Assembly (NCBI GenBank): GCA_002781365.1
Contig: PETN01000020.1
Span: forward strand, 1-64,000
Direction of reading: 5' to 3'
From: Sulfurimonas sp. CG01_land_8_20_14_3_00_36_23
Lineage (GTDB): Bacteria > Campylobacterota > Campylobacteria > Campylobacterales > Sulfurimonadaceae
Length of the DNA stretch: 64,000 nt
The notes below the pieces were generated by a model that was not told the origin of the DNA, ran no database searches, and saw only the letters and a program-made list of their open reading frames with translations. The position numbers and the translations under genes were made by a program. The first letter of the stretch is position 1; every line of letters begins with the position of its first letter. This document shows, piece by piece, positions 1 through 64,000 of the stretch.

Positions 1-97
1 TGATACAATTTTAAGAGAAATTAGGTGTTGACACAGAATTTATTACACTCCCATATTTAAAAACGATGGTACTTTTGTTGATAACATAACTGTTGAT

Positions 98-1369
98 GTG
101 GCAGTTGATGTTACAAAATATACTACTATTCTTCCATTAGGGCAAGTGCCTTTGCTTGTTGTTAGACTTGGTTGGACTGATGTTCCTCTTACGACTACTG
201 TTACTGAGTGGAGTGACTTGATATTTGGGAATCAACGCAAACAACTAAATGAGTATGAACTCAGAAATACTCATGGCTCAATGTCGTTTAAGCCTGTAAT
301 AGAGAGTGAGGGTGTTGCTAACGATGGCATCATTACTATTAACATGAACTACACGCACCCTCAATATACAGATATAAATGGAAGCCAAAAATCTGATGTT
401 GAATTACGAAAAGGAGAAGCACTTGCTATTGTAGATAACTATGTAGATTTCGCTCAGTATGATTTAAACGGAGATAATACTCTTTCAAGTGCTGAACTAA
501 CTATTATCTTTGTGTTAGCAGGACAAGAGCAAGCCATGACAGCTGATAAAGCACATAATGGCTCTGTTTGGGGAAGATGGATGAGCGGTTTTATGCCTTT
601 CTACACACAAGATGCGGTTAAACTACTAGATATTGTTGTCAAAGCAGGAGATATTACAATAGGTGAACTTCACGGCACACAAATCGCAACTGTTGGAATT
701 GTTGCTCACGAACTTCATCATGCCCTTTACAACTCTATTGACATCTATGACCTTGACAACACAACAAGAGGTATAGGAAATTTTGGGATGATGAGCGGTG
801 GAGCACATGGTTTTGATGTGACTCGTGGAGATAGAGCGGGTGATTCCCCTGCCTTGGCAAATGCTTACACTCAAATCAAAGCAGGATTAGTTGTTCCACA
901 AGAGATTAATGCAAGTACGAATGGTTTAGTTTCTATTCCTGCAAATCTAACGACGTATAATGTTATTAAAATTAACACAAGCAGACCGAATGAATACTTT
1001 TTAGTTGAGAACTATGTAGCTGTTGCAGAGAGAGGAAATCCTATTATTTCGGGTTGGGATAATCTAAATAGTGGGTTATTAGTGCTTCGTGTAAATGAAA
1101 ATAAGACTGATAATACAGACGAGACAAACAGAATGGTAGAAGTAATTGAGGCAGATGGAAATACAAACATTGATTACAAAGATGCGTTTCATAACACAAT
1201 GCCCGATGTGGCTACTACTTTATTTTATGAGGGCAATGCAGTAGTAATGTCGCCAAATTCATTGACAGCGAGTTCTAACTTTGCTGATGGTACAAGTTCG
1301 GGTATTACGCTTGATGGTGTATCGAGAAATGCTGATGGTTCTATTAGTTTTAATGTGACTTATCAATAA
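98..1369 (+). CDS. M6-type zinc metalloprotease, probably missing its true N-terminus
   Basis: Secreted-type metallopeptidase resembling the immune inhibitor A (M6) family. The zinc-binding HELHH is at residues 204-208. It is followed by the GIGNFGMMSGG stretch, which resembles the family's G-x-G-x-F-x-x-MS-x-G segment downstream of the active site. An EF-hand-like loop, DLNGDNTLSSAEL, lies near residue 122 and suggests calcium binding. The only in-frame start is a GTG with no clear ribosome binding site and no signal peptide follows it, which is odd for this family. The translation upstream of the GTG (from about base 32) still reads like protein, so the start is probably an artefact of truncation or frameshift. 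It is followed by an inverted pair of the 15-bp dispersed motif that could end its transcript. Family assignment is firm; whether the gene is intact is doubtful. Confidence 0.75.
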   Translation: MAVDVTKYTTILPLGQVPLLVVRLGWTDVPLTTTVTEWSDLIFGNQRKQLNEYELRNTHGSMSFKPVIESEGVANDGIITINMNYTHPQYTDINGSQKSDVELRKGEALAIVDNYVDFAQYDLNGDNTLSSAELTIIFVLAGQEQAMTADKAHNGSVWGRWMSGFMPFYTQDAVKLLDIVVKAGDITIGELHGTQIATVGIVAHELHHALYNSIDIYDLDNTTRGIGNFGMMSGGAHGFDVTRGDRAGDSPALANAYTQIKAGLVVPQEINASTNGLVSIPANLTTYNVIKINTSRPNEYFLVENYVAVAERGNPIISGWDNLNSGLLVLRVNENKTDNTDETNRMVEVIEADGNTNIDYKDAFHNTMPDVATTLFYEGNAVVMSPNSLTASSNFADGTSSGITLDGVSRNADGSISFNVTYQ

Positions 1370-1442
1370 GGGGAAAGGCGAGTGATATTTTCTCTCACTG
1401 AAAAGTTAAATGTATGCAATAGTGTTAATGGTGGTGTGTGAG

Positions 1443-1467
1443 AATTAAGGGGACAGGGTACATAATT
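1443..1467. repeat. possible REP/IS200-type end remnant
   Basis: A short stretch containing AAGGGGACAGGGTACAT, flanked by AATTA and TAATT. It resembles from memory the GGGGACAG-type terminal sequences found beside REP-associated Y1 transposases. No transposase gene is nearby, so at most this is a relic. The resemblance was not tested by a search. Confidence 0.25.
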
Positions 1468-1518
1468 AAAAATTAAAATATTTTCTAGCACGCCTCAGTT
1501 ACCAGATTATAAATACCT

Positions 1519-1560
1519 TCGGCATGTGGAAATAAAACTAATAACATTTCCACATGCCAA
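1519..1560. repeat. inverted pair of the dispersed 15-bp motif (terminator-like)
   Basis: One forward copy with one mismatch (TCGGCATGTGGAAAT, 1519-1533) faces a perfect reverse copy (1546-1560) across a 12-base loop. The two arms can pair for at least 13 bp. It lies between the end of the protease gene and the end of the convergent corA gene, the position expected of a bidirectional terminator. Paired Neisseria DUS and Haemophilus USS commonly play this role. Confidence 0.7.
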
Positions 1561-1586
1561 ACATCACACCCTAAACAACTCCGCCA

Positions 1587-2480
1587 TCACTCCCCTATAG
1601 TTGTTATTTTTTTAATATTGCTTATTAGCTTGTTGTAGAGATTGGATTTGCCTAGGACTCTTTGGAGAACATACCTCTCTAAAAATTTGACTAAAGGGAA
1701 GAGAATGAGGAGGGTTGCGAACATAAAGAGTAAGATATTTACAACATTGAGGGTTCCCTCTGGGTTTCCGCTGAAAAAGAGGTTTTCTGTGTTCATACCA
1801 AAAAAACCAACGACAAGATTGAGCGGTAAAAAAACGCCTGAGAGGACTGTGAGTGCGTAGATATTTGTGTTGATTTTATCGTTTTTAAGAGAGTTATAGT
1901 AGCTGTAGAGTGTGTCTAGTTTTGCTGTGTTTAGACTTGCTAAACGCTGGTAGCGCCCTATATGCTCTATGATATTTATAAAAGACTCTTTTGGAAAATT
2001 TTCACTTTTTCCAAAATCACTCATGTACTCTTGTAAAACTTCATCCGCACGGTCTAAGATTCGCTCCACGCGTGTTAAGTCTTTTTTCAAATCAAACCAA
2101 ACATCTAAAAATATCGATGGAATCTTACGCGTATAGAGCCCATCTTCCAGAAGGTCACTCTCTTGTATATATTTTTTTATTAACAACTCTGATTGTCTTA
2201 GTTCTATCTCAATAGAGTGCATGAGTGCCTCATGATTGGCAATTTGTAAAAAATTGTTTTCATCTCTGTTGTAGATGTAGATAGCATTTTCAAGGAACAA
2301 ATAGGGCGTAGAAACCCCCTTGAGCCCCTCACCATCGAGTTCAAAAAAGCGTATAATCAAAAGGGTGTATTTTGTAGTTTTAAAGAGATGGGAGGAGTGG
2401 TCTGGATTTTTAATATCATCTAAGTGTAACTTATCTAAAGAGGAAGTAACCTCTTCAAAGCTTTTTATATTGTTTTGCAT
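1587..2480 (-). CDS. CorA-family magnesium/cobalt transporter
   Basis: Inner-membrane divalent cation channel of the CorA family. It has a long soluble alpha/beta and helical N-terminal region. Two C-terminal membrane segments follow, with the GMN signature (GFFGMNTENLF) at the end of the first, where it forms the selectivity filter. The start is placed at the ATG at 2480, preceded on the coding strand by GGGAGAA about ten bases upstream. An ATG 17 codons earlier has no comparable site. It is a single gene between two inverted motif pairs. The family is clear; the ion transported is not determined by sequence. Confidence 0.85.
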   Translation of the reverse strand: MQNNIKSFEEVTSSLDKLHLDDIKNPDHSSHLFKTTKYTLLIIRFFELDGEGLKGVSTPYLFLENAIYIYNRDENNFLQIANHEALMHSIEIELRQSELLIKKYIQESDLLEDGLYTRKIPSIFLDVWFDLKKDLTRVERILDRADEVLQEYMSDFGKSENFPKESFINIIEHIGRYQRLASLNTAKLDTLYSYYNSLKNDKINTNIYALTVLSGVFLPLNLVVGFFGMNTENLFFSGNPEGTLNVVNILLFMFATLLILFPLVKFLERYVLQRVLGKSNLYNKLISNIKKITTIGE

Positions 2481-2646
2481 ACGCTTTTTCTCCCTTTTAT
2501 TATATAGAGAGATTATAGTATACCACCCCAATATGTCAAGACAGCTATTTTAAAAATCTAATTCCCTGAATACCTGTTACCCTATGCTACACGTTCCTTA
2601 GATTTAGTGTAGTTTTCATCATTTATTTTTAGTAAGAGCAAAACCT

Positions 2647-2686
2647 TTGGCATGTGGAAATAAAAAACTACATTTCCACATGCTAA
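2647..2686. repeat. second inverted pair of the dispersed 15-bp motif
   Basis: A perfect forward copy (2647-2661) and a reverse copy with one mismatch (2672-2686) form a hairpin with a 10-base loop. It lies just downstream of the stop of the lipoprotein gene on the minus strand and could end that transcript before it reaches corA. Confidence 0.7.
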
Positions 2687-2698
2687 TAATGAGAGACT

Positions 2699-3067
2699 CT
2701 ATTTATGAAGGTTGAGCTTTAACTCTGGATATTTTTCTCCAAAACTACGCTCACTATCATCCATAATCTTTGTTCCCTCAGCAATCTCTTTTTCCCCTAG
2801 TTCGATGTTCTGTTTTCCGACAGTCATATCATGGTCTCCACTTTTTACAAGCGCTTCACCATTTTTAATCTTGCTTTCGCCAGATACTTTGAGTTTCAAT
2901 CCGCGATCCCACTCTTTGGCTATCGCTTTTTGATCAACGCTTGTCTCTTTTTCATCGAGTGCATGCATACGCATAAAGTCACTTGTAGTAGGTGCTTTCT
3001 CAGCAAAACATCCCGAAAGTGTGATGAGGAGAAGAGTAGTAAGTGCTGCTATTTTAAAATTTTTCAT
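2699..3067 (-). CDS. small lipoprotein of unknown function
   Basis: A 122-residue protein with an N-terminal membrane segment ending in the lipobox LSGC, so it is probably processed by Lgt/LspA and anchored by lipid. The mature part is hydrophilic and helical, with a repeating pattern of the kind G-E-x-x-x-x-x-G (residues about 60-105) in which glycine and charged residues recur. This looks like a degenerate helical repeat. It follows the small membrane protein gene by 21 bases on the same strand, so the two are probably cotranscribed. I do not recognise the family. Confidence 0.7.
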   Translation of the reverse strand: MKNFKIAALTTLLLITLSGCFAEKAPTTSDFMRMHALDEKETSVDQKAIAKEWDRGLKLKVSGESKIKNGEALVKSGDHDMTVGKQNIELGEKEIAEGTKIMDDSERSFGEKYPELKLNLHK

Positions 3068-3088
3068 AGTATTTCCTTTTTTTGCTCG

Positions 3089-3238
3089 TTAGAGCGGTCG
3101 TCTTCCCTGAATGATTCGGATAAGAACAACAATGATTGCAATCACGAGCAATAGGTGGATAAATCCACCTACTGTGTAACTCGTAACCAAGCCTAAAGCC
3201 CATAACAGTAATAGAATAAGTGCGATACCCCAAAGCAT
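3089..3238 (-). CDS. 49-residue lmo0937-like hydrophobic membrane protein
   Basis: A short gene encoding a very hydrophobic protein that starts MLWGIALILLLLWALG, contains the GGFIHLLLVIAIIVVLI segment and ends in a basic tail, IIQGRRPL. This matches the small lmo0937-family membrane proteins, in which two transmembrane helices surround a TVGGFIH-like turn. The ribosome binding site is very strong (AAAGGAGG eight bases before the ATG at 3238). It lies directly upstream of the lipoprotein gene. The biochemical function of the family is unknown; envelope-stress association is only a guess. Confidence 0.8.
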   Translation of the reverse strand: MLWGIALILLLLWALGLVTSYTVGGFIHLLLVIAIIVVLIRIIQGRRPL

Positions 3239-3269
3239 GCCTGCCTCCTTTTGTAGATAAAAACCTAAA

Positions 3270-4394
3270 TTAGTTGTAGATGATTTTTATATAAGCTCGC
3301 ATGTTCGCTTTTGCTGCTTTTGAATGAATCCTTCCTGGTTTAGGCTCATCGAGTGTAGGTCTAGTCTCTCCATATCCAATGATAAAAATTTTCTCTTTTT
3401 TAATAAGCTTCTCTTCAACGAGATAATCTTTAACAGCTTGTGCTCTTCTTTCACTCAACTTTTGGTTGTATTCCTTAGTACCCATTTCAGATGTATAGCC
3501 AGAGATAAGCATTGTTATTTGAGGATTTTCACTCAGTTGAGAAATGTCTTTTTTAAGTGCACTTTTTGCCTCTTTACTAAGTGCAGACTCGTCAAACTGA
3601 AAATGGATATCCTCAAAAACTAGAATAACTGTTTTCTTCTTTGTTATAGACTCTTTTATCTTCTCTGGAGCGGCAGGTTCTGTTACTACAATAATTATCT
3701 CTTCCTCTTCTACAATGACCACTTTTTGAACAGGAACAACTTCTTTGGTAACACCAAATCTATAAGTAAGACCAATGGAGTAGAGGTCTATATCTCCATC
3801 ATTATTCACTGCATCGTTAATCCGATAGCGTTCTGCTTCTAGGCGTATATCCATCGCATCTGTTATAGCAAACTGAACTCCAGCTCCAAACTTATAGTTT
3901 AAAGCATTTTTGTCAGGATTGTTGTCTGCTACAGAGATTGTTCCTGTTGAGAGAAAAGTGTCCTTTGTTTGCGCATAATGTGCTCCTACTCTACCAAAGA
4001 GTGAAAAATTTTCTGTGAGAGGATAAAGAGCAACTGCATCTATGTTGATTCCCATCACTTCGATTTCACCATCTAAGGTTCCACCAGAGGTAGTGAGAGA
4101 GTAGTCAAATGTTCCGAGATTAAAGTAACCACCCTCTAGGGCAAAATAATTGTTAAACGCATAGCCTCCAAAAAGCTTGTAACCAAGGTTACGGTTATGA
4201 TCGGTGTACGAAGGATTTGTTAAGTTTTGAGTAATTGTTTCTTCATCTATCTTTGTAGCTGACATACCGATGTTAGCACCCATATACCAGCCTAAACTAT
4301 AATCTGTTGTCGTTTCTGCCATCAATGGATTTGCAGAGATTGCTAACAGTAAAAAACTAGCTGTTTTTACAGCTCTAATAACTGTGGATTTCAT
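3270..4394 (-). CDS. OmpA-family outer membrane protein
   Basis: Two-domain envelope protein. Residues 1-26 form a signal peptide ending in MA. Residues about 30-215 are a glycine- and aromatic-rich outer membrane beta-barrel ending in LYSIGLTYRFG. A valine/glutamate-rich linker follows. An OmpA/MotB peptidoglycan-associating domain spans about 255-374, with the NQKLSERRAQAV signature holding the conserved arginine. The usual GHTD loop reads GYTSEMG, so the aspartate that normally contacts the peptide stem is not in place. It probably links the outer membrane to the cell wall. Its promoter lies beyond the 125-bp spacer separating it from the DUF3494 gene. Confidence 0.88.
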   Translation of the reverse strand: MKSTVIRAVKTASFLLLAISANPLMAETTTDYSLGWYMGANIGMSATKIDEETITQNLTNPSYTDHNRNLGYKLFGGYAFNNYFALEGGYFNLGTFDYSLTTSGGTLDGEIEVMGINIDAVALYPLTENFSLFGRVGAHYAQTKDTFLSTGTISVADNNPDKNALNYKFGAGVQFAITDAMDIRLEAERYRINDAVNNDGDIDLYSIGLTYRFGVTKEVVPVQKVVIVEEEEIIIVVTEPAAPEKIKESITKKKTVILVFEDIHFQFDESALSKEAKSALKKDISQLSENPQITMLISGYTSEMGTKEYNQKLSERRAQAVKDYLVEEKLIKKEKIFIIGYGETRPTLDEPKPGRIHSKAAKANMRAYIKIIYN

Positions 4395-4466
4395 TTTTTT
4401 CTCCTCTAAGTATTAAAATTTCCTACTAAATATTGCAAAGATAGCAGGGAACATCTTCTATGTTTT

Positions 4467-4504
4467 GATACAAACTATCAGAAAGCATCCTTCAAGTTTG
4501 TATC
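4467..4504 (-). terminator. 10-bp stem hairpin after the DUF3494 gene
   Basis: GATACAAACT (4467-4476) pairs perfectly with AGTTTGTATC (4495-4504) across an 18-base loop. It starts 15 bases after the stop of the minus-strand DUF3494 gene and lies upstream of the OmpA-type gene. It may terminate or attenuate readthrough. There is no clear uridine run, so an intrinsic terminator is not certain. Confidence 0.45.
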
Positions 4505-4519
4505 TACAAGGTACTCTTT

Positions 4520-6088
4520 TTACTGACACCCTACAGGTGAAGATGCGTTTCCTGGTACTGAAACACGGTTAGAGTCAAACACAAATGCACCATCTGTAAA
4601 CGCACCTGCAAACAATCTACCACATGAGCTTGTACCTGTTTTCATTGTGACATCTCTATATGCAAGGATATTGCCATTCCAAGTAGTGTTTGTTTGGAGT
4701 GTAGCATCTGAACCCGCTTGCCACCAGATATTGGATGCTTTTGCACCGTTGACTAAGAGTATGCGAGCATTAGGTGCTGTACCAACAGTTGAAGCGGATT
4801 GGAAAACGAAGGTAGCATTTGGGTCATCCTGTGCATCAATAGTCAAGTCCCCTGTAATAAGAATAGAGGTGTTAGATGTATAGACACCAGTATAAAAGAG
4901 GTTGTCTCCCTCAACAAGTGCATTTCCTATTGGAGCACCTAAGGTTGTTCCTGCTGCTATGGAAGTTCCTCCAGGCATATTTGCAGGAGTAATACTGAGA
5001 TAGGCTGCACGTAAATCATCTGTAATGTTTTGTGCAGTTACTGTATCTGGATAAGTTATTGTGACAACTGTTCCATTGATTGCAGGAGCAGCACCGCCAC
5101 AAAGACCAAAACCACCAGCATTATCTACTGTAACAGCATTACATTGGTCGAGAGGGTTTAAGACAACATTTCCATCTATCTGTGTATTAGGCGTGGTAAG
5201 CGTATTTGTTACACCAGCTGTAGCAGCGATTCCATACGTTGAAGCTTGAGCGAGAGGCACAAGTTCCACAAGTACACTTGCTGCTGCTGTTGCAAAAGTC
5301 CAATTGTAATCATTGAGCATTGTGTTGCCATCCAAATCTTCTGCAACAGTTGTTATTTTAGCAGTGTAATTTGTATCTGCTGTTAAATTTGCAACTGGTT
5401 TAAAAGAACTAATCTTGTTCACTACCGAGTAGGATACATTTCCATCTACATTAAGCGATGTGTTTGTATCTATCAGAGTAAAAGTCGATGGTGCAGTTGC
5501 AGTGATGGATGAGGGTCTCATTTCCTTGCTAAAAGTAGCAGTTACAATCTTTTTGATTGATATATTGAGATCCCCATTTCTTGGGCTAGTTGAGAGAACA
5601 GTAGGCTTCGTTAAATCAGCAACTAAGCCTGTTGTAAATGACCAAACATAATCACTTGCGAGTGCAACTCCATCTATACTCGTAGCTGCAGTGCTAACTG
5701 TAGCAGTATAAACTGTATTCGCATCTAAGATAGGGAGTGTAGCCAGAGTAAGCTCTGCCATTTTATTTGCATAGCTAACAGCTCCTCCTGTTTCGAGTAC
5801 AGCTGGAGTTCCTTTTGAAAGCGTGAAGCTAGCTGTAGTCAGAGTGGATGCATCCATAGGCAGACTGAATTCGGCTGTAATTGTTCTAATATTACGGGAC
5901 ACATTAACAACATTGTTTTTAGGTGCTATAGCAATGACTGTGGGAGTAGTAAGCGCTGTTACTGAAGGATCTGTAGATGTAGGAGCTTGTCCAAGAATTG
6001 GATTTCCATTATCACACCCACTCACAAAAATGCTCATCAGCATAAGTACACACCAAACAAAGATTTTTTTACGGGTAACTTTTAACAT
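4520..6088 (-). CDS. lipoprotein with two Ig-like domains and a DUF3494 ice-binding-type domain
   Basis: The N-terminus is a lipoprotein signal ending in the lipobox VSGC. Two SbsA/Big_5-like Ig domains follow (about residues 50-155 and 160-270), each with a P-x-x-x-x-x-V-x-x-x-x-x-I-x-x-x-F pattern and ending in a Y-x-W-x-F-x-T strand. Residues about 285-515 are a DUF3494 domain, the beta-solenoid fold of bacterial and algal ice-binding proteins. Recognisable parts are DLRAAYLSI, MPGGTSIAAGTTLG, the DDPNATFVFQ strand and NIWWQAGSDATL. The protein is probably exposed on the cell surface. DUF3494 proteins bind ice or act as adhesins, and sequence alone cannot choose between these. Confidence 0.85.
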   Translation of the reverse strand: MLKVTRKKIFVWCVLMLMSIFVSGCDNGNPILGQAPTSTDPSVTALTTPTVIAIAPKNNVVNVSRNIRTITAEFSLPMDASTLTTASFTLSKGTPAVLETGGAVSYANKMAELTLATLPILDANTVYTATVSTAATSIDGVALASDYVWSFTTGLVADLTKPTVLSTSPRNGDLNISIKKIVTATFSKEMRPSSITATAPSTFTLIDTNTSLNVDGNVSYSVVNKISSFKPVANLTADTNYTAKITTVAEDLDGNTMLNDYNWTFATAAASVLVELVPLAQASTYGIAATAGVTNTLTTPNTQIDGNVVLNPLDQCNAVTVDNAGGFGLCGGAAPAINGTVVTITYPDTVTAQNITDDLRAAYLSITPANMPGGTSIAAGTTLGAPIGNALVEGDNLFYTGVYTSNTSILITGDLTIDAQDDPNATFVFQSASTVGTAPNARILLVNGAKASNIWWQAGSDATLQTNTTWNGNILAYRDVTMKTGTSSCGRLFAGAFTDGAFVFDSNRVSVPGNASSPVGCQ

Positions 6089-6260
6089 GTTAACTCCTTT
6101 TATTGCAAACTGTTGCTTTTAATTTGCAGTGATTCAGCATACTCTTATTATTCTCGCCCTTGAACCATGTTATTTTTTAATATTTTTTCCCAAGATTTAA
6201 AATCTAAAAAAATAGCTCTTTAAAAGGCTGAAATAGCCATTTCTATGGATTTTTATGGAA

Positions 6261-6296
6261 TTTGTGAAGTTTGTGAAGTTTGTGAAGTTTGTGAGA
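6261..6296. repeat. 9-bp tandem repeat upstream of the DUF3494 gene
   Basis: TTTGTGAAG is repeated three times exactly (6261-6287) and a fourth time imperfectly (6288-6296). It lies in the 261-bp intergenic region between the DUF3494 gene and the chemoreceptor gene. Repeats like this can change length by slippage. They are about 170 bp upstream of the DUF3494 start. Confidence 0.8.
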
Positions 6297-6349
6297 AGTC
6301 AAAAGCTTTTTGTTAAGTTGAAGGCATTTACAATGCCCTCTATTTATAT

Positions 6350-7465
6350 TTAATTTGACAAACCATTTAAAGTATCTATAATCTCATCCATTTTATTGCT
6401 TACTTCGTTTACAGAATCAGATATCTCATTCACTTCATTTGCATTTCTGTTGAGGGCATCTGAACTATCAGAAATAGATTGGATAAGAACATTTGTTGTA
6501 GCTGTCGTTTCTGCAAGACTTTTTTGTGTACGCTCAGCAAGCTTTCTCACTTCATCCGCTACAACGGCAAATCCACGTCCATGTTCACCTGCCCGTGCAG
6601 CTTCAATAGCAGCATTTAGAGCCAATAAATTTGTTTGTTCAGCAATATCCCCTATGGTGCTTAAGATATTTTTTGTCTCATTCGCATGGTGCACAAGCGC
6701 TTGAAGATTATTAACCATCTCATTCTCTTTTTGAGAAACATCATGAATACGTTCAACAATATCATTTATCATATCTTTAAAATCTACTATGGTTGTATTT
6801 GTAATATTTTCGATAGTTGCATTAAGGGCTTGTGAGGACTCTATTATAGTCTTGTTAGAATCTTCATTTTGCTTCTGCATATCTTCTAGAGATTGACCAA
6901 GTGAATTGATGTTGTTCAATAAATCAGCCATTTTTGCTTCAACATTTACAACGCTTCGTGTTGCAAAGGAACCATCAGAAAAACTTTTGAGTGTAGCAAT
7001 AGCATTATCTAAATTTTTCTCCGATGAAGCTAGCATATTATTCATACTATTTCTGAGTACATGAACATAGGGGGTTTTAGTGTCAGCAGCAATGCGACAT
7101 GAGTAGTGACCTTTAGAAACTTTGTCTGAGATAAGAACCATTTCTCCAGCTACTCTGGTGTCCTCTAAAACAGCGGATTGATAACTTGTTACAACCTGAT
7201 TAAAATTTTTTTCTGCTTCATCAGTTGCATGTTCGTTTATCTCTACTTTATTTCTCTTAAATTCTATCATCTCTATCAGTTCTAATCTTTTTTGATTTAA
7301 AAGAGTAGAACCCTTGGAACCTATTTGCATATTTACTACCATTACAGTAAAAAATCCTACTACACCCACAACTGCCTGAATGATGCTTGAAGCTGTTAAA
7401 AACATAGATGCTATTACAGTTGCAAATACTACGGCTATAATTATATTCTTTTGTAAATGATTCAT
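6350..7465 (-). CDS. methyl-accepting chemotaxis protein, CetA-like
   Basis: Membrane-anchored chemoreceptor without a periplasmic sensor. A hydrophobic hairpin at residues about 8-46 is followed by a coiled region and the standard MCP signalling domain. The hairpin tip that binds CheA and CheW reads [20 protein letters not shown] followed by [17 protein letters not shown]. It lies ten bases downstream of a gene for a lone PAS-domain protein. This pairing matches the bipartite CetA/CetB energy-taxis receptor of Campylobacter jejuni, in which a separate PAS protein supplies the sensor. Receptor class is certain; the CetA role is inferred from the pairing. Confidence 0.85.
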
Positions 7466-7475
7466 TTGAATATCC

Positions 7476-7859
7476 CTATCTTAATGTTTTATATAATTGT
7501 TGAGCTGCTTCAATTTCTTCTTTTGAAGGTTTTCTCCTGCATGACATGTATGTTTTTTGACGCATAACTTCATTATACATAGGATAAACAGTTGCGTAAA
7601 CCCAGTAGTGTCCACCATCTTTGGTTTTGTTCTTTACATAACCATTCCATACTTTCCCCTCTTTTACAGTGTCCCATAAATCTTTAAAGGCAGCACGAGG
7701 CATATCACTGTGTCTTACTATGTTGTGTGGTTTTCCAATCAACTCATCTAGCTTGTACCCAGCTATTTTACAAAAGTCATCATTTGCAAATAATATAGTT
7801 CCTTTTTCATCCGTTTGTGAGACTAAAAAATCATCGTTTTTCAATATATATTCTTGCAT
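7476..7859 (-). CDS. PAS-domain energy-taxis sensor, CetB/Aer-like
   Basis: A 127-residue protein that is essentially one PAS domain of the Aer type. Its features are [19 protein letters not shown], the motif [22 protein letters not shown] cut across positions 33-55, and the terminal strand [11 protein letters not shown]. In Aer and CetB this domain binds FAD and reports redox state. The domain is followed by a short helical tail. It is the first gene of a two-gene operon with the chemoreceptor downstream. FAD binding is inferred from family resemblance. Confidence 0.82.
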
Positions 7860-7892
7860 GAGAGTTTTCCTTTTAACATTGTCTCAACTGTC

Positions 7893-7920
7893 GTACATAG
7901 ATTCCACTCCATCTATGTAC
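7893..7920 (-). promoter_or_regulatory. 10-bp hairpin in the leader of the PAS gene
   Basis: GTACATAGAT (7893-7902) and ATCTATGTAC (7911-7920) form a perfect 10-bp stem with an 8-base loop, 34 bases upstream of the PAS gene start. The rest of the 245-bp gap up to the tRNA has a GC-richer patch at about 7938-7970 around TTCGAA that I cannot match to a known riboswitch. Function unknown. Confidence 0.4.
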
Positions 7921-8104
7921 TTGATTTGATATTAGAAGCCCAGACGCAGGCACTTCGAAGGATTGCTTTGTTTCCATTAATATTATTATTCATGTCTATT
8001 GTATGGAAGTTGGAAATTACAGCAACAATTATATCCAAAATATTGCCAATTATTAAAATGAGAAGGTTTGATTAAATATTTTTTAGGGAATTTGTAAGTA
8101 AGTA

Positions 8105-8181
8105 TGGTGCGCCCGACATGATTCGAACATGTGACCGCTGGTACCGCAAACCAGTGCTCTATCCAGCTGAGCTACGAGCGC
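8105..8181 (-). tRNA. tRNA-Arg (anticodon GCG)
   Basis: A complete cloverleaf on the minus strand. The acceptor stem is GCGCTCG with CGGGCGC (one T-G pair). The D-arm has AGCTCAGCTGGATAGAGC. The anticodon stem CTGGT/ACCAG encloses the loop TTGCGGT, so the anticodon is GCG. The T-arm has the TTCGAAT loop, and CCA is encoded. GCG reads CGC directly and CGU by wobble. Many bacteria instead use an ACG tRNA that TadA converts to inosine. Confidence 0.95.
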
Positions 8182-8245
8182 ACACCATCTCTTATTAGAG
8201 GACGAAATTATAGCACTCTTAGCTTATATTATTCTAAATTAAAAC

Positions 8246-8464
8246 TTATTCTTCTAACTTCTTTAACAAGAGTTCTATTGTTTGCTCTTGTTGGTAGAGT
8301 TCATGGTTTTTTCTTATGTATGCTTGGAGTAAAGTTTTAAGGTCATTGTTGCCGCCAACGTTGAAATCAAGTGCCATCTTCTTCTCTAAAAAAAGAGCAA
8401 AATTTTCTTCAACATCTACATCAAAGCGACGACCACCTATATGCAAACCTATTTTTTTACTCAT
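8246..8464 (-). CDS. ZapA-like cell division protein
   Basis: A 72-residue protein opening with a short beta strand pattern, KIGLHIGGRRFDVDVEE, followed by a long amphipathic helix rich in leucine, lysine and glutamate. This is the order of elements in ZapA proteins, which bundle FtsZ filaments, though it is shorter than E. coli ZapA (109 residues). It sits four bases downstream of a small coiled-coil gene that could be a partner. Both are upstream of no obvious division gene. The assignment rests on the N-terminal motif and is tentative. Confidence 0.5.
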   Translation of the reverse strand: MSKKIGLHIGGRRFDVDVEENFALFLEKKMALDFNVGGNNDLKTLLQAYIRKNHELYQQEQTIELLLKKLEE

Positions 8465-8468
8465 TGTT

Positions 8469-8696
8469 TTAGCCTAAAATATTTTCTATTTTTTTGACAA
8501 TCTCTTCTATCTCCAAATCTTTCATCACATTTTGTTCTGTCAACTTTTCTATCTCTTGGTCTTTAAGTGCTGTCTCTGATTTTAGAGTTATTAACTCCGT
8601 GCGGTAGCTCTCGTTTTCAGTTTTTAATGCATTGTATTTTTCTACAATTGTTGTAATTTTTTCACTTAGTTTTTCTAAAGTTGTTTGATTGTTCAT
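8469..8696 (-). CDS. short coiled-coil protein, ZapB-like by context
   Basis: About 75 residues, almost entirely predicted coiled coil, with regularly spaced leucine and isoleucine (LEKLSEKITTIVEKYNALK onwards) and heavy lysine and glutamate content. The start is taken at the ATG at 8696, which has AAAGGT upstream; an ATG 17 codons earlier would add a non-coiled leader. It lies directly upstream of the ZapA-like gene, with which it is probably cotranscribed and may interact. A ZapB-like role is inferred only from size, coiled-coil nature and neighbour. Confidence 0.55.
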   Translation of the reverse strand: MNNQTTLEKLSEKITTIVEKYNALKTENESYRTELITLKSETALKDQEIEKLTEQNVMKDLEIEEIVKKIENILG

Positions 8697-8785
8697 AAAT
8701 AGACCTTTGAATTTTGTAAGTACAATTCTATCACAAAAGAGACTCAATTATAAGTTATAGTCTATGAGATTGTTATTTTCGTTAT

Positions 8786-9238
8786 TTAGCAACTTTTTTG
8801 CGTGTTCTGTTCTAGCTCCATAAGATAGGCATCGCATCCATCAAGATAAAAAGATGGAAGCGTTTTTTTTATTTGAAATCCAACTTTTTTGTATAAAGCA
8901 ATCGCACCCTGATTATCTGTGCGAACTTCAAGAAGAGTCTTCTTAAAGCCCATAGTAAGTAACTCTTTAAAAATATTCTCAAAGAGTGTAAGCGCAATCT
9001 TTTTACCACGGTGTTGCTCACTTATTCCAAGGGAGTAGAGTTTAGCATTTGCACGTCGAATCAAAACTAAAATATATCCTGCGATACTGCCCTCAATCTC
9101 AACCACATATAAAAGGTTGTGCTCTATGTGATAAACAAAAGATCTTTTTGAGAGAGGAAAATTCTCCTCTGTAAAAAGCTCTTTTTCTAAGTTATAGAGC
9201 TGTGAGGCATCACTTAGAACTGCTTTGCGAAGTATCAT
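8786..9238 (-). CDS. rimI: ribosomal protein N-acetyltransferase, RimI-like GNAT
   Basis: GNAT acetyltransferase of 150 residues. The acetyl-CoA loop is in SLGISEQHRGKKIALTLFE, which matches the Q/R-x-x-G-x-A/G motif (here Q-H-R-G-K-K-I). This is followed by LLEVRTDNQGAIALYKKVGF, the typical RimI segment (E-V-R-x-x-N-x-x-A-x-x-L-Y). RimI acetylates the N-terminal alanine of ribosomal protein S18. Other GNAT substrates are possible. It overlaps the end of the preceding DUF2156 gene by four bases, indicating translational coupling. Confidence 0.75.
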   Translation of the reverse strand: MILRKAVLSDASQLYNLEKELFTEENFPLSKRSFVYHIEHNLLYVVEIEGSIAGYILVLIRRANAKLYSLGISEQHRGKKIALTLFENIFKELLTMGFKKTLLEVRTDNQGAIALYKKVGFQIKKTLPSFYLDGCDAYLMELEQNTQKSC

Positions 9239-10215
9239 TTTTGGTAAATAGTGTATTTTGGTACAAGCTTATAAGGACGATAGGACATTTTTACTTTACG
9301 AAGGTTCTCAAACCCCATGTCATCCCCTACATTGATATATTTTGCACCATAATGCTCTTTGAGCATTTTTGAAAATTCACGGAATATAAACTGTGCACAG
9401 CCAAGAACCTCAAAATCAGTTTTTTCAATAATGACCGTAGCCGTATCCTCATTGATGCGTTCACCAACAGTAAAGCCTTTTATTTCGCCATTGATGTAGA
9501 TAACTAAACCAATAAGTGAGAGATACTCATAATCTTTTAACATCTGTTTTACAGCATGACGCTCTTGATGAATCCCTTCTAAGAAAACTTCAGCCTCCTC
9601 TTTTGGCATGTATTTGACTCTATCCGAAACCCATTTGTTAAATAAGTTCATAATTCCATCTTTATGTTTTACACAATCAAGAGGCTCAATCGTATAGTCA
9701 TGGTAGGATTTTGTAAACTTGTTTATCTCCGTTCGCTTTGTGTGATAGCTATTTCCACTCAGGTTGATTAAACTATCAACTTCATAGATATAATCCACTA
9801 ATTTTTTTTCGACAACATAGTTTTCCAGCATTTCAAACATATTCTCAGCCTCATCAGTAGAGTGAACAAACTCTTCAATCATTGAAGTTTGGACATAATC
9901 AATACGGGCATAATAAGGGGAACTGTTGTTCGCGTTCATGATAGTAAAACACTTTATCATAGCATCTGTAATATATTTTTTCTTTCCTAAAGGAGGCAGT
10001 AGCATAGTGAGTTCTCCCCCTGTCATGATAAAGAGACAAAAACATTTGTTGATGATTGCATAAAAGCCACTGCTGTTTGCAAGCCAAATATAGTTTGCCG
10101 CAAAAGTGTAGTCGCTAATGTCAATTGTTAGTTTAGAGAGATATTTTTCTATTATTGTTTTTGTGTTGAGTACAAAAGGCTTAAGTGCCTGTTTTCCCAC
10201 TGTTAAATTAGCCAT
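9235..10215 (-). CDS. DUF2156-family protein (phosphatidylglycerol lysyltransferase C-terminal domain-like)
   Basis: A 326-residue soluble protein with a GNAT-like double fold. Its features match the DUF2156 family related to the MprF synthase domain, for example the segment YHTKRTEINKFTK, the central GEIKGFTVGERI strand and the C-terminal NVGDDMGFENLRKVKMSYRP. In MprF this domain moves an amino acid from charged tRNA to phosphatidylglycerol. Here the flippase membrane domain is absent, as in many DUF2156 proteins with unknown acceptors. It precedes rimI with a four-base overlap. Confidence 0.75.
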   Translation of the reverse strand: MANLTVGKQALKPFVLNTKTIIEKYLSKLTIDISDYTFAANYIWLANSSGFYAIINKCFCLFIMTGGELTMLLPPLGKKKYITDAMIKCFTIMNANNSSPYYARIDYVQTSMIEEFVHSTDEAENMFEMLENYVVEKKLVDYIYEVDSLINLSGNSYHTKRTEINKFTKSYHDYTIEPLDCVKHKDGIMNLFNKWVSDRVKYMPKEEAEVFLEGIHQERHAVKQMLKDYEYLSLIGLVIYINGEIKGFTVGERINEDTATVIIEKTDFEVLGCAQFIFREFSKMLKEHYGAKYINVGDDMGFENLRKVKMSYRPYKLVPKYTIYQK

Positions 10216-10314
10216 TTAGAGTATCCTTTTACTTCATATATATTCAGAATAATACATCGTTTTTTTTGTTTTGCAGTTGCAATATTTTAGGAGTTTTTTT
10301 GAGGCAGAAAATCT

Positions 10315-10329
10315 ATTTCCACATGCCAA
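10315..10329 (-). repeat. dispersed 15-bp motif, perfect copy (intergenic)
   Basis: Reverse-strand copy of TTGGCATGTGGAAAT in the 187-bp gap between the divergent DUF2156 and rsuA genes. It is single rather than paired, so it is not a terminator. Confidence 0.9.
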
Positions 10330-10402
10330 GATAATAAGCTTTTAGTAGCAGAACTCTAGTGTATAATAGCACTCATAAATAGAGTCAACAAAAGTAGTAA
10401 AA

Positions 10403-11101
10403 ATGCAAAATAGTTATAAAAGAGTAGATGCACATCTTTCAAGTTTAGGGTATTGCTCAAGAAGTGAAGCGAAAAAATTTGTAAAGATATTTCGTGTGTG
10501 TGTTAGAGGTATTCGACTTTTCCAAACAGATAAAAAAGTTTACCATAATGATGTGACTATTAATGAAGAGCCACTTGATCCAGAGACACTCACGATTTTA
10601 ATGCATAAACCAAGTGGAGTTATCTGTTCACATGAAGATGCAGGCGTTCTTATCTACTCTCTCTTGCCTGAGCGTTGGCAACGAAGAAATCCTAAAATCT
10701 CAACGATTGGCAGACTCGATGGCGATACAACAGGTGCGATTTTATTAACAGATGATGGAGGACTCAACCATCGCTTAAGTAGTCCAAAAAGTGACACAAC
10801 AAAGCTCTATGAAGTAACTCTTTTTCAGCCATTAAAAGGGGATGAAGCAGAGCTGTTTGCATCTGGAACACTTCTCTTAAAAGGTGAAAAAAAGCCGCTT
10901 CTTCCTGCAAAGATGGAGCAGGTGAGTGACAAAGTTGTCCGCGTAGAACTCTGTGAAGGAAAATACCATCAAGTAAAGAGAATGTTTGGTGCAGTTGGAA
11001 ACAAAGTAGTAGCACTTCATAGAATCCGTGTTGGAGAACACGGAGTTGAAGATCTTGCAGTAGGTGAGCACAAAATCTTGGATTCATCGGTTGTGCTCTA
11101 A
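10403..11101 (+). CDS. rsuA: 16S rRNA pseudouridine synthase, RsuA-type
   Basis: A 232-residue enzyme of the RsuA/RluB/E/F family. An N-terminal S4-like RNA-binding domain (RVDAHLSSLGYCSRSEAKKF, residues 7-26) is followed by the catalytic domain. Motif II is GRLDGDTTGAILLTDDG, where the aspartate after GRL is the catalytic residue. Near the end EGKYHQVKRMFGAVGNKV matches the conserved KYHQVKRM motif of RsuA. RsuA modifies U516 of 16S rRNA. The D-x-D-T-T-G form of motif II favours RsuA over RluB, but this is not decisive. Confidence 0.82.
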   Translation: MQNSYKRVDAHLSSLGYCSRSEAKKFVKIFRVCVRGIRLFQTDKKVYHNDVTINEEPLDPETLTILMHKPSGVICSHEDAGVLIYSLLPERWQRRNPKISTIGRLDGDTTGAILLTDDGGLNHRLSSPKSDTTKLYEVTLFQPLKGDEAELFASGTLLLKGEKKPLLPAKMEQVSDKVVRVELCEGKYHQVKRMFGAVGNKVVALHRIRVGEHGVEDLAVGEHKILDSSVVL

Positions 11102-11116
11102 GCGCACAAGCTCATT

Positions 11117-12364
11117 TTAGTTTAAATAAGGATCTAAAGCTTTAGGAAGTGTAATGCTCCCATCCTCATTTTGAAAGTTTTCCATGATAGCGACCATGGT
11201 TCTTCCAACAGCTAAAGAGGAACCGTTGAGTGTATGTACAAAAGAGTTTTTAGTTCCATCTTTATAACGGATTTTTGCGCGTCTTGCTTGGAAATCGCGT
11301 GTGTTAGAGATAGAAGAGATTTCACGGTAAGTATTTTGTCCTGGGAGCCAAACTTCTAAGTCGATAGTAGTCGCCGCACCAAAACCTAAATCTCCTGTAC
11401 AAAGTCTTACGATTCTATGTGGAAGTTCTAAGGCTGTGAGAACATCTGAAGCAGTTTGAACCATCTCTTCAAAAATAGCATCACTCTCTTCGGGTTTGGC
11501 AATGGTAACTAACTCGACTTTGTGAAATTGATGTTGTCTTATCATCCCTCTGGTGTCGCGACCTGCCGCACCTGCCTCTTTTCTGTAGCATGAAGTGTAG
11601 CCCGTCATCTTTATAGGAAGGCTCTCCGCAGGGATAATCTCATCTTGAAAAAGATTTGTAAGAGGAACTTCCGCTGTTGGTATCAAAAAGAGGTCTTGGT
11701 TATCCACTTTATATAAATCATCTTCAAACTTTGGAAGTTGACCTGTTCCCTCTAGTGCAGCTCTATTGACTAAGTGAGGAACACTTATCTCTGTATAGCC
11801 TCTTTTAGAGTTGAAGTTAAGCATAAAGTTAATAAGTGCGCGCTCTAGTTTTGCACCCATATCATAGGCTACGCTAAAGCGACTTCCAGCAAGCTTTGCA
11901 CCTTTTTCAAAGTTTATCCAGCCATTTTGTTCTGCTAGCTCCCAGTGCTCTTTGGGAGTAAAGTTAAAAGTAGGAGGCGTAAGCACTTTTTTAATCTCTA
12001 CATTATCCTCTTCATCTGCTCCATCTGGAACATTGTCATCTGGAATATTTGGTACAGCCATAGCGATTGTCTCAAGCTCTTCTTGTTTGACTCTTTGAAT
12101 CTCAAGGGCTTCGCTTATTTTAATTTTGTTTGCATCGACTTTTGCTTTTAACTCACTTATATCTTTGCCTTGGCTTTTGTAAATACCAAACTCTTTACTC
12201 ATGCTATTTTGTGCGGCTTGAAGAGTTTCAAACTCTACTTTTGCTGCTTTTAACTCTTCGTTTTTAGTTTTTAAATTTTCTAAAAGCGTAATATCTACAC
12301 CTTTGCGTGTTAGTTTTGCACTCAGGGTATCAAAATCTTTTTGTAATAGTTTTAAATCAATCAT
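11117..12364 (-). CDS. serS: seryl-tRNA synthetase
   Basis: Class II aminoacyl-tRNA synthetase of normal length (415 residues). The N-terminal tRNA-binding coiled-coil arm occupies residues about 25-105. The catalytic core contains motif 2 ([20 protein letters not shown], with the loop that contacts ATP and tRNA) and motif 3 near the end ([17 protein letters not shown]). The segment [13 protein letters not shown] carries the TAEVPLTN serine-site motif. It charges tRNA-Ser and tRNA-Sec. It lies twelve bases downstream of the MetF-like gene on the same strand. Confidence 0.97.
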
Positions 12365-12376
12365 TTTTTTCCTTAT

Positions 12377-13288
12377 TTATACCAATATATCTTTCGCTAT
12401 TTGAAACTGGTTAGCAGTCATTAAGTGGATTTTAGGGTGCAAATCTTTTATCTCATCAAAGAGGTTTTTGCTGAGTTCAAGTCCAACTTTATACTCCTCT
12501 TCAGAGCCTTTTTCATTTGCACTTCTAAGGGCTTCTATCCAACTGTTTGGCACATTGATGCCTGGAACATGCGTGGCTAAAAATTGAGCTGTACGAAGTT
12601 TTGTAATAGGAAAAATCCCTAAAATAAGTTCAGCCTCTCTCCCCTCAGAAGAACACTCTTTGTTCGCCGCCTCTTTAAGCTCCAAAAGTCTCTTTGCATT
12701 TTCTAAATCATACACGGGTTGTGTGATGATTCCACATGCTCCATGTTTAATCTTCTTTTGCATCTTTTTTTGCAGTGTCTTCGGGTTTTTTGAGTAAGCG
12801 TTGACAACTGCAAATGGAAATATCTCTTGAGGTTTATGCGTCAGCGGCTTGCCAGCATAGTCTATGCCACTGTTAAAACATGCGATGATGTCGAGGAGCA
12901 TAGAGCTGTCTGCCTCAAAGACACCTTTAGTGTGCGGTTGATCTGAAATGGTTGCAGGGTCACCAGTAAGAGCGAGTATCGTTCTTATATCTACTTCATT
13001 TGCACCAAGCAAATCCGACTGAAGCGCTATTTTGTTTCTATCTCTCATGCTCATAGTCGCAATAACAGGTTTGTTGAATCTATCTTGTAACATTTTTGCG
13101 GCAAATAAAGAGTTGTATTTGAGCTTTGCTAATGGGTTGTCTGTGGTAGAAAAAGCATCCACATATTTATCAAGTTCAAGAGAAGCTATCTTCTCAATTG
13201 TTGGTGAAAAAAGAGGAGAGTGTCCTGGAGTTGTCTCCAATGAAATAAAAGTGCCGTGTTTTAATTTATCAAGTAGTTTATTAAACAA
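12377..13288 (-). CDS. methylenetetrahydrofolate reductase-like (MetF family) protein
   Basis: A 303-residue TIM-barrel protein. It begins with the strand FISLETTPG, contains DRNKIALQSDLLGANEVDI and ILALTGDP, and has the later GACGIITQPVYD segment, all matching the FAD-dependent MetF family. The TQPVYD strand is typical (family form TQ.fFD/TQPVYD). MetF reduces 5,10-methylene-THF to 5-methyl-THF for methionine synthesis. The ETTPG start differs from the EFFPP of E. coli MetF, which carries the catalytic glutamate as E-x-x; here the glutamate is still in place. A dedicated MetF may exist elsewhere, so the exact role is open. Confidence 0.7.
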   Translation of the reverse strand: MFNKLLDKLKHGTFISLETTPGHSPLFSPTIEKIASLELDKYVDAFSTTDNPLAKLKYNSLFAAKMLQDRFNKPVIATMSMRDRNKIALQSDLLGANEVDIRTILALTGDPATISDQPHTKGVFEADSSMLLDIIACFNSGIDYAGKPLTHKPQEIFPFAVVNAYSKNPKTLQKKMQKKIKHGACGIITQPVYDLENAKRLLELKEAANKECSSEGREAELILGIFPITKLRTAQFLATHVPGINVPNSWIEALRSANEKGSEEEYKVGLELSKNLFDEIKDLHPKIHLMTANQFQIAKDILV

Positions 13289-13342
13289 AAAAAATCCTAA
13301 TCCGCTATAATTGCAGCATTATAACAAAGAGAGAAAAAATAT

Positions 13343-13966
13343 ATGTTGAAATTGGCTGTTTTTGATTTTGATTCGACGCTTATGGATGGTGAGACAATAG
13401 ATTTTTTTGCAGAAGAGTTGGGTATCGGCGAAAAAGTTGCTTATATTACAGAAGAAGCTATGTCGGGAAGACTTGACTTTTTTGAATCACTTCAGCAAAG
13501 AGTAGGGCTTTTAAAAGGGCTTGATTACTCTGTTGTTGAGAAGATTAGTCACAATTTACCTTATATGCCTGGAGCAAAAGAGACGATTGCTGAGTTGAAA
13601 AGTAGAGGTATAAAAGTTATTTGTTTTAGTGGAGGGTTTAGAAGTGCTACTGGCTATGCAAAAGATATTTTAGGGTATGACGCAGATTTTTCAAACATTC
13701 TTCATACAAAAGATGGAAAATTGACTGGTTTAGTTGGCGGAGATATGATGTTTAACTATTCAAAGGGCGACATGCTTGTAAGAATACAGAACATTCTTGG
13801 AATCAATGAACAAGAGACTCTTGTTTGTGGAGATGGAGCAAATGATTTATCTATGTTTGCACATGCTGGAAAAAGAGTTGCTTTTTGTGCTAGAGAGATT
13901 TTAAAAAAAGAAGCGAACATTATAGTTGAGACGAAAGACTTGACTCAAATTTTACAAAAAATATAG
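13343..13966 (+). CDS. serB: phosphoserine phosphatase
   Basis: HAD-superfamily hydrolase of the SerB type, 207 residues. Motif I is DFDSTLMDGETI with the nucleophile aspartate and the glutamate found in SerB. Motif II is in VICFSGGFRSATG (serine followed by GGF). Motif IV is CGDGANDLSM. It removes phosphate from L-3-phosphoserine in the last step of serine synthesis. There is no N-terminal ACT domain, as usual in this lineage. The next gene starts ten bases downstream. Confidence 0.92.
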   Translation: MLKLAVFDFDSTLMDGETIDFFAEELGIGEKVAYITEEAMSGRLDFFESLQQRVGLLKGLDYSVVEKISHNLPYMPGAKETIAELKSRGIKVICFSGGFRSATGYAKDILGYDADFSNILHTKDGKLTGLVGGDMMFNYSKGDMLVRIQNILGINEQETLVCGDGANDLSMFAHAGKRVAFCAREILKKEANIIVETKDLTQILQKI

Positions 13967-13975
13967 GAGAAATAT

Positions 13976-14302
13976 ATGTTAGAAAATTCTGTTTGGAGAC
14001 AATACAATAAAGAGAACAATTTTAGAGAAAAGTTGAGTCAATTTTGTAGTATGTCAAGTGAAGATATTGTGAGTGATGATAAAGTGTTATACGGAATCTT
14101 AAAAGCTAAACTTACAAAAAAAGAGTTAAAACTTTTTGCTATGGATAGTGCAAATATTGCAGAAGATGAGATGAAAAAAGAGTTTTCTTTGGATGATGAG
14201 AAATTTGCTCAGGCGAAATTTAATCTCTACAAAAAGCTAAAACAAGACAAAACGAGACTCTCTTTTAAAGAATCAACGTTGCAAAAAGATGAAGAGTATT
14301 AA
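13976..14302 (+). CDS. conserved hypothetical protein downstream of serB
   Basis: A 108-residue acidic and lysine-rich soluble protein with no signal peptide or membrane segment. It is predicted to be all helical, with LYGILKAKLTKKELKLFAMD and a later EKFAQAKFNLYKKLKQDKTRLSF cut across two helices. The helix-rich organisation resembles a DNA-binding sigma-like module but no motif confirms that. It has a good AGGAGAAATAT site before the ATG and is probably cotranscribed with serB. Function unknown. Confidence 0.65.
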   Translation: MLENSVWRQYNKENNFREKLSQFCSMSSEDIVSDDKVLYGILKAKLTKKELKLFAMDSANIAEDEMKKEFSLDDEKFAQAKFNLYKKLKQDKTRLSFKESTLQKDEEY

Positions 14303-14404
14303 GAGAATAATATAGTAATTTTTTTATAAATAATATAATATTAATCTATAATTTATCTTACAATCAGTAGAATATCACAAATCTATCACATAAAGGAAAG
14401 ATAA

Positions 14405-14743
14405 ATGACAAAGAAAACGTCTCTACTATTAGCTGCAATGATAGCTGGTTCAGTATTTACAACAAGTGCAATGGCCGATGCTGCCAAAGGTCAAAAGTAC
14501 TACCTTAAAAAATTGAAAGTTTGTAAAAAAGATGGCTTAAAAACAGGTGCTAATTTTGCTGCGAGCAATGACCGTGACACATGGGCAACCATGAAAGAAG
14601 AGGGTGAACTCTTAAAAGGTTGGTCAAAAGTTTGTCCAAGCGGCGCGAAAAAAATTGAAAAAATGAAACAAAAAGATATAGATGATTTATATGATTTCTG
14701 TTGGAAATATGCATCAGATGGTGAAGTTCCATCTTGTGGTTAA
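14405..14743 (+). CDS. periplasmic cytochrome c-like protein lacking a heme-binding CxxCH
   Basis: A 112-residue protein with a signal peptide ending at SAMA (residues 1-24). The mature part begins DAAKGQKYYLKKLKVCKKDG, much like the start of a small cytochrome c (KGQ-x-Y-x-K), but the usual CxxCH is absent. Four cysteines remain, one near residue 40, one in KVCPSGAKK and two in the C-terminal FCWKYASDGEVPSCG, and these could form disulfides. It appears as a single gene with a strong AAGGAAAG ribosome binding site. Cytochrome ancestry is an inference from pattern only. Confidence 0.6.
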   Translation: MTKKTSLLLAAMIAGSVFTTSAMADAAKGQKYYLKKLKVCKKDGLKTGANFAASNDRDTWATMKEEGELLKGWSKVCPSGAKKIEKMKQKDIDDLYDFCWKYASDGEVPSCG

Positions 14744-14758
14744 TATAAACTATTAACT

Positions 14759-14785
14759 AGATATTCAGAGTATTTCTGAATATCT
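14759..14785. terminator. bidirectional hairpin between convergent genes
   Basis: AGATATTCAGA (14759-14769) pairs perfectly with TCTGAATATCT (14775-14785), giving an 11-bp stem with a 5-base loop. It sits between the stop codons of two convergent genes. A clear poly-T tract is missing. Confidence 0.6.
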
Positions 14786-14791
14786 AACTCT

Positions 14792-16525
14792 CTATTCTAC
14801 TTCTTTATTTTGTAATATAATTTTAAAAGAGACTCTTCTTGATTTCTCTCTATCTTCTGTCTGAGTAAAAACAATCTTCTTGCTATAACTATAACCACTA
14901 CCTCTAAGTACTTTTGTAAGCCATGCTTGTGTTTGATTAGTTTGATTTTGGAATATATGTGTTAATACAGAAAAAGAACGCTCTAAAGATAACTTTTCAT
15001 TTTTTAAGTAACGCTTTGAAAAGTCTGCATCTCCCCATTCACTTGATGTATGACCATTTATCTCCATTGTCTCAATAAAATTTTGATTTGCATGTAAAAA
15101 TGGGATAAGTTTTTTTGAAAATTTTGTTAAAAATATTTTTTGTTCCTTTGTCAATTCAAACTCTGAAACTTTAAAGTTGAGTGGTGTAGATGTGAGTTCT
15201 ATAGATAAATCTTTTTTGATACTTAATAACTTCGACTCTATCTCTTCTTTGAAAATGGCACAAAGTTTATTATAAAAATCACTGCTCTTAAGAGATTTCT
15301 GGGCAAGTGTAGCATCTCGGTTGAGTTTAACAATCCACATGTTTGATTCTTGAGAATTACTATTAGTATGGGTGCCTGCTACTGCAGATTGGGAGTTGTT
15401 GAGTATTGCAACTGCATTAAACACATCATAATTGCTCTCACCATAATGCTCTTGAACTTGAAGTGATAAATCACTATCTAATAACATAACAAGTCCATCT
15501 GTATTGGATGCATCTTTTACATATCCGACACCAATAAGCGTTGCATCTGAATACTCTTTTATATCATTTAAAACACTAGAATAGGTTGTAGGTATATTTT
15601 TGTCTATAAGTACATTTTTTTGTAAATCAAATTTAATAAGTCGAATCTCCTCTTTATTCATATCATTGATTTGACTAAGAGAGACGAGAAAGTTATTATC
15701 TGCTAATCGTATAATTTTATGAGGAGTAATGAGTTCTTTTGTTCTATACTGTTTGAGCCAAATTTTATTTCCATTTTCTCCAACACGCATAAAGGTTACA
15801 TCTCTATTTGTATCATTACTTGTTGTGCTTATAACTACGATAGAACCATCGTTTGCTTCTACTGCATCGATTCCTATGTCATCAAATTCCGTTCCATACT
15901 TTTTGCTCCATATTTCTCTTCCATCTTTAGAAAATCTAGTGAGGTAAATATCATTTAATCCAAGACCTGTTTCAAATAAATTGTCTTTTCTTGATCTAGT
16001 AGTTGTGGAAGAACCGATTGCTAGAACACCACCATCACGTAGGAGTATAAGATTATTCATCTTATCATGGTTGTTGGTTCCAAATGTTTTTGTAAAGATT
16101 ACATTGGCATTAGAGTCTAATTTTAAGATTAACAGTGATCCATCAAGTGTAGAACCACCGATAAAATAACCATTATTAGGAGTTTTGACAACGGCGACTG
16201 CTTCATTACATTTTAATAAGCTGACTGTTTCATTAATGATTATATTTGCAGAGCTATCCACTTTTACAAGTGTTATCTGAGAATCATTACTGTTTGAGAC
16301 ACTCTTTAAATAATCAAAAGCATTTGTGTAGGTAGAACTCTTTCTATTAGATTTCATCTTATAATCTTTTGAAAAACCAACAGCACTTATCTCTCTATCG
16401 TAGTCTTGAGTAATATCCAATAATGCACCATCAAATGGTTTATCTACAATAATAGAAAAGTCTGTTGGTTTAGCAAGAAGCACAAGGCTAAGAGAAAGGA
16501 AAAGGATTATAGATTTCATTTGCAT
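14792..16525 (-). CDS. periplasmic beta-propeller-like protein with C-terminal OmpA-like domain
   Basis: A 577-residue exported protein. A signal peptide (residues 1-20) leads into a region of about 400 residues made of repeated blades. Each repeat has a pattern like GY-x-x-GGS-x-x-x-x-x-L-x-x-LD-x-x-x-N-x-x-x-x-K-x-FG, typical of WD40/PQQ-like secreted propellers. The C-terminal part (about 450-577) is OmpA-like: EINGHTSSEWGD followed by NEKLSLERSFSVL and later DREKSRRVSFKI. It may bind peptidoglycan while presenting the propeller in the periplasm. The usual aspartate of the GHTD loop is serine here. No partner gene is adjacent. Confidence 0.72.
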   Translation of the reverse strand: MQMKSIILFLSLSLVLLAKPTDFSIIVDKPFDGALLDITQDYDREISAVGFSKDYKMKSNRKSSTYTNAFDYLKSVSNSNDSQITLVKVDSSANIIINETVSLLKCNEAVAVVKTPNNGYFIGGSTLDGSLLILKLDSNANVIFTKTFGTNNHDKMNNLILLRDGGVLAIGSSTTTRSRKDNLFETGLGLNDIYLTRFSKDGREIWSKKYGTEFDDIGIDAVEANDGSIVVISTTSNDTNRDVTFMRVGENGNKIWLKQYRTKELITPHKIIRLADNNFLVSLSQINDMNKEEIRLIKFDLQKNVLIDKNIPTTYSSVLNDIKEYSDATLIGVGYVKDASNTDGLVMLLDSDLSLQVQEHYGESNYDVFNAVAILNNSQSAVAGTHTNSNSQESNMWIVKLNRDATLAQKSLKSSDFYNKLCAIFKEEIESKLLSIKKDLSIELTSTPLNFKVSEFELTKEQKIFLTKFSKKLIPFLHANQNFIETMEINGHTSSEWGDADFSKRYLKNEKLSLERSFSVLTHIFQNQTNQTQAWLTKVLRGSGYSYSKKIVFTQTEDREKSRRVSFKIILQNKEVE

Positions 16526-16637
16526 ACTTTTTTACTCTACTAGTAGCAAGAAATATTCCCATAGTTTGATTTGAATGTTTTGGAGGAGAGTTGAACTGTT
16601 TTTTGAGTGGTTGCGGTGCATAAGCACCTAAGAAAAC

Positions 16638-16901
16638 CTATCTAAGATTTTCGAATGGTGCAGATACAACTGTTTTTCTAGTTACAGTGTAAGGAACTAA
16701 TGCTGCTGCACGAGCTCTTTTAATAACTATAGTAATCATGTCTTGGTGACGTTTACAGTTACCTGTTAAACGACGAGGCATGATTTTATATCTTTCTGAA
16801 AGTGAAAAACGAAGTGATCCTGCGTCTTTATAATCCATAAAATCAACTTTTGATTCACAATATTTACAATATCTTTTTTTGTACTTTCTTTTTTCTGACA
16901 T
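16638..16901 (-). CDS. rpsR: 30S ribosomal protein S18
   Basis: An 87-residue basic protein. [13 protein letters not shown] and later [16 protein letters not shown] are the S18 signatures. The paired cysteines CKYC together with C and H further on suggest the zinc-binding (C+) form of the protein. S18 pairs with S6 on the 30S platform. It is the last gene of rpsF-ssb-rpsR, a near-universal operon. Confidence 0.97.
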
Positions 16902-16925
16902 GTTATTACCTTTAATTATCTATTT

Positions 16926-17495
16926 CTAAAATGGAATTTCATCTTCATCAATGTCAATCACAGGTACAGAATCACGGCTTGGCATCTGACGACTTTGCTC
17001 ACGAGCCTGATTGTTGTAGCTTGGTTGCTGATAACTTTGTTTCACTACTGGTTCATTATTTCCATACGCTGCTTGAGCAGGCTTTTGATAGCTTTGCTCT
17101 CTGCCTTGCTGAGGCTCATAATATTCACCACTATCCATATTGGAAGGAGCATAGTTAGAATTTTGGTTATCACCTTTTGAATCTAACATCTGCATAGTTT
17201 CAACTGTTACAGAGTGTTTAGAACGTTTCTGTCCATTTTGATCGACCCATTGCTCAAAGTTTAATCTTCCTTCAACTAGGATTTTACTCCCTTTTCGAAG
17301 GTATTGGTTTGCTACTTCTGCGCTTCTTCCAAAGAATGTAATGTCAACAAAACATATCTCCTCTTTTTTCTCACCATTGTTGGTGAATTTACGGCTTGTA
17401 GCTATAGCAGTTTTTGCTATACCCATACCGCCTTGAGAATATCTAAGTTCGATATCGCGAGTTAAGTTTCCAACTAAAATTATTTTATTAAACAT
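16926..17495 (-). CDS. ssb: single-stranded DNA-binding protein
   Basis: An OB-fold SSB of 189 residues. The N-terminal domain (1-110) opens MFNKIILVGNLTRDIELRY and contains FGRSAEVANQYLRKGSKILVEGRL cut across its strands. A low-complexity glutamine-, asparagine- and serine-rich linker follows. It ends in the acidic tip DIDEDEIPF that recruits partner proteins such as RecO, PriA and polymerase subunits. It lies between rpsF and rpsR. SSB also protects incoming single strands during transformation, together with DprA. Confidence 0.97.
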   Translation of the reverse strand: MFNKIILVGNLTRDIELRYSQGGMGIAKTAIATSRKFTNNGEKKEEICFVDITFFGRSAEVANQYLRKGSKILVEGRLNFEQWVDQNGQKRSKHSVTVETMQMLDSKGDNQNSNYAPSNMDSGEYYEPQQGREQSYQKPAQAAYGNNEPVVKQSYQQPSYNNQAREQSRQMPSRDSVPVIDIDEDEIPF

Positions 17496-17526
17496 GGGCT
17501 TTCCTTAATTGCTTAGGCTTTACTGA

Positions 17527-17970
17527 TTACTCAGCTGCCGCTTCTTCAGTTGCTGGTGCTTCAGTTGCAGGTACTTCTGCTTCTGGTGCTTCTTCTTTTG
17601 CTACTGGAGCTTCAGTTTTAGCAGGTGCTTCAGCAGCTTTTTTAGCTTTTGAAACTAAATGATTCCATGCAGCTATTTCACGGTTAGTATCATATTTGAT
17701 AGTAACAAAACGAAGAAGTTCTTCATTAATACGGAAACGTCTTTCAATTTCTGTAATTGCAGATGGAGCAACAGAGTAATAGATAACATGGTAATATCCA
17801 CGCTCATTTTTGTTAATAGGATAAGCTAATTTTCTCATTCCCATTGGGTTTGTAGTTGCGATTTCACCACCATTTGAAGTGATAATGTCTTCGATAGCTT
17901 GAATGTTTGCTTGAATTTCTTCTGCTGTAAGTGTCGGTTTTACGATTACTAGGTTTTCGTAATGTCTCAT
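17527..17970 (-). CDS. rpsF: 30S ribosomal protein S6
   Basis: S6 with the start placed at MRHYENLVIVKPTL. An upstream ATG would add 23 residues with no match to the family, while this one has AAAGGGAG upstream. The conserved middle is GMRKLAYPINKNERGYYHVIYY. After about residue 105 there is a long alanine-, proline- and glutamate-rich tail (APAKTEAPVAKEEAPEAE and onwards), which is a lineage-type extension. It is the first gene of the rpsF-ssb-rpsR operon. Confidence 0.95.
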   Translation of the reverse strand: MRHYENLVIVKPTLTAEEIQANIQAIEDIITSNGGEIATTNPMGMRKLAYPINKNERGYYHVIYYSVAPSAITEIERRFRINEELLRFVTIKYDTNREIAAWNHLVSKAKKAAEAPAKTEAPVAKEEAPEAEVPATEAPATEEAAAE

Positions 17971-18007
17971 AGAGTATAATCTCCCTTTGGTATATCGCCA
18001 ATGAAGG

Positions 18008-18058
18008 CTTTGTTTCCCTTTCGGATATGTATATATCACTACAATAAGTGATACAAAG
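18008..18058 (-). promoter_or_regulatory. candidate S6:S18 autoregulatory mRNA leader
   Basis: In the rpsF leader RNA, CTTTGT (RNA side of 18053-18058) pairs with ACAAAG (18008-18013). Immediately inside, a hairpin forms from ATCACT/AGTGAT (18035-18040 with 18047-18052). The 3' side of the outer stem has an unpaired stretch containing CCG (18022-18024) in the context CCGAAAGG. This layout (stem, hairpin, CCG bulge) matches the described motif by which the S6:S18 complex represses its own operon. It lies 38 bases upstream of the start codon. Confidence 0.5.
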
Positions 18059-18270
18059 AGAAAGGAACGCTGGATTATACTACAGATATACTTAAAGCTA
18101 CAATAAAGAGATTTTAAGTAGAGTGTTACTCTTTAAATAAGAAGCTAGAATTTATTTTTAAATGCTATAACTTTAAAAATAAAATTGATAAAAATAGATG
18201 ACAATTTGCAATGCAATGAGCGTAGGCATGTGTAGATAAAGTATACTTAACAAATATTAGGGAGAAAGTA

Positions 18271-19314
18271 ATGGCAAAAAGAAAAAAAGTAGTGCATACA
18301 AAGAGTTCAAAGATATTAACTTATATAGCATGGATATTGGCGATACTCGCGCTTTGTTTAACGCTTCTTGTTGGAGGATATTATTTTGGCTATACAAAAG
18401 CAAAAGAGGATGCTAAAAAACAAAATATTATAGAAAAAGAGAAAAGACTTGCTGTGCTGAAAAAAGCAGAAGAGGCTACAAAATATACTCAATCCAGTGT
18501 CAATGATAGGTTAAAAGAGGTTCTGAAAAAAGAGAGCGCTTATACAGAACTTCCAAAGCATGAAGTTTTGAAAAATCCAGAGAAAGAGTATAGTGGAGCT
18601 GCGCATGAACTAGATGATGCTTCTGTTAGTGAAATGCCTTACATCAACAGAGATATTCAAGCGACATCCAAAAAAGCAAGATTGGCGATTATTATTGATG
18701 ATGTATCTATTACTTCTCATATAAATGCAATTAAAAGTTTGGGTATTCCTATCACGATGAGCTTTTTGCCTCCAAGAGCTGCGCGTCCAGACTCTGCAAA
18801 ACTAGCAGCAAAAGAGAGCTTTTATATGGTTCACCTCCCCATGGAAGCACAGAGTTTTTCAAAAGAAGAACCCTTCACTTTGCACACAGATGATTCTCAA
18901 AGCGTGATTTCAAAGAGAATTAAAGAGTTAAAAAAATTGTTTCCACGTGTTCACTATATAAATAATCACACAGGGAGTAAGTTCACATCGGATGAACTTG
19001 CTATGAATAGGTTGATCTTCTCACTTAAAAAAGAGGGAATCAACTTTATAGACAGTAGGACATCTTCACAAACAAAAGCTCCAAAAGTGATGAGTAATTT
19101 TGGCTTAAAATATGTGGCAAGGGATGTCTTTTTGGATCATCACGCGGATATTCCTTACATAAAAGAGCAGATAAAAGTAGCTATAAAATTAGCTAAACTC
19201 CATGGTAATGCAATAGCGATAGGACATCCACATGCCAATACTATACTCGCCCTAAACGAGTCTAAAAAGTTATTGCGGGATGTAGAGTTAGTATATGTAA
19301 ATAAGTTGTATTGA
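18271..19314 (+). CDS. divergent polysaccharide deacetylase family protein (YibQ-like)
   Basis: A 347-residue protein with one N-terminal membrane segment (residues about 15-38) after a basic start, and a coiled linker. The catalytic-like domain begins ARLAIIIDDVSITSHINAIK (the DD of the NodB-like fold) and continues through ITMSFLPPRAA, HLPMEAQSF, NNHTGSKFT and the terminal AIGHPHANTILAL. These match the divergent polysaccharide deacetylase (DUF610/YibQ) family. It would face the periplasm. A partial copy of the 15-bp motif encodes PHAN at 19224-19238. dprA follows one base after its stop. Confidence 0.85.
   Translation: MAKRKKVVHTKSSKILTYIAWILAILALCLTLLVGGYYFGYTKAKEDAKKQNIIEKEKRLAVLKKAEEATKYTQSSVNDRLKEVLKKESAYTELPKHEVLKNPEKEYSGAAHELDDASVSEMPYINRDIQATSKKARLAIIIDDVSITSHINAIKSLGIPITMSFLPPRAARPDSAKLAAKESFYMVHLPMEAQSFSKEEPFTLHTDDSQSVISKRIKELKKLFPRVHYINNHTGSKFTSDELAMNRLIFSLKKEGINFIDSRTSSQTKAPKVMSNFGLKYVARDVFLDHHADIPYIKEQIKVAIKLAKLHGNAIAIGHPHANTILALNESKKLLRDVELVYVNKLY
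19224..19238 (-). repeat. dispersed 15-bp motif, 2 mismatches (in deacetylase gene)
   Basis: CCACATGCCAA core with ACAT in place of ATTT upstream. It encodes P-H-A-N in the conserved GHPHANT segment, so protein constraint may also explain it. Confidence 0.5.
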
Positions 19315-19315
19315 T

Positions 19316-20089
19316 ATGCCATTAGTTCAAGATACCATCACAGAACTCTCTTCGATGAAAAGCTATCCTAGCGAGCTTTTTTATGAGGGTCGTCTTGAAC
19401 TTTTAAAGGCTCATAAAATCTCCATTGTCGGAACAAGACGACCTACAAGCTACTCTAAAATCATGACACACAGACTTGCTTCCTCTCTCTCAAAACATGG
19501 TGTTTGCATTGTCAGTGGTGGAGCGATGGGAATTGACGCTATTGCTCATAATGGAGCAGGCTCTTCTAATACCATTGCAATATTGCCATGTGGAATCGAT
19601 ATAAAATACCCTGCTGTAAATAAAAAACTATTAGCAGAGATAGAACAAAATGGACTTTTATTAAGTCAATTTGCGCAAGGATTTAAGGCAACACCTTGGA
19701 GTTTTGTGCAAAGAAATGAGATTGTTGTAGCACTTGGAGATGTTTTAGTCGTCTGTGAAGCAGAGCTTGGAAGTGGAAGTATGCGAAGTGTAGAATTTGC
19801 TCTTAAAATGGGAAAAGAGATTTTCGTTTTACCACATAGATTGGATGAGAGCAGTGCGACAAACAGACTCCTCCAAGAGGGTAAAGCGACTGCTATCTAT
19901 GACATCGATGCTTTTGTTTCAAGATTTGCAGTGACGCAATTTCCACATGCCAAAGGAGATGACTTTTTAGAGTTTTGCAAAACAAATCCAAACTATGATG
20001 AAGCTTTAAGCGCGTATCCACAGAGAGTTTTTGAAGCTGAACTTAGTGGGGAGATTGAGATTGTAAATGCTAAGGTTTTTCTAAAATAG
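19316..20089 (+). CDS. dprA: DNA-processing protein DprA
   Basis: DprA/Smf Rossmann-fold protein of 257 residues. The family motifs are clear: ISIVGTRRPTSYS, the central SGGAMGIDAIAHNGA and the later AILPCGIDIKYPAVN, GLLLSQFAQG and RNEIVVALGD. DprA loads RecA on single strands taken up in natural transformation. This version is short, as in Helicobacter and Campylobacter, with a small C-terminal part. A perfect 15-bp dispersed motif lies inside it (19939-19953, encoding FPHAK). It is the only competence gene seen in the window and starts one base after the deacetylase gene. Confidence 0.93.
   Translation: MPLVQDTITELSSMKSYPSELFYEGRLELLKAHKISIVGTRRPTSYSKIMTHRLASSLSKHGVCIVSGGAMGIDAIAHNGAGSSNTIAILPCGIDIKYPAVNKKLLAEIEQNGLLLSQFAQGFKATPWSFVQRNEIVVALGDVLVVCEAELGSGSMRSVEFALKMGKEIFVLPHRLDESSATNRLLQEGKATAIYDIDAFVSRFAVTQFPHAKGDDFLEFCKTNPNYDEALSAYPQRVFEAELSGEIEIVNAKVFLK
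19939..19953 (-). repeat. dispersed 15-bp motif, perfect copy (in dprA)
   Basis: Reverse orientation relative to dprA. Read in frame it gives Q-F-P-H-A-K, located after the Rossmann core where the protein is not strongly conserved. Confidence 0.9.
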
Positions 20090-20110
20090 TTCTATCACTT
20101 TTTGAACGAA

Positions 20111-21139
20111 TTAAAGTATGAGCATCGCATCGCCATAGGAGTAGAATTTATACTCATTTTCAATGGCATTTTTGTAAAGTTCTTGCGCCTTATCTACCCC
20201 AACAAAAGAAGCTACGAGCATAAGTAAAGTCGATTTTGGTAAGTGAAAGTTTGTCAAGAGATGGTTGACTCGAATAGGCTTATTATTTGGATGTAGGAAA
20301 AGATTTGCTTCTCCTTTTGTGGCATGTGGATTTCTTGCATAAAACTCTACAGTTCTTGTAGATGTAGTTCCAACACTCAGGATGGGAATCTCTGAATCGA
20401 GAAGCTCTTTTGCTTTTTTTGAGATGTCGTAGTACTCTGAGTGCATAGGGTGATCGGTGATGGTTTGAACTTCCACAGGTTTAAAAGTCCCACTTCCCAC
20501 ATGCAGAGTAACATAGGCATGCTTGAAATTTTTACAGACTCTTGTGTGTTGTTCTTGTGTAAAGTGTAAAGAGGCAGTTGGAGCGGCAACAGCCCCATCT
20601 TTTAAAGCAAAGACACTCTGGTACTCACTCTCATCCTCTTTGTTGTCCACTCTTTGGATGTAAGGGGGCAGAGGGACATGCCCTATCTTATCAATGATAG
20701 GTAAAAGCTCTTCAAATCTCAATCTATTTCCACATGCCAAAAAGTTTACAACTCTGCTACCATCTTCGTTTAACTCTTGAACCACTGCAACTAAATTTTC
20801 ATCAAAAAAGATTTCTGTCTTTAGTTTTACTTTTCCTCGTATGTAAACATTGACATCATAGGCATTTAAGGCTCTGTTTATAAGAAGTTCAAGTTTACCG
20901 CCACTCTCTTTTTTTCCAAAGAGTCTTGCTTTGATCACTTTTGTATCATTGAAAATGAGTGCGCAATCTTTGGGAACAAACTTTTCAAATTCATAAAAAT
21001 ATGTGTGCGTGATGGTGTTTGTACTTCTCTCATATACTAAGAGTTTTGCGGTGTCTCTTGGCGAAGCAGGGTGGGTTGCTATAAGATTTTGTGGAAGTAT
21101 GAAATCATAACTCGAGGTGAGAAACTCTGCGCTATTCAC
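20111..21139 (-). CDS. queA: S-adenosylmethionine:tRNA ribosyltransferase-isomerase
   Basis: QueA, 342 residues, normal length. Signatures include YDFILPQNLIATHPASPRD near the start, IFNDTKVIKARLFGKKESGG across residues 58-77, AAPTASLHFT and THVGSGTF-like LHVGSGTFKPV. It transfers and isomerises the ribosyl part of SAM onto preQ1-modified tRNA to make epoxyqueuosine. The start overlaps the end of tatC by eight bases. Two dispersed-motif copies are inside the gene (20319-20333, partial, and 20726-20740, perfect). Confidence 0.96.
   Translation of the reverse strand: MNSAEFLTSSYDFILPQNLIATHPASPRDTAKLLVYERSTNTITHTYFYEFEKFVPKDCALIFNDTKVIKARLFGKKESGGKLELLINRALNAYDVNVYIRGKVKLKTEIFFDENLVAVVQELNEDGSRVVNFLACGNRLRFEELLPIIDKIGHVPLPPYIQRVDNKEDESEYQSVFALKDGAVAAPTASLHFTQEQHTRVCKNFKHAYVTLHVGSGTFKPVEVQTITDHPMHSEYYDISKKAKELLDSEIPILSVGTTSTRTVEFYARNPHATKGEANLFLHPNNKPIRVNHLLTNFHLPKSTLLMLVASFVGVDKAQELYKNAIENEYKFYSYGDAMLIL
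20319..20333 (+). repeat. dispersed motif core, 3 mismatches (in queA)
   Basis: GGCATGTGG core with GGATTT following. On the coding strand it encodes N-P-H-A-T. Counted only as a core match. Confidence 0.5.
20726..20740 (-). repeat. dispersed 15-bp motif, perfect copy (in queA)
   Basis: On the queA coding strand the forward word is read as L-A-C-G-N in a loop of the protein. Confidence 0.9.
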
Positions 21140-21926
21140 CTTTTCTCTCGCTCTCGTCTACTTCTAACTCTTCACTCTCTTCTTCAAGTGGTGGTGCGGG
21201 ATTTACCACTTTTACGATGAGTATAGAGAAGCCATAAAGAATAACAAGTGGTCCAGCCATCAACAGTTGTGTGAGAACATCAGGAGGCGTAAGAAGTGCT
21301 GCAACGATAAAGATAAGTACGACGGCATATTTGAAAAAATCCCTCATCTGTCTATCATCTACAAGACCAAGAAGTGCAAGGAAATAGGCAAAAATAGGGA
21401 GTTCAAAAGCTAAACCAAACCCAAACATGATTTTTGTAAAAAAGCCAACATAATCTTCAATATTAATAAGTGGAGTAAACTTGAAACTACCAAATGTTAT
21501 GAGAAAATCAAATCCGAACGGGGTGACGATGTAGTAGGCAAAGAGTACACCCACGAGAAACATAGTTGTTCCGCCAAAGATAAAAGGGATAATCATCTTT
21601 TTTTCATTTGCATAAAGTCCAGGTGCAACAAAGAGCCATATTTGTGCAAGGATAATAGGGAGTGCACCAACAATAGCCGCAAAAAATGAGACTTTAAGCG
21701 CTACAAAGAAGGCTCCACCAACCTGACTTGTTGTAATCATTCCATCGGCCGCATGGACTGATATTTTGCCCACTTCTATGAGTGCAGTGTTGAGGGGTTC
21801 AACTATCCAGTTAAGTATAGGTTCGTGAAAAAAGAACATAACAAAAAACATAACGATGAGACTTCCAACAGAGATTCCTAATCGCTTTCTTAATTCAACT
21901 AAATGGGGTCTAAGTTCATCAAACAT
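21132..21926 (-). CDS. tatC: twin-arginine translocase subunit TatC
   Basis: A 264-residue integral membrane protein with six transmembrane helices. It starts MFDELRPHLVELRKRLGIS (family: H-L-x-E-L-R-x-R). The FELPIFAYFLALLGLVD segment around residue 180 carries the conserved FELP. The C-terminal tail is acidic. TatC recognises the twin-arginine signal of folded proteins. It is immediately downstream of tatB with no gap and overlaps queA. Confidence 0.97.
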   Translation of the reverse strand: MFDELRPHLVELRKRLGISVGSLIVMFFVMFFFHEPILNWIVEPLNTALIEVGKISVHAADGMITTSQVGGAFFVALKVSFFAAIVGALPIILAQIWLFVAPGLYANEKKMIIPFIFGGTTMFLVGVLFAYYIVTPFGFDFLITFGSFKFTPLINIEDYVGFFTKIMFGFGLAFELPIFAYFLALLGLVDDRQMRDFFKYAVVLIFIVAALLTPPDVLTQLLMAGPLVILYGFSILIVKVVNPAPPLEEESEELEVDESERKGE

Positions 21927-22295
21927 TTATATATTCTCTTTTGGTTTTTTCTCAAAGGTTACTTTTTCTTGTTGCATAGGAGCTTTTGGTGCTTCTTTTT
22001 GCATGTTAGTTTCAGTGGTGTGTGTTAAACTGTCGCCAATTTCTGTAAGATTTGTAACTCTGTTGAGCTCTTCACTCGCTTGAAGCAACTCTTTTTTGTA
22101 GGCTAATGCCTCTTGTTTGATGTCGGCAACACTCATCTCTTGTTCGAGAGTATCTTTCACCGTGCCAACTGTTTTTTTTACGCTTCGAAAAAATTTAGCT
22201 ATATCGACCATTGCACTTGGAAGTTTGTCTGGACCTAAAAAAAGTATAGCGATGATAAGGATGACAAGTATCTCTGTAAAACCTAAACCAAACAT
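21927..22295 (-). CDS. tatB: twin-arginine translocase subunit TatB
   Basis: A 122-residue protein with one N-terminal membrane helix (MFGLGFTEILVILIIAILFL), the hinge GPDKLP, and an amphipathic helix rich in lysine, then a longer acidic and glutamine-rich tail. The glutamate at position 8 and the GPDKLP hinge mark the TatB class over TatA. It works with TatC as the signal-peptide receptor. It sits directly before tatC. A TatA gene is not in the window. Confidence 0.92.
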   Translation of the reverse strand: MFGLGFTEILVILIIAILFLGPDKLPSAMVDIAKFFRSVKKTVGTVKDTLEQEMSVADIKQEALAYKKELLQASEELNRVTNLTEIGDSLTHTTETNMQKEAPKAPMQQEKVTFEKKPKENI

Positions 22296-22364
22296 GTAAA
22301 ACCTTTAAATTTATAGTATTTTAATAAAGGTCATGATTTTAACTAAAGATAGATTAAAGAATCT

Positions 22365-23420
22365 TCAAGAGAGGATAAAGAGTGTGAGCTCATCCGCTAA
22401 AAGATAGTCAGGATTATATAAAACACCATTTTTTGAGAGAAGTTTTTTTTCATCCACTAAGATTTTTGCTCTTTTGGACTCCTCTTTGTCTAAAATTTCC
22501 TCTTTGACCCCGACACAAGAGCGAAAACCAAGAAATAACTCTTCCATCTTTTTATCTTCCTCACTGAGAGTTTCGACTCGTCTATGGAGTGGATTTTGGA
22601 TGTAATCTTCTAAATCTGTTGTTGGATAAAAACGCTCAACTCCAAGTTTGCCAACAGCACCACTCCCAAGACCTATGTAATCTTTGTAGTTCCAGTATCC
22701 AAGATTATGCAGACTCTGGTAGGTTCCAAAATTACTTATTTCATACTGCTCAAAGCCATGGGAGCGAATCTCTTTAAAGAGCCATGAGGTCAAAGAGAGC
22801 GTCTCTTTTGCCATAGAGGGATTTTTCTCAAAAGGGGTTCCCTCTTCTATGGTGAGGGCATAGGCGCTGAGATGGTTTATGGGAAGTGAAAAGGCAGTAT
22901 CTATATCTTTTTGCAAGAGCTCTTTTGTGTCATTTAAAGTTGCATAAATCAAATCAATAGAGATGTTTTCAAAGCCAATTTTTTTAGCATTTAAAACGGC
23001 TTCTATCGCTTGGGAACTGCTGTGTGCTCTGTTTAAAACCTTGAGTTTCTCTTTATCAAAACTTTGAACTCCAAAACTTAAGCGGTTTACTCCTAATTTC
23101 CACATGCCAAGAATCCACTCGTAAGTAGCACTATTTGGATTGGCTTCACTTGTCATCTCAATGTTGGGAGCAAGATAGGGTTTGAGAAGCTTAAAGAGTG
23201 GTTCATAAAGTTCGGGAGGTACAGTGGAAGGAGTTCCTCCGCCTATAAAAACTGTTTCTATACTTTTTTCGCTTACATGAAAGGCTTTTAACTCAAACTC
23301 TAATTGAGTGTGGAGTGCATTCATATAACTCTGTTTGAGATGAAATTTATCGACATAAGAGTTAAAAGCGCAGTAAGAACATTTTGAATCGCAAAAAGGA
23401 ATGTGTATGTAAAGTAGCAT
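22365..23420 (-). CDS. hemW: radical SAM heme chaperone HemW
   Basis: A 351-residue HemN-like radical SAM protein. The cluster motif is CDSKCSYCAF (C-x3-C-x2-C) close to the N-terminus. GGGTPS (IGGGTPSTVP), TSEANPNS and RLSFGVQSFDKEKLKVLNRAH cut over residues 118-138 are family signatures. The cysteine following C-x2-C is phenylalanine-preceded in HemW fashion, and the HemN-specific N-terminus is absent, so this is HemW not coproporphyrinogen dehydrogenase. Its ATG overlaps a degenerate copy of the dispersed motif. A perfect copy is inside (23096-23110). Confidence 0.9.
   Translation of the reverse strand: MLLYIHIPFCDSKCSYCAFNSYVDKFHLKQSYMNALHTQLEFELKAFHVSEKSIETVFIGGGTPSTVPPELYEPLFKLLKPYLAPNIEMTSEANPNSATYEWILGMWKLGVNRLSFGVQSFDKEKLKVLNRAHSSSQAIEAVLNAKKIGFENISIDLIYATLNDTKELLQKDIDTAFSLPINHLSAYALTIEEGTPFEKNPSMAKETLSLTSWLFKEIRSHGFEQYEISNFGTYQSLHNLGYWNYKDYIGLGSGAVGKLGVERFYPTTDLEDYIQNPLHRRVETLSEEDKKMEELFLGFRSCVGVKEEILDKEESKRAKILVDEKKLLSKNGVLYNPDYLLADELTLFILS
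23096..23110 (-). repeat. dispersed 15-bp motif, perfect copy (in hemW)
   Basis: On the hemW coding strand it is read in the frame G-M-W-K in the segment ILGMWKLGVNRLSF. Confidence 0.9.
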
Positions 23421-23498
23421 GTGGAATTATATCCTAACATTATATTCTTTTAATAGCATCTTCTGTATAATCTCATCCTAAACTAAATAGGTGATTTT

Positions 23499-23969
23499 AT
23501 GAATAAAGAAGATTTATATCGACCAAATGTTGCGATGATTATTGTCTCCAATAATTATCCACAAAAGAAAGAGATATTTATTGCTCAAAGAAATGACTTG
23601 ACCGATATTTGGCAGTTTCCACAAGGTGGAATAGATAAAGGTGAAAAAGTGCAAGAAGCACTTTTTCGTGAACTTGAAGAAGAGATTGGTACATTAAAAG
23701 CAAAAGTTGTAGCAGAGTATCCTGAGTGGATTTCCTATGATTTTCCTGAAAAAATTGCTAAAACGATGAAACCGTATAAGGGACAAATTCAAAGATATTT
23801 TTTGCTTAAACTTAAAAAAAGTGCGAAAATAAATCTTCAGACGAAGCACCCTGAATTTCTTAGCTATAAGTTTGTAAGTGTGGATGAAGTTTTAGACCTT
23901 ACAGCACACTTTAAAAAGCCAGTATATGAAAAAGTTATAAACTATTTTAAAGCAGAGGGACATTTATAA
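23499..23969 (+). CDS. rppH: RNA pyrophosphohydrolase (Nudix)
   Basis: A 156-residue Nudix hydrolase. The Nudix box is GGIDKGEKVQEALFRELEEE followed by IG. The opening YRPNVAMIIVS and QFPQGGID are typical of RppH/NudH, which removes pyrophosphate from mRNA 5' ends and can also hydrolyse dinucleoside polyphosphates. It is the first gene of a run rppH-lysC-hobA-holB-folP whose order is also known from Helicobacter pylori. lysC starts immediately after its stop. Confidence 0.92.
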   Translation: MNKEDLYRPNVAMIIVSNNYPQKKEIFIAQRNDLTDIWQFPQGGIDKGEKVQEALFRELEEEIGTLKAKVVAEYPEWISYDFPEKIAKTMKPYKGQIQRYFLLKLKKSAKINLQTKHPEFLSYKFVSVDEVLDLTAHFKKPVYEKVINYFKAEGHL

Positions 23970-25181
23970 ATGTTGATAGTTCAAAAGTTCGGTGGAACAA
24001 GTGTTGGTGATTTGGAGCGCATCCAAAACGTAGCTTCTCGTGTAAGTGAGACAAAAAAAGCTGGGAATGATGTGGTTGTAGTTGTTTCTGCTATGAGCGG
24101 AGAGACAAATAAACTTGTAGCTTATGCAGAACACTTTTCATCGAATCCTGCCCGTGCTGAGATGGATATGCTTCTTAGCTCTGGTGAGAGAGTAACCGCT
24201 TCACTTTTAGCGATAGCACTCAATGAAATGGGGCACGAAGCTATCTCCATGACAGGAAGAAAAGCAGGCATAGTAACAGATAGTTTACATACGAAGGCTC
24301 GTATTGAAGAGATAAACCCAACTGCCATGAATGAAGCTTTAAAAGAGGGGAAAATCATAGTGGTTGCAGGCTTTCAAGGGGTTTCAACAAATGGAAATGT
24401 AACTACACTTGGACGTGGTGGAAGCGATTTATCTGCTGTTGCAATTGCTGGAGCTATTAAAGCGGATTTGTGTGAAATATATACAGATGTAAGCGGTATC
24501 TTTACAACCGATCCACGTATAGAGCCAAAAGCAAGAAAACTAACTCAAATTTCTTATGATGAGATGTTGGAATTAGCTTCTTTAGGTGCGAAAGTACTTC
24601 AAAATCGCTCAGTAGAGTTGGCTAAAAAACTCAATGTAAATCTAGTAACAAGAACAAGTTTCTCCAATGAAGAGGGAACATTAATAACGAAGGAAGAAAA
24701 TATTATGGAAAAACCATTAGTAAGTGGAATAGCATTAGACAAAGGACAAGCACGTATCTCTTTAATGGGTGTGGCTGACAGACCTGGGATAGCCTCTGAA
24801 ATATTTAATAAACTCGCAAAAAGTGGTGTCAATATTGATATGATTGTTCAAAACAAAGCACATAATGGCGAAACAAATATAGATTTCACAATTCCATCAG
24901 GTGACTTGAATGATGCTAAATTAGTTGTACACTCTTTTGTGAAAGATGGAGATATTAAAGATGAATCCTATAATGAAACAATCTGTAAAGTTTCCGTTGT
25001 AGGCGTTGGTATGAAGTCTCACACAGGCGTAGCTGCAAAAGCTTTTTCAGCTATGGCAAAAGAGAATATAAACATCAATATGATTTCAACTTCAGAGATA
25101 AAAGTCTCTATGGTTATAGATGAAAAGTATGGTGAATTGGCTGTAAGAAGTCTTCACGATGCATACGAATTAGAGAAATAG
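23970..25181 (+). CDS. lysC: aspartate kinase
   Basis: A 403-residue aspartokinase. The N-terminal kinase domain has [11 protein letters not shown] and [15 protein letters not shown]. Two ACT domains follow from about residue 265, one starting [14 protein letters not shown]. It phosphorylates aspartate at the start of lysine, threonine and methionine biosynthesis, and the ACT pair mediates feedback by lysine and/or threonine. Single-polypeptide alpha/beta type; an internal beta-subunit start is plausible but not shown. It abuts rppH and precedes hobA by 52 bases. Confidence 0.96.
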
Positions 25182-25233
25182 TCTCTATGAATACTCTTGC
25201 CCATCTTATTTTTGCTGATAAAGGGCAAGAAGT

Positions 25234-25782
25234 ATGAGAGACTTTGCCCAGTGGAGCTTAGACACGCTAAGAGAAGATGGCGGAAACCTCAGTTGGTTAG
25301 AAGAGTATCGATTTGATTGGACGACAACTACTTCTCATGCGCTTGAGCAGATTTTAAATGGTAAGACAATTATTCTCATCACGGATGGAAAAAGAAAATG
25401 GTTTGAACACTATATTATCAGCTCAATCAACGCTCCCTCATGTGAGAGACCTCTTTTACCAATTGTCTGCATAGAGAGCATTTACGCGCATTTTAATACT
25501 GTAAGTGGTGGAGAGATGATAGATATTGTAGATGATTTAATTTCTCTTTCTTATAAAGAAGATTATTTCTTTTGGTATATAGGCAAAGGGGATGACAAAA
25601 GAGCTGATATAGCTAAGAGAAGGGATAACAGCTACTTTTGGATTTTTGATGAAGATTATCATAATGCTTTTACAATGAAATCGTATGATTCAAATTTAGA
25701 TATTAAACTCTTACAACTCTATAAACTTTTTAATGCGTCTCTCAATGCAACAATGTTTGGAGAGGTTGATGTTAACTCCTGA
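25234..25782 (+). CDS. hobA: DnaA initiator-associating protein HobA
   Basis: A 182-residue protein matching HobA (HP1230 of Helicobacter pylori), a lineage-specific regulator that binds DnaA domain I-II and helps assemble DnaA on oriC. Visible features are the N-terminal FAQWSLDTLREDG, the ILITDGKRKWFEHYI strand-helix and FFWYIGKGDDKRADIAKR cut across residues 111-128. The fold resembles a SIS domain. It lies between lysC and holB as in H. pylori. Its 3' end overlaps holB by 14 bases. Confidence 0.9.
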   Translation: MRDFAQWSLDTLREDGGNLSWLEEYRFDWTTTTSHALEQILNGKTIILITDGKRKWFEHYIISSINAPSCERPLLPIVCIESIYAHFNTVSGGEMIDIVDDLISLSYKEDYFFWYIGKGDDKRADIAKRRDNSYFWIFDEDYHNAFTMKSYDSNLDIKLLQLYKLFNASLNATMFGEVDVNS

Positions 25783-26386
25783 TTCTCAAAAAAGTCATAT
25801 TCTTATCTCAGCAGAAATAGAGGCAGAATTTCAGAGACTTCAAACAGAGTTAAAACCACACAGGGTTGTGGGTTTTATAAGAGAAAAGTTTCTTATTGAA
25901 GATGCAAAAGCGGTTATCGCAGAGGCTTATATAAGCGAATCAAGCACGAAGTATATCGTTTTAGGAGCATTAGAATTTAATGCAGTCTCTCAAAACTCAC
26001 TCTTAAAAGTTCTAGAAGAACCTCCAAGAAATATAGAGTTTATTATTATCTCACCTACAAAATCAAATCTGCTTCCAACTATACGTTCAAGACTTCCTAT
26101 CGTAAAGTGTGAATCTTTCCATGAGGCTATGCATTTAGATTTAAACTTAGCTAGAATCGATTATGCTCAAATATTTCTATTTTTAAAAGAGCACTCAAGA
26201 GCGAAAAAAAGTGATGCTAAATTATTAGTAGAAGCACTTTTTCATAGAGCTACAGTGGTGGATATGCTTATCCTCTCTATAGCACAACTCAATAATTTTG
26301 ATAAGGCGTATAGACTTTTAGAGTTAAACTCCAGACCACAAAGTGTTCTAGCCATGATACTTATGAGCTTTGTAAGAGAGAAATAG
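25769..26386 (+). CDS. holB: DNA polymerase III delta-prime-like subunit
   Basis: A 205-residue protein starting MLTPDSQKSHILI at the ATG at 25769, which has GGAGAGG four bases upstream. An earlier ATG is inside hobA and has no site. It keeps the clamp-loader segments SQNSLLKVLEEPPRNIEFI and SNLLPTIRSRL, the latter being the sensor/arginine-finger region SRC replaced by SRL. There is no P-loop, as expected for the non-ATPase delta-prime. It is much shorter than E. coli HolB (334 residues), typical for this group. It overlaps hobA and directly precedes folP. Confidence 0.82.
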   Translation: MLTPDSQKSHILISAEIEAEFQRLQTELKPHRVVGFIREKFLIEDAKAVIAEAYISESSTKYIVLGALEFNAVSQNSLLKVLEEPPRNIEFIIISPTKSNLLPTIRSRLPIVKCESFHEAMHLDLNLARIDYAQIFLFLKEHSRAKKSDAKLLVEALFHRATVVDMLILSIAQLNNFDKAYRLLELNSRPQSVLAMILMSFVREK

Positions 26387-27529
26387 ATGCAAATAGAAAA
26401 ATTATCCAACGCAGTAGATGCAAAGAAACTTCTTCAAACTTTGGGTGTAGATGGTGGAGGGATAAGTATACTTCAGTCAAAAATGCAACAGCATATTCTC
26501 TATATAAGAGAGTTGCATGTCGGTGCTGCAAATATATTAAAACAGGATGCGCTTTCTATTGGGGCAGACTTGGCCGTACCTCGTGGGACAGTTATAGCAA
26601 AAACTCCCTATGTAGATTGCATCTTGATTGCAACGCAAAAGCAGTTACAACTGCTCTCTAAAAAAGAGTTGGCACAGCCTTTTGGTTTAAAAGAGTTAGC
26701 GCAAGAGCTTCAAGAGATAGTAAAAATTCACAAACCTTGGCATGTGGAAATTATGGGAATCATCAATGCAAACGATGATAGCTTCTACTCAGCAAGTAGA
26801 TTTCATGGATCAAAGGCGATAGAGAGCATAGAACAAATGATTAGCGATGGAGCGAGTATTATAGACATTGGTGGGGTCTCCTCTCGTCCGAACTCGTTGA
26901 AGGTAAGTGCAGATGAAGAGCTTGAGAGAGTCAAACCCATTATCGATATGCTTTCTCAAGAGAAGCTCTCTACAAAAGCACAATTTAGCATTGATAGTTA
27001 TGAGCCAAAAGTTATAGCCTATGCTCTAGAAAATGGCTTTAAAATCATCAATGATATTACAGGACTTCAGAGTGATGAGGTTTGTAGGTTATGTGCTGAG
27101 TATGGAGCGACTGCAGTGATAATGCACATGCAGGGAGAGCCACAAACGATGCAGGATAGTCCGCATTATGAAAACATTCTCAGTGATGTTTACACATTTT
27201 TTCAAGAGAGAGTATCCAAAGCAGAGAGTTTTGGTATCAAAGAGATAGTTTTAGATGTAGGAATCGGGTTTGGAAAAAGGTTGCAAGACAACCTCATGCT
27301 AATCAAGCATTTAGAAAACTTTTTAAGATTGAAAAAGCCTCTCTTGGTAGGTGCTTCACGAAAATCTCTTATAGACACTATCTCTCCTAGCACTATAGAG
27401 GAGAGATTAGCTGGAACACTCGCACTGCATTTGGAGTCTGCTCAAAATGGAGCTTCGATTCTTAGGGTGCATGATGTCAAAGAACATGTTCAAGCCATAA
27501 AAATTAAAGAAGCTTTGAGCAGAGTTTAA
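26387..27529 (+). CDS. folP: dihydropteroate synthase
   Basis: A 380-residue protein, about 100 residues longer at the N-terminus than E. coli FolP, as in Helicobacter. The TIM-barrel starts around residue 120 with MGIINANDDSFYSASRF. It continues through IIDIGGVSSRPNS, FKIINDITGLQSDE, VIMHMQGEPQTMQ, DVGIGFGKRLQDNLMLIKHL split over 285-305, and LVGASRKSLI. It joins p-aminobenzoate to dihydropterin pyrophosphate. The motif copy at 26737 encodes WHVEI just before the barrel. Its stop codon overlaps that of the convergent phosphate transporter gene in a shared TTAA. Confidence 0.94.
   Translation: MQIEKLSNAVDAKKLLQTLGVDGGGISILQSKMQQHILYIRELHVGAANILKQDALSIGADLAVPRGTVIAKTPYVDCILIATQKQLQLLSKKELAQPFGLKELAQELQEIVKIHKPWHVEIMGIINANDDSFYSASRFHGSKAIESIEQMISDGASIIDIGGVSSRPNSLKVSADEELERVKPIIDMLSQEKLSTKAQFSIDSYEPKVIAYALENGFKIINDITGLQSDEVCRLCAEYGATAVIMHMQGEPQTMQDSPHYENILSDVYTFFQERVSKAESFGIKEIVLDVGIGFGKRLQDNLMLIKHLENFLRLKKPLLVGASRKSLIDTISPSTIEERLAGTLALHLESAQNGASILRVHDVKEHVQAIKIKEALSRV
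26737..26751 (+). repeat. dispersed 15-bp motif, perfect copy (in folP)
   Basis: Read in frame as W-H-V-E-I in the linker between the FolP extension and the barrel. Confidence 0.9.
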
Positions 27530-29172
27530 ATCATTATCCCTTTTATCATAAAAAAGAGGATTGCAGATAAAATAGCCGCGGCAGGAACGGTGATAAGCCA
27601 AGCAGCAACTATCTTTTTAATCGCATCTCTCTTTACATATTGCACTTTTTTTGTATCTTTAATATGTCTTTTTGTTGATTTTATAAGTTGTTTCTCTTCT
27701 TCAATTAGTTTATAGAGTCCAACAATCCTCTCATAATCTTCTTTTGATTTATTCTCTTTGGACTCTAAAGTTTTTAGCTCATTATTATAAGCGAATCTAT
27801 TTTTTCTCTCATCCATAATAAAGAGTCTGTCATCTTCGATTGTCGTACGTTTATCATTTAAATCTAACCACTCTCTTAAAAATCCAACACCAAATACCCC
27901 ACCGATAGCGATATGCGTTGAACTTACAGGAAGACCAAGTTGTGAAGCAATAATTACAGTAATGGAAGCAGCCATAGCAATTGAAAATGCTCTAATTTGG
28001 TCAAGCTCAGTAATCTCGCTTCCAACTGTCTTAATCAGCTTTGGTCCATAAAGTGCTAGTCCAAGAGCAATACCCAAAGCACCTACTCCCATAACCCATA
28101 GAGGAATCGGAGCTTTAGAAGAAATACCTCCATTGAGGATAGCATCATTGATAGCAGCTAAGGGTCCTATAGCATTTGCAACATCATTTGCACCATGCGC
28201 AAAGCTCAAAAGCGCCGCAGAAAAGATAAGGGGAATTGTAAAGAGAGTATTAACAGACTCTTTTGTATTTTGTAAATGAGAAGATTTTATTCGCAATTTG
28301 GTTTTAATAGTAAGATATACAAAAACTGCAACGATAAGACCAAGTGTAAGTGCAGTTTGAAAAGAGGGTGCCTTTGTCATTTGCATTGAAACAAATGGAA
28401 GAAGGTTGAAAAGGTCTATAATTTGTGGCCAAATCTTTTTAAGTCCCTTGAGAGTTATGTAAGTAACAAATGCCCATGCCATAATAGCAACAAATAGAGG
28501 AACCCATTTTTTTGCTGAGGCTATTTTATCCTCTTGGAAGAGAATTGATTTTTTGATTGCATAAAGAAACACAGCGGCTACGATAGCGCCAAGAAGAGGT
28601 GAAATAACCCAAGAAGCGGCTATCTTAGCCATCGTTCCCCAAGAGACAATACTAAAGCCTGCAGCAGCAATACCAGCACCCATAACACCACCAACAATAG
28701 AGTGCGTCGTAGAAACAGGTGCCCTCATCATAGTTGCAAAGTTAAGCCATAAAGCAGCAGCTAAAAGTGCCGCCATCATTGCCCATATAAAATGGTCGGC
28801 ATTCCCATTAAAAGCAGAAATATCTATGATGCCTTTTTTGATAGTCTCAACAACTTCTCCACCTGCAATGAGTGCCCCAGAAGCTTCAAATATAGCTGCA
28901 ATAATGATAGCCGTTGTAAGTGTGAGGGCTTTGGAACCAACTGCTGGACCAACATTGTTTGCAACATCATTTGCCCCGATATTCATAGCCATATAAGCAC
29001 CTACGAGTGCTGCAACTGCTAAAAACATGTTATTAGGAATACCACCATTACTCAAAAAACTAAATGTTAAAACAGCTATCATAAAAAAGAGAGCAAAACC
29101 TAATCTTGTAAAATCAGTTCCACTCTCTTTTAATGCTTGGGTTTCGAGCTTTTTAATTGTTTGGATTTCCAT
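27526..29172 (-). CDS. PiT-family inorganic phosphate transporter
   Basis: A 548-residue transporter with about ten to twelve membrane helices. The two inverted halves each carry the PiT signature: GANDVANNVGPAVGSKAL (near residue 65) and GANDVANAIGPLAAI (near 325). An approximately 90-residue charged, coiled-coil-like cytoplasmic loop (around 440-515, rich in lysine and glutamate) is inserted before the last membrane segment. PiT proteins use a cation gradient to import phosphate. It stands alone between folP and a Sel1 gene. Confidence 0.93.
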   Translation of the reverse strand: MEIQTIKKLETQALKESGTDFTRLGFALFFMIAVLTFSFLSNGGIPNNMFLAVAALVGAYMAMNIGANDVANNVGPAVGSKALTLTTAIIIAAIFEASGALIAGGEVVETIKKGIIDISAFNGNADHFIWAMMAALLAAALWLNFATMMRAPVSTTHSIVGGVMGAGIAAAGFSIVSWGTMAKIAASWVISPLLGAIVAAVFLYAIKKSILFQEDKIASAKKWVPLFVAIMAWAFVTYITLKGLKKIWPQIIDLFNLLPFVSMQMTKAPSFQTALTLGLIVAVFVYLTIKTKLRIKSSHLQNTKESVNTLFTIPLIFSAALLSFAHGANDVANAIGPLAAINDAILNGGISSKAPIPLWVMGVGALGIALGLALYGPKLIKTVGSEITELDQIRAFSIAMAASITVIIASQLGLPVSSTHIAIGGVFGVGFLREWLDLNDKRTTIEDDRLFIMDERKNRFAYNNELKTLESKENKSKEDYERIVGLYKLIEEEKQLIKSTKRHIKDTKKVQYVKRDAIKKIVAAWLITVPAAAILSAILFFMIKGIMI

Positions 29173-29224
29173 GGGACACCTTTTTTAAAATATGAGTGAA
29201 ATTATAGCTTGAATAGATTTAGAA

Positions 29225-29689
29225 TCAAGCCATATTTAGTTCATATTTATTATATACGTCCATAGCCTCTTCGGAATTGGTAAAAGAGAGAACTTCTCGA
29301 ATAAGTTTTGCGGCTTCTTTACGTGTTCCTCCAGCTTTTCCCATCGCATATATCTCAGCTAATGTTACTTTTGCACTTGCTTCTCCTGCTTCACAGGCGG
29401 GTTTTAGAAAGTAAGCCGCCTTCTCAAAATCTTCTGGAACACCCATAGCATTCGCATATGCAAATCCTGCACTCACTTGCGCTGGAACGATTCCCGCTTC
29501 CGCTGCGATACTATAGTAGTGTGTTGATTTTTTAAAATCTCTCTCAACACCCTCTCCATTATAATAAATCACACCCAGAGCAAATGCACATTTTGGGTTT
29601 GTATCATCTTGTATGAGGTACTCATACGCCTCTTTGTGTTTTCCAGCTTCATAGGCATTCATTCCAGCATTATAAAAATCTAAGGCCAC
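29225..29689 (-). CDS. Sel1-like repeat protein
   Basis: A 154-residue helical repeat protein with three to four Sel1-type TPR motifs, for example ALGVIYYNGEGVERDFKKS, GFAYANAMGVPEDFEKAAYF and LAEIYAMGKAGGTRKEAAK. The repeats show the A-x-x-x-x-x-x-G-x-G-V-x-x-x-x-x-K-A consensus. No signal peptide is visible, so it is probably cytoplasmic and serves as a scaffold. It follows the cyclophilin gene without a gap, so the two are probably cotranscribed. Confidence 0.85.
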   Translation of the reverse strand: MALDFYNAGMNAYEAGKHKEAYEYLIQDDTNPKCAFALGVIYYNGEGVERDFKKSTHYYSIAAEAGIVPAQVSAGFAYANAMGVPEDFEKAAYFLKPACEAGEASAKVTLAEIYAMGKAGGTRKEAAKLIREVLSFTNSEEAMDVYNKYELNMA

Positions 29690-30238
29690 TTACTTCACCT
29701 CTTTAATATATGCTTTGATAATCTCTTGACGCTCTTGAGGTCTGTCGCCACCACTACGTCCAAGGGTTGCGACACTATCTAGTTTTTTCAGCGTACTCAT
29801 AGACTCTTTTGTTGCTTGACCAAAGATTGTGTGGTATCCATTGAGCCAAGATGTTTGAGCTGTTGTGATGAAAAATTGACTGCCATTAGTGTTAGGTCCT
29901 GCATTTGCCATTGCTAAGACTCCTATCTTATCAAAAGTTTTGCCTTTAAACTCATCTTGAAAAGATTTTCCCCAGATACTCTCTCCACCACGTCCACTCT
30001 CTGTTGGGTCACCCCCTTGAATCATAAAGCCTTGGATGATTCTATGAAATGCAATTCCATTGTAGTAGCCATTTTTTATATGTGTCATAAAATTTTCAAC
30101 TGCCTTTGGAGCGATATCGGGGTAAAGCTCTAACTCTATAGTACCTTGAGTCGTTTCAAGTACGGCATGTGGATTCTTATTATCTGCATGGAGATGGATA
30201 GATAATAATAGGGCAAGTGACAAGATTAGTTTTTTCAT
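29690..30238 (-). CDS. periplasmic cyclophilin-type peptidyl-prolyl isomerase
   Basis: A 182-residue protein with a signal peptide (residues 1-18) and a cyclophilin domain. Conserved active-site segments are [34 protein letters not shown] and HTIFGQ. It catalyses proline isomerisation during folding of exported proteins. Its N-terminal linker contains NPHA, encoded by a partial copy of the dispersed motif (30162-30176). The next gene is a Sel1 protein. Confidence 0.93.
30162..30176 (+). repeat. dispersed motif core (in cyclophilin gene)
   Basis: GGCATGTGG core in ACGGCATGTGGATTC. It encodes N-P-H-A just after the signal peptide. Confidence 0.5.
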
Positions 30239-30275
30239 TTTATTTCCTCTGATTAATGTTGAAGTTAGCTAGAGA

Positions 30276-31784
30276 CTAGCCAACTAGGTGTGTTTTATCT
30301 TTTAAATATTGTATATTTTCACTCTCATGCTCATAGAGTACATAACAACTCTCTTCACACAAGGAAGAAGCATAATCTAGTTGCTCTTTAGAAGCTTCTT
30401 GTGCATCTAAAAGCAGTACAAATTTTGCATTTAAACTACTTATCTCTTCATAAGATGCAAGCAATAAAGTCTCTAAATTCTGCTCAACTAAATGTTTTGT
30501 ACTATCTAATAAAAGAGCTTTATCTTCGATGAAAAATTCCAAGTCATCATTTAATTTTATCTTGTTAATATGATTGCAAATGAGAAGAATCTCATTGGAA
30601 GGATTCTCTTGTAAAATATGAGAGATAATTTGCAGTGCTTTGGCATGTGGATTTGCCTTTATAAAAATCATCTGCTGACGTGCTTCTCGGAAACTTGTTT
30701 CAAATTTATAGGTAGCTTCATCATGGTTTTTACTACTCACTAAGAGAAGATTAGATTTCTTTTGTGCATGCTTTAAATAGTCTATAAAATTCTCAGGAAG
30801 TACATCCGAATCATCACACATAAGTAAATGAGCACTTGCAAAATGATGCGTCATAAGCTGCTTATCTATAAACTCTAGAGTTTGAAGAGGGGGCCTTTTC
30901 AATTTAGCTAAATGACGATTGAGTAGGTCTAGTGGAGTGATGATTTCTATAGAAGTTATGTCAACTTCTATAATTGCATATTCTATTGTATTGAGAAGTT
31001 TTTGCTTTAGAATATCACATGAGAGAGTTGTAGGTGATATTATGATTACACTTAAAGCAGGATTTTTGAGTTTTTCTAAAATCACTTTTAAAAGCAATGC
31101 ACTTGTTTTGCCTGAAGCAGACTTTGCACTCAGGGTTTGAAAATCTATGATATCAGAGTTTATAAAATGCATTTGCTCATTTGTCGCGAGATGAACACTG
31201 TTCTCTTTTGATAAAATAAGATATTGAATGAGTAAATTGCCCATGATATTGGATATGTCTGGCAAAGTAGAGCTCTCTTGGACTACCTCTTGGAGTTTAT
31301 CTAGAATCTCTTTTTCTGAGGAGTCATTGAAGATGACTCTATTTTGAGGAAGAAGCTCTTGGAATGAAATATCCAAATGCTCGTACTCTTTTGCATTTAA
31401 ATTCTCCATAAGTACGAAGTTAAATATGTCAACGCCATCTGTATGCGTTAATTCATTGAACTTTTGTCGCATAAAATCATGCGCTTTGTCAAAAGCAATA
31501 CTTTTACTTGAGGAGTCTTGGTTCTGGGCTTTACTCACTGTAGCATTTTTTAATTCATCATAGGACCATGGCTTATGTTCAAAAATAGAGATGCCGCGTT
31601 GTGGGTCTAAAAGGAGTAAAGGGATATAAAAACTTTGTGTATGGTGATAGATTGTTATGTTCTCATATAAGAAAAGATTGTTTTCAAGAGCAACTTTTTT
31701 TAAATTTTTAATTATTATTGAGTCAAGAATTTTAAGTGTTTTTGTTTTTTTTTTAAAGATTGAGGAGAAAAAAGGTATATTCAT
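30276..31784 (-). CDS. NERD/helicase-like P-loop protein, possibly a degenerate SF1 helicase
   Basis: A 502-residue cytoplasmic protein. The N-terminal 130 residues resemble a NERD-type nuclease-related domain (FYIPLLLLDPQRGISIFEHK). A P-loop-like motif, SAKSASGKTSAL, lies at residues 218-230, with a Q-motif-like FQTLSAKSASGKT context. A Walker B-like LLMCDDSD is at 320-327 (D324, D325). Later AIIEV and LLICNHINK strands follow. The pattern resembles UvrD-type domain 1 and a shortened domain 2; the classical motifs V and VI are not evident. The function is unknown, and DNA repair or defence would only be guesses. An N-P-H-A-K copy of the motif lies in it. Confidence 0.6.
   Translation of the reverse strand: MNIPFFSSIFKKKTKTLKILDSIIIKNLKKVALENNLFLYENITIYHHTQSFYIPLLLLDPQRGISIFEHKPWSYDELKNATVSKAQNQDSSSKSIAFDKAHDFMRQKFNELTHTDGVDIFNFVLMENLNAKEYEHLDISFQELLPQNRVIFNDSSEKEILDKLQEVVQESSTLPDISNIMGNLLIQYLILSKENSVHLATNEQMHFINSDIIDFQTLSAKSASGKTSALLLKVILEKLKNPALSVIIISPTTLSCDILKQKLLNTIEYAIIEVDITSIEIITPLDLLNRHLAKLKRPPLQTLEFIDKQLMTHHFASAHLLMCDDSDVLPENFIDYLKHAQKKSNLLLVSSKNHDEATYKFETSFREARQQMIFIKANPHAKALQIISHILQENPSNEILLICNHINKIKLNDDLEFFIEDKALLLDSTKHLVEQNLETLLLASYEEISSLNAKFVLLLDAQEASKEQLDYASSLCEESCYVLYEHESENIQYLKDKTHLVG
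30640..30654 (+). repeat. dispersed motif, 2 mismatches (in helicase-like gene)
   Basis: TTGGCATGTGGATTT. On the coding strand it encodes N-P-H-A-K. Confidence 0.6.
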
Positions 31785-31797
31785 AAATGAAGATTAA

Positions 31798-31820
31798 ATA
31801 TTGCCGCTAAGCGGCAATAT
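31798..31820 (-). terminator. hairpin terminator of the HU gene
   Basis: ATATTGCCGC (31798-31807) pairs with GCGGCAATAT (31811-31820) across a 3-base loop, a strong GC-containing stem six bases after the HU stop codon. On the minus strand it is followed by TTTAATCTTC, a modest T-rich tail. Confidence 0.75.
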
Positions 31821-31826
31821 GAAAAA

Positions 31827-32111
31827 CTATTTGCCAGCAGCGATACGGTCTTTAAGCCCTTTACCAGCTTTAAACTTAGGAACCATTTTATCTTCAGTAG
31901 TATAAGTTTTGTCAGTGCCTGGTACTTTACCACTTTTACCTTTTTGAAGAGTAGCAGAAAAACTACCAAATCCAACTAAAGAAACATCTTCTTTACTAAC
32001 TAAAGCTGATGTTACAGCCTCTGTAAATGCTTTAATTGCAGCTTCAGCTTCAACTTTAGTTTTGTAGTTACCACTTGCTTGTACTAATTCAACGAATTGT
32101 GCTTTGTTCAT
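31827..32111 (-). CDS. HU-family DNA-binding protein
   Basis: A 94-residue HU protein. It starts MNKAQFVELVQ and includes LVGFGSFSATLQKGKSGKVP and the C-terminal KMVPKFKAGKGLKDRIA, which match the HU/IHF fold. The beta-arm between them (GTDKTYTTEDK) has the loop that inserts into the DNA minor groove. A proline in the KVPGT tip is near the expected position. It compacts the chromosome and assists replication and recombination. It has its own terminator and a 100-bp upstream spacer. Confidence 0.95.
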   Translation of the reverse strand: MNKAQFVELVQASGNYKTKVEAEAAIKAFTEAVTSALVSKEDVSLVGFGSFSATLQKGKSGKVPGTDKTYTTEDKMVPKFKAGKGLKDRIAAGK

Positions 32112-32211
32112 AAAATTACCCTTAGGTTAAAAAGATTTCCGAAATCACTTACGAGCCTTGTCAATAAGGGTGTTCACCGTAAATGCAATTCAGCTACGGG
32201 TACTTTATTAT

Positions 32212-32433
32212 TTATTTGCTTAAGAATTTCTTCTTTTTACTTATAAATGCGAAAAAATGCGAAAATCTAGACTCTTTAAGTCCTGCTTTTGCACGTTTTA
32301 AGAGTATATACAGGTTTAGGTTCCTATCCTTTACCATAATCAAAGATAATAATTCTCTACTTTTATTCTTAGAATGTATAGATAAAAAAACATCTTCTAA
32401 ACCATCTCTCTCATTTTTAGTAAGTGTACTCAT
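32212..32433 (-). CDS. small basic protein paired with an HTH regulator
   Basis: A 73-residue lysine-rich protein with no signal peptide. Its start overlaps the stop of the upstream HTH gene by four bases (ATGA type), so translation is coupled. The sequence includes LEDVFLSIHSKNKSRELLSLIMV, then ILLKRAKAGLKESRFSHFF and a basic tail. I do not recognise the family. Its coupling to an HTH protein suggests a regulator-partner or toxin-antitoxin-like unit, but nothing in the sequence proves this. Confidence 0.55.
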   Translation of the reverse strand: MSTLTKNERDGLEDVFLSIHSKNKSRELLSLIMVKDRNLNLYILLKRAKAGLKESRFSHFFAFISKKKKFLSK

Positions 32434-32675
32434 CTTAAATCCTCAAGTTTGTTTATCTTTCTAACAGTTCTTACAATCTCTTCATCATCTAAAGTTCCAA
32501 GCATTTTCATGACAACCACAGCAGCTTGTGGCTTAGCACGTCCAAGCTTCCAATCCTGATAGGTTCTCATAGATATACCTAATGAATTTGCCATATCTTT
32601 TAAGGATATTTTTTTTCCATTATTTTTAGACTCTATTGAGTTGTGAAGAATATTAAATAGATCATTGATTTGCAT
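32430..32675 (-). CDS. XRE-like helix-turn-helix regulator
   Basis: An 81-residue protein with an HTH at about residues 22-50: KKISLKDMANSLGISMRTYQ, then DWKLGRAKPQ. The pattern fits XRE/Cro-type DNA-binding domains. It is the first gene of a two-gene unit and faces a very AT-rich 208-bp intergenic region with repeated TATA-type words and a CGG-centred palindrome. This region is probably its own operator. The target genes cannot be told from the window. Confidence 0.75.
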   Translation of the reverse strand: MQINDLFNILHNSIESKNNGKKISLKDMANSLGISMRTYQDWKLGRAKPQAAVVVMKMLGTLDDEEIVRTVRKINKLEDLR

Positions 32676-32883
32676 GGATGTATTATACGGATAATAACCT
32701 TAAATATACATATTAAATATATATATATGAGTTTAAATATACTTATTGTACAAAATATATATGTTTATATATCTTTTATATGTTTATACATTCTATATAT
32801 TGTGTTTAATATACGGAAAACCGTGTATTATTTTGTGAGAAAAATTGCACGTAAGATTTTGATTTTTTTTAGCAGAGAAAAAG
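32676..32883. promoter_or_regulatory. extremely AT-rich promoter region with inverted repeat
   Basis: The 208-bp gap between the HTH gene start and the end of the fapA-like gene. It has several TTTAAATATAC/TATATAT-type near-repeats (about 32700-32800). At 32808-32829 it has AATATACGG and CCGTGTATT around AAAA, a 9-bp inverted repeat with one mismatch that is compatible with binding by a dimeric HTH protein. No ORF is supported here. Confidence 0.5.
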
Positions 32884-34557
32884 TTAGAGGTTTATTGGGA
32901 TAATTTTATTGACAGGATGTAAGATGATTTGATCTTCTCTTGTTTCTAAAAAGAAAGGTTCGTAGGCTTGTGCGCTTGTTTTATAGACTAACTCATCACC
33001 GTTATCGAGTGTGAAGATTATTGTGTTTAATCCTAAAAGTGCTCTTTGAATAGTTATAGTTGCACTTTTTGTAGAGTTTTTAACTTTATCTTTTTCAGTT
33101 ACTAATTTACTGATTTTCTCTTCAAGCAGGGGGACTTTAGATAAATTATGGCGCTTGGCATCTTCTAAAGAATCTTTTAAATCTTGTATCTCTTTATCAA
33201 TAAAGTAAATCTTAGAAGTGAGTATAGGAACTTCTTTATAATTTATTTTAAAAATATTATCTTCACCGCTAACAGTTTTTACAGTGATTGAGTGAGATGC
33301 ATACACTTTGAGATTATTTTTAACTGTGCCAATAGTTACATCTTGCGCATATATCACTCCACCAAGGGCTGATTCAACATGCACCGTACTAGCATGAACA
33401 ATTCCTCCTTCTAAAAGAGTAATATTCGCATCCTGACACCTGAGTGTTCCTTTATGCCTATTGATCTTTGCAATTTTTGCAAATTGGGAAGAGTCTTTGT
33501 GGGTAGCTCCATCTATTTGAAGATTTACAGCTTCTATGATACTATTCGCACCAATATGACCCGTAATATGAATCGTTTCTGACGTTAATTCGACTCCAGC
33601 ACCGACACTATCTTTATTTGTATCAGCTTGTGAGACATAGACCTCTAAATTATTCTCTTCTTGCTTGGAAATAGAGGTGTGAAGGCGCGATATTCCTGCG
33701 ACTCTTACTTTGTTCTCCACTAAAAGTTTTTTATCAGTTAAGGTAACATAACCTTTTACTTTGCTTATGTAAGATTTTCTTCTAGAATCTTCTTCAATGA
33801 GTACACTTGCTTCATCTATCTCTATGTCTAAATCATGTACATTTGTTTTTGACTCAGCTTCTATTATTTTACCAAAGCAGTTAAAACCTTTTTTCCCATA
33901 TAAAGGTTTTAAAAACTCTATAAGAAGTTCCTCTTTGTCTACTTCAATAAACTCTTTGTCTGATTTTTTCTTTTGGAAGTGCATAATAAGCTGACTCTCT
34001 TGAGTGAGTTCAGGTTCTAAACCTTCAAAAAGAGGAATTTTAATTTTTTTAGTAAACTTACCTGCATATAAGTATTTTACAAACTTTTTAAGAGTATCTA
34101 TCATTGTTATATCAAAGATATTGATTAAAATCCCATTTTGAATTTTTATCTTGTTAAATTCTTGAACTAATAAAATAAAAATCTCTCTAGCTTTGTAATT
34201 TTTATATGGGATTTTTGAATCTGGATGAATAGTAATTTTAGGGTGTGTAGAAAAGAGTTCAAAATCTATAGAGTAAATTAAATCTAATTTTGGATGTTTT
34301 TTCTTTTTTGCTTCTATAATGTAAACTTGTTGAAACTCGAGATGCTCATTTAAAATTTTTTCTTTCTCTATATATTCTTCATATACATTTCCATTAAAAA
34401 GTGTAAAGTCTGGAAATGAAGATGTTTTGATGTAAGTTTTAGCAGATTTTATAGTAAAATCCGACTCTTCAAAGGGAATATTGATGCTACTAGCATAGGA
34501 TTGCATTGATTTTAAGACATTCTTTGTTTTAATCAATTTTGCTTTTGGTTCACTCAT
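32884..34557 (-). CDS. FapA-family (DUF342) protein
   Basis: A 557-residue protein of the FapA/DUF342 family, also called flagellar assembly protein A domain. It has an N-terminal helical region (1-250), then the right-handed beta-helix-like domain, in which short strands recur with glycine and asparagine turns (ITGHIGANSIIEAVNLQIDG, VHASTVHVESALGGVIYAQD). A coiled-coil hairpin follows at about residues 455-500 and a C-terminal strand-rich end. DUF342 proteins have been linked to polar or membrane-associated assembly, and their exact role is unresolved. It is the third gene of an operon with an HTH protein and a cyclase-like protein. Confidence 0.8.
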   Translation of the reverse strand: MSEPKAKLIKTKNVLKSMQSYASSINIPFEESDFTIKSAKTYIKTSSFPDFTLFNGNVYEEYIEKEKILNEHLEFQQVYIIEAKKKKHPKLDLIYSIDFELFSTHPKITIHPDSKIPYKNYKAREIFILLVQEFNKIKIQNGILINIFDITMIDTLKKFVKYLYAGKFTKKIKIPLFEGLEPELTQESQLIMHFQKKKSDKEFIEVDKEELLIEFLKPLYGKKGFNCFGKIIEAESKTNVHDLDIEIDEASVLIEEDSRRKSYISKVKGYVTLTDKKLLVENKVRVAGISRLHTSISKQEENNLEVYVSQADTNKDSVGAGVELTSETIHITGHIGANSIIEAVNLQIDGATHKDSSQFAKIAKINRHKGTLRCQDANITLLEGGIVHASTVHVESALGGVIYAQDVTIGTVKNNLKVYASHSITVKTVSGEDNIFKINYKEVPILTSKIYFIDKEIQDLKDSLEDAKRHNLSKVPLLEEKISKLVTEKDKVKNSTKSATITIQRALLGLNTIIFTLDNGDELVYKTSAQAYEPFFLETREDQIILHPVNKIIPINL

Positions 34558-34570
34558 TTTTTCCCTTACT

Positions 34571-35242
34571 TTAGTACGTTAGTAAATCGCTGTAATCATA
34601 TTTAGAAAAGTCTAAATAGAGTTTTCCACTTCTTTGAATAATTCTTATATCTGTATCATAAACAGCTAAAAATCTTTTTTTAATGACTTTTCGTTGATAC
34701 GCTCTTAAGTTGAGTGTTTTTAGATACTCTCTAAGCTCTACACATCCAAGTGTTGCCATTGGCAAAGGTTGTTCACTCTTTTCAAAGCTTTCAACATCAT
34801 GGATTGTTTGTGTTTGTTCGAGCATAAGTTTTGTATTAACGAGTTCTAAAATATTTTTTAATTGTTCATCTTTTGAAAAATAGACTCTTTGTATTTTATC
34901 TATCTCATCACGAAGCATTTGCTCTTTATCATCTATAAGTTTATCTACTTTAGCTTCTAATTGTAAGATTTTATCTTTTAAATGTTGGTTCTCTCTTTGG
35001 TAGAGCCCTAATACAGTTGCTACAGTGGTTTTAGGTCGAGCTACTGCATTCTGAACTGTGGCAGGAACTTTTTTTTTGGCTATCTCTTCTTGCTTGTTTG
35101 GCTCTAATATCTCTGATTCTACAAAAATGTAAGTAACTCCGTTTTCTATAGTATAGTCAAGTTTTTTTGCTTTGAGTTTTGAATTGACCATCTCTCTTGA
35201 CATTTTAAAACGTATTGCATACTCATCTGGTGTTAGTCTCAT
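34571..35242 (-). CDS. DUF3972-like HTH and coiled-coil protein
   Basis: A 223-residue protein. The start is set at MRLTPDEYAIRF, because AAGGGGA lies eight bases upstream while the GTG six codons earlier precedes that site. The N-terminal segment MRLTPDEYAIRFKMSREMV has an HTH-like form and resembles DUF3972, a family restricted to Campylobacterota. A coiled coil (residues about 75-130) and a C-terminal domain with REYLKTLNLRAYQRKVIKKR cut over residues 170-190 follow. It lies 13 bases upstream of the fapA-like gene and 22 bases downstream of the cyclase-like gene. Confidence 0.7.
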   Translation of the reverse strand: MRLTPDEYAIRFKMSREMVNSKLKAKKLDYTIENGVTYIFVESEILEPNKQEEIAKKKVPATVQNAVARPKTTVATVLGLYQRENQHLKDKILQLEAKVDKLIDDKEQMLRDEIDKIQRVYFSKDEQLKNILELVNTKLMLEQTQTIHDVESFEKSEQPLPMATLGCVELREYLKTLNLRAYQRKVIKKRFLAVYDTDIRIIQRSGKLYLDFSKYDYSDLLTY

Positions 35243-35264
35243 TAAAGTCCCCTTTGTCACTTTC

Positions 35265-35918
35265 TTAAATCATTGAATTGAATTTGAGATTTGGCGGATT
35301 GATGATTCCTGTCTCTCGTAGCCAAATCAAGCACCCTTTTTTCTCACCACCATGTTTATCATGAAAGCTATGCATCGCGGAGTGTTTAAACTCTCTTTGT
35401 AACAAAAGAGCATGAAAATCTTTATATATATTTATAAATTTAATTAAGTTTTCATAGGCACTCTCTGAAACCATAACTGTAGAAATGGTGTAGTTTTTAA
35501 ACTCTAAATATCGAGCACAATCATTTAACCCATCACCGATATAGTTTTTATTCCCCAATATGTCTCTAAATTCATGCACTTCTCCTGTGTGAACAGCAAT
35601 TTTTATACCTTCGAAATAGGGATATTTTTTAGAGATATGCTCGGAGAAATGATTAAAGCTTAAGCCAAGTATCGCTCCATATCCCTTAAGTTTCGGATTT
35701 AATATACAGTAAAAACCATCACCGGTGGAGATAAAACCCAAAACAAGCCTGGATAAAGTCATGTTTGAACTAGTAAGCATTTTTTCTATCATTTTAGAGT
35801 AACTTTTTGTTATGTAATCGATTATTTCAAACTGCTGATTTGATGTTAACTTTGAAAAATTTATTATATCCACGAGCACAATATCTGTCGACCACACATT
35901 TTTACTTTTTGCTGCCAT
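35265..35918 (-). CDS. class III nucleotidyl cyclase-like protein
   Basis: A 217-residue soluble protein with the class III cyclase fold. VLVDIINFSKLT carries the first metal-binding aspartate (D17), and FISTGDGFYCIL the second (D67). NYIGDGLNDCARYLE keeps the asparagine (N132) and arginine (R136) that stabilise the transition state. The usual adenine-selecting lysine (K-T-x-G-D) is isoleucine here, and the second selecting aspartate before Y-I-G is asparagine. No sensory domain is attached. It may make a different cyclic nucleotide or be a non-catalytic receptor. First gene of an operon with an HTH protein and FapA. Confidence 0.75.
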   Translation of the reverse strand: MAAKSKNVWSTDIVLVDIINFSKLTSNQQFEIIDYITKSYSKMIEKMLTSSNMTLSRLVLGFISTGDGFYCILNPKLKGYGAILGLSFNHFSEHISKKYPYFEGIKIAVHTGEVHEFRDILGNKNYIGDGLNDCARYLEFKNYTISTVMVSESAYENLIKFINIYKDFHALLLQREFKHSAMHSFHDKHGGEKKGCLIWLRETGIINPPNLKFNSMI

Positions 35919-36050
35919 CTACTCTCTATACTTTTTAGAAATTTTAACATAAAAAACGTTGTTAGTTGTGGGATAAAAAATATTTAAACAAAAGTTCTTT
36001 TAAATGTAGGGTGTAATATAATCGCAAAATTAAATTTTTTGGGGATTATT

Positions 36051-37130
36051 ATGAGCAAAGGTATTTTAGATATTGTACAACCAGGAGTTCTTTTTGGTGA
36101 AGATGTACAAAAAGTTTACGCATATGCAAAAGAGATGGGTTTTGCTATACCTGCTGTAAATGTTGTTGGAACTGATTCTGTAAATGCTGTTTTAGAAGTA
36201 GCCGCTAAAGTAAACTCTCCTATTATTATTCAATTTAGTAATGGGGGTGCTTCTTATTATGCAGGCAAAGGATTGAGTAATGAAAATGAAAGAGCTGCTA
36301 TTATAGGTGCTGTCTCAGGTGCAATCCATGTTCACATGATGGCTGAAGCTTATGGTGTTGCAGTTATTCTTCATACAGACCATGCAGCAATGAGCTTACT
36401 TCCTTGGATCGACGCACTTCTTGAAGCAGGTGAAGGATATTTTGCTTCCCAGGGAAAACCTCTTTACTCTTCTCATATGTTAGATTTATCAGAAGAGCCA
36501 TTGGCAGAAAACATTAGAATTTGTAAGGCTTATTTTAAGCGTATGAATAAAATTGGAATGAGCATAGAGATAGAACTCGGATGTACTGGTGGAGAAGAAG
36601 ATGGTGTCGATAACACGAACATAGATAACACACTTTTATATACACAACCTGAAGATGTGGCGTTAGCTTATAAAGAGTTGAGTGAAATCTCTCCGCACTT
36701 TACAATCGCTGCTTCTTTTGGGAATGTTCATGGGGTTTATAAACCTGGAAATGTTTCTCTTACTCCTAAAATACTTGATAACTCTCAAAAATATATTCAA
36801 GAAAAATTTAAAACTGGTGAGAAGCCTGTGAACTTTGTTTTTCACGGTGGTTCAGGTTCAGCACCGAGTGAAATAGAAGAAGCTATCGGCTATGGTGTGG
36901 TAAAAATGAATATAGATACAGATACACAATGGGCGACTTGGATAGGGGTTAGAGACTATTATGAAAAAAACAGAGCGTATCTTCAAGGTCAAATCGGCAA
37001 TCCAGAAGGCGAAGAGAAGCCAAATAAAAAGTACTATGACCCTAGAAAATGGCTAAGAGCAGGGCAGGAGACTCTTATTTCTAGAATAGAAGAGGCTTAT
37101 AAAGATTTAAATGCTCTAAACAGAAACTAG
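36051..37130 (+). CDS. fba: class II fructose-bisphosphate aldolase
   Basis: A 359-residue zinc-dependent aldolase. The start is ATG at 36051 with GGGGA eight bases upstream; the in-frame TTG four codons earlier lies inside that site. Active-site features are AVILHTDHAAMSLLPW (zinc histidine and catalytic aspartate), VEIELGCTGGEEDG, ASFGNVHGVYKPG (zinc histidine), FVFHGGSGS and KMNIDTDTQWA. It splits fructose-1,6-bisphosphate in glycolysis and forms it in gluconeogenesis. Confidence 0.96.
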   Translation: MSKGILDIVQPGVLFGEDVQKVYAYAKEMGFAIPAVNVVGTDSVNAVLEVAAKVNSPIIIQFSNGGASYYAGKGLSNENERAAIIGAVSGAIHVHMMAEAYGVAVILHTDHAAMSLLPWIDALLEAGEGYFASQGKPLYSSHMLDLSEEPLAENIRICKAYFKRMNKIGMSIEIELGCTGGEEDGVDNTNIDNTLLYTQPEDVALAYKELSEISPHFTIAASFGNVHGVYKPGNVSLTPKILDNSQKYIQEKFKTGEKPVNFVFHGGSGSAPSEIEEAIGYGVVKMNIDTDTQWATWIGVRDYYEKNRAYLQGQIGNPEGEEKPNKKYYDPRKWLRAGQETLISRIEEAYKDLNALNRN

Positions 37131-37151
37131 GCTCTCTTTGTTTTTACTCTT

Positions 37152-37166
37152 TTGGCATGTGGAAAT
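37152..37166 (+). repeat. dispersed 15-bp motif, perfect copy (intergenic)
   Basis: Single perfect forward copy in the 73-bp gap between fba and cmoA. Confidence 0.9.
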
Positions 37167-37203
37167 TTAAATAATATTTTTCTCAAAGGAAATTCTATCC
37201 GTT

Positions 37204-37911
37204 ATGAATGATAAAGTATTTACTAAAGCAATAAAAAAACAGTTTGAGTTCGATGAAGAGGTGGCGGCTGTATTCGATGATATGTTACTAAGAAGTGTAC
37301 CTTTTTATAGTGAGTCTCAAAAGATAACAGAATTTTTTGCACTTAAACAACTTCAAGAGGGAGGTCTGATGTACGACCTTGGTTGCTCAACGGCAACACT
37401 TCTTTTAAATATTAGAAGAAAACTCAACAGTGAGGCAAGACTCATAGGACTTGATAACTCAGAAGCAATGCTAGAGCAAGCTAGAAAAAAATGTGAAGCT
37501 TACGGTGCTGATGTTGAAATAAACTATGCAGATATACTAGAATATGAGTATGAAGAAGCGGATGTTTTTGTGAGTAATTATACTCTACAGTTTATCCGTC
37601 CTCTTGTGCGTGAAGAGCTTGTTAAAAAGATAGCTTCTTCACTTCAAAAAGGTGGTCTCTTTATATTTAGCGAAAAAGTTATCAGCCATCACCCCAAACT
37701 CAACAAAGAGCTCATTGAATGCTATTACGATTTTAAAAAAGAGCAAGGGTACTCACAGTATGAAATAGTCCAAAAGCGAGAAGCACTTGAAAATGTTTTA
37801 GTACCGTACAGTGAAGAAGAAAATATAAAGATGGCCTTGAACTGCGGTTTTTCTCATTGTGAAGTTGTCTTTAGATGGGCGAACTTTGCTACATTTATAG
37901 CTATAAAATAA
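37204..37911 (+). CDS. cmoA: carboxy-S-adenosyl-L-methionine synthase
   Basis: A 235-residue SAM-dependent enzyme. The Rossmann motif I is [15 protein letters not shown], where GCSTA is the CmoA form, and [14 protein letters not shown] is motif [10 protein letters not shown] and [11 protein letters not shown] fit CmoA (E. coli: NFTLQF and SEK). It converts SAM plus prephenate to carboxy-SAM, which CmoB uses to make cmo5U at tRNA position 34. CmoB is not in the window. Confidence 0.9.
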
Positions 37912-37958
37912 AGTGTATCAGCGTAATAGATAGATTCTACTTTATCTAAAAAAGCAGA

Positions 37959-38198
37959 CTACCAAACATTCCCTTTTGGCTTCTCTTTTTTGCCAGTAAA
38001 AGAGTCTACAACTTTACCCGTAGCCTCGCCAATCCCTTTGTAGGTTACAATATCATCATCACCACACTTCTTATGGTAGTAGCCTTGAAAATCATAGTAC
38101 TCTTTACAGTCACTATAGTATTTTGCAGAGATACCATGTTTGTTTACACATCCGCTAAAAAAGAGTGCTATTAAAATTAGGAAAGAAATTTTTATCAT
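37959..38198 (-). CDS. small lipoprotein of unknown function
   Basis: A 79-residue protein. A short signal sequence ends in the lipobox FSGC. The mature part has several tyrosines and cysteine-containing YSDCKEYYDFQGYYHKKCGD, with two cysteines besides the lipid one, and ends GKKEKPKGNVW. It lies 25 bases downstream of nth on the same strand and may share its transcript. The family is not recognised. Confidence 0.65.
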   Translation of the reverse strand: MIKISFLILIALFFSGCVNKHGISAKYYSDCKEYYDFQGYYHKKCGDDDIVTYKGIGEATGKVVDSFTGKKEKPKGNVW

Positions 38199-38223
38199 AG
38201 ATTCTCCAAAGCACTTATTATGC

Positions 38224-38865
38224 CTAAACTTTAAAACTCTCTTTTGTTTTACAAAAATCTGTTAAAAAACACTCTTGGCACTTTGGATTTTTAGCGGTAC
38301 AGATATAGCGACCAAAGAGTACCATTCCTTGATGCAGGGCATGAAGGTTGTTTTTAAACTTTTTAACAAGCGTTGCTTCTGTTTTGATTGCAGTTTTATC
38401 ATCACTGAGTCCAAGTCTGTGTGAAACCCTAAAGACATGTGTATCTACTGCCATAAGATTCGCACCTGTATACTCTATCATCACGACATTCGCTGTTTTT
38501 TGTCCAACGCCACCAAGTGTCATTAACTCTTTTTCATTCATAGGGATTTCACCTCCATAAACATCGACCACTCTTTTAGCCATTTCGATAATATTTTTTG
38601 CTTTATTATTGAAAAATGAACAGCTATTTATGAGTGCTTTTACCTCATTTATATCTGCTTGTGCCATGGCATGTGGATGTGGATATTTAAGAAAGAGTTG
38701 CGGTGTTATTATATTGACTCTTTTATCCGTACATTGTGCAGAAAGGGCTACTGCTACTACCAGCTCATACGCGTTTTTATATTCCAATTCCGTGACAGCA
38801 TCACTATATCTATCAATAAAAAGTTGATGAATCTCTTGAATCTCTTTTTTTGTTGCTTTTTTCAT
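38224..38865 (-). CDS. nth: endonuclease III
   Basis: A 213-residue DNA glycosylase/AP lyase. The helix-hairpin-helix is LMTLGGVGQKTANVVM. The catalytic aspartate is in MAVDTHVFRVSHRLGL, and the lysine is in the preceding hairpin. The C-terminal iron-sulfur cluster motif is CTAKNPKCQECFLTDFC. It removes oxidised pyrimidines in base excision repair. Start and length are normal. A motif core copy encodes PHPHA (38666-38680). Confidence 0.95.
   Translation of the reverse strand: MKKATKKEIQEIHQLFIDRYSDAVTELEYKNAYELVVAVALSAQCTDKRVNIITPQLFLKYPHPHAMAQADINEVKALINSCSFFNNKAKNIIEMAKRVVDVYGGEIPMNEKELMTLGGVGQKTANVVMIEYTGANLMAVDTHVFRVSHRLGLSDDKTAIKTEATLVKKFKNNLHALHQGMVLFGRYICTAKNPKCQECFLTDFCKTKESFKV
38666..38680 (+). 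repeat. dispersed motif core (in nth)
   Basis: ATGGCATGTGGATGT; only the GGCATGTGG core is kept. It encodes H-P-H-A-M on the coding strand. Confidence 0.45.
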
Positions 38866-38927
38866 AAATAGAATTTTACTCTCTTATGTGATATAATCAA
38901 AATCAAAATTCTGATAGAGGATAGTTT

Positions 38928-40871
38928 ATGGGAATATTTTCACTGTTTCAAAAGTCTGAAAAGTCATTAGAAGTGCCAATCAAAAAGGTGGAAAACTTTA
39001 ATGATTACTTTACAAAAGATGTATTACTTGAAGTTATTAATACACGTAGTTCTATGTTGCTTTTTTATACAAGAAAAGATGGCTGGATAGGTGCGAATAA
39101 GCTTTTTTTAGATACTTTTGATTTTGCTGATATAACTGACTTTAGAAATAGATATGAGAGTATTCGTGAGATTTTTTTAAATGAGAGTGAAGAGGTCTTT
39201 ACGGAAGATGAAAAAAGTTGGCTGGACTATATTAAAAAGCATAAAAAAGATGGTTATGAAATTACAATTCTTGCATCTAACAATAATTTAAAATATATAA
39301 GTGCAAAGTGCCAGACGCTCTTAAATAATCCAGATTTTTATATTTTAGAACTTCAAGACATTACAGCCCTTCATCTCTCAGAAGAGAAAGCTAAGGATGT
39401 AGAGAAGCTAAAAACAAAATTTCTCTCAAATATTGGACATGAGTTTAGAACTCCAATGCATGGGATACTTGGATTTACTGAGTTGCTTGGGCAAACAAAT
39501 TTACAAACGCAGCAACAAGAGTATATCAACATGATTGAGCGATCAGCTAAGAACCTTATGGTAAATATTGATGCGCTATTAGACCTTTCTCAAATGCAAG
39601 GAGGGCGCTTACAGCTAGTAAATTCTGATTTTTCACTTCTTGAAGATATGGAAAATGTAGCATCTTATTTCGCTATTATCGCTAAAGAAAAAGGCGCGAA
39701 TCTTTTAACATTTATAGACCCTAAATTACCAAAAGTAATCCACTCTGATTCTGAAAAAATTACACAAATCATGAACTCTCTGATACAAAATGCGATTAAG
39801 TTTACAAACAAAGGTGGCAGAATTATTGTAGAAGTGAAACTGCTTAAAAGGCGAGTTAATGGGGATTGTAGCGTAGGTTTTAGCGTTAAAGACAATGGTA
39901 ATGGCATATCGCAAGAACAGATCGCACTTATAAATGAACCTTTTACAGCAGGAAACCATGCAGATGAGAGACTTGGTTTTGGACTGAGCCTTTCAAATGG
40001 TTTAGTGAATCTTCTAGGGAGTGAGTTGAAGATTCAGAGTGAAGATGGAAATGGCAGTTACTTTAATTTTGTTTTACACTTCACAGCTTCGGAAGGGCAA
40101 ACTTACAAAATGATGCCTAAAAAGAGAGTGAAAGTTTTACTTCTTGATAAAAAGAAAATTGATGATGCAAGTTTTTTAACTATATACCTGCGTTCTTTTG
40201 CAATCGATGTTGTAAAAGCAAATATTTTAGATGAGACAATTTATGATGATGTTGAGAGTGTCTATATTGTAGCAGATCAAAACGACATTGCATGGATGAT
40301 GAAGTTAGGCACCTTTAGTAAAAAAGCATCGGTTGTGATATTCTTAAATGAATCAGAAAAATTACATACGAAGCTTACTCCTCTTGTGGATCAAGTTTTA
40401 CGAAAACCACTTTTGCCAAGTTTTATGGCAAATCATTTAGAGCAGATGTATGATGTGAAGTCTTACATAAAAGAGGAAAAATTACATTTAAAAGAGAGTC
40501 TAACTGCTCTTGTTGTTGAGGATAACTTGATTAACCAAAGACTTATTCAGATACTTCTCAAAGAGTATAATATCGATGTGTCTACGGCATCTAACGGAGA
40601 TGAAGCTGTACAAATGTGTGCAAAGCATACATTCGATATTGTATTCATGGATATTGACATGCCTGTAAAAAATGGAATTTTAGCTACAAAAGAGATTAAA
40701 AGTATTATTAACTTTAATGGAAAAACCCCAATTGTAGCCTTAACGGCAATGGCAATGCAAGGGGATAAAGAGATGCTCTTAAGCGAAGGATTGGATGATT
40801 ACATTTCCAAACCATTAACAAGAGAAAAATTAGAGAATATTTTAAACAAATATTTAAAAGTTATATCTTAA
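38928..40871 (+). CDS. hybrid sensor histidine kinase/response regulator
   Basis: A 647-residue soluble signal protein. Residues about 30-150 form a PAS-like sensor (SSMLLFYTRKDGWIGANKLF). The HisKA domain has the phospho-accepting H171 in SNIGHEFRTPMHGI. An HATPase domain follows (N-box in SLIQNAIKFTNKGG; DNGNGIS; FGLSLSNGLV). A receiver-like domain without clear phospho-site spans about 405-495. A C-terminal receiver domain has D575 in FMDIDMP and the lysine in YISKPLT. No membrane segment is visible, so it senses a cytoplasmic cue. No cognate regulator gene is adjacent. Confidence 0.88.
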   Translation: MGIFSLFQKSEKSLEVPIKKVENFNDYFTKDVLLEVINTRSSMLLFYTRKDGWIGANKLFLDTFDFADITDFRNRYESIREIFLNESEEVFTEDEKSWLDYIKKHKKDGYEITILASNNNLKYISAKCQTLLNNPDFYILELQDITALHLSEEKAKDVEKLKTKFLSNIGHEFRTPMHGILGFTELLGQTNLQTQQQEYINMIERSAKNLMVNIDALLDLSQMQGGRLQLVNSDFSLLEDMENVASYFAIIAKEKGANLLTFIDPKLPKVIHSDSEKITQIMNSLIQNAIKFTNKGGRIIVEVKLLKRRVNGDCSVGFSVKDNGNGISQEQIALINEPFTAGNHADERLGFGLSLSNGLVNLLGSELKIQSEDGNGSYFNFVLHFTASEGQTYKMMPKKRVKVLLLDKKKIDDASFLTIYLRSFAIDVVKANILDETIYDDVESVYIVADQNDIAWMMKLGTFSKKASVVIFLNESEKLHTKLTPLVDQVLRKPLLPSFMANHLEQMYDVKSYIKEEKLHLKESLTALVVEDNLINQRLIQILLKEYNIDVSTASNGDEAVQMCAKHTFDIVFMDIDMPVKNGILATKEIKSIINFNGKTPIVALTAMAMQGDKEMLLSEGLDDYISKPLTREKLENILNKYLKVIS

Positions 40872-40967
40872 TTTGGATATAATTTTCTCTTGTTTAACAA
40901 CCATTAGTATTAGCTTACTAAAATCATTTCTATCTAAGATAACAAAAAAACTTCAAGGAAACACTTT

Positions 40968-41798
40968 ATGAACATAGCGACAAAAATTGTAACGACACTT
41001 TTATTGGGATCTGCATTATTAAGCGGACAAACATTGGTAACTGTTAATGGAACAGCAATCTCGCAAGCAGATGTCGACACTGCGTTAATGAATGCTACTC
41101 AGGGTAGATTTAATGAAGTGCCTGTAGAAAAACAAGCAGAATTTAGAAAACAGGTTCTTCAGCAATTAGTTGCAAAAGAGTTGGTTTATGGTGATGCTGA
41201 AAAAACTGGTATTTTAAAGTCAAAAGAGTTTAAAGATGAGTATAAAAAGGTTCAAGAGAGAGTAAAAAAAGAGTTAGCTATCCAAGTTTGGCAAAAAAAA
41301 GAGTTAGATAAAGTGAAAGTTTCAGATAAAGAACTTAAGAGCTATTATGATAAAAATAAAGAAGAGTTTGATGAGAAAGAGAGTGTGCATGCACGTCATA
41401 TTTTAGTAAAAGAAGAGTCAGAAGCCAATGCGATTATTGGTGAATTGAAATCACTCAAAGGGAGTGTTTTAAAAGATAAGTTTATTGAACTTGCAAAATC
41501 AAAATCAACAGGGCCGAGTGGACCAAAAGGTGGAGATTTAGGATACTTTACTCAAGGACAAATGGTTCCGGAGTTTAATGATGAAGTCTTCTCTATGAAA
41601 GTTGGAACTGTTACTCCATCGGCTGTTAAAACACAATTTGGATACCATGTTATTTATCTAGAAGATAAAAAAGCCAAAGCTGTTAGAGCATTTACAGAAG
41701 TAAAATCTTTTATAGAAGAGAGATTGAAAATGGAAAAATTTAAAACAATTATGAAAACAAAAATGGAAGCACTTCAAAAAACTGCAACCATCAAGTAA
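40968..41798 (+). CDS. periplasmic PpiC-type foldase, PEB4-like
   Basis: A 276-residue exported peptidyl-prolyl isomerase of the SurA/PrsA type, similar in layout to Campylobacter PEB4 (Cj0596). A signal peptide occupies residues 1-20, and a SurA-like N-domain has VTVNGTAISQADVD. The parvulin domain runs from ESVHARHILV at about 143 to QFGYHVIYLED at about 230, including KGGDLGYFTQGQMVPEF cut from 185. A helical C-terminal tail follows. It helps fold outer membrane proteins. The next gene starts nine bases downstream with a TTG. Confidence 0.9.
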   Translation: MNIATKIVTTLLLGSALLSGQTLVTVNGTAISQADVDTALMNATQGRFNEVPVEKQAEFRKQVLQQLVAKELVYGDAEKTGILKSKEFKDEYKKVQERVKKELAIQVWQKKELDKVKVSDKELKSYYDKNKEEFDEKESVHARHILVKEESEANAIIGELKSLKGSVLKDKFIELAKSKSTGPSGPKGGDLGYFTQGQMVPEFNDEVFSMKVGTVTPSAVKTQFGYHVIYLEDKKAKAVRAFTEVKSFIEERLKMEKFKTIMKTKMEALQKTATIK

Positions 41799-41807
41799 AC
41801 TTCACCC

Positions 41808-42680
41808 TTGCATAACTCCCCCATCTCTCAAATAGAGCTTGATAGGAGGAGTTTTTTTGTTAAAAGAGATGATTTGATTGACCCTTTTTTAGCAGGAAAC
41901 AAATACAGAAAACTTCATATACTTTTACAAACACCCTCTAATAAACTGAACAAAATAATCTCGTACGGTGGAACACAATCCAATGCAATGCTTGCTATTG
42001 CTGCAATGTGCAAAAAGAAAAATTGGGAATTTATCTACTATACGAAACCTCTAAGTTTTACTCAAAAAGAGAAACAAGATGGAAACTTTTTTTATGCACT
42101 CTCTTTAGGCATGCAGCATGTGGAAATTGAAACAGAGTTGTATAGAGATGTCATAGATTCCCTCAGATTTAATTTAGATGAGAAAACTTTTGTCATAGAT
42201 CAAGGTGGAGCTAACAAAGGCGCTCAAATAGGCTTAGAAGTTTTAGCAAAAGAGATTAGAGAACAGAGTACAGCATCTTTAATAAACTCAAATATAAAAT
42301 CCTTAGCTACACCCTCAGGTACAGGTACTACAGCACTCTATCTGGCACTCTCTTTACCAGAGTACAAAGTTTACACAACACCCTGTGTTGGTGATGAAGT
42401 ATACTTAAAAGAGCAGATGCGTGCTTTGCATGAGATTCCTGAAAATTTAGTGATTTTAAAGCCAGAAAAAAAATATCATTTTGCAAAACCCTATGCCGAG
42501 TATTTAGAGATATATAAAAAACTTTTGGCATGTGGAATTGAGTTTGATTTACTCTATGCGACTGGCATGTGGAAATGTATGCTTGATCAGACGAAAGAGG
42601 ATATTCTCTATATTCATAGTGGTGGAGTGACTGGAAATGAGAGTATGTTAAAGCGCTATAAGAGCAAAGGGCTCTCTTAA
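41808..42680 (+). CDS. D-cysteine desulfhydrase/ACC deaminase-like PLP enzyme
   Basis: A 290-residue PLP fold-type II enzyme. The PLP lysine is in LAGNKYRKLHIL. The SYGGTQSNAMLAIA segment binds the cofactor phosphate, and TPSGTGTTALYLAL is the glycine-rich loop. It matches the D-cysteine desulfhydrase/1-aminocyclopropane-1-carboxylate deaminase family; the substrate cannot be fixed. Start is a TTG nine bases after the foldase stop because no ATG or GTG is available; an in-frame stop lies upstream. Three motif copies fall in it. Its stop overlaps the convergent nitroreductase stop. Confidence 0.82.
   Translation: MHNSPISQIELDRRSFFVKRDDLIDPFLAGNKYRKLHILLQTPSNKLNKIISYGGTQSNAMLAIAAMCKKKNWEFIYYTKPLSFTQKEKQDGNFFYALSLGMQHVEIETELYRDVIDSLRFNLDEKTFVIDQGGANKGAQIGLEVLAKEIREQSTASLINSNIKSLATPSGTGTTALYLALSLPEYKVYTTPCVGDEVYLKEQMRALHEIPENLVILKPEKKYHFAKPYAEYLEIYKKLLACGIEFDLLYATGMWKCMLDQTKEDILYIHSGGVTGNESMLKRYKSKGLS
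42113..42127 (+). repeat. dispersed motif, 3 mismatches at the 5' end (in PLP gene)
   Basis: GCAGCATGTGGAAAT keeps the 3' twelve bases of the word. Read in frame as Q-H-V-E-I. Confidence 0.6.
42525..42539 (+). repeat. dispersed 15-bp motif, 1 mismatch (in PLP gene)
   Basis: TTGGCATGTGGAATT. Read as L-A-C-G-I. Thirty-seven bases from the next copy. Confidence 0.85.
42562..42576 (+). repeat. dispersed 15-bp motif, 1 mismatch (in PLP gene)
   Basis: CTGGCATGTGGAAAT. Read in another frame than its neighbour as G-M-W-K-C. Confidence 0.85.
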
Positions 42681-43357
42681 TCTAAGAAAACAACACTCTC
42701 TTGAATTGGAGCTCTCTCTGGCTTATATCCATTTATTTTAGCATCTTTATCTTCATAGCCTAAAACAATACTATATAAAAGTGCTAAATTTTCAGGAACA
42801 TTCAAAACTTCCGTTATTACTTTACCAAACTCTGTAGTTGCACCTTGTGGACAGCTTGCTATTCCAAGCGCATGTGCAGCCAACATAATAGATTGCATAT
42901 AGGCTCCACAGTCAATGAGTACACCTTGTGCTTCATCAATATTTGCCTTGTCTGTAAAAACAAAAAAGACAGTTTTTGCACCAAACCATCGAAAGTTGTC
43001 TTTCCACATCTCGATTCTAGTTTCGTTATCTTTTCTATCCACTTCCATCAGCTCATATAAGCCAGCGCCTGTAAGAACTCTTCTTTTTTTGTAGGGATTG
43101 ACCCAATTTACAGGATAGTATTGGATAAACTGGTCATTAGGTATGCCTGCATCCATTTTTGAAATGATGGCATCCCCAATCTTTTTTAAGAGCTCTTCAT
43201 TGCTAATTGCATAGGTTATCCAAGGCTGCATGTTTGCTCCACTAGGAGTCATTTGTGCAGCTTGGAGTATTTTTTCTTGTATATTTTTTGGAACAGGTTT
43301 ATTTAAAAATTTTCTTTTCGAAGAGCGACTTGTAATTGTTTCTATAACAGTTGGCAT
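42677..43357 (-). CDS. nitroreductase-family oxidoreductase
   Basis: A 226-residue FMN-binding protein. The N-terminal SRSSKRKFLNKPVP (R-S-x-R-x-F) and ILQAAQMTPSGANMQPW are the FMN-contacting signatures, with the later GIASCPQGATTEF and LALLYSIVLGYED segments. It probably reduces quinones or nitro compounds with NAD(P)H. The start codon ATG is inside a perfect copy of the dispersed motif (43351-43365). It converges on the PLP gene with stop codons sharing TTAA. Confidence 0.88.
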   Translation of the reverse strand: MPTVIETITSRSSKRKFLNKPVPKNIQEKILQAAQMTPSGANMQPWITYAISNEELLKKIGDAIISKMDAGIPNDQFIQYYPVNWVNPYKKRRVLTGAGLYELMEVDRKDNETRIEMWKDNFRWFGAKTVFFVFTDKANIDEAQGVLIDCGAYMQSIMLAAHALGIASCPQGATTEFGKVITEVLNVPENLALLYSIVLGYEDKDAKINGYKPERAPIQESVVFLD

Positions 43358-43365
43358 GTGGAAAT
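43351..43365 (+). repeat. dispersed 15-bp motif, perfect copy (over a start codon)
   Basis: The reverse complement ATTTCCACATGCCAA supplies the ATG of the nitroreductase gene. Confidence 0.9.
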
Positions 43366-43506
43366 CCTAAAAGTTTTTTAGGATTATATAGTTTTTATGT
43401 TTAATTCAAAGAATCTGCAGGGTTTAATCTAAGTGACTAACTAAACTTGACACCATGAGACTCAGTATGATACAATTATCAGATATAAATAAAAAGGATT
43501 TACACG

Positions 43507-46083
43507 ATGAATAATATATTTGAAAAATTAACACACAACATGACACAAGCGATTGAATCTGCTATTTCTTTGGCACTTCATAACAAAAATCAAGAGGTTG
43601 CGCCAATCCACTTTTTATGGGCGTTACTCGCAAACTCTGACTCTGTATTAAATCAGATGTTCAATAAAATGAATCTCTCAAAGGCTGCTATAGAGTTGGA
43701 TGTGAAGAGTATGGCAAATAAACTGCCGACATCTTCGACAGTATCAAAAGAGAACATAAAACTCTCTCGTGAATTTGTCTCAACCCTTGAAAATGGTGCG
43801 GGTCTTATGACAAAGAATGGCGATAGTTATTTGGCAGTTGATACATATATTTTGGCAAATTTAAAAACTGAGCCCTATGTAAGCATTCTCTCAAAATATA
43901 CAAATATTATGGAACTTGCTAAAAATCTTGAAGCATCTCGTGGTGGAGCAAAAATTGACTCACAAAGTTCAGATGAGACTTTAGAGTCTTTGAGTAAATA
44001 TGGAATTGACTTAACTAAAGAAGCAGCAGAGGGGAATCTCTCTCCTGTGATAGGGCGTGATGAAGAGATAACACGTATGATGCAGATACTGATTCGAAAA
44101 ACGAAAAACAATCCTATGCTTTTAGGTGAACCAGGTGTTGGTAAAACAGCTTTGGTAGAGGGACTTGCTCAAAGGATTCAGAGTGGAAAAGTTCCTACTT
44201 CTCTTCAAAATAAAAAAGTGATAGCACTTGATATGAGTTCACTTATAGCAGGTGCAAAGTATCGTGGAGAGTTTGAAGATAGACTAAAAGCGGTCATTGA
44301 TGAGGTGAAAAAGAGTGGAAATGTCATACTCTTTATAGATGAGATTCATACGATTGTTGGAGCAGGAGCGAGTGAGGGGAGTATGGACGCCGCAAACATA
44401 TTAAAACCAGCTCTTGCACGTGGAGAACTCCACACTATAGGGGCTACAACGTTAAAAGAGTATAGAAAGTATTTTGAAAAAGATGCTGCACTTCAAAGAC
44501 GTTTTTTACCTATAAATCTTGATGAGCCAACAGTAAATCAATCGCTTCAAATTTTAAGAGGTATCAAAGAGAGACTTGAAGCACATCATAATGTAACGAT
44601 TACCGATAGCGCTTTGGTCGCTGCAGCGAAACTCTCAGATAGATATATTGCAGATAGATTTTTACCAGATAAAGCAATTGACCTTATTGATGAGGCAGCG
44701 GCTGAACTTAAGATGCAGATAGAATCAGAACCAAATGTTTTGAGTGCTGCAAAAAGAAAAAGCTCAGAGTTACAGGTCGAACGTGAAGCTTTGAAGATGG
44801 AGACATCCGTACAAAATACAAAACGAATTACAGAGATAGAAAAAGAGTTGGCAGATGTTGCTGAAGAGGTGAGAAACCTTGAGTCTCAATTTGCAACTGA
44901 AAAGGATGTCTTTGATAAAACTTCAAGTATAAAAGTTGAGATTGATGCTAAAAGAAGAGAAGCTGAAATCGCCAAAACAAAGTCAGAGTTTAACCGCGCG
45001 GCAGAGATAGAGTATGGAGAGATTCCAGCTCTCATCCAAGAGGAAAAAACGCTTAATGAAACTTGGGCAAAGATGCAAGAGGCTGGAACACTTCTAAAAA
45101 ATAGTGTGGATGAAGATGCTATCGCTTCTATTGTTTCAAGATGGACAAATATTCCTGTAAATAAGATGCTTCAAGGGGAAAAAGAGAAAGTCTTAAACGT
45201 TGAAGAGGAGTTAAACAAAGATGTCGTTGGACAAAGTAAAGCGACCCATGCAGTTGCCCGTGCAATTAAGAGAAACAAAGCAGGTCTTTCAAGTGGAAAC
45301 TCTCCAATAGGGAGCTTTCTGTTTTTGGGACCAACAGGTGTGGGTAAAACGCAAACTGCTAAAACATTAGCGAAATTTTTGTTTGACAGTGAAGATGCAA
45401 TGATACGAATAGATATGAGTGAATATATGGAAAAACACGCTGTATCTCGTCTTGTAGGAGCTGCACCTGGATATGTTGGCTATGAAGAGGGAGGACAACT
45501 TACAGAGGCTGTAAGACGTAAGCCTTATAGTGTAGTGCTGTTTGATGAGGTTGAAAAAGCGCACCCAGATGTTTTCAATATTTTACTTCAAGTTTTAGAT
45601 GATGGGCGTTTAACTGATAACAAAGGTGTGACAGTTGACTTTACAAATACGATCATCATCTTAACTTCAAATATTGCAAGTGATAAGATTATAAATAATC
45701 CTCAATCTGATGCGCTCAATGAGATGGTTATGGCAGAATTAAAAGAAGCTTTTAAACCAGAATTTTTAAATAGACTCGATGATGTCGTAATATTTAATGC
45801 ATTAGGACAAGAGCAAATTAGAGGAATTGTAGATATATTTTTTAAAGATATATCTAAAAAAGTAGAGGAGAGAGATATAACGCTTACTCTAAGTGATAGC
45901 GCAAAAACCTATATAGCTGAAGCTGGATTTGACCCTGTTTATGGAGCAAGACCACTTAAACGTGCCTTATATGAGATTGTTGAAGATAGATTGGCCGATT
46001 TGATACTTGAGGGGAGAGTTGTTGAGGGTTCAAGTGTTGTTTTTGATGCTGTGGACAATGAGATAATAGTAACTATAGCGTAA
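43507..46083 (+). CDS. clpB: ATP-dependent disaggregase ClpB
   Basis: A full-length 858-residue Clp/Hsp100 ATPase. An N-domain (1-145) precedes NBD1 with Walker [16 protein letters not shown] and Walker [11 protein letters not shown]. The long coiled-coil middle domain (about 405-525) distinguishes ClpB from ClpA. NBD2 has [30 protein letters not shown] and the terminal [11 protein letters not shown]. It rescues aggregated proteins with DnaK. I see no HAIR- or CIRCE-type inverted repeat in the 149-bp upstream gap. Confidence 0.97.
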
Positions 46084-46108
46084 ATAAAATAGTCGCTATA
46101 ATCCGTTT

Positions 46109-46462
46109 ATGAAATATCTATTTGCACTTCTCTTATTTTCATATACACTTTTAGCATGTACAGGTGATTGTATGACCTGCCATCCAAAGTTAGTTCCTAC
46201 AATTCATGAAGATGCAAGACATAAACCTATGCTTACGTGCATAAACTGTCACTCTGCAGACCCAAATAAAATGGCAGACTGTGGAGCCGACTGTTTTGCA
46301 TGTCACTCTATGAAGAAAATCAATAGTGCAAATGTTCGAGAACATGATGTTATTCAGGGATGTCGAGACTGCCATGTGGGTGCAATAGAAAAGATTTTTG
46401 ATACATCCAACTCTTTAAACCAATCAAAAGAAGAGTCCTTAAAAAACTTTTTACTTAAGTAA
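46109..46462 (+). CDS. small tetraheme c-type cytochrome
   Basis: A 117-residue exported protein with four heme-binding motifs: CMTCH, CINCH, CFACH and CRDCH. Additional histidines (for example in IHEDARHKP and REHDVIQG) could be the distal ligands. The signal segment ends LLAC, which fits a lipobox, so it may be a membrane-anchored lipoprotein. It probably carries electrons in an anaerobic or sulfur-type respiratory chain. No dedicated oxidoreductase gene is adjacent, so its partner is unknown. Confidence 0.9.
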   Translation: MKYLFALLLFSYTLLACTGDCMTCHPKLVPTIHEDARHKPMLTCINCHSADPNKMADCGADCFACHSMKKINSANVREHDVIQGCRDCHVGAIEKIFDTSNSLNQSKEESLKNFLLK

Positions 46463-46593
46463 GATTTTCTTCTTAATTATCTCTTTTTAGGATAACTCGA
46501 CCAGAGTTAAAAAAGCTTATAAATAAACCTTAACCACGCTTTAAGTAAATTATGAGTACCATTGCGCTCTTAAAATTATATAAGGATATGTCA

Positions 46594-46728
46594 ATGAAAA
46601 GAACATACCAGCCTCATAGTACACCGAGAAAAAGAACTCATGGTTTTAGACTTCGTATGTCAACTAAGAATGGTCGTAGAATCATCAATAGACGTCGTGC
46701 TAAAGGTCGTAAAAGATTGTCTGTTTAA
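46594..46728 (+). CDS. rpmH: 50S ribosomal protein L34
   Basis: A 44-residue very basic protein starting [19 protein letters not shown] and ending GRKRLSV, unmistakably L34. Two ATGs lie six bases apart; the second (46594) is chosen because AAGGAT is at a proper distance from it. It leads the conserved rpmH-rnpA-yidD-yidC cluster. The rnpA reading frame overlaps its last codons. Confidence 0.97.
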
Positions 46729-47063
46729 GCGGATTTTATACGCTGAAACAGCACCGAGAGTTTCAGTATATTTACAACAAAGGAAAAAATCAACATTCTG
46801 ATAATGTTGTACTTTTTTTTCTTCCTCAAAATGGAATTCACAAAGTTGGATTTACAGCTACTAAAAAAATTGGTAATGCTGTAACTAGAAATAGAGCTAA
46901 AAGAAGGCTCAGAGCTCTTTTTTGTGAATACTCCAATGCACTCAAAGACGGCACCTATATATTCGTAGCAAAACAATCATTAGTTGAATCAGAACATAGT
47001 AAATTAACTAATGATTTTGTCAAGGTGTTGACTCGTGCAAAATCACTCAAAGAAAATTTATAA
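46716..47063 (+). CDS. rnpA: ribonuclease P protein component, no conventional start codon
   Basis: RnpA is encoded in the frame -1 relative to rpmH. The translation contains [20 protein letters not shown], then [22 protein letters not shown] cut across 42-62 and LRALFCEYS. The RNR-type segment [13 protein letters not shown] is the family signature. No ATG, GTG or TTG is in frame between the preceding stop (46710) and codon about 105. Candidates are ATT at 46716 or CTG at 46743 (after AAGCGGA). The coordinates use the ATT. The stop overlaps the yidD ATG (TAATG). It cleaves 5' leaders of tRNAs with the RNase P RNA. Confidence 0.8.
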
Positions 47064-47389
47064 TGCTTAGGTGGTTTTTGCTTAAGCTTTTATGGCTTTA
47101 TCAGAAATTTTTTACACTTATTGGCTTTGGTTCATGTAGATATTATCCCTCATGTAGCGAGTTCGCACGACTTAATTTCGAAAATAATTCCATTTCAAGT
47201 GCTTTTTACCACTCTTTTACTAGAATACTGCGTTGTAATCAATTATTTGATGGTGGCATAGAGTATCCATTGCTCGACAAACTATCTTGTAAGCCCACAA
47301 AACTAGGGGTTGATTCTATAAAATATTGGTTGGTACCAAATAAAAAAAACCGTTTTTATATCATAAAAAATTTTTCCTATAAAGGGTAG
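47063..47389 (+). CDS. yidD: membrane protein insertion efficiency factor YidD
   Basis: A 108-residue amphipathic protein. The core CRYYPSCSEFARL and RILRCNQLFDGGIEYPL are the YidD signatures, with three cysteines. It helps YidC insert membrane proteins. The ATG overlaps the rnpA stop, so translation is coupled. It is a little longer at the C-terminus than E. coli YidD (85 residues), by about 25 residues. Confidence 0.95.
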   Translation: MLRWFLLKLLWLYQKFFTLIGFGSCRYYPSCSEFARLNFENNSISSAFYHSFTRILRCNQLFDGGIEYPLLDKLSCKPTKLGVDSIKYWLVPNKKNRFYIIKNFSYKG

Positions 47390-47391
47390 TC

Positions 47392-49035
47392 GTGTTAGAC
47401 AAAATGACATCAAATCAAAGACTAATGCTAGCAGTGGCATTATCAATCACATTTTTCGTAGCTTATACAGCAATTTTTCCACCAGTGGAACCAAAAAAAG
47501 CAGATGCTCCAAAGAGCCAGAATGTTGCATTGACCAAAGATACGGGAACTACACAAGCAGGAATTTCAACTATCACAACGGAACAAGCAACAGGTCATGC
47601 TATTTCCCAAGAAGAAAAAATTGCAGCAACCGCTTCAAGTAATATTGTGACAGTTAAAAGTAAAGAGTTTATTTTAAAGATTGACACATTGGGTCGTATC
47701 TCATCGAAAGAGTTACTTCAAGCAAAGTATAATGATGGTAAAAATGAGCATTCACAGCTTATTCCACCATTTGGAACGAAACCTCTTTTTGTTAGATTTC
47801 TTGAAGATGAACTCAATAAAGAAGCTGCTTCCATCGCATATACTGCAAGCATAAGTGAAATCACGCTAGAAGATACAGCTCAAAAAGTTATCTTAACGCA
47901 AAAGTTACCAGACTTAGTTGTTACTAAAAAACTTACTTTTTACCCTGATGGGCATTATGATGCAGTAGTGACACTTTCAAAAGATAAGAGATATTTTATC
48001 TATTTAGGGCAAAGACCAGAGATTACTGAGCAGATGATGACAGTATCGGGTGCTATGATTTATACAGATGATGAATTAGTTACAATCATAGAAGATGGTG
48101 ATGCTGAGGGTAGAAAAACATTTACTGGCGTAGAATTAATCTCTGCGTTTGATCAGTATTCAGCAACAATCATGTATGAATTTTCAAAAGATACAAATAT
48201 AGTTGTTGATAGAGATAAAAATGATAATCCAATAGTCTATTTTGAAGCACTTCAAAAAATGAACTTTAAAGGTTATGTAGGACAAAAAAACTATGAAGTA
48301 TTAGAAGGAATTAAGCCTGTATTAACAAATGCTATAGAATATGGTTGGTTTACTTTTGCTTCCAAACCACTCTTTCAACTTCTCTCATGGTTACATGGTA
48401 TCTTTGGAAACTGGGGTTGGTCTATTATTGCATTGACTATTCTTGTTAGAGTTGTTCTTTACCCTTTAACATACAAGGGTATGGTTTCTATGCAAAAGAT
48501 TAAAGAGATAGCACCAAAGATAAAAGAGGTTCAAGCAAAATATAAAGGTGATCCGCAACGTATGAATGCAGCCGTAATGGATATGTACAAAAAACATGGT
48601 GCTAACCCACTTGGCGGTTGTCTTCCAATGCTTTTACAAATTCCAGTATTTTTTGCAATCTACCGTGTACTTTTAAATGCTGTTGAGCTGCAAGGTGCGC
48701 CTTGGGCCTTATGGATTACAGACTTATCGAGAATGGATACATATTATATTTTACCAATCTTGATGGGTGCTTCTATGTATTACCAACAAAAACTGACTCC
48801 AAACAACTTCACAGATCCAATGCAAGAGAAAGTTTTTAAATTTTTACCAGTTATCTTTACTTTCTTCTTTTTAACTTTTCCATCAGGTCTAGTTCTATAT
48901 TGGTTTGTTAATAATCTTTTCTCAATTGCTCAGCAGTTTATTGTCAACCAACAATTTAAAAATGCAAAAGATGCACAACAAATTGTAGATAAACACCAAG
49001 AGAAAAAAGAAATTACGGGAAATAAAGATGATTAA
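47392..49035 (+). CDS. yidC: membrane protein insertase YidC
   Basis: A 547-residue Gram-negative-type YidC. One N-terminal membrane segment (about 10-27) precedes a large periplasmic domain (about 30-325). Five more helices follow, with WSIIALTILVRVVLYPLTYK (the conserved groove arginine), NPLGGCLPMLLQIPVFFAIY and FLTFPSGLVLYWFVNNLF cut across the end. The start is GTG at 47392; an ATG four codons later is also possible. It inserts membrane proteins alone or with SecYEG. Overlaps the jag gene by eight bases. Confidence 0.97.
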   Translation: MLDKMTSNQRLMLAVALSITFFVAYTAIFPPVEPKKADAPKSQNVALTKDTGTTQAGISTITTEQATGHAISQEEKIAATASSNIVTVKSKEFILKIDTLGRISSKELLQAKYNDGKNEHSQLIPPFGTKPLFVRFLEDELNKEAASIAYTASISEITLEDTAQKVILTQKLPDLVVTKKLTFYPDGHYDAVVTLSKDKRYFIYLGQRPEITEQMMTVSGAMIYTDDELVTIIEDGDAEGRKTFTGVELISAFDQYSATIMYEFSKDTNIVVDRDKNDNPIVYFEALQKMNFKGYVGQKNYEVLEGIKPVLTNAIEYGWFTFASKPLFQLLSWLHGIFGNWGWSIIALTILVRVVLYPLTYKGMVSMQKIKEIAPKIKEVQAKYKGDPQRMNAAVMDMYKKHGANPLGGCLPMLLQIPVFFAIYRVLLNAVELQGAPWALWITDLSRMDTYYILPILMGASMYYQQKLTPNNFTDPMQEKVFKFLPVIFTFFFLTFPSGLVLYWFVNNLFSIAQQFIVNQQFKNAKDAQQIVDKHQEKKEITGNKDD

Positions 49036-49984
49036 GATTGAAGCTATCACTCTCGAAGAGGCATACAAACAAGCTGCCGCCTCACTGAAGTGTTCAGTAA
49101 CAGAATTAAAAATTGAAGTAGTGCAGTATCCTAGTAAAGGCATGCTAGGCCTTTTTAGAAAAAGTGCAATTATTGTTGCTATTAAAGAGAATAAAAAAAG
49201 CGAAGAACCTACTTCTCAAGTAAAAAGTGAAGAAAATATAGCTGAGAGTGTGACTCGAGCGAGAGTTGAAAGCTCTTTTGAGAAACCTAAGCAAAAGAGA
49301 GAGACTCAAAGAGAGACGAGTGGAGAAAAAACTTTGCCTCAGAGCAAGCCTTCAAAGTCAAAACATGAAACTAAGAGAGAGTATCAAAAAACTTCCCATA
49401 CTATAGTTAATAATACCATTATGCCAGAATCTTTTGTAAGCATTCAAGATGATGAAGATGATCTTAACTATGAGCCTGTGTATGCAGATGAATCGTATGA
49501 CGATGATGTTGATACTCAGGAAATTTCTGAGATAGCTCTAAAAGTTAAAGAAGAGATAAATGAGCTTTTTAATTTAACATGTTTTCAAATTGATGAGATT
49601 GACGTAAGCGTACATGATGAAAATACTTTACTAATTGAATTTAAAGGTGAAGATGCAGCACTTTTAATTGGAAAAGAGGGTTATAGATATAAAGCACTCT
49701 CATACATGATTTTTAATTGGATAAATACAAAATATCAGGTGCAATTACGTTTAGAAATTGCAGAGTTTTTGAAAAATCAGGAAGATGCTATCGCTAGATA
49801 TTTGGTAAATGTTTACGAAAATATTGATAGAGATGGAAGAGCACAAACGAAAATTCTTGATGGCGTGTTAGTTCAAATCGCCCTTAGAGAACTTCGTGAG
49901 CGATATGCAGATAAATATGTAGCGATTCGCTCTACTCGTGATGGTTTAAAGTATATTATTATAAATGATTACCACTCTAACTAG
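49028..49984 (+). CDS. Jag/KhpB RNA-binding protein
   Basis: A 318-residue protein with a Jag-N domain (residues 1-55, including the KGMLGLFRKSAIIV segment) and a long charged linker rich in lysine, glutamate and serine (60-165). A KH domain spans about 175-255 (IGKEGYRYKALSYMIFNW). It is followed by a C-terminal R3H-like domain (ALRELRERYADKYVAIRSTR), although the family R-x3-H pattern is not exact. KhpB proteins bind RNA and influence cell elongation. It is encoded in the yidC operon, directly before mnmE. Confidence 0.88.
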   Translation: MIKIEAITLEEAYKQAAASLKCSVTELKIEVVQYPSKGMLGLFRKSAIIVAIKENKKSEEPTSQVKSEENIAESVTRARVESSFEKPKQKRETQRETSGEKTLPQSKPSKSKHETKREYQKTSHTIVNNTIMPESFVSIQDDEDDLNYEPVYADESYDDDVDTQEISEIALKVKEEINELFNLTCFQIDEIDVSVHDENTLLIEFKGEDAALLIGKEGYRYKALSYMIFNWINTKYQVQLRLEIAEFLKNQEDAIARYLVNVYENIDRDGRAQTKILDGVLVQIALRELRERYADKYVAIRSTRDGLKYIIINDYHSN

Positions 49985-51325
49985 ATGAACAGTGACACAA
50001 TTTCTGCTATTGCAACAGCAAATGGCATAGGCTCTATCGCTATTATCCGTATAAGCGGAGATAGAGCTTTAGAGATTGCACTAGCACTCACAAACTCTAA
50101 AGAGTTTTCCCCAAGACACGCAACCCTTACAAATATTTACAATCCACAAAATGAACTTATAGATGAAGCTATTGTTATCTACTTCAAGGCTCCATACTCT
50201 TTTACTGCTGAGCCAGTTGTAGAAATTCAGTGTCATGGTGGTTTTATCGTAGCTCAAACTATTTTAAAAGCAACTCTACATCATGGAGCAAGACTCGCGA
50301 ATGCAGGTGAGTTTTCAAAGCGTGCTTTTTTTAATGGGCGAATCGACTTAAGTGAAGCCGAGGCAATCGCGCAACTCATAGAAGCAAAAAGTGAAGATGC
50401 AGCTAAAATATTGGCTAAACAGATGAAAGGCTCTTTAAAAGATTATATTGAAAATGTTCGTGATGAAATTATTCATATTCTTGCCTATTCAGAAGTAAGT
50501 ATCGATTATGCGGAAGAGGATTTACCTGAGGATTTAGTGGCTCAAATAAGAGTAAAACTTGATGAACTTAAACGCTCTCTTGAGAAGACTCTTCAAGCAA
50601 GTAAGGCAAGAGAGGGTCTTATGCAGGGCTTTAAAGTTGCAATCGTTGGAAAGCCAAATGTGGGAAAAAGTTCTCTACTAAACTCACTTCTAAATTACAA
50701 TCGTGCCATAGTAAGCGATATAGCAGGTACAACAAGAGATACGATTGAAGAGCAAGTCAAAATCGGAACACACCTTATAAAAATAGTCGATACAGCAGGA
50801 ATTAGAGAAGCAAATGATGAGATAGAGCGTATCGGAATTGAGCGTTCACTCGAAGCAATTGAACAGTGTGATATAGTAGTCGCTCTCTTTGATAATTCTC
50901 GTGAGAAAGATAGTGAAGATGAAAAGATTCTCTCACTCATTGATTCGTATGCTCAAGATAAAAGTGTTATCTATATAAAAAACAAGATAGATTTAGAAAC
51001 AAAGTTTTGGCATGTGGAAATGAAATTTGATTTAGAGTTAAACTCTAAAGATAGCGTGACATCCCTTATAGAAGTTCTAGAAAATATCATGGACAGAACC
51101 AATAGTTCGGATGAGATGATGCTTATTTCTCAAAGACAAATCTCTGCTGTGCAAAACACTTTAAATAACATCGAAGAAGCATTTAACCCTTTAGGCGACC
51201 AAGAACTTGAAATATTCTCTTTTCATTTAAATGAGGCAGTCAAAGAGATGGCAAGTATTACAAGACCATTTGAAAATGATGAGATGCTCGATAAAATGTT
51301 TGGTTCATTTTGTTTAGGGAAGTAG
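49985..51325 (+). CDS. mnmE: tRNA modification GTPase MnmE
   Basis: A 446-residue protein. The N-terminal formyl-THF-binding domain starts DTISAIATANGIGSIAIIRI. The central helical domain encloses the G domain: GKPNVGKSSLLNSLL (G1), GTTRDTIEE (G2), DTAG (G3), NKID (G4). The C-terminal FCLGK carries the catalytic-site cysteine. With MnmG it makes the cmnm5 group on wobble uridine of certain tRNAs. The WHVEM peptide after G4 comes from the 15-bp motif. Confidence 0.97.
   Translation: MNSDTISAIATANGIGSIAIIRISGDRALEIALALTNSKEFSPRHATLTNIYNPQNELIDEAIVIYFKAPYSFTAEPVVEIQCHGGFIVAQTILKATLHHGARLANAGEFSKRAFFNGRIDLSEAEAIAQLIEAKSEDAAKILAKQMKGSLKDYIENVRDEIIHILAYSEVSIDYAEEDLPEDLVAQIRVKLDELKRSLEKTLQASKAREGLMQGFKVAIVGKPNVGKSSLLNSLLNYNRAIVSDIAGTTRDTIEEQVKIGTHLIKIVDTAGIREANDEIERIGIERSLEAIEQCDIVVALFDNSREKDSEDEKILSLIDSYAQDKSVIYIKNKIDLETKFWHVEMKFDLELNSKDSVTSLIEVLENIMDRTNSSDEMMLISQRQISAVQNTLNNIEEAFNPLGDQELEIFSFHLNEAVKEMASITRPFENDEMLDKMFGSFCLGK
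51007..51021 (+). repeat. dispersed 15-bp motif, perfect copy (in mnmE)
   Basis: Read as W-H-V-E-M between the G4 and G5 elements of MnmE, a poorly conserved loop. Confidence 0.9.
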
Positions 51326-51360
51326 AGTTTAAAACTCTACAAAGCTTTTAAAAAAAGCTT
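51322..51360 (+). terminator. two adjacent hairpins at the mnmE 3' end
   Basis: GTAGAGTTT (51322-51330) pairs with AAACTCTAC (51332-51340), which overlaps the mnmE stop. AAGCTTTT (51342-51349) pairs with AAAAGCTT (51353-51360). The second is the better terminator candidate, but it lacks a long T-run. Confidence 0.4.
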
Positions 51361-51428
51361 CTTTAGTGCCATAGCGGCTAGCGTAGATATATGGGCTTTG
51401 CTCATACATCGTTATAATGGAGTAGATT

Positions 51429-51821
51429 TTGAAGTACATAGCGATTGATTTAGGACTTAAAAGAGTAGGCTTGGCATACTCAGCCCATAAAGACCTCGTA
51501 ACGCCTCTACCAGCAGTACAGAGAAAAAACAGAAATCAAGCCTCCGCAGAAGTTAAAAAAGTTTTAGCGGAGTGGGAAGTGGACGCTGTCGTCATCGGCA
51601 TTCCACTTGGCGGCAGTAGTGAAGATGAGATGCGAAGAAGAGTAGAACACTTCATGAATCTTGTTGCTTTTGAGGGTGAAATATTTTATCAAGATGAAGC
51701 GGGCTCTTCAAAGGAAGCGGAGGCAATGATGCGCGGCGAGATAAAACAGATACGTGATGGACGCATAGACTCAATCTCGGCTATGATAATTTTACAAAGA
51801 TACCTATCAAGTAAAAAATAG
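51429..51821 (+). CDS. ruvX: RuvX/YqgF Holliday-junction resolvase-like protein
   Basis: A 130-residue RNase H-fold nuclease. The opening MKYIAIDLGLKRVGLAYS has the catalytic aspartate, VVIGIPLG is the second strand, and QDEAGSSKEAEAMM and RDGRIDSISAMIILQRYL complete the family pattern. RuvX processes 16S rRNA ends and/or junctions. The usual glutamate and aspartate of the active site are present. It stands between mnmE and convergent minus-strand genes. Confidence 0.92.
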   Translation: MKYIAIDLGLKRVGLAYSAHKDLVTPLPAVQRKNRNQASAEVKKVLAEWEVDAVVIGIPLGGSSEDEMRRRVEHFMNLVAFEGEIFYQDEAGSSKEAEAMMRGEIKQIRDGRIDSISAMIILQRYLSSKK

Positions 51822-51828
51822 AGTCTCT

Positions 51829-52560
51829 CTATTTCCCCAAAATAAAGAGATTGTTACTCTCATGCGTTACTGCTGTAAATCGCTCTTTTAACTCTCTATC
51901 AAATGTGAGTATATAGACATTAGAGTTTCTAAGTTTACGTTTACTAAACTCTTCTAAGAGTACATCATCTGCTACATTTTTCCCATGGTCACATTTGATA
52001 AAGTTAAATGAATTAAGAGTCTTTCCGTAGTCATATAAATTGGCTTCCCACTCTGCACGTTTTAGATAGAGTGAATCAGGATTTGCTGCTAGAAAAATAT
52101 TTTCATCGGAGATATTGTAAGGTTCGATAATGTCATTGAAGATAGAGGAAATTGTAGAAAAGTTCTCTATATCCCAAAAGAGATAACTCTCCTCTGCTTT
52201 TGATTTAGATTTTTTGTTGATGAGCTTGATTCGTTTTGTGATATTAAAAGTAGTGTGTGCATTGTCATTTGTTAAGAGTATCGAATTTTGTAACTCTTTT
52301 GCATCGGCTGTAGAGAAGTTTAAAATCTCGCCTAAGGCAATGTATAAACTTAGGTTTTCCAACTCCTCTGCTGCTCCACCCTTGATGTATCTTTGAAGTT
52401 TTGTTTGTTTTAATGGAGAAAAAACTAAATTGATACTCATCTTCTCATGGTTCGCATAGGCTTGTTTGGTGCGAAAAAATATATCTTTTGCCTCTTTTGT
52501 GTCGGGGAGTTCTATGGAACCTCTATATTTATACTCTATAGTTATCTTTTGCTTATTCAT
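51829..52560 (-). CDS. NYN (PIN-like) domain protein
   Basis: A 243-residue protein with an N-terminal region of about 130 residues of unknown type. A C-terminal NYN-like nuclease domain follows: YLFWDIENFST (the first acidic metal ligand after the hydrophobic strand), then CDHGKNVADDVLLEEFSKR and NVYILTFDRELKERF. NYN domains are PIN-fold ribonucleases. It is eight bases downstream of another lineage-specific gene. The identification is from the D-I-E-N and D-D patterns, and nuclease activity is inferred. Confidence 0.65.
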   Translation of the reverse strand: MNKQKITIEYKYRGSIELPDTKEAKDIFFRTKQAYANHEKMSINLVFSPLKQTKLQRYIKGGAAEELENLSLYIALGEILNFSTADAKELQNSILLTNDNAHTTFNITKRIKLINKKSKSKAEESYLFWDIENFSTISSIFNDIIEPYNISDENIFLAANPDSLYLKRAEWEANLYDYGKTLNSFNFIKCDHGKNVADDVLLEEFSKRKLRNSNVYILTFDRELKERFTAVTHESNNLFILGK

Positions 52561-52568
52561 ATAATCTT

Positions 52569-53252
52569 CTATAAGAGTCCAAAAAACTCTGCGGCTTCCA
52601 ACTCATCATCACTTAAGAGTTCTTTTTTAAAGAGTGGGTCGTTGGCTAGAGACTCTTTTATTTTGTTGTGACAAAATTCAAACAGTACCTTTTTGGCATG
52701 TGGATTATCAGTAATAAATCCTAATCCACTAAACTGATAAGGCTCTTCTTGTTCTATACAGAGAAGTGTTCCCTCAGAGTTCTCTTCTAATCGTTCAACT
52801 AGCATTCTATAATTTATTTTAAATTCCGAAGCGTGCCAGCCTATCTCTTCTAAATCACTACAAGAGAAAGAGTCAATTCCATCTCCGCTTGTATCATCAT
52901 ACGAGGCTCTTGTATCATTCATTTTAATAATCTCTTGCCAGTTCGAAAAAGCCTTAATGAGAACTCTCTCCCCATCTTCTACTACTTGATAGTTTTTGCC
53001 TAAGATTGAAGAGAACGATGGTGTAGTGTTGAGCAGTAAAGAGGTGCCCTCAACTGCAGAGAGAGATTTTTTATAAATGAGAATGGTATCATCAGAAAAA
53101 GGCTCATAAAGTATTTGACCATGAATATCAATGCCAAAAACTTTGGATGTGTTTATTGCTTGAAGCAGAGAATGCTTCTGCGTAACTATTATCTCTTTAA
53201 ATAGATTGAATTTTTTCAACTGTTTACCCTCAATATTTTTGACATTATACAT
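52569..53252 (-). CDS. conserved hypothetical protein upstream of the NYN gene
   Basis: A 227-residue acidic soluble protein without signal or membrane segments. It has hydrophobic strands such as VFGIDIHGQILYEPFSDDTI, cut from residues 38-57, and a C-terminal helical region ending DDELEAAEFFGLL. It is probably cotranscribed with the NYN-domain gene eight bases downstream. A motif core copy encodes DNPHAKK. I do not recognise the family. Confidence 0.6.
   Translation of the reverse strand: MYNVKNIEGKQLKKFNLFKEIIVTQKHSLLQAINTSKVFGIDIHGQILYEPFSDDTILIYKKSLSAVEGTSLLLNTTPSFSSILGKNYQVVEDGERVLIKAFSNWQEIIKMNDTRASYDDTSGDGIDSFSCSDLEEIGWHASEFKINYRMLVERLEENSEGTLLCIEQEEPYQFSGLGFITDNPHAKKVLFEFCHNKIKESLANDPLFKKELLSDDELEAAEFFGLL
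52693..52707 (+). repeat. dispersed motif, 3 mismatches (in hypothetical gene)
   Basis: TTGGCATGTGGATTA. The first twelve bases match the word. Encodes N-P-H-A-K-K on the coding strand. Confidence 0.55.
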
Positions 53253-53356
53253 TCACACATATTAAAGAAAATATTTTCATAGAACTATTCCTTTGGACTA
53301 ATAAAAGTTTTACTCTTTATTGAGTATAATGCCACAAATTTTAGTTGGAGTTTTAG

Positions 53357-54412
<1,056 letters not shown>

Positions 54413-54417
54413 AACGA

Positions 54418-54440
54418 AGCGACGCACGTGTTGCGTTGCT
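54418..54440 (+). terminator. hairpin after ilvC
   Basis: AGCGACGCA (54418-54426) pairs with TGCGTTGCT (54432-54440) with one G-T pair and a 5-base loop, six bases after the ilvC stop. It is GC-rich against an AT-rich background. No clear T-run follows. Confidence 0.6.
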
Positions 54441-54532
54441 CTACATACTCACTTCCTTTTAAATATTTAAACACTTTCCCTTACTATTAACATTACTTAG
54501 ATACTATTGCATATTTTAAACAAGGATATATC

Positions 54533-54937
54533 ATGTTTGTAGAATCATTTCTATTTTTTGGACTTTTCTTTATCTCTGCAATTGCAATCGTTGGCATTTT
54601 TCTTTTTCTTTATGCAATTGTCACACCCTATGATGACTATCAACTAATTTTTAAAGATAATAATACTTCCGCTGCTGTAGGCTTTGGTGGTGCTATCGTT
54701 GGTCTTTGTATTCCTCTTTACAGTGCTTTGATTAGTTCTGTCTCTTATGTGGATTTTTTAGTTTGGGCAGTGGTTGCCATGTTTATTCAACTCTTTTTTG
54801 CATTTATCATGACTAGAATGAAAGGTAAGTTCGCAGTTGAAAAGCTTATAAATGAGGGTGTTATATCTGTTGGTGTACTTATGGCATTTATCTCTATTTC
54901 TATCGGACTTCTTAACGCAGGTTCAATGAGTTACTAA
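54533..54937 (+). CDS. DUF350 membrane protein
   Basis: A 134-residue protein with four hydrophobic helices. The central DNNTSAAVGFGGAIVGLCIPL and the terminal VISVGVLMAFISISIGLLNA fit the DUF350 family, whose repeat units each contain two helices with a small-residue motif. The function of the family is not known. It converges with holA, with only one base between the stops. Confidence 0.85.
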   Translation: MFVESFLFFGLFFISAIAIVGIFLFLYAIVTPYDDYQLIFKDNNTSAAVGFGGAIVGLCIPLYSALISSVSYVDFLVWAVVAMFIQLFFAFIMTRMKGKFAVEKLINEGVISVGVLMAFISISIGLLNAGSMSY

Positions 54938-54938
54938 T

Positions 54939-55901
54939 TTATAGTAGCTTTTGAACTCTTATAAGCGTGGAGAGTAAAATTGCACTTTTATCGACATGAG
55001 AAGATTTCATTTTCAGTTCACTCTCAAGTAAAAGTTCATGTAGTTTAGAGTAGGTATGGGGCTTAAACTTTAGAGAGAGTGCAGCTTTTTCATCGACTAC
55101 AAATTTTGGAGCAGGGTAACCAAGTATCTCCAAGGCATTTGGAGTCCCATTTACACGTATATAAATGTTAAACATATAGAGTTGGGTCAAGTAGGCTGTA
55201 ATGATGGTCAGGACTCTTATTTCATCCTCTCCATGTTCGAGCATATTGTATAAATCCTCTTTAAAGTCTTTCTTGTAGAGCAACTTTTTTACAAATTCAT
55301 CGATATTGACTTCAGCTAATCCAAAAACAAGGTTATCTATATCTTTTGTTGAGATTGGTTTATCATAAACTCTAAATTTATCTAACTCATTACAGGCGAG
55401 AGCTATATCTCCATTATGAATAAGTAAAAGATGTGAAATGGAGTATTTGTCTATAGTTACATTTTTTTCTTTTGCAATTTGAGCCACGATATTGTTCGCT
55501 TCAAAATCTTTTGGATGAAAAAATCTTACACTCATAGCAGTTGTTTTTGAAAATCCCTTTGCATAGGATTTGTGGTCACTTCCATAGTAGGCATAGACAA
55601 AAATATTATCAGGATTTTTTTCACAAAATTCTATAAGCACCTCAAGTTGCTTCTTATCTACTTTCTTTTCACTCTTGATGATTAAAACATTTCTGTCTCC
55701 AAAGAGGGAACCTTGTGAGAGGTGTGCTTTTGCAGAGTTAAAATCATACTCATCATAGTAAAATGTTAGGACTGAAGCATCCTCTATATTTGTCACTACT
55801 TTTGTGTACATATCAATAAAAAAGCCACTCTCTCCAAAAAAAATAAAACTGTTTGAGAGAGAGTTGTTTTGTATATGTTTATCTAGCTCACTTTTGTACA
55901 T
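54939..55901 (-). CDS. holA: DNA polymerase III delta subunit
   Basis: A 320-residue clamp-loader delta subunit. The N-terminal region has FIFFGESGFFIDMYTKVV and YYDEYDF, followed by LFGDRNVLIIKSEKK. A helical middle has HNGDIALACNELDKFRVYD, cut over 170-190, and the collar domain ends the protein. It opens the sliding clamp, and the usual delta P-loop is absent. It begins two bases after the end of the rnr gene. Confidence 0.85.
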   Translation of the reverse strand: MYKSELDKHIQNNSLSNSFIFFGESGFFIDMYTKVVTNIEDASVLTFYYDEYDFNSAKAHLSQGSLFGDRNVLIIKSEKKVDKKQLEVLIEFCEKNPDNIFVYAYYGSDHKSYAKGFSKTTAMSVRFFHPKDFEANNIVAQIAKEKNVTIDKYSISHLLLIHNGDIALACNELDKFRVYDKPISTKDIDNLVFGLAEVNIDEFVKKLLYKKDFKEDLYNMLEHGEDEIRVLTIITAYLTQLYMFNIYIRVNGTPNALEILGYPAPKFVVDEKAALSLKFKPHTYSKLHELLLESELKMKSSHVDKSAILLSTLIRVQKLL

Positions 55902-55903
55902 TT

Positions 55904-57841
55904 CTACTCATCATTTTTTATCACACTTGCAAAAATCTTAGCTTTTGCTATATCTACACGCTCGATTTTTGCTTCAATATCTTCAAAAAGAACGACTCTC
56001 TCTGTGGAGATAATATTGAGCCTTGCACCCATGATTTCGTCATGGAGTTCTGCTTTGACTTCTGGTTCTGTAGCATTAATACGCGCTTTGAAACTCTCTC
56101 CAATATGCTCGTTTGCCCATCTCGCAAATTTTCTTGCCATAAACTCATTCTCTATGGTACTCGCTTCTCTCTCTTTTTCACTTATCGTCATACTGAGTGC
56201 CTCTATGTTTCTTAAAACATACGAGCCCTCCTGCGTGTCATTATTATGAATCGCTTTAAGCAAACGATGTACTATAAGGTCCGAGTAACGTCGAATAGGT
56301 GAAGTAAAGTGAGTATAAGCATCAAAACCAAGACCAAAGTGCCCAGAATTAAGTGGTGCATATCTCGCTTGCATCTGAGAACGAATGATAAGGGTGTCAA
56401 CTTCTGACTCCAAATCCATCTCTCTTGCCTGTTTTTGTATATCGGTAATCGTCTCTTTGATAGTGGTTTTTATATCAATATGCATCCCGATACCAGCCAG
56501 TTCTTGATACAAAATTTGGAGTTTTGTTTGATTTGGCGGTTCATGTATCCTAAAGATTCCTCGCTCAAATTGAGAGGCAGCTGCTTTATTTGCTAAAAGC
56601 ATACAATCTTCAATGAGCGCATGAGAAGGTGTCTCCTCCGCATAGGTTGTGTGTGTTATATTTGAGTTTTCATCTATAAACATCTCTAGTTCATTAGAGC
56701 GAAAATCATAACCAACTTTTAATCTTTTGTGTTTGAGTCTATCTGTAATAGGTTTGAGTTTTGTGATGTAGTTGAATATCTCCTCTTCATCACTATTTTT
56801 AGCTTCTAGTTTACCCTCAAAAAAGAGGTCAATCTCTTCATAATTAAATCTTCTTTTTGAGTGAATAAGAGCCTCATAGACTGTTGCTTTAGTTACTTCG
56901 AGTGTCTCTAAATCGAGCTTCATCTCAAAAACATAAGCCAATCTATCCACATGCGGTTGAAGCGAACAGAGTGTCTCACTCAGTTGACGAGGCAACATTG
57001 GGATAGAACGATGTGGAAGATAGATAGAAAAACTTCTATAAATCGCTTCATTATCAAGAGCTCCAAAGGGCTCTACATACTCACTCACATCTGCTATGGC
57101 AACATAAAGCGTACTCTTCTCATCATCCCAACAAATTGCATCATCATAATCTTTTGCAGTTACAGGGTCAATGGTACAAAATGCCAAAGATCTTAAATCT
57201 TTTCTTTTTGGATATTTAGAAGCATCCACAGGTTTAAATGAGCTTGCGATTTCGAGAACTTCAGGTTCAAACTCATCGTGTTTGTTAAACTGTGCAAGAA
57301 CTATTTTTTCATCTACGAGTGGGTCACTAAGATTGCCAAGTTTCTCCATTACAACATTGTCTTGATTGTTTATTTTAAAAACATCACCAATCTCATAAGA
57401 GTTTAACTCTGCATCACTGAGTTGTACACCGATTGCAAAATCAGTTTTTAAATCAACTAAAGCGCGAGAGTTCTCTTTTTGAATAATATAAGCAACTCCA
57501 TAACTCACAGCACGTCCTACAATTTCTACAACTTTTGCACTTGGAGTGCCGCGAACACCAAGAAGTCTTTGCGCGATGATAAGGTCACCCTCTTTGGCTG
57601 TTCCTAAGTCTCCATCGCCTATGTACAAATCTCGAACATTTTCACCTATAACATTTAAATAGGCTGTTCCATTTTGAACAAGTCCTAGAGTCCCTGCGCG
57701 AAACTTTGAGTTAAATTTGTATATTTTATCTTTATACGTAAGGTATTTTTTTGTTAAGAATTCGTTGACATGTATGCTCTCTTGGGGAGAGATGTCTTGC
57801 TCACTCAGACCAAGAGTGAGCTTTATAAGTAGAGATTTCAA
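55904..57841 (-). CDS. rnr: ribonuclease R
   Basis: A 645-residue 3'-5' exoribonuclease of the RNB family, much shorter than E. coli RNase R (813) but typical of Campylobacterota. Cold-shock-like domains occupy residues about 40-200. The RNB catalytic core starts FCTIDPVTAKDYDDAI with the metal-binding aspartates and includes VAIADVSEYVEP, PHRSIPMLPRQLSE and HFTSPIRRYSDLIVHRLL cut over 535-552. The S1 domain at the end is shortened or degenerate. It degrades structured RNA. Confidence 0.93.
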   Translation of the reverse strand: MKSLLIKLTLGLSEQDISPQESIHVNEFLTKKYLTYKDKIYKFNSKFRAGTLGLVQNGTAYLNVIGENVRDLYIGDGDLGTAKEGDLIIAQRLLGVRGTPSAKVVEIVGRAVSYGVAYIIQKENSRALVDLKTDFAIGVQLSDAELNSYEIGDVFKINNQDNVVMEKLGNLSDPLVDEKIVLAQFNKHDEFEPEVLEIASSFKPVDASKYPKRKDLRSLAFCTIDPVTAKDYDDAICWDDEKSTLYVAIADVSEYVEPFGALDNEAIYRSFSIYLPHRSIPMLPRQLSETLCSLQPHVDRLAYVFEMKLDLETLEVTKATVYEALIHSKRRFNYEEIDLFFEGKLEAKNSDEEEIFNYITKLKPITDRLKHKRLKVGYDFRSNELEMFIDENSNITHTTYAEETPSHALIEDCMLLANKAAASQFERGIFRIHEPPNQTKLQILYQELAGIGMHIDIKTTIKETITDIQKQAREMDLESEVDTLIIRSQMQARYAPLNSGHFGLGFDAYTHFTSPIRRYSDLIVHRLLKAIHNNDTQEGSYVLRNIEALSMTISEKEREASTIENEFMARKFARWANEHIGESFKARINATEPEVKAELHDEIMGARLNIISTERVVLFEDIEAKIERVDIAKAKIFASVIKNDE

Positions 57842-57847
57842 ATCTGT

Positions 57848-58648
57848 TTATTTTGCGTTTTCTAAAGCATGCTCAAAGCTTTCTAGGTCAAGACTATACT
57901 TTTGTACCAACTCTTTTGCCTTAGCGATACTTTCATCTGTGAGAACGCCATTGATAGGAACAGCTACTCTAACAACATGAAGGATGCTAGAAGCTCTTTG
58001 ATTCTCCTCTTTAGCTTGTTCTGGGTGTTGACAATTTCTTATAACATCTACTAAACTCTCTTCAAATTTCCAATGCTCAAATACAGTTGCACTTACTTCT
58101 TGTGTATCTGTGCCAACTATTTGTCTTTCCGCTGCTTCAACATCTTGAAGCTCTAAAAGTGCATCACGAAATGCTTCTTGTTTTTTATCTGCCATGATTT
58201 GCTGTGCAATAAGTACTTTTCCTATTTCAACCAAGAAGGCAGCAGGGGATAAAACACCCAAAAGCTTATTCTCTTTTTTAAGACACCAAGCTATCATCAA
58301 TCCATGTTGCTTTTTTGAAAGGGCAGAGAACATATCGTTGTTGATTCCATAAGGTGAAAGGTCGAGAGAGAAACTTTTTTTAACGATGGATGCGAGTGCA
58401 AATCCTCGCACTGTTCCCATTCCAAAAAGTCCAACTGCTTGAGAAATAGCATTAATCTCTCGGCTAAAGCCATAAAGCGGAGAGTTTGCTGCTTTTAAAA
58501 TATCTGCAGTTAAAAGAGGGTCATTTTCTAAAATCTTAACCATATCATTAAAACTGCTGTCTGGGTCTTGATATACAGCTTCGATTTTCATTGCAGACTC
58601 AGGCAATGGAGGAAGTTGCTTTATTTTCTTAATTATATCTTCAGTCAT
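57848..58648 (-). CDS. HDOD-domain protein
   Basis: A 266-residue HDOD signalling protein. It starts IKQLPPLPESAMKIEAVYQD and contains NDPLLTADILKAANSPLYGF and SQAVGLFGMGTVRGFALASI cut across 70-92, which match HDOD. The catalytic HD pair is absent, as expected for the family. HDOD proteins are found with GGDEF/EAL and chemotaxis systems. Here it is seven bases upstream of rnr on the same strand. Confidence 0.88.
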   Translation of the reverse strand: MTEDIIKKIKQLPPLPESAMKIEAVYQDPDSSFNDMVKILENDPLLTADILKAANSPLYGFSREINAISQAVGLFGMGTVRGFALASIVKKSFSLDLSPYGINNDMFSALSKKQHGLMIAWCLKKENKLLGVLSPAAFLVEIGKVLIAQQIMADKKQEAFRDALLELQDVEAAERQIVGTDTQEVSATVFEHWKFEESLVDVIRNCQHPEQAKEENQRASSILHVVRVAVPINGVLTDESIAKAKELVQKYSLDLESFEHALENAK

Positions 58649-58763
58649 TTTATTCTCTTATTTTGGTATTGTGAGCAATTATAGTGAATTCAAGTAAAAA
58701 TAATACTGAATATTTACAAAAAACTGTTATTATCAATCTCTAAATTTACATAAAGGAAATAGA

Positions 58764-59090
58764 ATGCATAGAGAAGCAATGTTAACACAACTTGGTTACG
58801 CGCCCAATAATGCTTTACTGAATCAACTCCAAAAAATTGAAGCAAATACTGCTGGATATGAAAAAATAAGAAAACATATTATGGATTTACATGATGCGTT
58901 AAAAGTTGATGGTTCCTTTGTGGCTATGTCAAATACGAATGATTATTTCAAAATAAAAGTGGAAGCTCCAAGTCCAGAAATCGCAGAAGAAGCACATGAA
59001 AAAATAAGACATTTCAGTGATAAGTTTAAAGTAAAAATTGATAAATTAAGTGATAAAGAGGCTTACTATATAGTAGGCTTTGATAGCTAG
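58764..59090 (+). CDS. conserved hypothetical protein upstream of greA
   Basis: A 108-residue soluble protein: a short helical start (MLTQLGYAPNNALLNQLQKI), then strands around YFKIKVEAPSPEIAEEAHEK and a C-terminal KEAYYIVGFDS. It has AAAGGAAATAG before the ATG. It is separated from greA by eight bases, so they are likely cotranscribed. The alternating alpha/beta pattern is compact and conserved-looking. I do not recognise it. Confidence 0.65.
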   Translation: MHREAMLTQLGYAPNNALLNQLQKIEANTAGYEKIRKHIMDLHDALKVDGSFVAMSNTNDYFKIKVEAPSPEIAEEAHEKIRHFSDKFKVKIDKLSDKEAYYIVGFDS

Positions 59091-59098
59091 AACTTTTT

Positions 59099-59623
59099 AT
59101 GAAAGAACCTATGAGCCTTGAAGGTTATGACCTTTTAGTCAAAGAGTTTAAATTTTTATTAGAAGTTCAAAAGCCTGAAGTTGTACAGGAAAAACTTGTC
59201 GCAGCCGCGCAGGGTGATAGAAGTGAAAATGCAGATTATCATGCAGCAAAAGAGAAGCTTCGCTTTATTGATAAGAGACTTTTCTTCTTAAATGAGATGA
59301 TACAAAAGTCACAAATCATAGACCCCTCAACATTTCCACATGCCAAAGTTGGCTTTGGGAGTACAGTTAAAATTGTCAATCTTGATACAGATGAAGAAGA
59401 GGTTTATACTCTCTGTGGAGTTTTAGAGTCTGAGCCTGAAAATGGACTTATCTCTATTCACTCTCCTTTAGCCCGTGCTTTAATGGGTAGAGGTGTCAAT
59501 GATGATTTTAAAGTTCAACTTCCACATGCCAAAAAAGAGTATGAGATTCTCGAGATAAAATATATCAATATATTCTCTCTTAAGAAAAATATTCGTGGCG
59601 AGAATGAGTTTTCTTTTCATTAA
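59099..59623 (+). CDS. greA: transcript cleavage factor GreA
   Basis: A 174-residue Gre factor. An N-terminal coiled-coil finger (residues 1-75) has AAAQGDRSENADYHAAKEKL, whose D-R-S-E-N-A-D-Y matches the Gre tip with the catalytic acidic pair. The C-terminal FKBP-like domain has TVKIVNLDTDEEEVYTLCG and ISIHSPLARALMGR. It rescues backtracked RNA polymerase. Two motif copies lie in it (59332-59346 perfect, 59518-59532 one mismatch), encoding FPHAK and LPHAK. Confidence 0.93.
   Translation: MKEPMSLEGYDLLVKEFKFLLEVQKPEVVQEKLVAAAQGDRSENADYHAAKEKLRFIDKRLFFLNEMIQKSQIIDPSTFPHAKVGFGSTVKIVNLDTDEEEVYTLCGVLESEPENGLISIHSPLARALMGRGVNDDFKVQLPHAKKEYEILEIKYINIFSLKKNIRGENEFSFH
59332..59346 (-). repeat. dispersed 15-bp motif, perfect copy (in greA)
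   Basis: Encodes F-P-H-A-K in the linker between the GreA coiled coil and the C-domain. Confidence 0.9.
59518..59532 (-). repeat. dispersed 15-bp motif, 1 mismatch (in greA)
   Basis: ACTTCCACATGCCAA. Encodes L-P-H-A-K; 186 bp from the other greA copy. Confidence 0.85.
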
Positions 59624-59693
59624 AATTCTTTTTACAACTAATTAGATATAATCCCCCTTTAAAAACCAAAAATTAAATTTTTAGGATTCCACA

Positions 59694-61910
59694 GTGAGCC
59701 AACAATTACCAGATATTGAAAAACAGTTAGCTAATCATAAACTTTCTCAAGATGATTATACGCATATCAAAGAGATATTAAAACGTGAACCAAACCTAGT
59801 AGAATTGGGTATTTTCTCAGCTATGTGGAGTGAGCACTGCTCTTATAAATCATCAAAAATTCATTTGAATGGTTTCCCTACAAAAGCGCCTTGGGTTATT
59901 CAAGGTCCTGGTGAAAATGCTGGTGTTATTGACATTGGGGATGGATATGCGGCTGTATTTAAGATGGAGTCACACAATCATCCAAGTTTTATAGAACCAT
60001 ATCAAGGTGCTGCGACTGGTGTTGGCGGGATTATGCGTGATGTATTTACAATGGGTGCGCGTCCTGTTGCAAACCTAAATGCTCTTCGATTTGGAAATGT
60101 TTTAAACGACGATAAAATCTCAGCACATCAACGCTATTTGGTTCGCGGTGTTACTGCGGGAATCGGCGGTTACGGAAACTGTATGGGTGTTCCGACGATT
60201 GGCGGAGAGACAAGTTTTGATGAGTGTTACAACGGAAATATCCTTGTAAACGCTTTTACTCTTGGTATTGCAAAAAGTGATGAGATTTTTTACGGTAAAG
60301 CTGAAGGTACTGGAAATCCTGTAATGTACGTTGGTGCAAAAACAGGTCGTGATGGTCTTGGTGGAGCGGTTATGAGTTCTGATAGTTTTACAGAGGAGTC
60401 AAAATCTCTTCGTCCAACTGTTCAAGTGGGTGACCCTTTTACTGAAAAACTTCTCCTTGAAGCTTGTTTAGAACTTTTCAAAACTGACCATGTTATCGGT
60501 ATTCAAGATATGGGTGCGGCGGGTCTTACATCAAGCTCATTCGAGATGGCTGGACGTTCAGGTTCTGGGATGATAATGCACCTAGACAAAGTTCCTGCTC
60601 GTGAAGAGAACATGACTCCGTATGACTTTATGCTGAGTGAGTCTCAAGAACGTATGCTTCTTTGTGCCAAAAAAGGTTCAGAACAAGCGATTATTGACAT
60701 CTTTGAAAAATGGGATTTAGATGCTGCTGTTGTTGGTGAAGTAACTGCAACCGGAAATATGGAGCTTTTTTGGCATGGAGAGAAGTGTGCTGAGGTCCCA
60801 GTGGATCCAGTAAGTGAAGAAGCACCTATACTCAACCGTCCTATGCGTCGTCCAGCTTATTTGGATGCGCTTGCATCTGTGACAATAGATGATTTTGAAA
60901 AAGTTTCAAATCAAGTGGCATTTGAGACACTTACAAAATCGATGGAAGTTGTAGATAAGTCTTGGATTTACACGCAGTATGACTCTATGGTACAAACAAA
61001 TACTATCAAAAAAGGCGGTATGCTTGACGCTTCTGTTATCCGTGTAAAAGAGAACAAAAAAGCGCTTGCAATGTCGGCTGACTGTAATGTTCGTTACTGC
61101 TACATCGACCCTAAAGGTGGAGCTGCTGCTGCAGTTATCGAGTCGGGCAGAAATGTTGCGATGAGTGGTGCTAGACCTTTGGCAATTACGGATTGTCTGA
61201 ACTATGGTAACCCTGAAAACCCAGAAGTTATGTGGCAGTTTGGAGAGGGTTGTTTAGGTATTAAAGAGGCGTGTGCCGAGCTTACAACTCCTGTAATCGG
61301 CGGAAATGTTTCTTTATATAACGAGACAAATGGTGTTTCAGTTTTCCCTACTCCATCTATCGCAACTGTGGGTGTCAATGATGACCAAAACAATGTTTTG
61401 ATGTCAAGCTTTCAAGGTGAGGGCAATGCACTTTATCTCGTAGGTGAGTCTAAGTCAGAGTTTGGTGGCTCTCTTTATATGAAAGAGATTTGTCATACAG
61501 TTGCAGGAGTGCTTCCTGAAATCAACTACAAAAATGAGTTAGCTCTTTGGGATTTAGTTATCGAAGGGAACAAAAAGCATTTACTAGAGTGTGCTAAAGA
61601 TGCAAGTTCTGGTGGTGTAGCTATCGCACTTGCTAAGATGTCTGCAACTTCAGGTTTAGGCTGTGATGTTGAGATGAGTGTAGAAGACGAGCGTGACATT
61701 TTTGCTGAGTCTATGAGTAGAGCTATCATCGAAGTGAAACCTGAAAACTGTGAAGCTTTTGAAGCTATGCTTGATGAGAGTATGGCAGTTGAGAAAATTG
61801 GAACTGTTGGTGGGGATGTTATCAAAGTGAATGATGTAACTATGAGTATGACTCAGTTACAGGAGAACTATTTTAATACATTTAGAAGGGTTATTGAGAG
61901 AGATATTTAA
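59694..61910 (+). CDS. purL: phosphoribosylformylglycinamidine synthase II
   Basis: A 738-residue small PurL. The start is GTG at 59694. Typical segments are [72 protein letters not shown] cut over 268-288, and [16 protein letters not shown]. It needs separate PurQ and PurS, which are not in the window. It converts FGAR to FGAM in purine synthesis. The purH gene starts 2 kb away. Confidence 0.97.
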
Positions 61911-61938
61911 TCTTTCTGTTTTAATTCAAGACTTCTCT

Positions 61939-62176
61939 CTTACTTTTTGCGCCGCCAAAAAGTAAGCAAAAAGCTCTTGCAACGGCTTCGAGCCTGACTC
62001 TGTCAGGTTCCCAAGAAAAGACAAATCCATTCCTAAAAATTCAAAACTCACTTCGTTCAAACAGTTGAATTTTCTTAACGTCATTACTTTGTTTATTCTT
62101 GGCTCTGCAGGTGTTGCAACTGACGCATAAGTTTTTGCGGCTTTTTATGTCACTTTTTTTAAAAAAAGTGACATAA
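61939..62176. repeat. structured intergenic element with four inverted repeats
   Basis: A 240-bp non-coding segment between purL and the HEPN-like gene. It holds CTTACTTTTTG/CAAAAAGTAAG (61939-61949 with 61956-61966, loop CGCCGC) and CCTGAC/GTCAGG (61993-61998 with 62002-62007). It also holds AAAATTCAA/TTGAATTTT (62036-62044 with 62065-62073). It ends in a perfect 32-bp palindrome, with arms TTATGTCACTTTTTTT and AAAAAAAGTGACATAA (62145-62176). It is GC-richer than its neighbours. It looks like a BIME/REP-type repeat or a structured RNA. Confidence 0.7.
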
Positions 62177-62182
62177 TGCTTA

Positions 62183-62584
62183 TTATTTCATATTAGTTGA
62201 ATGAAATTCATTTTCAATTTCATGTAAAAAAGTGTTAAACTCATCATAAGAAAATCTAACTTCATCTTTATTATTTTTAAATCTATATCCATTTGAATCT
62301 ATATAAAAATCATGATGTGAAATAGAATCTCTTATAGTTTTGATTTTTTTAATATTTCCAGACAATTCTTTTTTCTGGTTTTTGTATTCCTCTTTTATTA
62401 AGATTAATGGTAATAATCTATATATTCCAAAAAATTGATTTAGCAGTATATCTTTATGTCCAAACTTTTCTTGAAATTTATTTCTAATTTCTTTTAAAGT
62501 TATATCTTCATTCTCATTGTCAAATTGATTAAGAAGGTATTCTACATATTTCAAATGTGCATTAATTGCTAGTATATCACTCAT
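62183..62584 (-). CDS. HEPN-like small protein
   Basis: A 133-residue AT-rich gene for a helical protein. An R-x4-H motif (R85 to H90 in TIRDSISHHDF) with an aspartate after the arginine resembles the R-N/D-x-x-x-H motif of HEPN ribonucleases and related proteins. The helical N-terminal half and a length near 130 residues fit the fold. Its start overlaps the stop of the upstream YqfO-like gene (TAATG), so it is translated by coupling, although it looks like an insertion in a core neighbourhood. It borders the structured element. HEPN membership is inferred from the motif only. Confidence 0.5.
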   Translation of the reverse strand: MSDILAINAHLKYVEYLLNQFDNENEDITLKEIRNKFQEKFGHKDILLNQFFGIYRLLPLILIKEEYKNQKKELSGNIKKIKTIRDSISHHDFYIDSNGYRFKNNKDEVRFSYDEFNTFLHEIENEFHSTNMK

Positions 62585-62895
62585 TAAAACTCTTCCATCC
62601 GAAAAACCTCGAAAGCTACTTCCTCATAAGGATGAACCTCTTTTAAAACTTCTATAGCTTTTTTGATAAGTGCATCACTACAAATCATCTCAACTTTATA
62701 CTCTTGAACTTTTTCTATCTTGTTCAGCTCGCCTAAGTGTGGGTTGGCATTGTCTATGGGTTTGAACTGACCTGTTCCTTGTGTCTCAAAACTGCAACAC
62801 TCGTAGTTTTCATATCTTCCGACACCTATCTCAAAGAGAGCTTGTTTTGTTGCCTCTTTCGCCTCAGTAGGAACAAAGTAGTTTAGTTTGTACAT
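62584..62895 (-). CDS. YqfO/NIF3-like CutA-fold protein
   Basis: A 103-residue protein with the CutA-like ferredoxin fold found inserted in YqfO/NIF3 proteins. YKLNYFVPTEAKEATKQALF starts it. The pattern GVGRYENYECCSFETQGTGQ, then FKPIDNANPHLGE, and the C-terminal HPYEEVAFEVF are diagnostic (HPYEE-x-A/V). Function unknown; metal binding is possible. It lies six bases downstream of pfkA and overlaps the HEPN-like gene. Confidence 0.88.
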   Translation of the reverse strand: MYKLNYFVPTEAKEATKQALFEIGVGRYENYECCSFETQGTGQFKPIDNANPHLGELNKIEKVQEYKVEMICSDALIKKAIEVLKEVHPYEEVAFEVFRMEEF

Positions 62896-62901
62896 ATAAA
62901 A

Positions 62902-63858
62902 CTACTCACTCAGTAAGAGAAGGAGCTCTGGGTCTAGCTCTTTTACTTTTGAAGTTACTTCTTCTATACTTTTGTATTGAAAGCCGCTTTTTGTGTAGCA
63001 GATTACACTTTCATCTTTACCTTGAAGGAGTCCATCTATCGCATAAGTAACAAACTTATACGCCATTAATCTGTCATAAATTGTAGGGTTTCCACCTCTT
63101 TGAACATGTCCAAGCACGCTTACTCTTGACTCAACCCCGATTTTCTCCTCAAACCACTCTGCGATTTCACTTGACTCTTGTTCTATTCCTTCACTTACAA
63201 TCGCTATGAAATATCTTCTGCCATTGTTTATTTGCTCTTTGAAGCTCTCTTCGTAAGATTTTAAATCATATTTTACTTCAGGAATCAAGCAGAGTTCAGC
63301 ACCAGAAGTGAGATAGGAGATTAGAGCAAGATAGCCACAGTTCCTTCCCATCGTTTCAATAACAAAAGCTCTTTTAAAAGAGGAAGCAGTATCTCTGATG
63401 GCATCGATGGAGGTTTTTATGATACTCAGGGCAGAGTCAACGCCAAGACAATAATCTGTTCCATTTATATCATTATCTATAGTAGAGGGAATGCCGCAAA
63501 ATTTGATTTTATGCTCTTTATAAAAGAGATCCATTCCTGCAAAAGAGCCATCACCGCCTAAGACTAGAAGCATCTCTATATTTAAAGTATCCAAGTTTTT
63601 CTTAGCAAGAGCGCGGTACTCTTTGTCTCTAAATCTTTTAGAGCGGGCAGAGCCTATTTTGGTTCCACCTCTGTTGATAATTCCAGAGACATCACAATAG
63701 CTTGCCTTTTGTATCTTGTTATCAATCAAGCCCTCAAACCCATCGTAGATAAAGTAGGGCGTTAGAGCTTTTTTTTGTGCATACTCTACAAAATGTTTCA
63801 GTGCAGGGTTCATGCCTGAAACATCCCCTCCCGAACATAAAATTGCAATATTTTTCAT
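62902..63858 (-). CDS. pfkA: 6-phosphofructokinase
   Basis: A 318-residue PfkA-type kinase. The start is placed at MKNIAILCSGGDVSGMNPAL, because family members begin there; an ATG 12 codons earlier lacks similarity. LVLGGDGSFAGMDLF has the glycine used by ATP-dependent enzymes (pyrophosphate-dependent ones have aspartate), and GIPSTIDNDING carries the catalytic aspartate. The allosteric-site residues of bacterial PfkA are only partly visible. It phosphorylates fructose-6-phosphate. It begins 89 bp upstream of the divergent purH start. Confidence 0.92.
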   Translation of the reverse strand: MKNIAILCSGGDVSGMNPALKHFVEYAQKKALTPYFIYDGFEGLIDNKIQKASYCDVSGIINRGGTKIGSARSKRFRDKEYRALAKKNLDTLNIEMLLVLGGDGSFAGMDLFYKEHKIKFCGIPSTIDNDINGTDYCLGVDSALSIIKTSIDAIRDTASSFKRAFVIETMGRNCGYLALISYLTSGAELCLIPEVKYDLKSYEESFKEQINNGRRYFIAIVSEGIEQESSEIAEWFEEKIGVESRVSVLGHVQRGGNPTIYDRLMAYKFVTYAIDGLLQGKDESVICYTKSGFQYKSIEEVTSKVKELDPELLLLLSE

Positions 63859-63946
63859 ACTCACTCTTTGCTTTAATTTTGTAGAGTTTACCATTATATA
63901 ATCTCAAATTAGATAAAATTTCAAATAATTTATATCAAGGTTTGGA

Positions 63947-64000
63947 ATGAAAAGAGCATTAGTGAGTGTGAGCGATAAGAGCGGTGTAGTTGATTTTTGT
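63947..64000 (+). CDS. purH: start of purH (bifunctional AICAR transformylase/IMP cyclohydrolase), cut by window end
   Basis: The last 18 codons in the window read MKRALVSVSDKSGVVDFC, the standard start of PurH (family: M-K-x-A-L-x-S-V-S-D-K-x-G). AAGGTTTGGA precedes the ATG. The rest lies beyond base 64000. PurH makes the last two steps of IMP synthesis, downstream of PurL. Confidence 0.85.
   Translation, partial: MKRALVSVSDKSGVVDFC

Follow-up and report, generated by a model that had tools for sequence, protein, structure and literature searches.

Three consecutive open reading frames on the minus strand of the 64-kb stretch of DNA analysed here (the window) raise the question of whether a short protein that lacks a sensor domain, and that is not matched by any of the cyclase profiles searched, can be a nucleotidyl cyclase, and with which cellular process such a protein would be associated. 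The genes lie in the order CYC, HTH-A, FAP, spanning positions 35918 to 32884:

CYC, 35265..35918, minus strand: 217 aa, sensor-less class III nucleotidyl-cyclase-like protein (from translation, fold and conservation)
HTH-A, 34571..35242, minus strand: 223 aa from ATG, HTH/coiled-coil protein
FAP, 32884..34557, minus strand: 557 aa, FapA_N-domain protein (flagellar assembly protein A family)

Re-reading of the ORFs gave the positions, the minus-strand order and the intergenic gaps (22 bases between CYC and HTH-A, 13 between HTH-A and FAP) of the original prediction; an in-frame GTG at 35260 is also a possible start of HTH-A. A divergent gene for a class II fructose-bisphosphate aldolase (36051-37130; PF01116) is located upstream of CYC, and genes for an 81-aa HTH protein and an HU-type protein follow downstream of FAP. 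The source genome is Sulfurimonas-like, the relatives that have organism names being mostly Sulfurimonas metagenome-assembled genomes.

Predicted fold and active site of CYC

Searches with CYC against Pfam, NCBIfam and PADLOC gave no cyclase match; in Pfam, no match to PF00211 was obtained up to E=10, and a PF00211 search of the source genome retrieved two other loci, CYC not being among them. Comparing CYC with these two PF00211 cyclases by hhalign gave a probability of 13% (P 0.0022) for one and nothing useful for the other. Searching the PDB with phmmer returned noise, and a CYC profile matched guanylyl and adenylyl cyclases only at E values of 0.03-0.6. The predicted fold decided the family placement after these sequence searches had failed. 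The AlphaFold2 model of CYC, built with 15 homologues, has a pLDDT of 87.2 and a pTM of 0.87, the remaining four of the five models being lower-scoring (71 to 43). Foldseek returned 136 matches to this model at E<=0.001 (best E 4e-9), and all 50 among the matches listed are nucleotide cyclases. With VIA-align, the top match was the beta subunit of soluble guanylate cyclase (Z 17.5, 178 aligned residues, rmsd 2.6; alignment range 178-182 residues), and the longest alignment of the list was that with the Anabaena uridylate cyclase 8jsz (Z 14.6, 192 aligned). The modelled fold is clearly that of a class III nucleotidyl cyclase, including the cyclase homology domain. CYC is thus class III-like by structure and by residues (see below), and it is not a member of PF00211. 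A distant homologue of 384 aa from another family (L015) connects the sequence spaces of CYC and PF00211: the CYC profile detects it at E 3.5e-8, and with 23.1 bits it also exceeds the PF00211 cut-off of 21.9. Weak matches to a 932-aa helicase-like protein of genus g14 cover only some 65 residues and were taken as chance.

The residues needed for catalysis are strictly conserved. In an alignment of 79 sequences, which comprises the 77 intact copies from family genomes, the damaged copy of genome G347 and the copy of genome G210 from another family, the metal-binding residue D67 is an aspartate in 79/79, as are T65, G66 and G68 each invariant, whereas D17, N125, N132 and R136 are identical in the 78 rows that have a residue at these positions (one row is gapped). 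CYC therefore has the two metal-binding aspartates (D17/D67) and the transition-state Asn/Arg pair in the arrangement N-x3-R (N132/R136). Position 63 is I in 67 and V in 12 of the 79 sequences. By spacing, and in terms of mammalian adenylyl cyclase numbering, we take position 63 to correspond to the adenine-reading lysine and position 125 to the aspartate that pairs with it; in hhalign the same motifs are aligned, though weakly. The base-selecting Lys and Asp/Thr of cAMP-specific class III adenylate cyclases are thus not found in CYC, which has I/V63 and N125 instead, and on these residues CYC is not assigned as an adenylate cyclase. Because the Lys/Asp pair is replaced, canonical cAMP specificity is not expected, the substrate pocket having been judged from sequence positions.

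Both the class III cyclase-like character without a sensor domain and the six residues singled out in the original prediction (D17, D67, N132, R136, I63 and N125) are borne out by the model and by the homologues, and the 217-residue protein did not turn out to have an unrelated, inactive fold. We consider it most likely that CYC is an active, sensor-less cyclase, and enzymatic formation of a 3',5'-cyclic nucleotide would be expected from its active-site residues. That CYC would instead be a pseudo-enzyme or nucleotide-binding scaffold, which binds an NTP and passes on a conformational signal without cyclisation, seems to us rather unlikely. The replaced base-reading residues would fit such a role, as would the lack of a regulatory domain and of a receptor at the locus, but the four catalytic residues do not vary among the 79 sequences, whose identity falls to about 46%, and one would not expect a scaffold without catalytic function to require them.

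Conservation and inheritance of the locus

The gene that accompanies CYC most faithfully is HTH-A. Residues 1-45 of this protein form a winged HTH of the MerR/excisionase-like type, residues 74-146 a coiled coil and residues 166-223 a C-terminal domain that is conserved. In its AlphaFold2 model (pLDDT 77.5, pTM 0.29), the N-terminal winged HTH is followed by a helix some 73 residues in length, and the C-terminal domain is small. On this basis, HTH-A is probably a DNA-binding, dimeric protein. It shares the N-terminal winged HTH and the long coiled coil with the MerR/excisionase-like HTH proteins that have a coiled coil and with DUF3972 proteins, but differs from them by its extra conserved C-terminal domain. 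The label "DUF3972-like" originally given to it amounts to a sub-threshold hint, as HTH-A scores 11.8 bits against PF13118, whose curated cut-off is 26.2, so that it is not placed in that family; a Campylobacter-type paralogue (L099) also stays below this cut-off, with 18 bits. Structural matches to BldC (best Foldseek E 0.04) and Xis (Z 6.2) are below the level that means kinship, and HTH-A was not filed with either. An internal duplication of its two small domains is not supported (hhalign P 0.35). Profile matches to HTH-A were obtained in 80/298 genomes of the phylum, and a distant paralogue, which adjoins a YajQ-like gene in Sulfurimonas (neighbour names by eye), is spread through the Campylobacterota.

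FAP passes the cut-off of the FapA_N family PF20250 (35.7 versus 27 bits, E 7e-9), in agreement with the DUF342/FapA identity previously proposed for it, and is one of three FapA_N proteins encoded by the source genome.

Among 15 CYC loci in named records, HTH-A is located directly 3' of CYC in all 15, and is followed by FAP in seven, by a GH17-like membrane protein in three (the one tested was below the Pfam cut-off), by nothing in four and by the contig end in one. Across 151 genomes of the family, a near-full-length CYC is present in 78 and an intact one in 77, and in 77 of the 78 it is located upstream of HTH-A at a distance of no more than 188 bp (median 26 bp). Of the 151 genomes, 140 have HTH-A, counted down to a manual limit of E 4.7e-33 that leaves out the paralogue. 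A FAP ortholog was counted in 56, with a limit of E 2.5e-87 that likewise leaves out its paralogues, and in 55 of these it is the gene immediately 3' of HTH-A; it should be noted that some absences were derived as the remainder of the 151-genome set. In the CYC-less genomes examined, HTH-A heads the operon at the same place. The fold match of Z 17.5 together with the adjacency of CYC and HTH-A in 77/78 genomes puts the pattern beyond chance.

The conservation does not extend to the three genes as a set. The 140 genomes with HTH-A divide into 28 with CYC and FAP, 49 with CYC only, 28 with FAP only and 35 with neither (P=0.39), and among the flagellate HTH-A genomes CYC and FAP show a slightly negative association (P=0.026), possibly an effect of genus g5, which is rich in CYC. 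The originally proposed three-gene system is not supported: a CYC/HTH-A/FapA module was rejected on the co-occurrence data, CYC and the FapA gene occurring independently. The unit is CYC plus HTH-A, in which HTH-A is the near-constant core, and the FapA gene is an independent option.

CYC is an old gene of the family, inherited vertically with the genera and now undergoing loss. In a tree of 79 CYC proteins, 10 label changes suffice to account for the 11 genus groups, the lowest number possible; the tree has some long branches, and genus g1 is not itself one side of a branch. Decayed copies remain in place before HTH-A in two genomes, with residues 64-155 missing in G335 and with stops and deletions in G389. 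The copy in G347, which is included in the alignment of 79 but not among the 77 intact genomes, has an in-frame stop and a damaged N-terminus, and no operon-type HTH-A match was found in that genome.

Flagellar association and proposed role

Within the family, an intact CYC was found only in genomes with flagellar markers. Genomes were classed as flagellate when FliD or FlhA was present and as aflagellate when both were absent, absences of a single marker not being used; over the 151 family genomes, FliD_C exceeds its cut-off in 122 and FlhA in 125. Of the 132 flagellate genomes, 77 have an intact CYC, as against none of the 19 aflagellate ones (P=3e-7); for genomes with a completeness of at least 95%, the counts are 55 of 93 and 0 of 10 (P=3e-4). 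The 19 aflagellate genomes represent about five lineages (g63, 8 genomes; g6, 7; g67, 2; g1, 1; g5, 1), so that the effective number is small and the P values overstate independence. As controls, HTH-A is found in 125/132 flagellate and 15/19 aflagellate genomes, and PF00211 cyclases in 60/132 and 5/19, respectively (P=0.14). One genome on the aflagellate side (G329) also lacks HTH-A and FapA. Five genomes with an intact CYC have an FlhA match but no FliD match (G309, G364, G370, G419 and G422), most of them being fragmentary. Since 55 of the 132 flagellate genomes do without an intact CYC, CYC is not needed for flagella.

A second genomic context points in the same direction. In G210, a single genome from another family, CYC lacks an HTH-A neighbour and heads a same-strand run of flagellin-like, FlaG and FliD genes, the flagellin-like gene (Flagellin_IN over cut-off) starting 85 bases after CYC. 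Together with the co-occurrence data, this context sharpens the "polar assembly" part of the original prediction to a flagellar association. Our best reading is that CYC represents an accessory, flagellum-associated nucleotidyl cyclase family that has been missed by PF00211-based surveys.

FapA is a family tied to flagella in the accessible text of two studies, which describe its binding to dephospho-EIIAGlc in Vibrio vulnificus (PMC6877527) and its occurrence in flagellar operons with FlgV (PMC11607428). FAP shares the FapA_N domain with this family, but differs in being only an optional neighbour of CYC; it is frequent at the locus and not preferentially found with CYC, and constitutes a third, weaker line of evidence for the flagellar link. 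In the comparison with the flagellar markers, 22 genomes had no FapA match, 20 of these being among those listed.

We propose that CYC would be a class III nucleotidyl cyclase of a single domain that is competent for catalysis and cyclises an NTP. It would work as a homodimer in head-to-tail arrangement, in which D17 and D67 of one subunit and N132/R136 of the other make up each active site. Because CYC has no sensor domain, it would probably be controlled by its expression, by the level of substrate or by a partner protein, the likeliest partner or regulator being its constant neighbour HTH-A. No cyclic-nucleotide receptor is encoded at the CYC locus, and four cNMP-binding domains exceed the cut-off in the source genome. 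CYC may thus be a dispensable modulator of the flagellum via CRP-like cyclic-nucleotide-binding proteins encoded elsewhere in the genome; alternatively, it may act through the flagellar assembly apparatus, FapA being an optional neighbour. The observations bearing on this proposal are the conserved catalytic site of the predicted fold, the conservation of the locus, the vertical inheritance with losses and the flagellar co-occurrence, and from them we infer the activity, product, dimerisation, partner and target of CYC. The chain as a whole, from a competent single-domain cyclase linked to HTH-A to a dispensable flagellar modulator, has in our judgement about an even chance of being correct. 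The more specific view, in which the product of CYC is a non-canonical cyclic nucleotide (for example cUMP, cCMP, or a purine nucleotide recognised by a new type of pocket) that serves specifically as a signal for the flagellum, is unlikely.

Two other readings also take CYC to be active. It might be unrelated to the flagellum and regulate HTH-A or general metabolism via CRP-like proteins, its absence from aflagellate genomes reflecting a few gene-losing lineages. We regard this as a possible but somewhat doubtful explanation. It would account for HTH-A rather than the flagellum being the constant neighbour (77/78), for the clustering of the aflagellate genomes in few genera and for the non-flagellar housekeeping genes around the locus (aldolase, HU, endonuclease III-like). 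However, the aflagellate genomes that lack CYC altogether (0/19) have kept HTH-A in 15/19 and PF00211 cyclases in 5/19, and the second context places CYC with flagellin-like, FlaG and FliD genes. A Pycsar-type anti-phage system, in which CYC would be a pyrimidine cyclase acting with a neighbouring effector, is suggested by the match to 8jsz and by the sensor-less single domain with a non-adenine pocket, but appears very improbable: PADLOC gave no matches for CYC, HTH-A or FAP and two weak ones for the 81-aa HTH neighbour, the neighbouring genes encode neither a TIR nor a membrane effector with a cNMP-binding domain, so that the locus is not classed as Pycsar, no CYC relatives were found in phage, plasmid or viral collections, and the locus is stable, chromosomal and vertically inherited.

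Relation to known cyclases and possible regulatory sequences

The fold and chemistry predicted for CYC are of a known kind. With the class III adenylyl/guanylyl cyclases of PF00211, it has in common the predicted fold, the two metal aspartates and the transition-state Asn/Arg, and it differs from them by the lack of a PF00211 match, by the replacement of the Lys/Asp pair by I/V and N, and by having no sensor or membrane domain. With the Pycsar cyclases PycC (8jsz AnPycC and 7r65 BcPycC) it shares the stand-alone cyclase domain and the structural match; the CYC locus, unlike Pycsar, contains no effector partner. According to the accessible text of PMC11224242, EaPycC (metal aspartates D102/D146) has R142/Q144/F100 as its base residues, and AnPycC (metal aspartates D62/D106) has F60/K104/F109. 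CYC shares neither set as given there, its equivalents by spacing being L15, I63, T65 and Y70: R142 of EaPycC, four residues before the second metal aspartate, corresponds to I63, and K104 of AnPycC, two residues before it, to T65.

A survey of the Campylobacterota published in mBio in 2022 (PMC9239204) used, in its accessible text, PF00211 and PF01295 as queries, found an adenylate cyclase in 21% of the species and CRP-like proteins in 86%, reported that all adenylate cyclases carry CHASE2, and took the CRP homologues of species without an adenylate cyclase as cAMP-independent. As far as that text describes the queries, CYC would have been missed, because it is invisible to PF00211. Of the 77 family genomes with an intact CYC, 41 gave no match to a PF00211 cyclase. 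If CYC is active, counts of cyclic-mononucleotide signalling in the Campylobacterota are too low, and a messenger that is possibly linked to the flagellum, from a cyclase whose base pocket is unusual, would be added to them. On the unlikely reading of a non-canonical flagellar signal, many Campylobacterota thought to be without cyclic-mononucleotide synthesis would have a hidden cyclase outside phage defence, with a product that acts on their orphan CRP-like proteins or on the machinery of flagellar assembly. The literature searched, which was mostly outside subscription journals, yielded no paper on the CYC family, on its pocket or on its association with flagella.

Two candidate sequence elements flank the genes:

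Extended -10-like sequence TGTTAAAAT, 35941..35949, minus strand: 22 bases upstream of the CYC ATG, identified by eye, without statistics
Terminator-like palindrome, 32807..32830, reported by the scan on the plus strand, no strand assigned: immediately 3' of FAP

A promoter consensus scan of the region gave 16 promoter-like sites versus 18.0 in shuffles, that is, no excess, and a sigma-28 pattern was found upstream of 0/79 CYC genes. The region contains two terminator-like palindromes versus 1.2 expected, and the one at 32807..32830 hints at the end of the operon. A loose sigma-54 pattern is present upstream of 24/79 CYC genes (raw count, without a shuffle control), on which no promoter class is assigned, and TGnTAaAAT-like sequences were also noticed by eye upstream of several CYC homologues.

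Neighbours of HTH-A at the family loci

In three related genomes (L029:7482-9386, and loci L030 and L031), the HTH/coiled-coil gene HTH-A is followed not by the FapA gene but, in its position, by a gene for a GH17-like multi-pass membrane protein; the Pfam score of the one copy examined is under the cut-off. An 81-aa HTH protein (window 32430-32675), for which no family match over the cut-off was found, adjoins the locus of the cyclase-like gene (CYC), HTH-A and the FapA gene, and lies beside HTH-A in most family loci read.

Paralogues of HTH-A and of the FapA protein

An HTH/coiled-coil paralogue is found phylum-wide:

L096:2064-2702, HTH/coiled-coil paralogue
L097:4014-4652, HTH/coiled-coil paralogue
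L099:3993-4625, HTH/coiled-coil paralogue

With gene names assigned by eye at these three loci, it is adjoined by a YajQ-like gene in Sulfurimonas, and by lipoprotein-like and glutathionylspermidine-synthase-like genes in other genera.

Two more FapA_N paralogues lie in the same genome outside the window, bringing its total to three:

G000:C82:19200-19760, FapA_N paralogue
G000:C32:70976-71365, FapA_N paralogue

Flagellar genes and decayed cyclase copies

Genomes G389 and G347 keep FlhA, their CYC copies are decayed, and no FliD match was found in either; they are possibly genomes caught in the course of motility loss. Both are small (1.6 and 1.5 Mb, respectively).

In G210, a genome of another family, a 718-aa flagellin-like protein (L092:2999-5155) adjoins FlaG and FliD; it contains three Flagellin_IN repeats, and its Flagellin_N score is under the cut-off.

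A TIR-cyclase pair in the same order

Genome G044, of the same order as the window genome, encodes at L102:4970-6720 a ThsB-like TIR protein (PF08937, E 1e-15) and, directly 3' of its gene, a protein of 384 aa that carries a class III cyclase domain. The two are a candidate defence pair combining Thoeris-like and Pycsar-like parts. Nearby lie genes resembling SbcCD, as well as CRISPR genes of type I-B (Cas6b, Cas8b).
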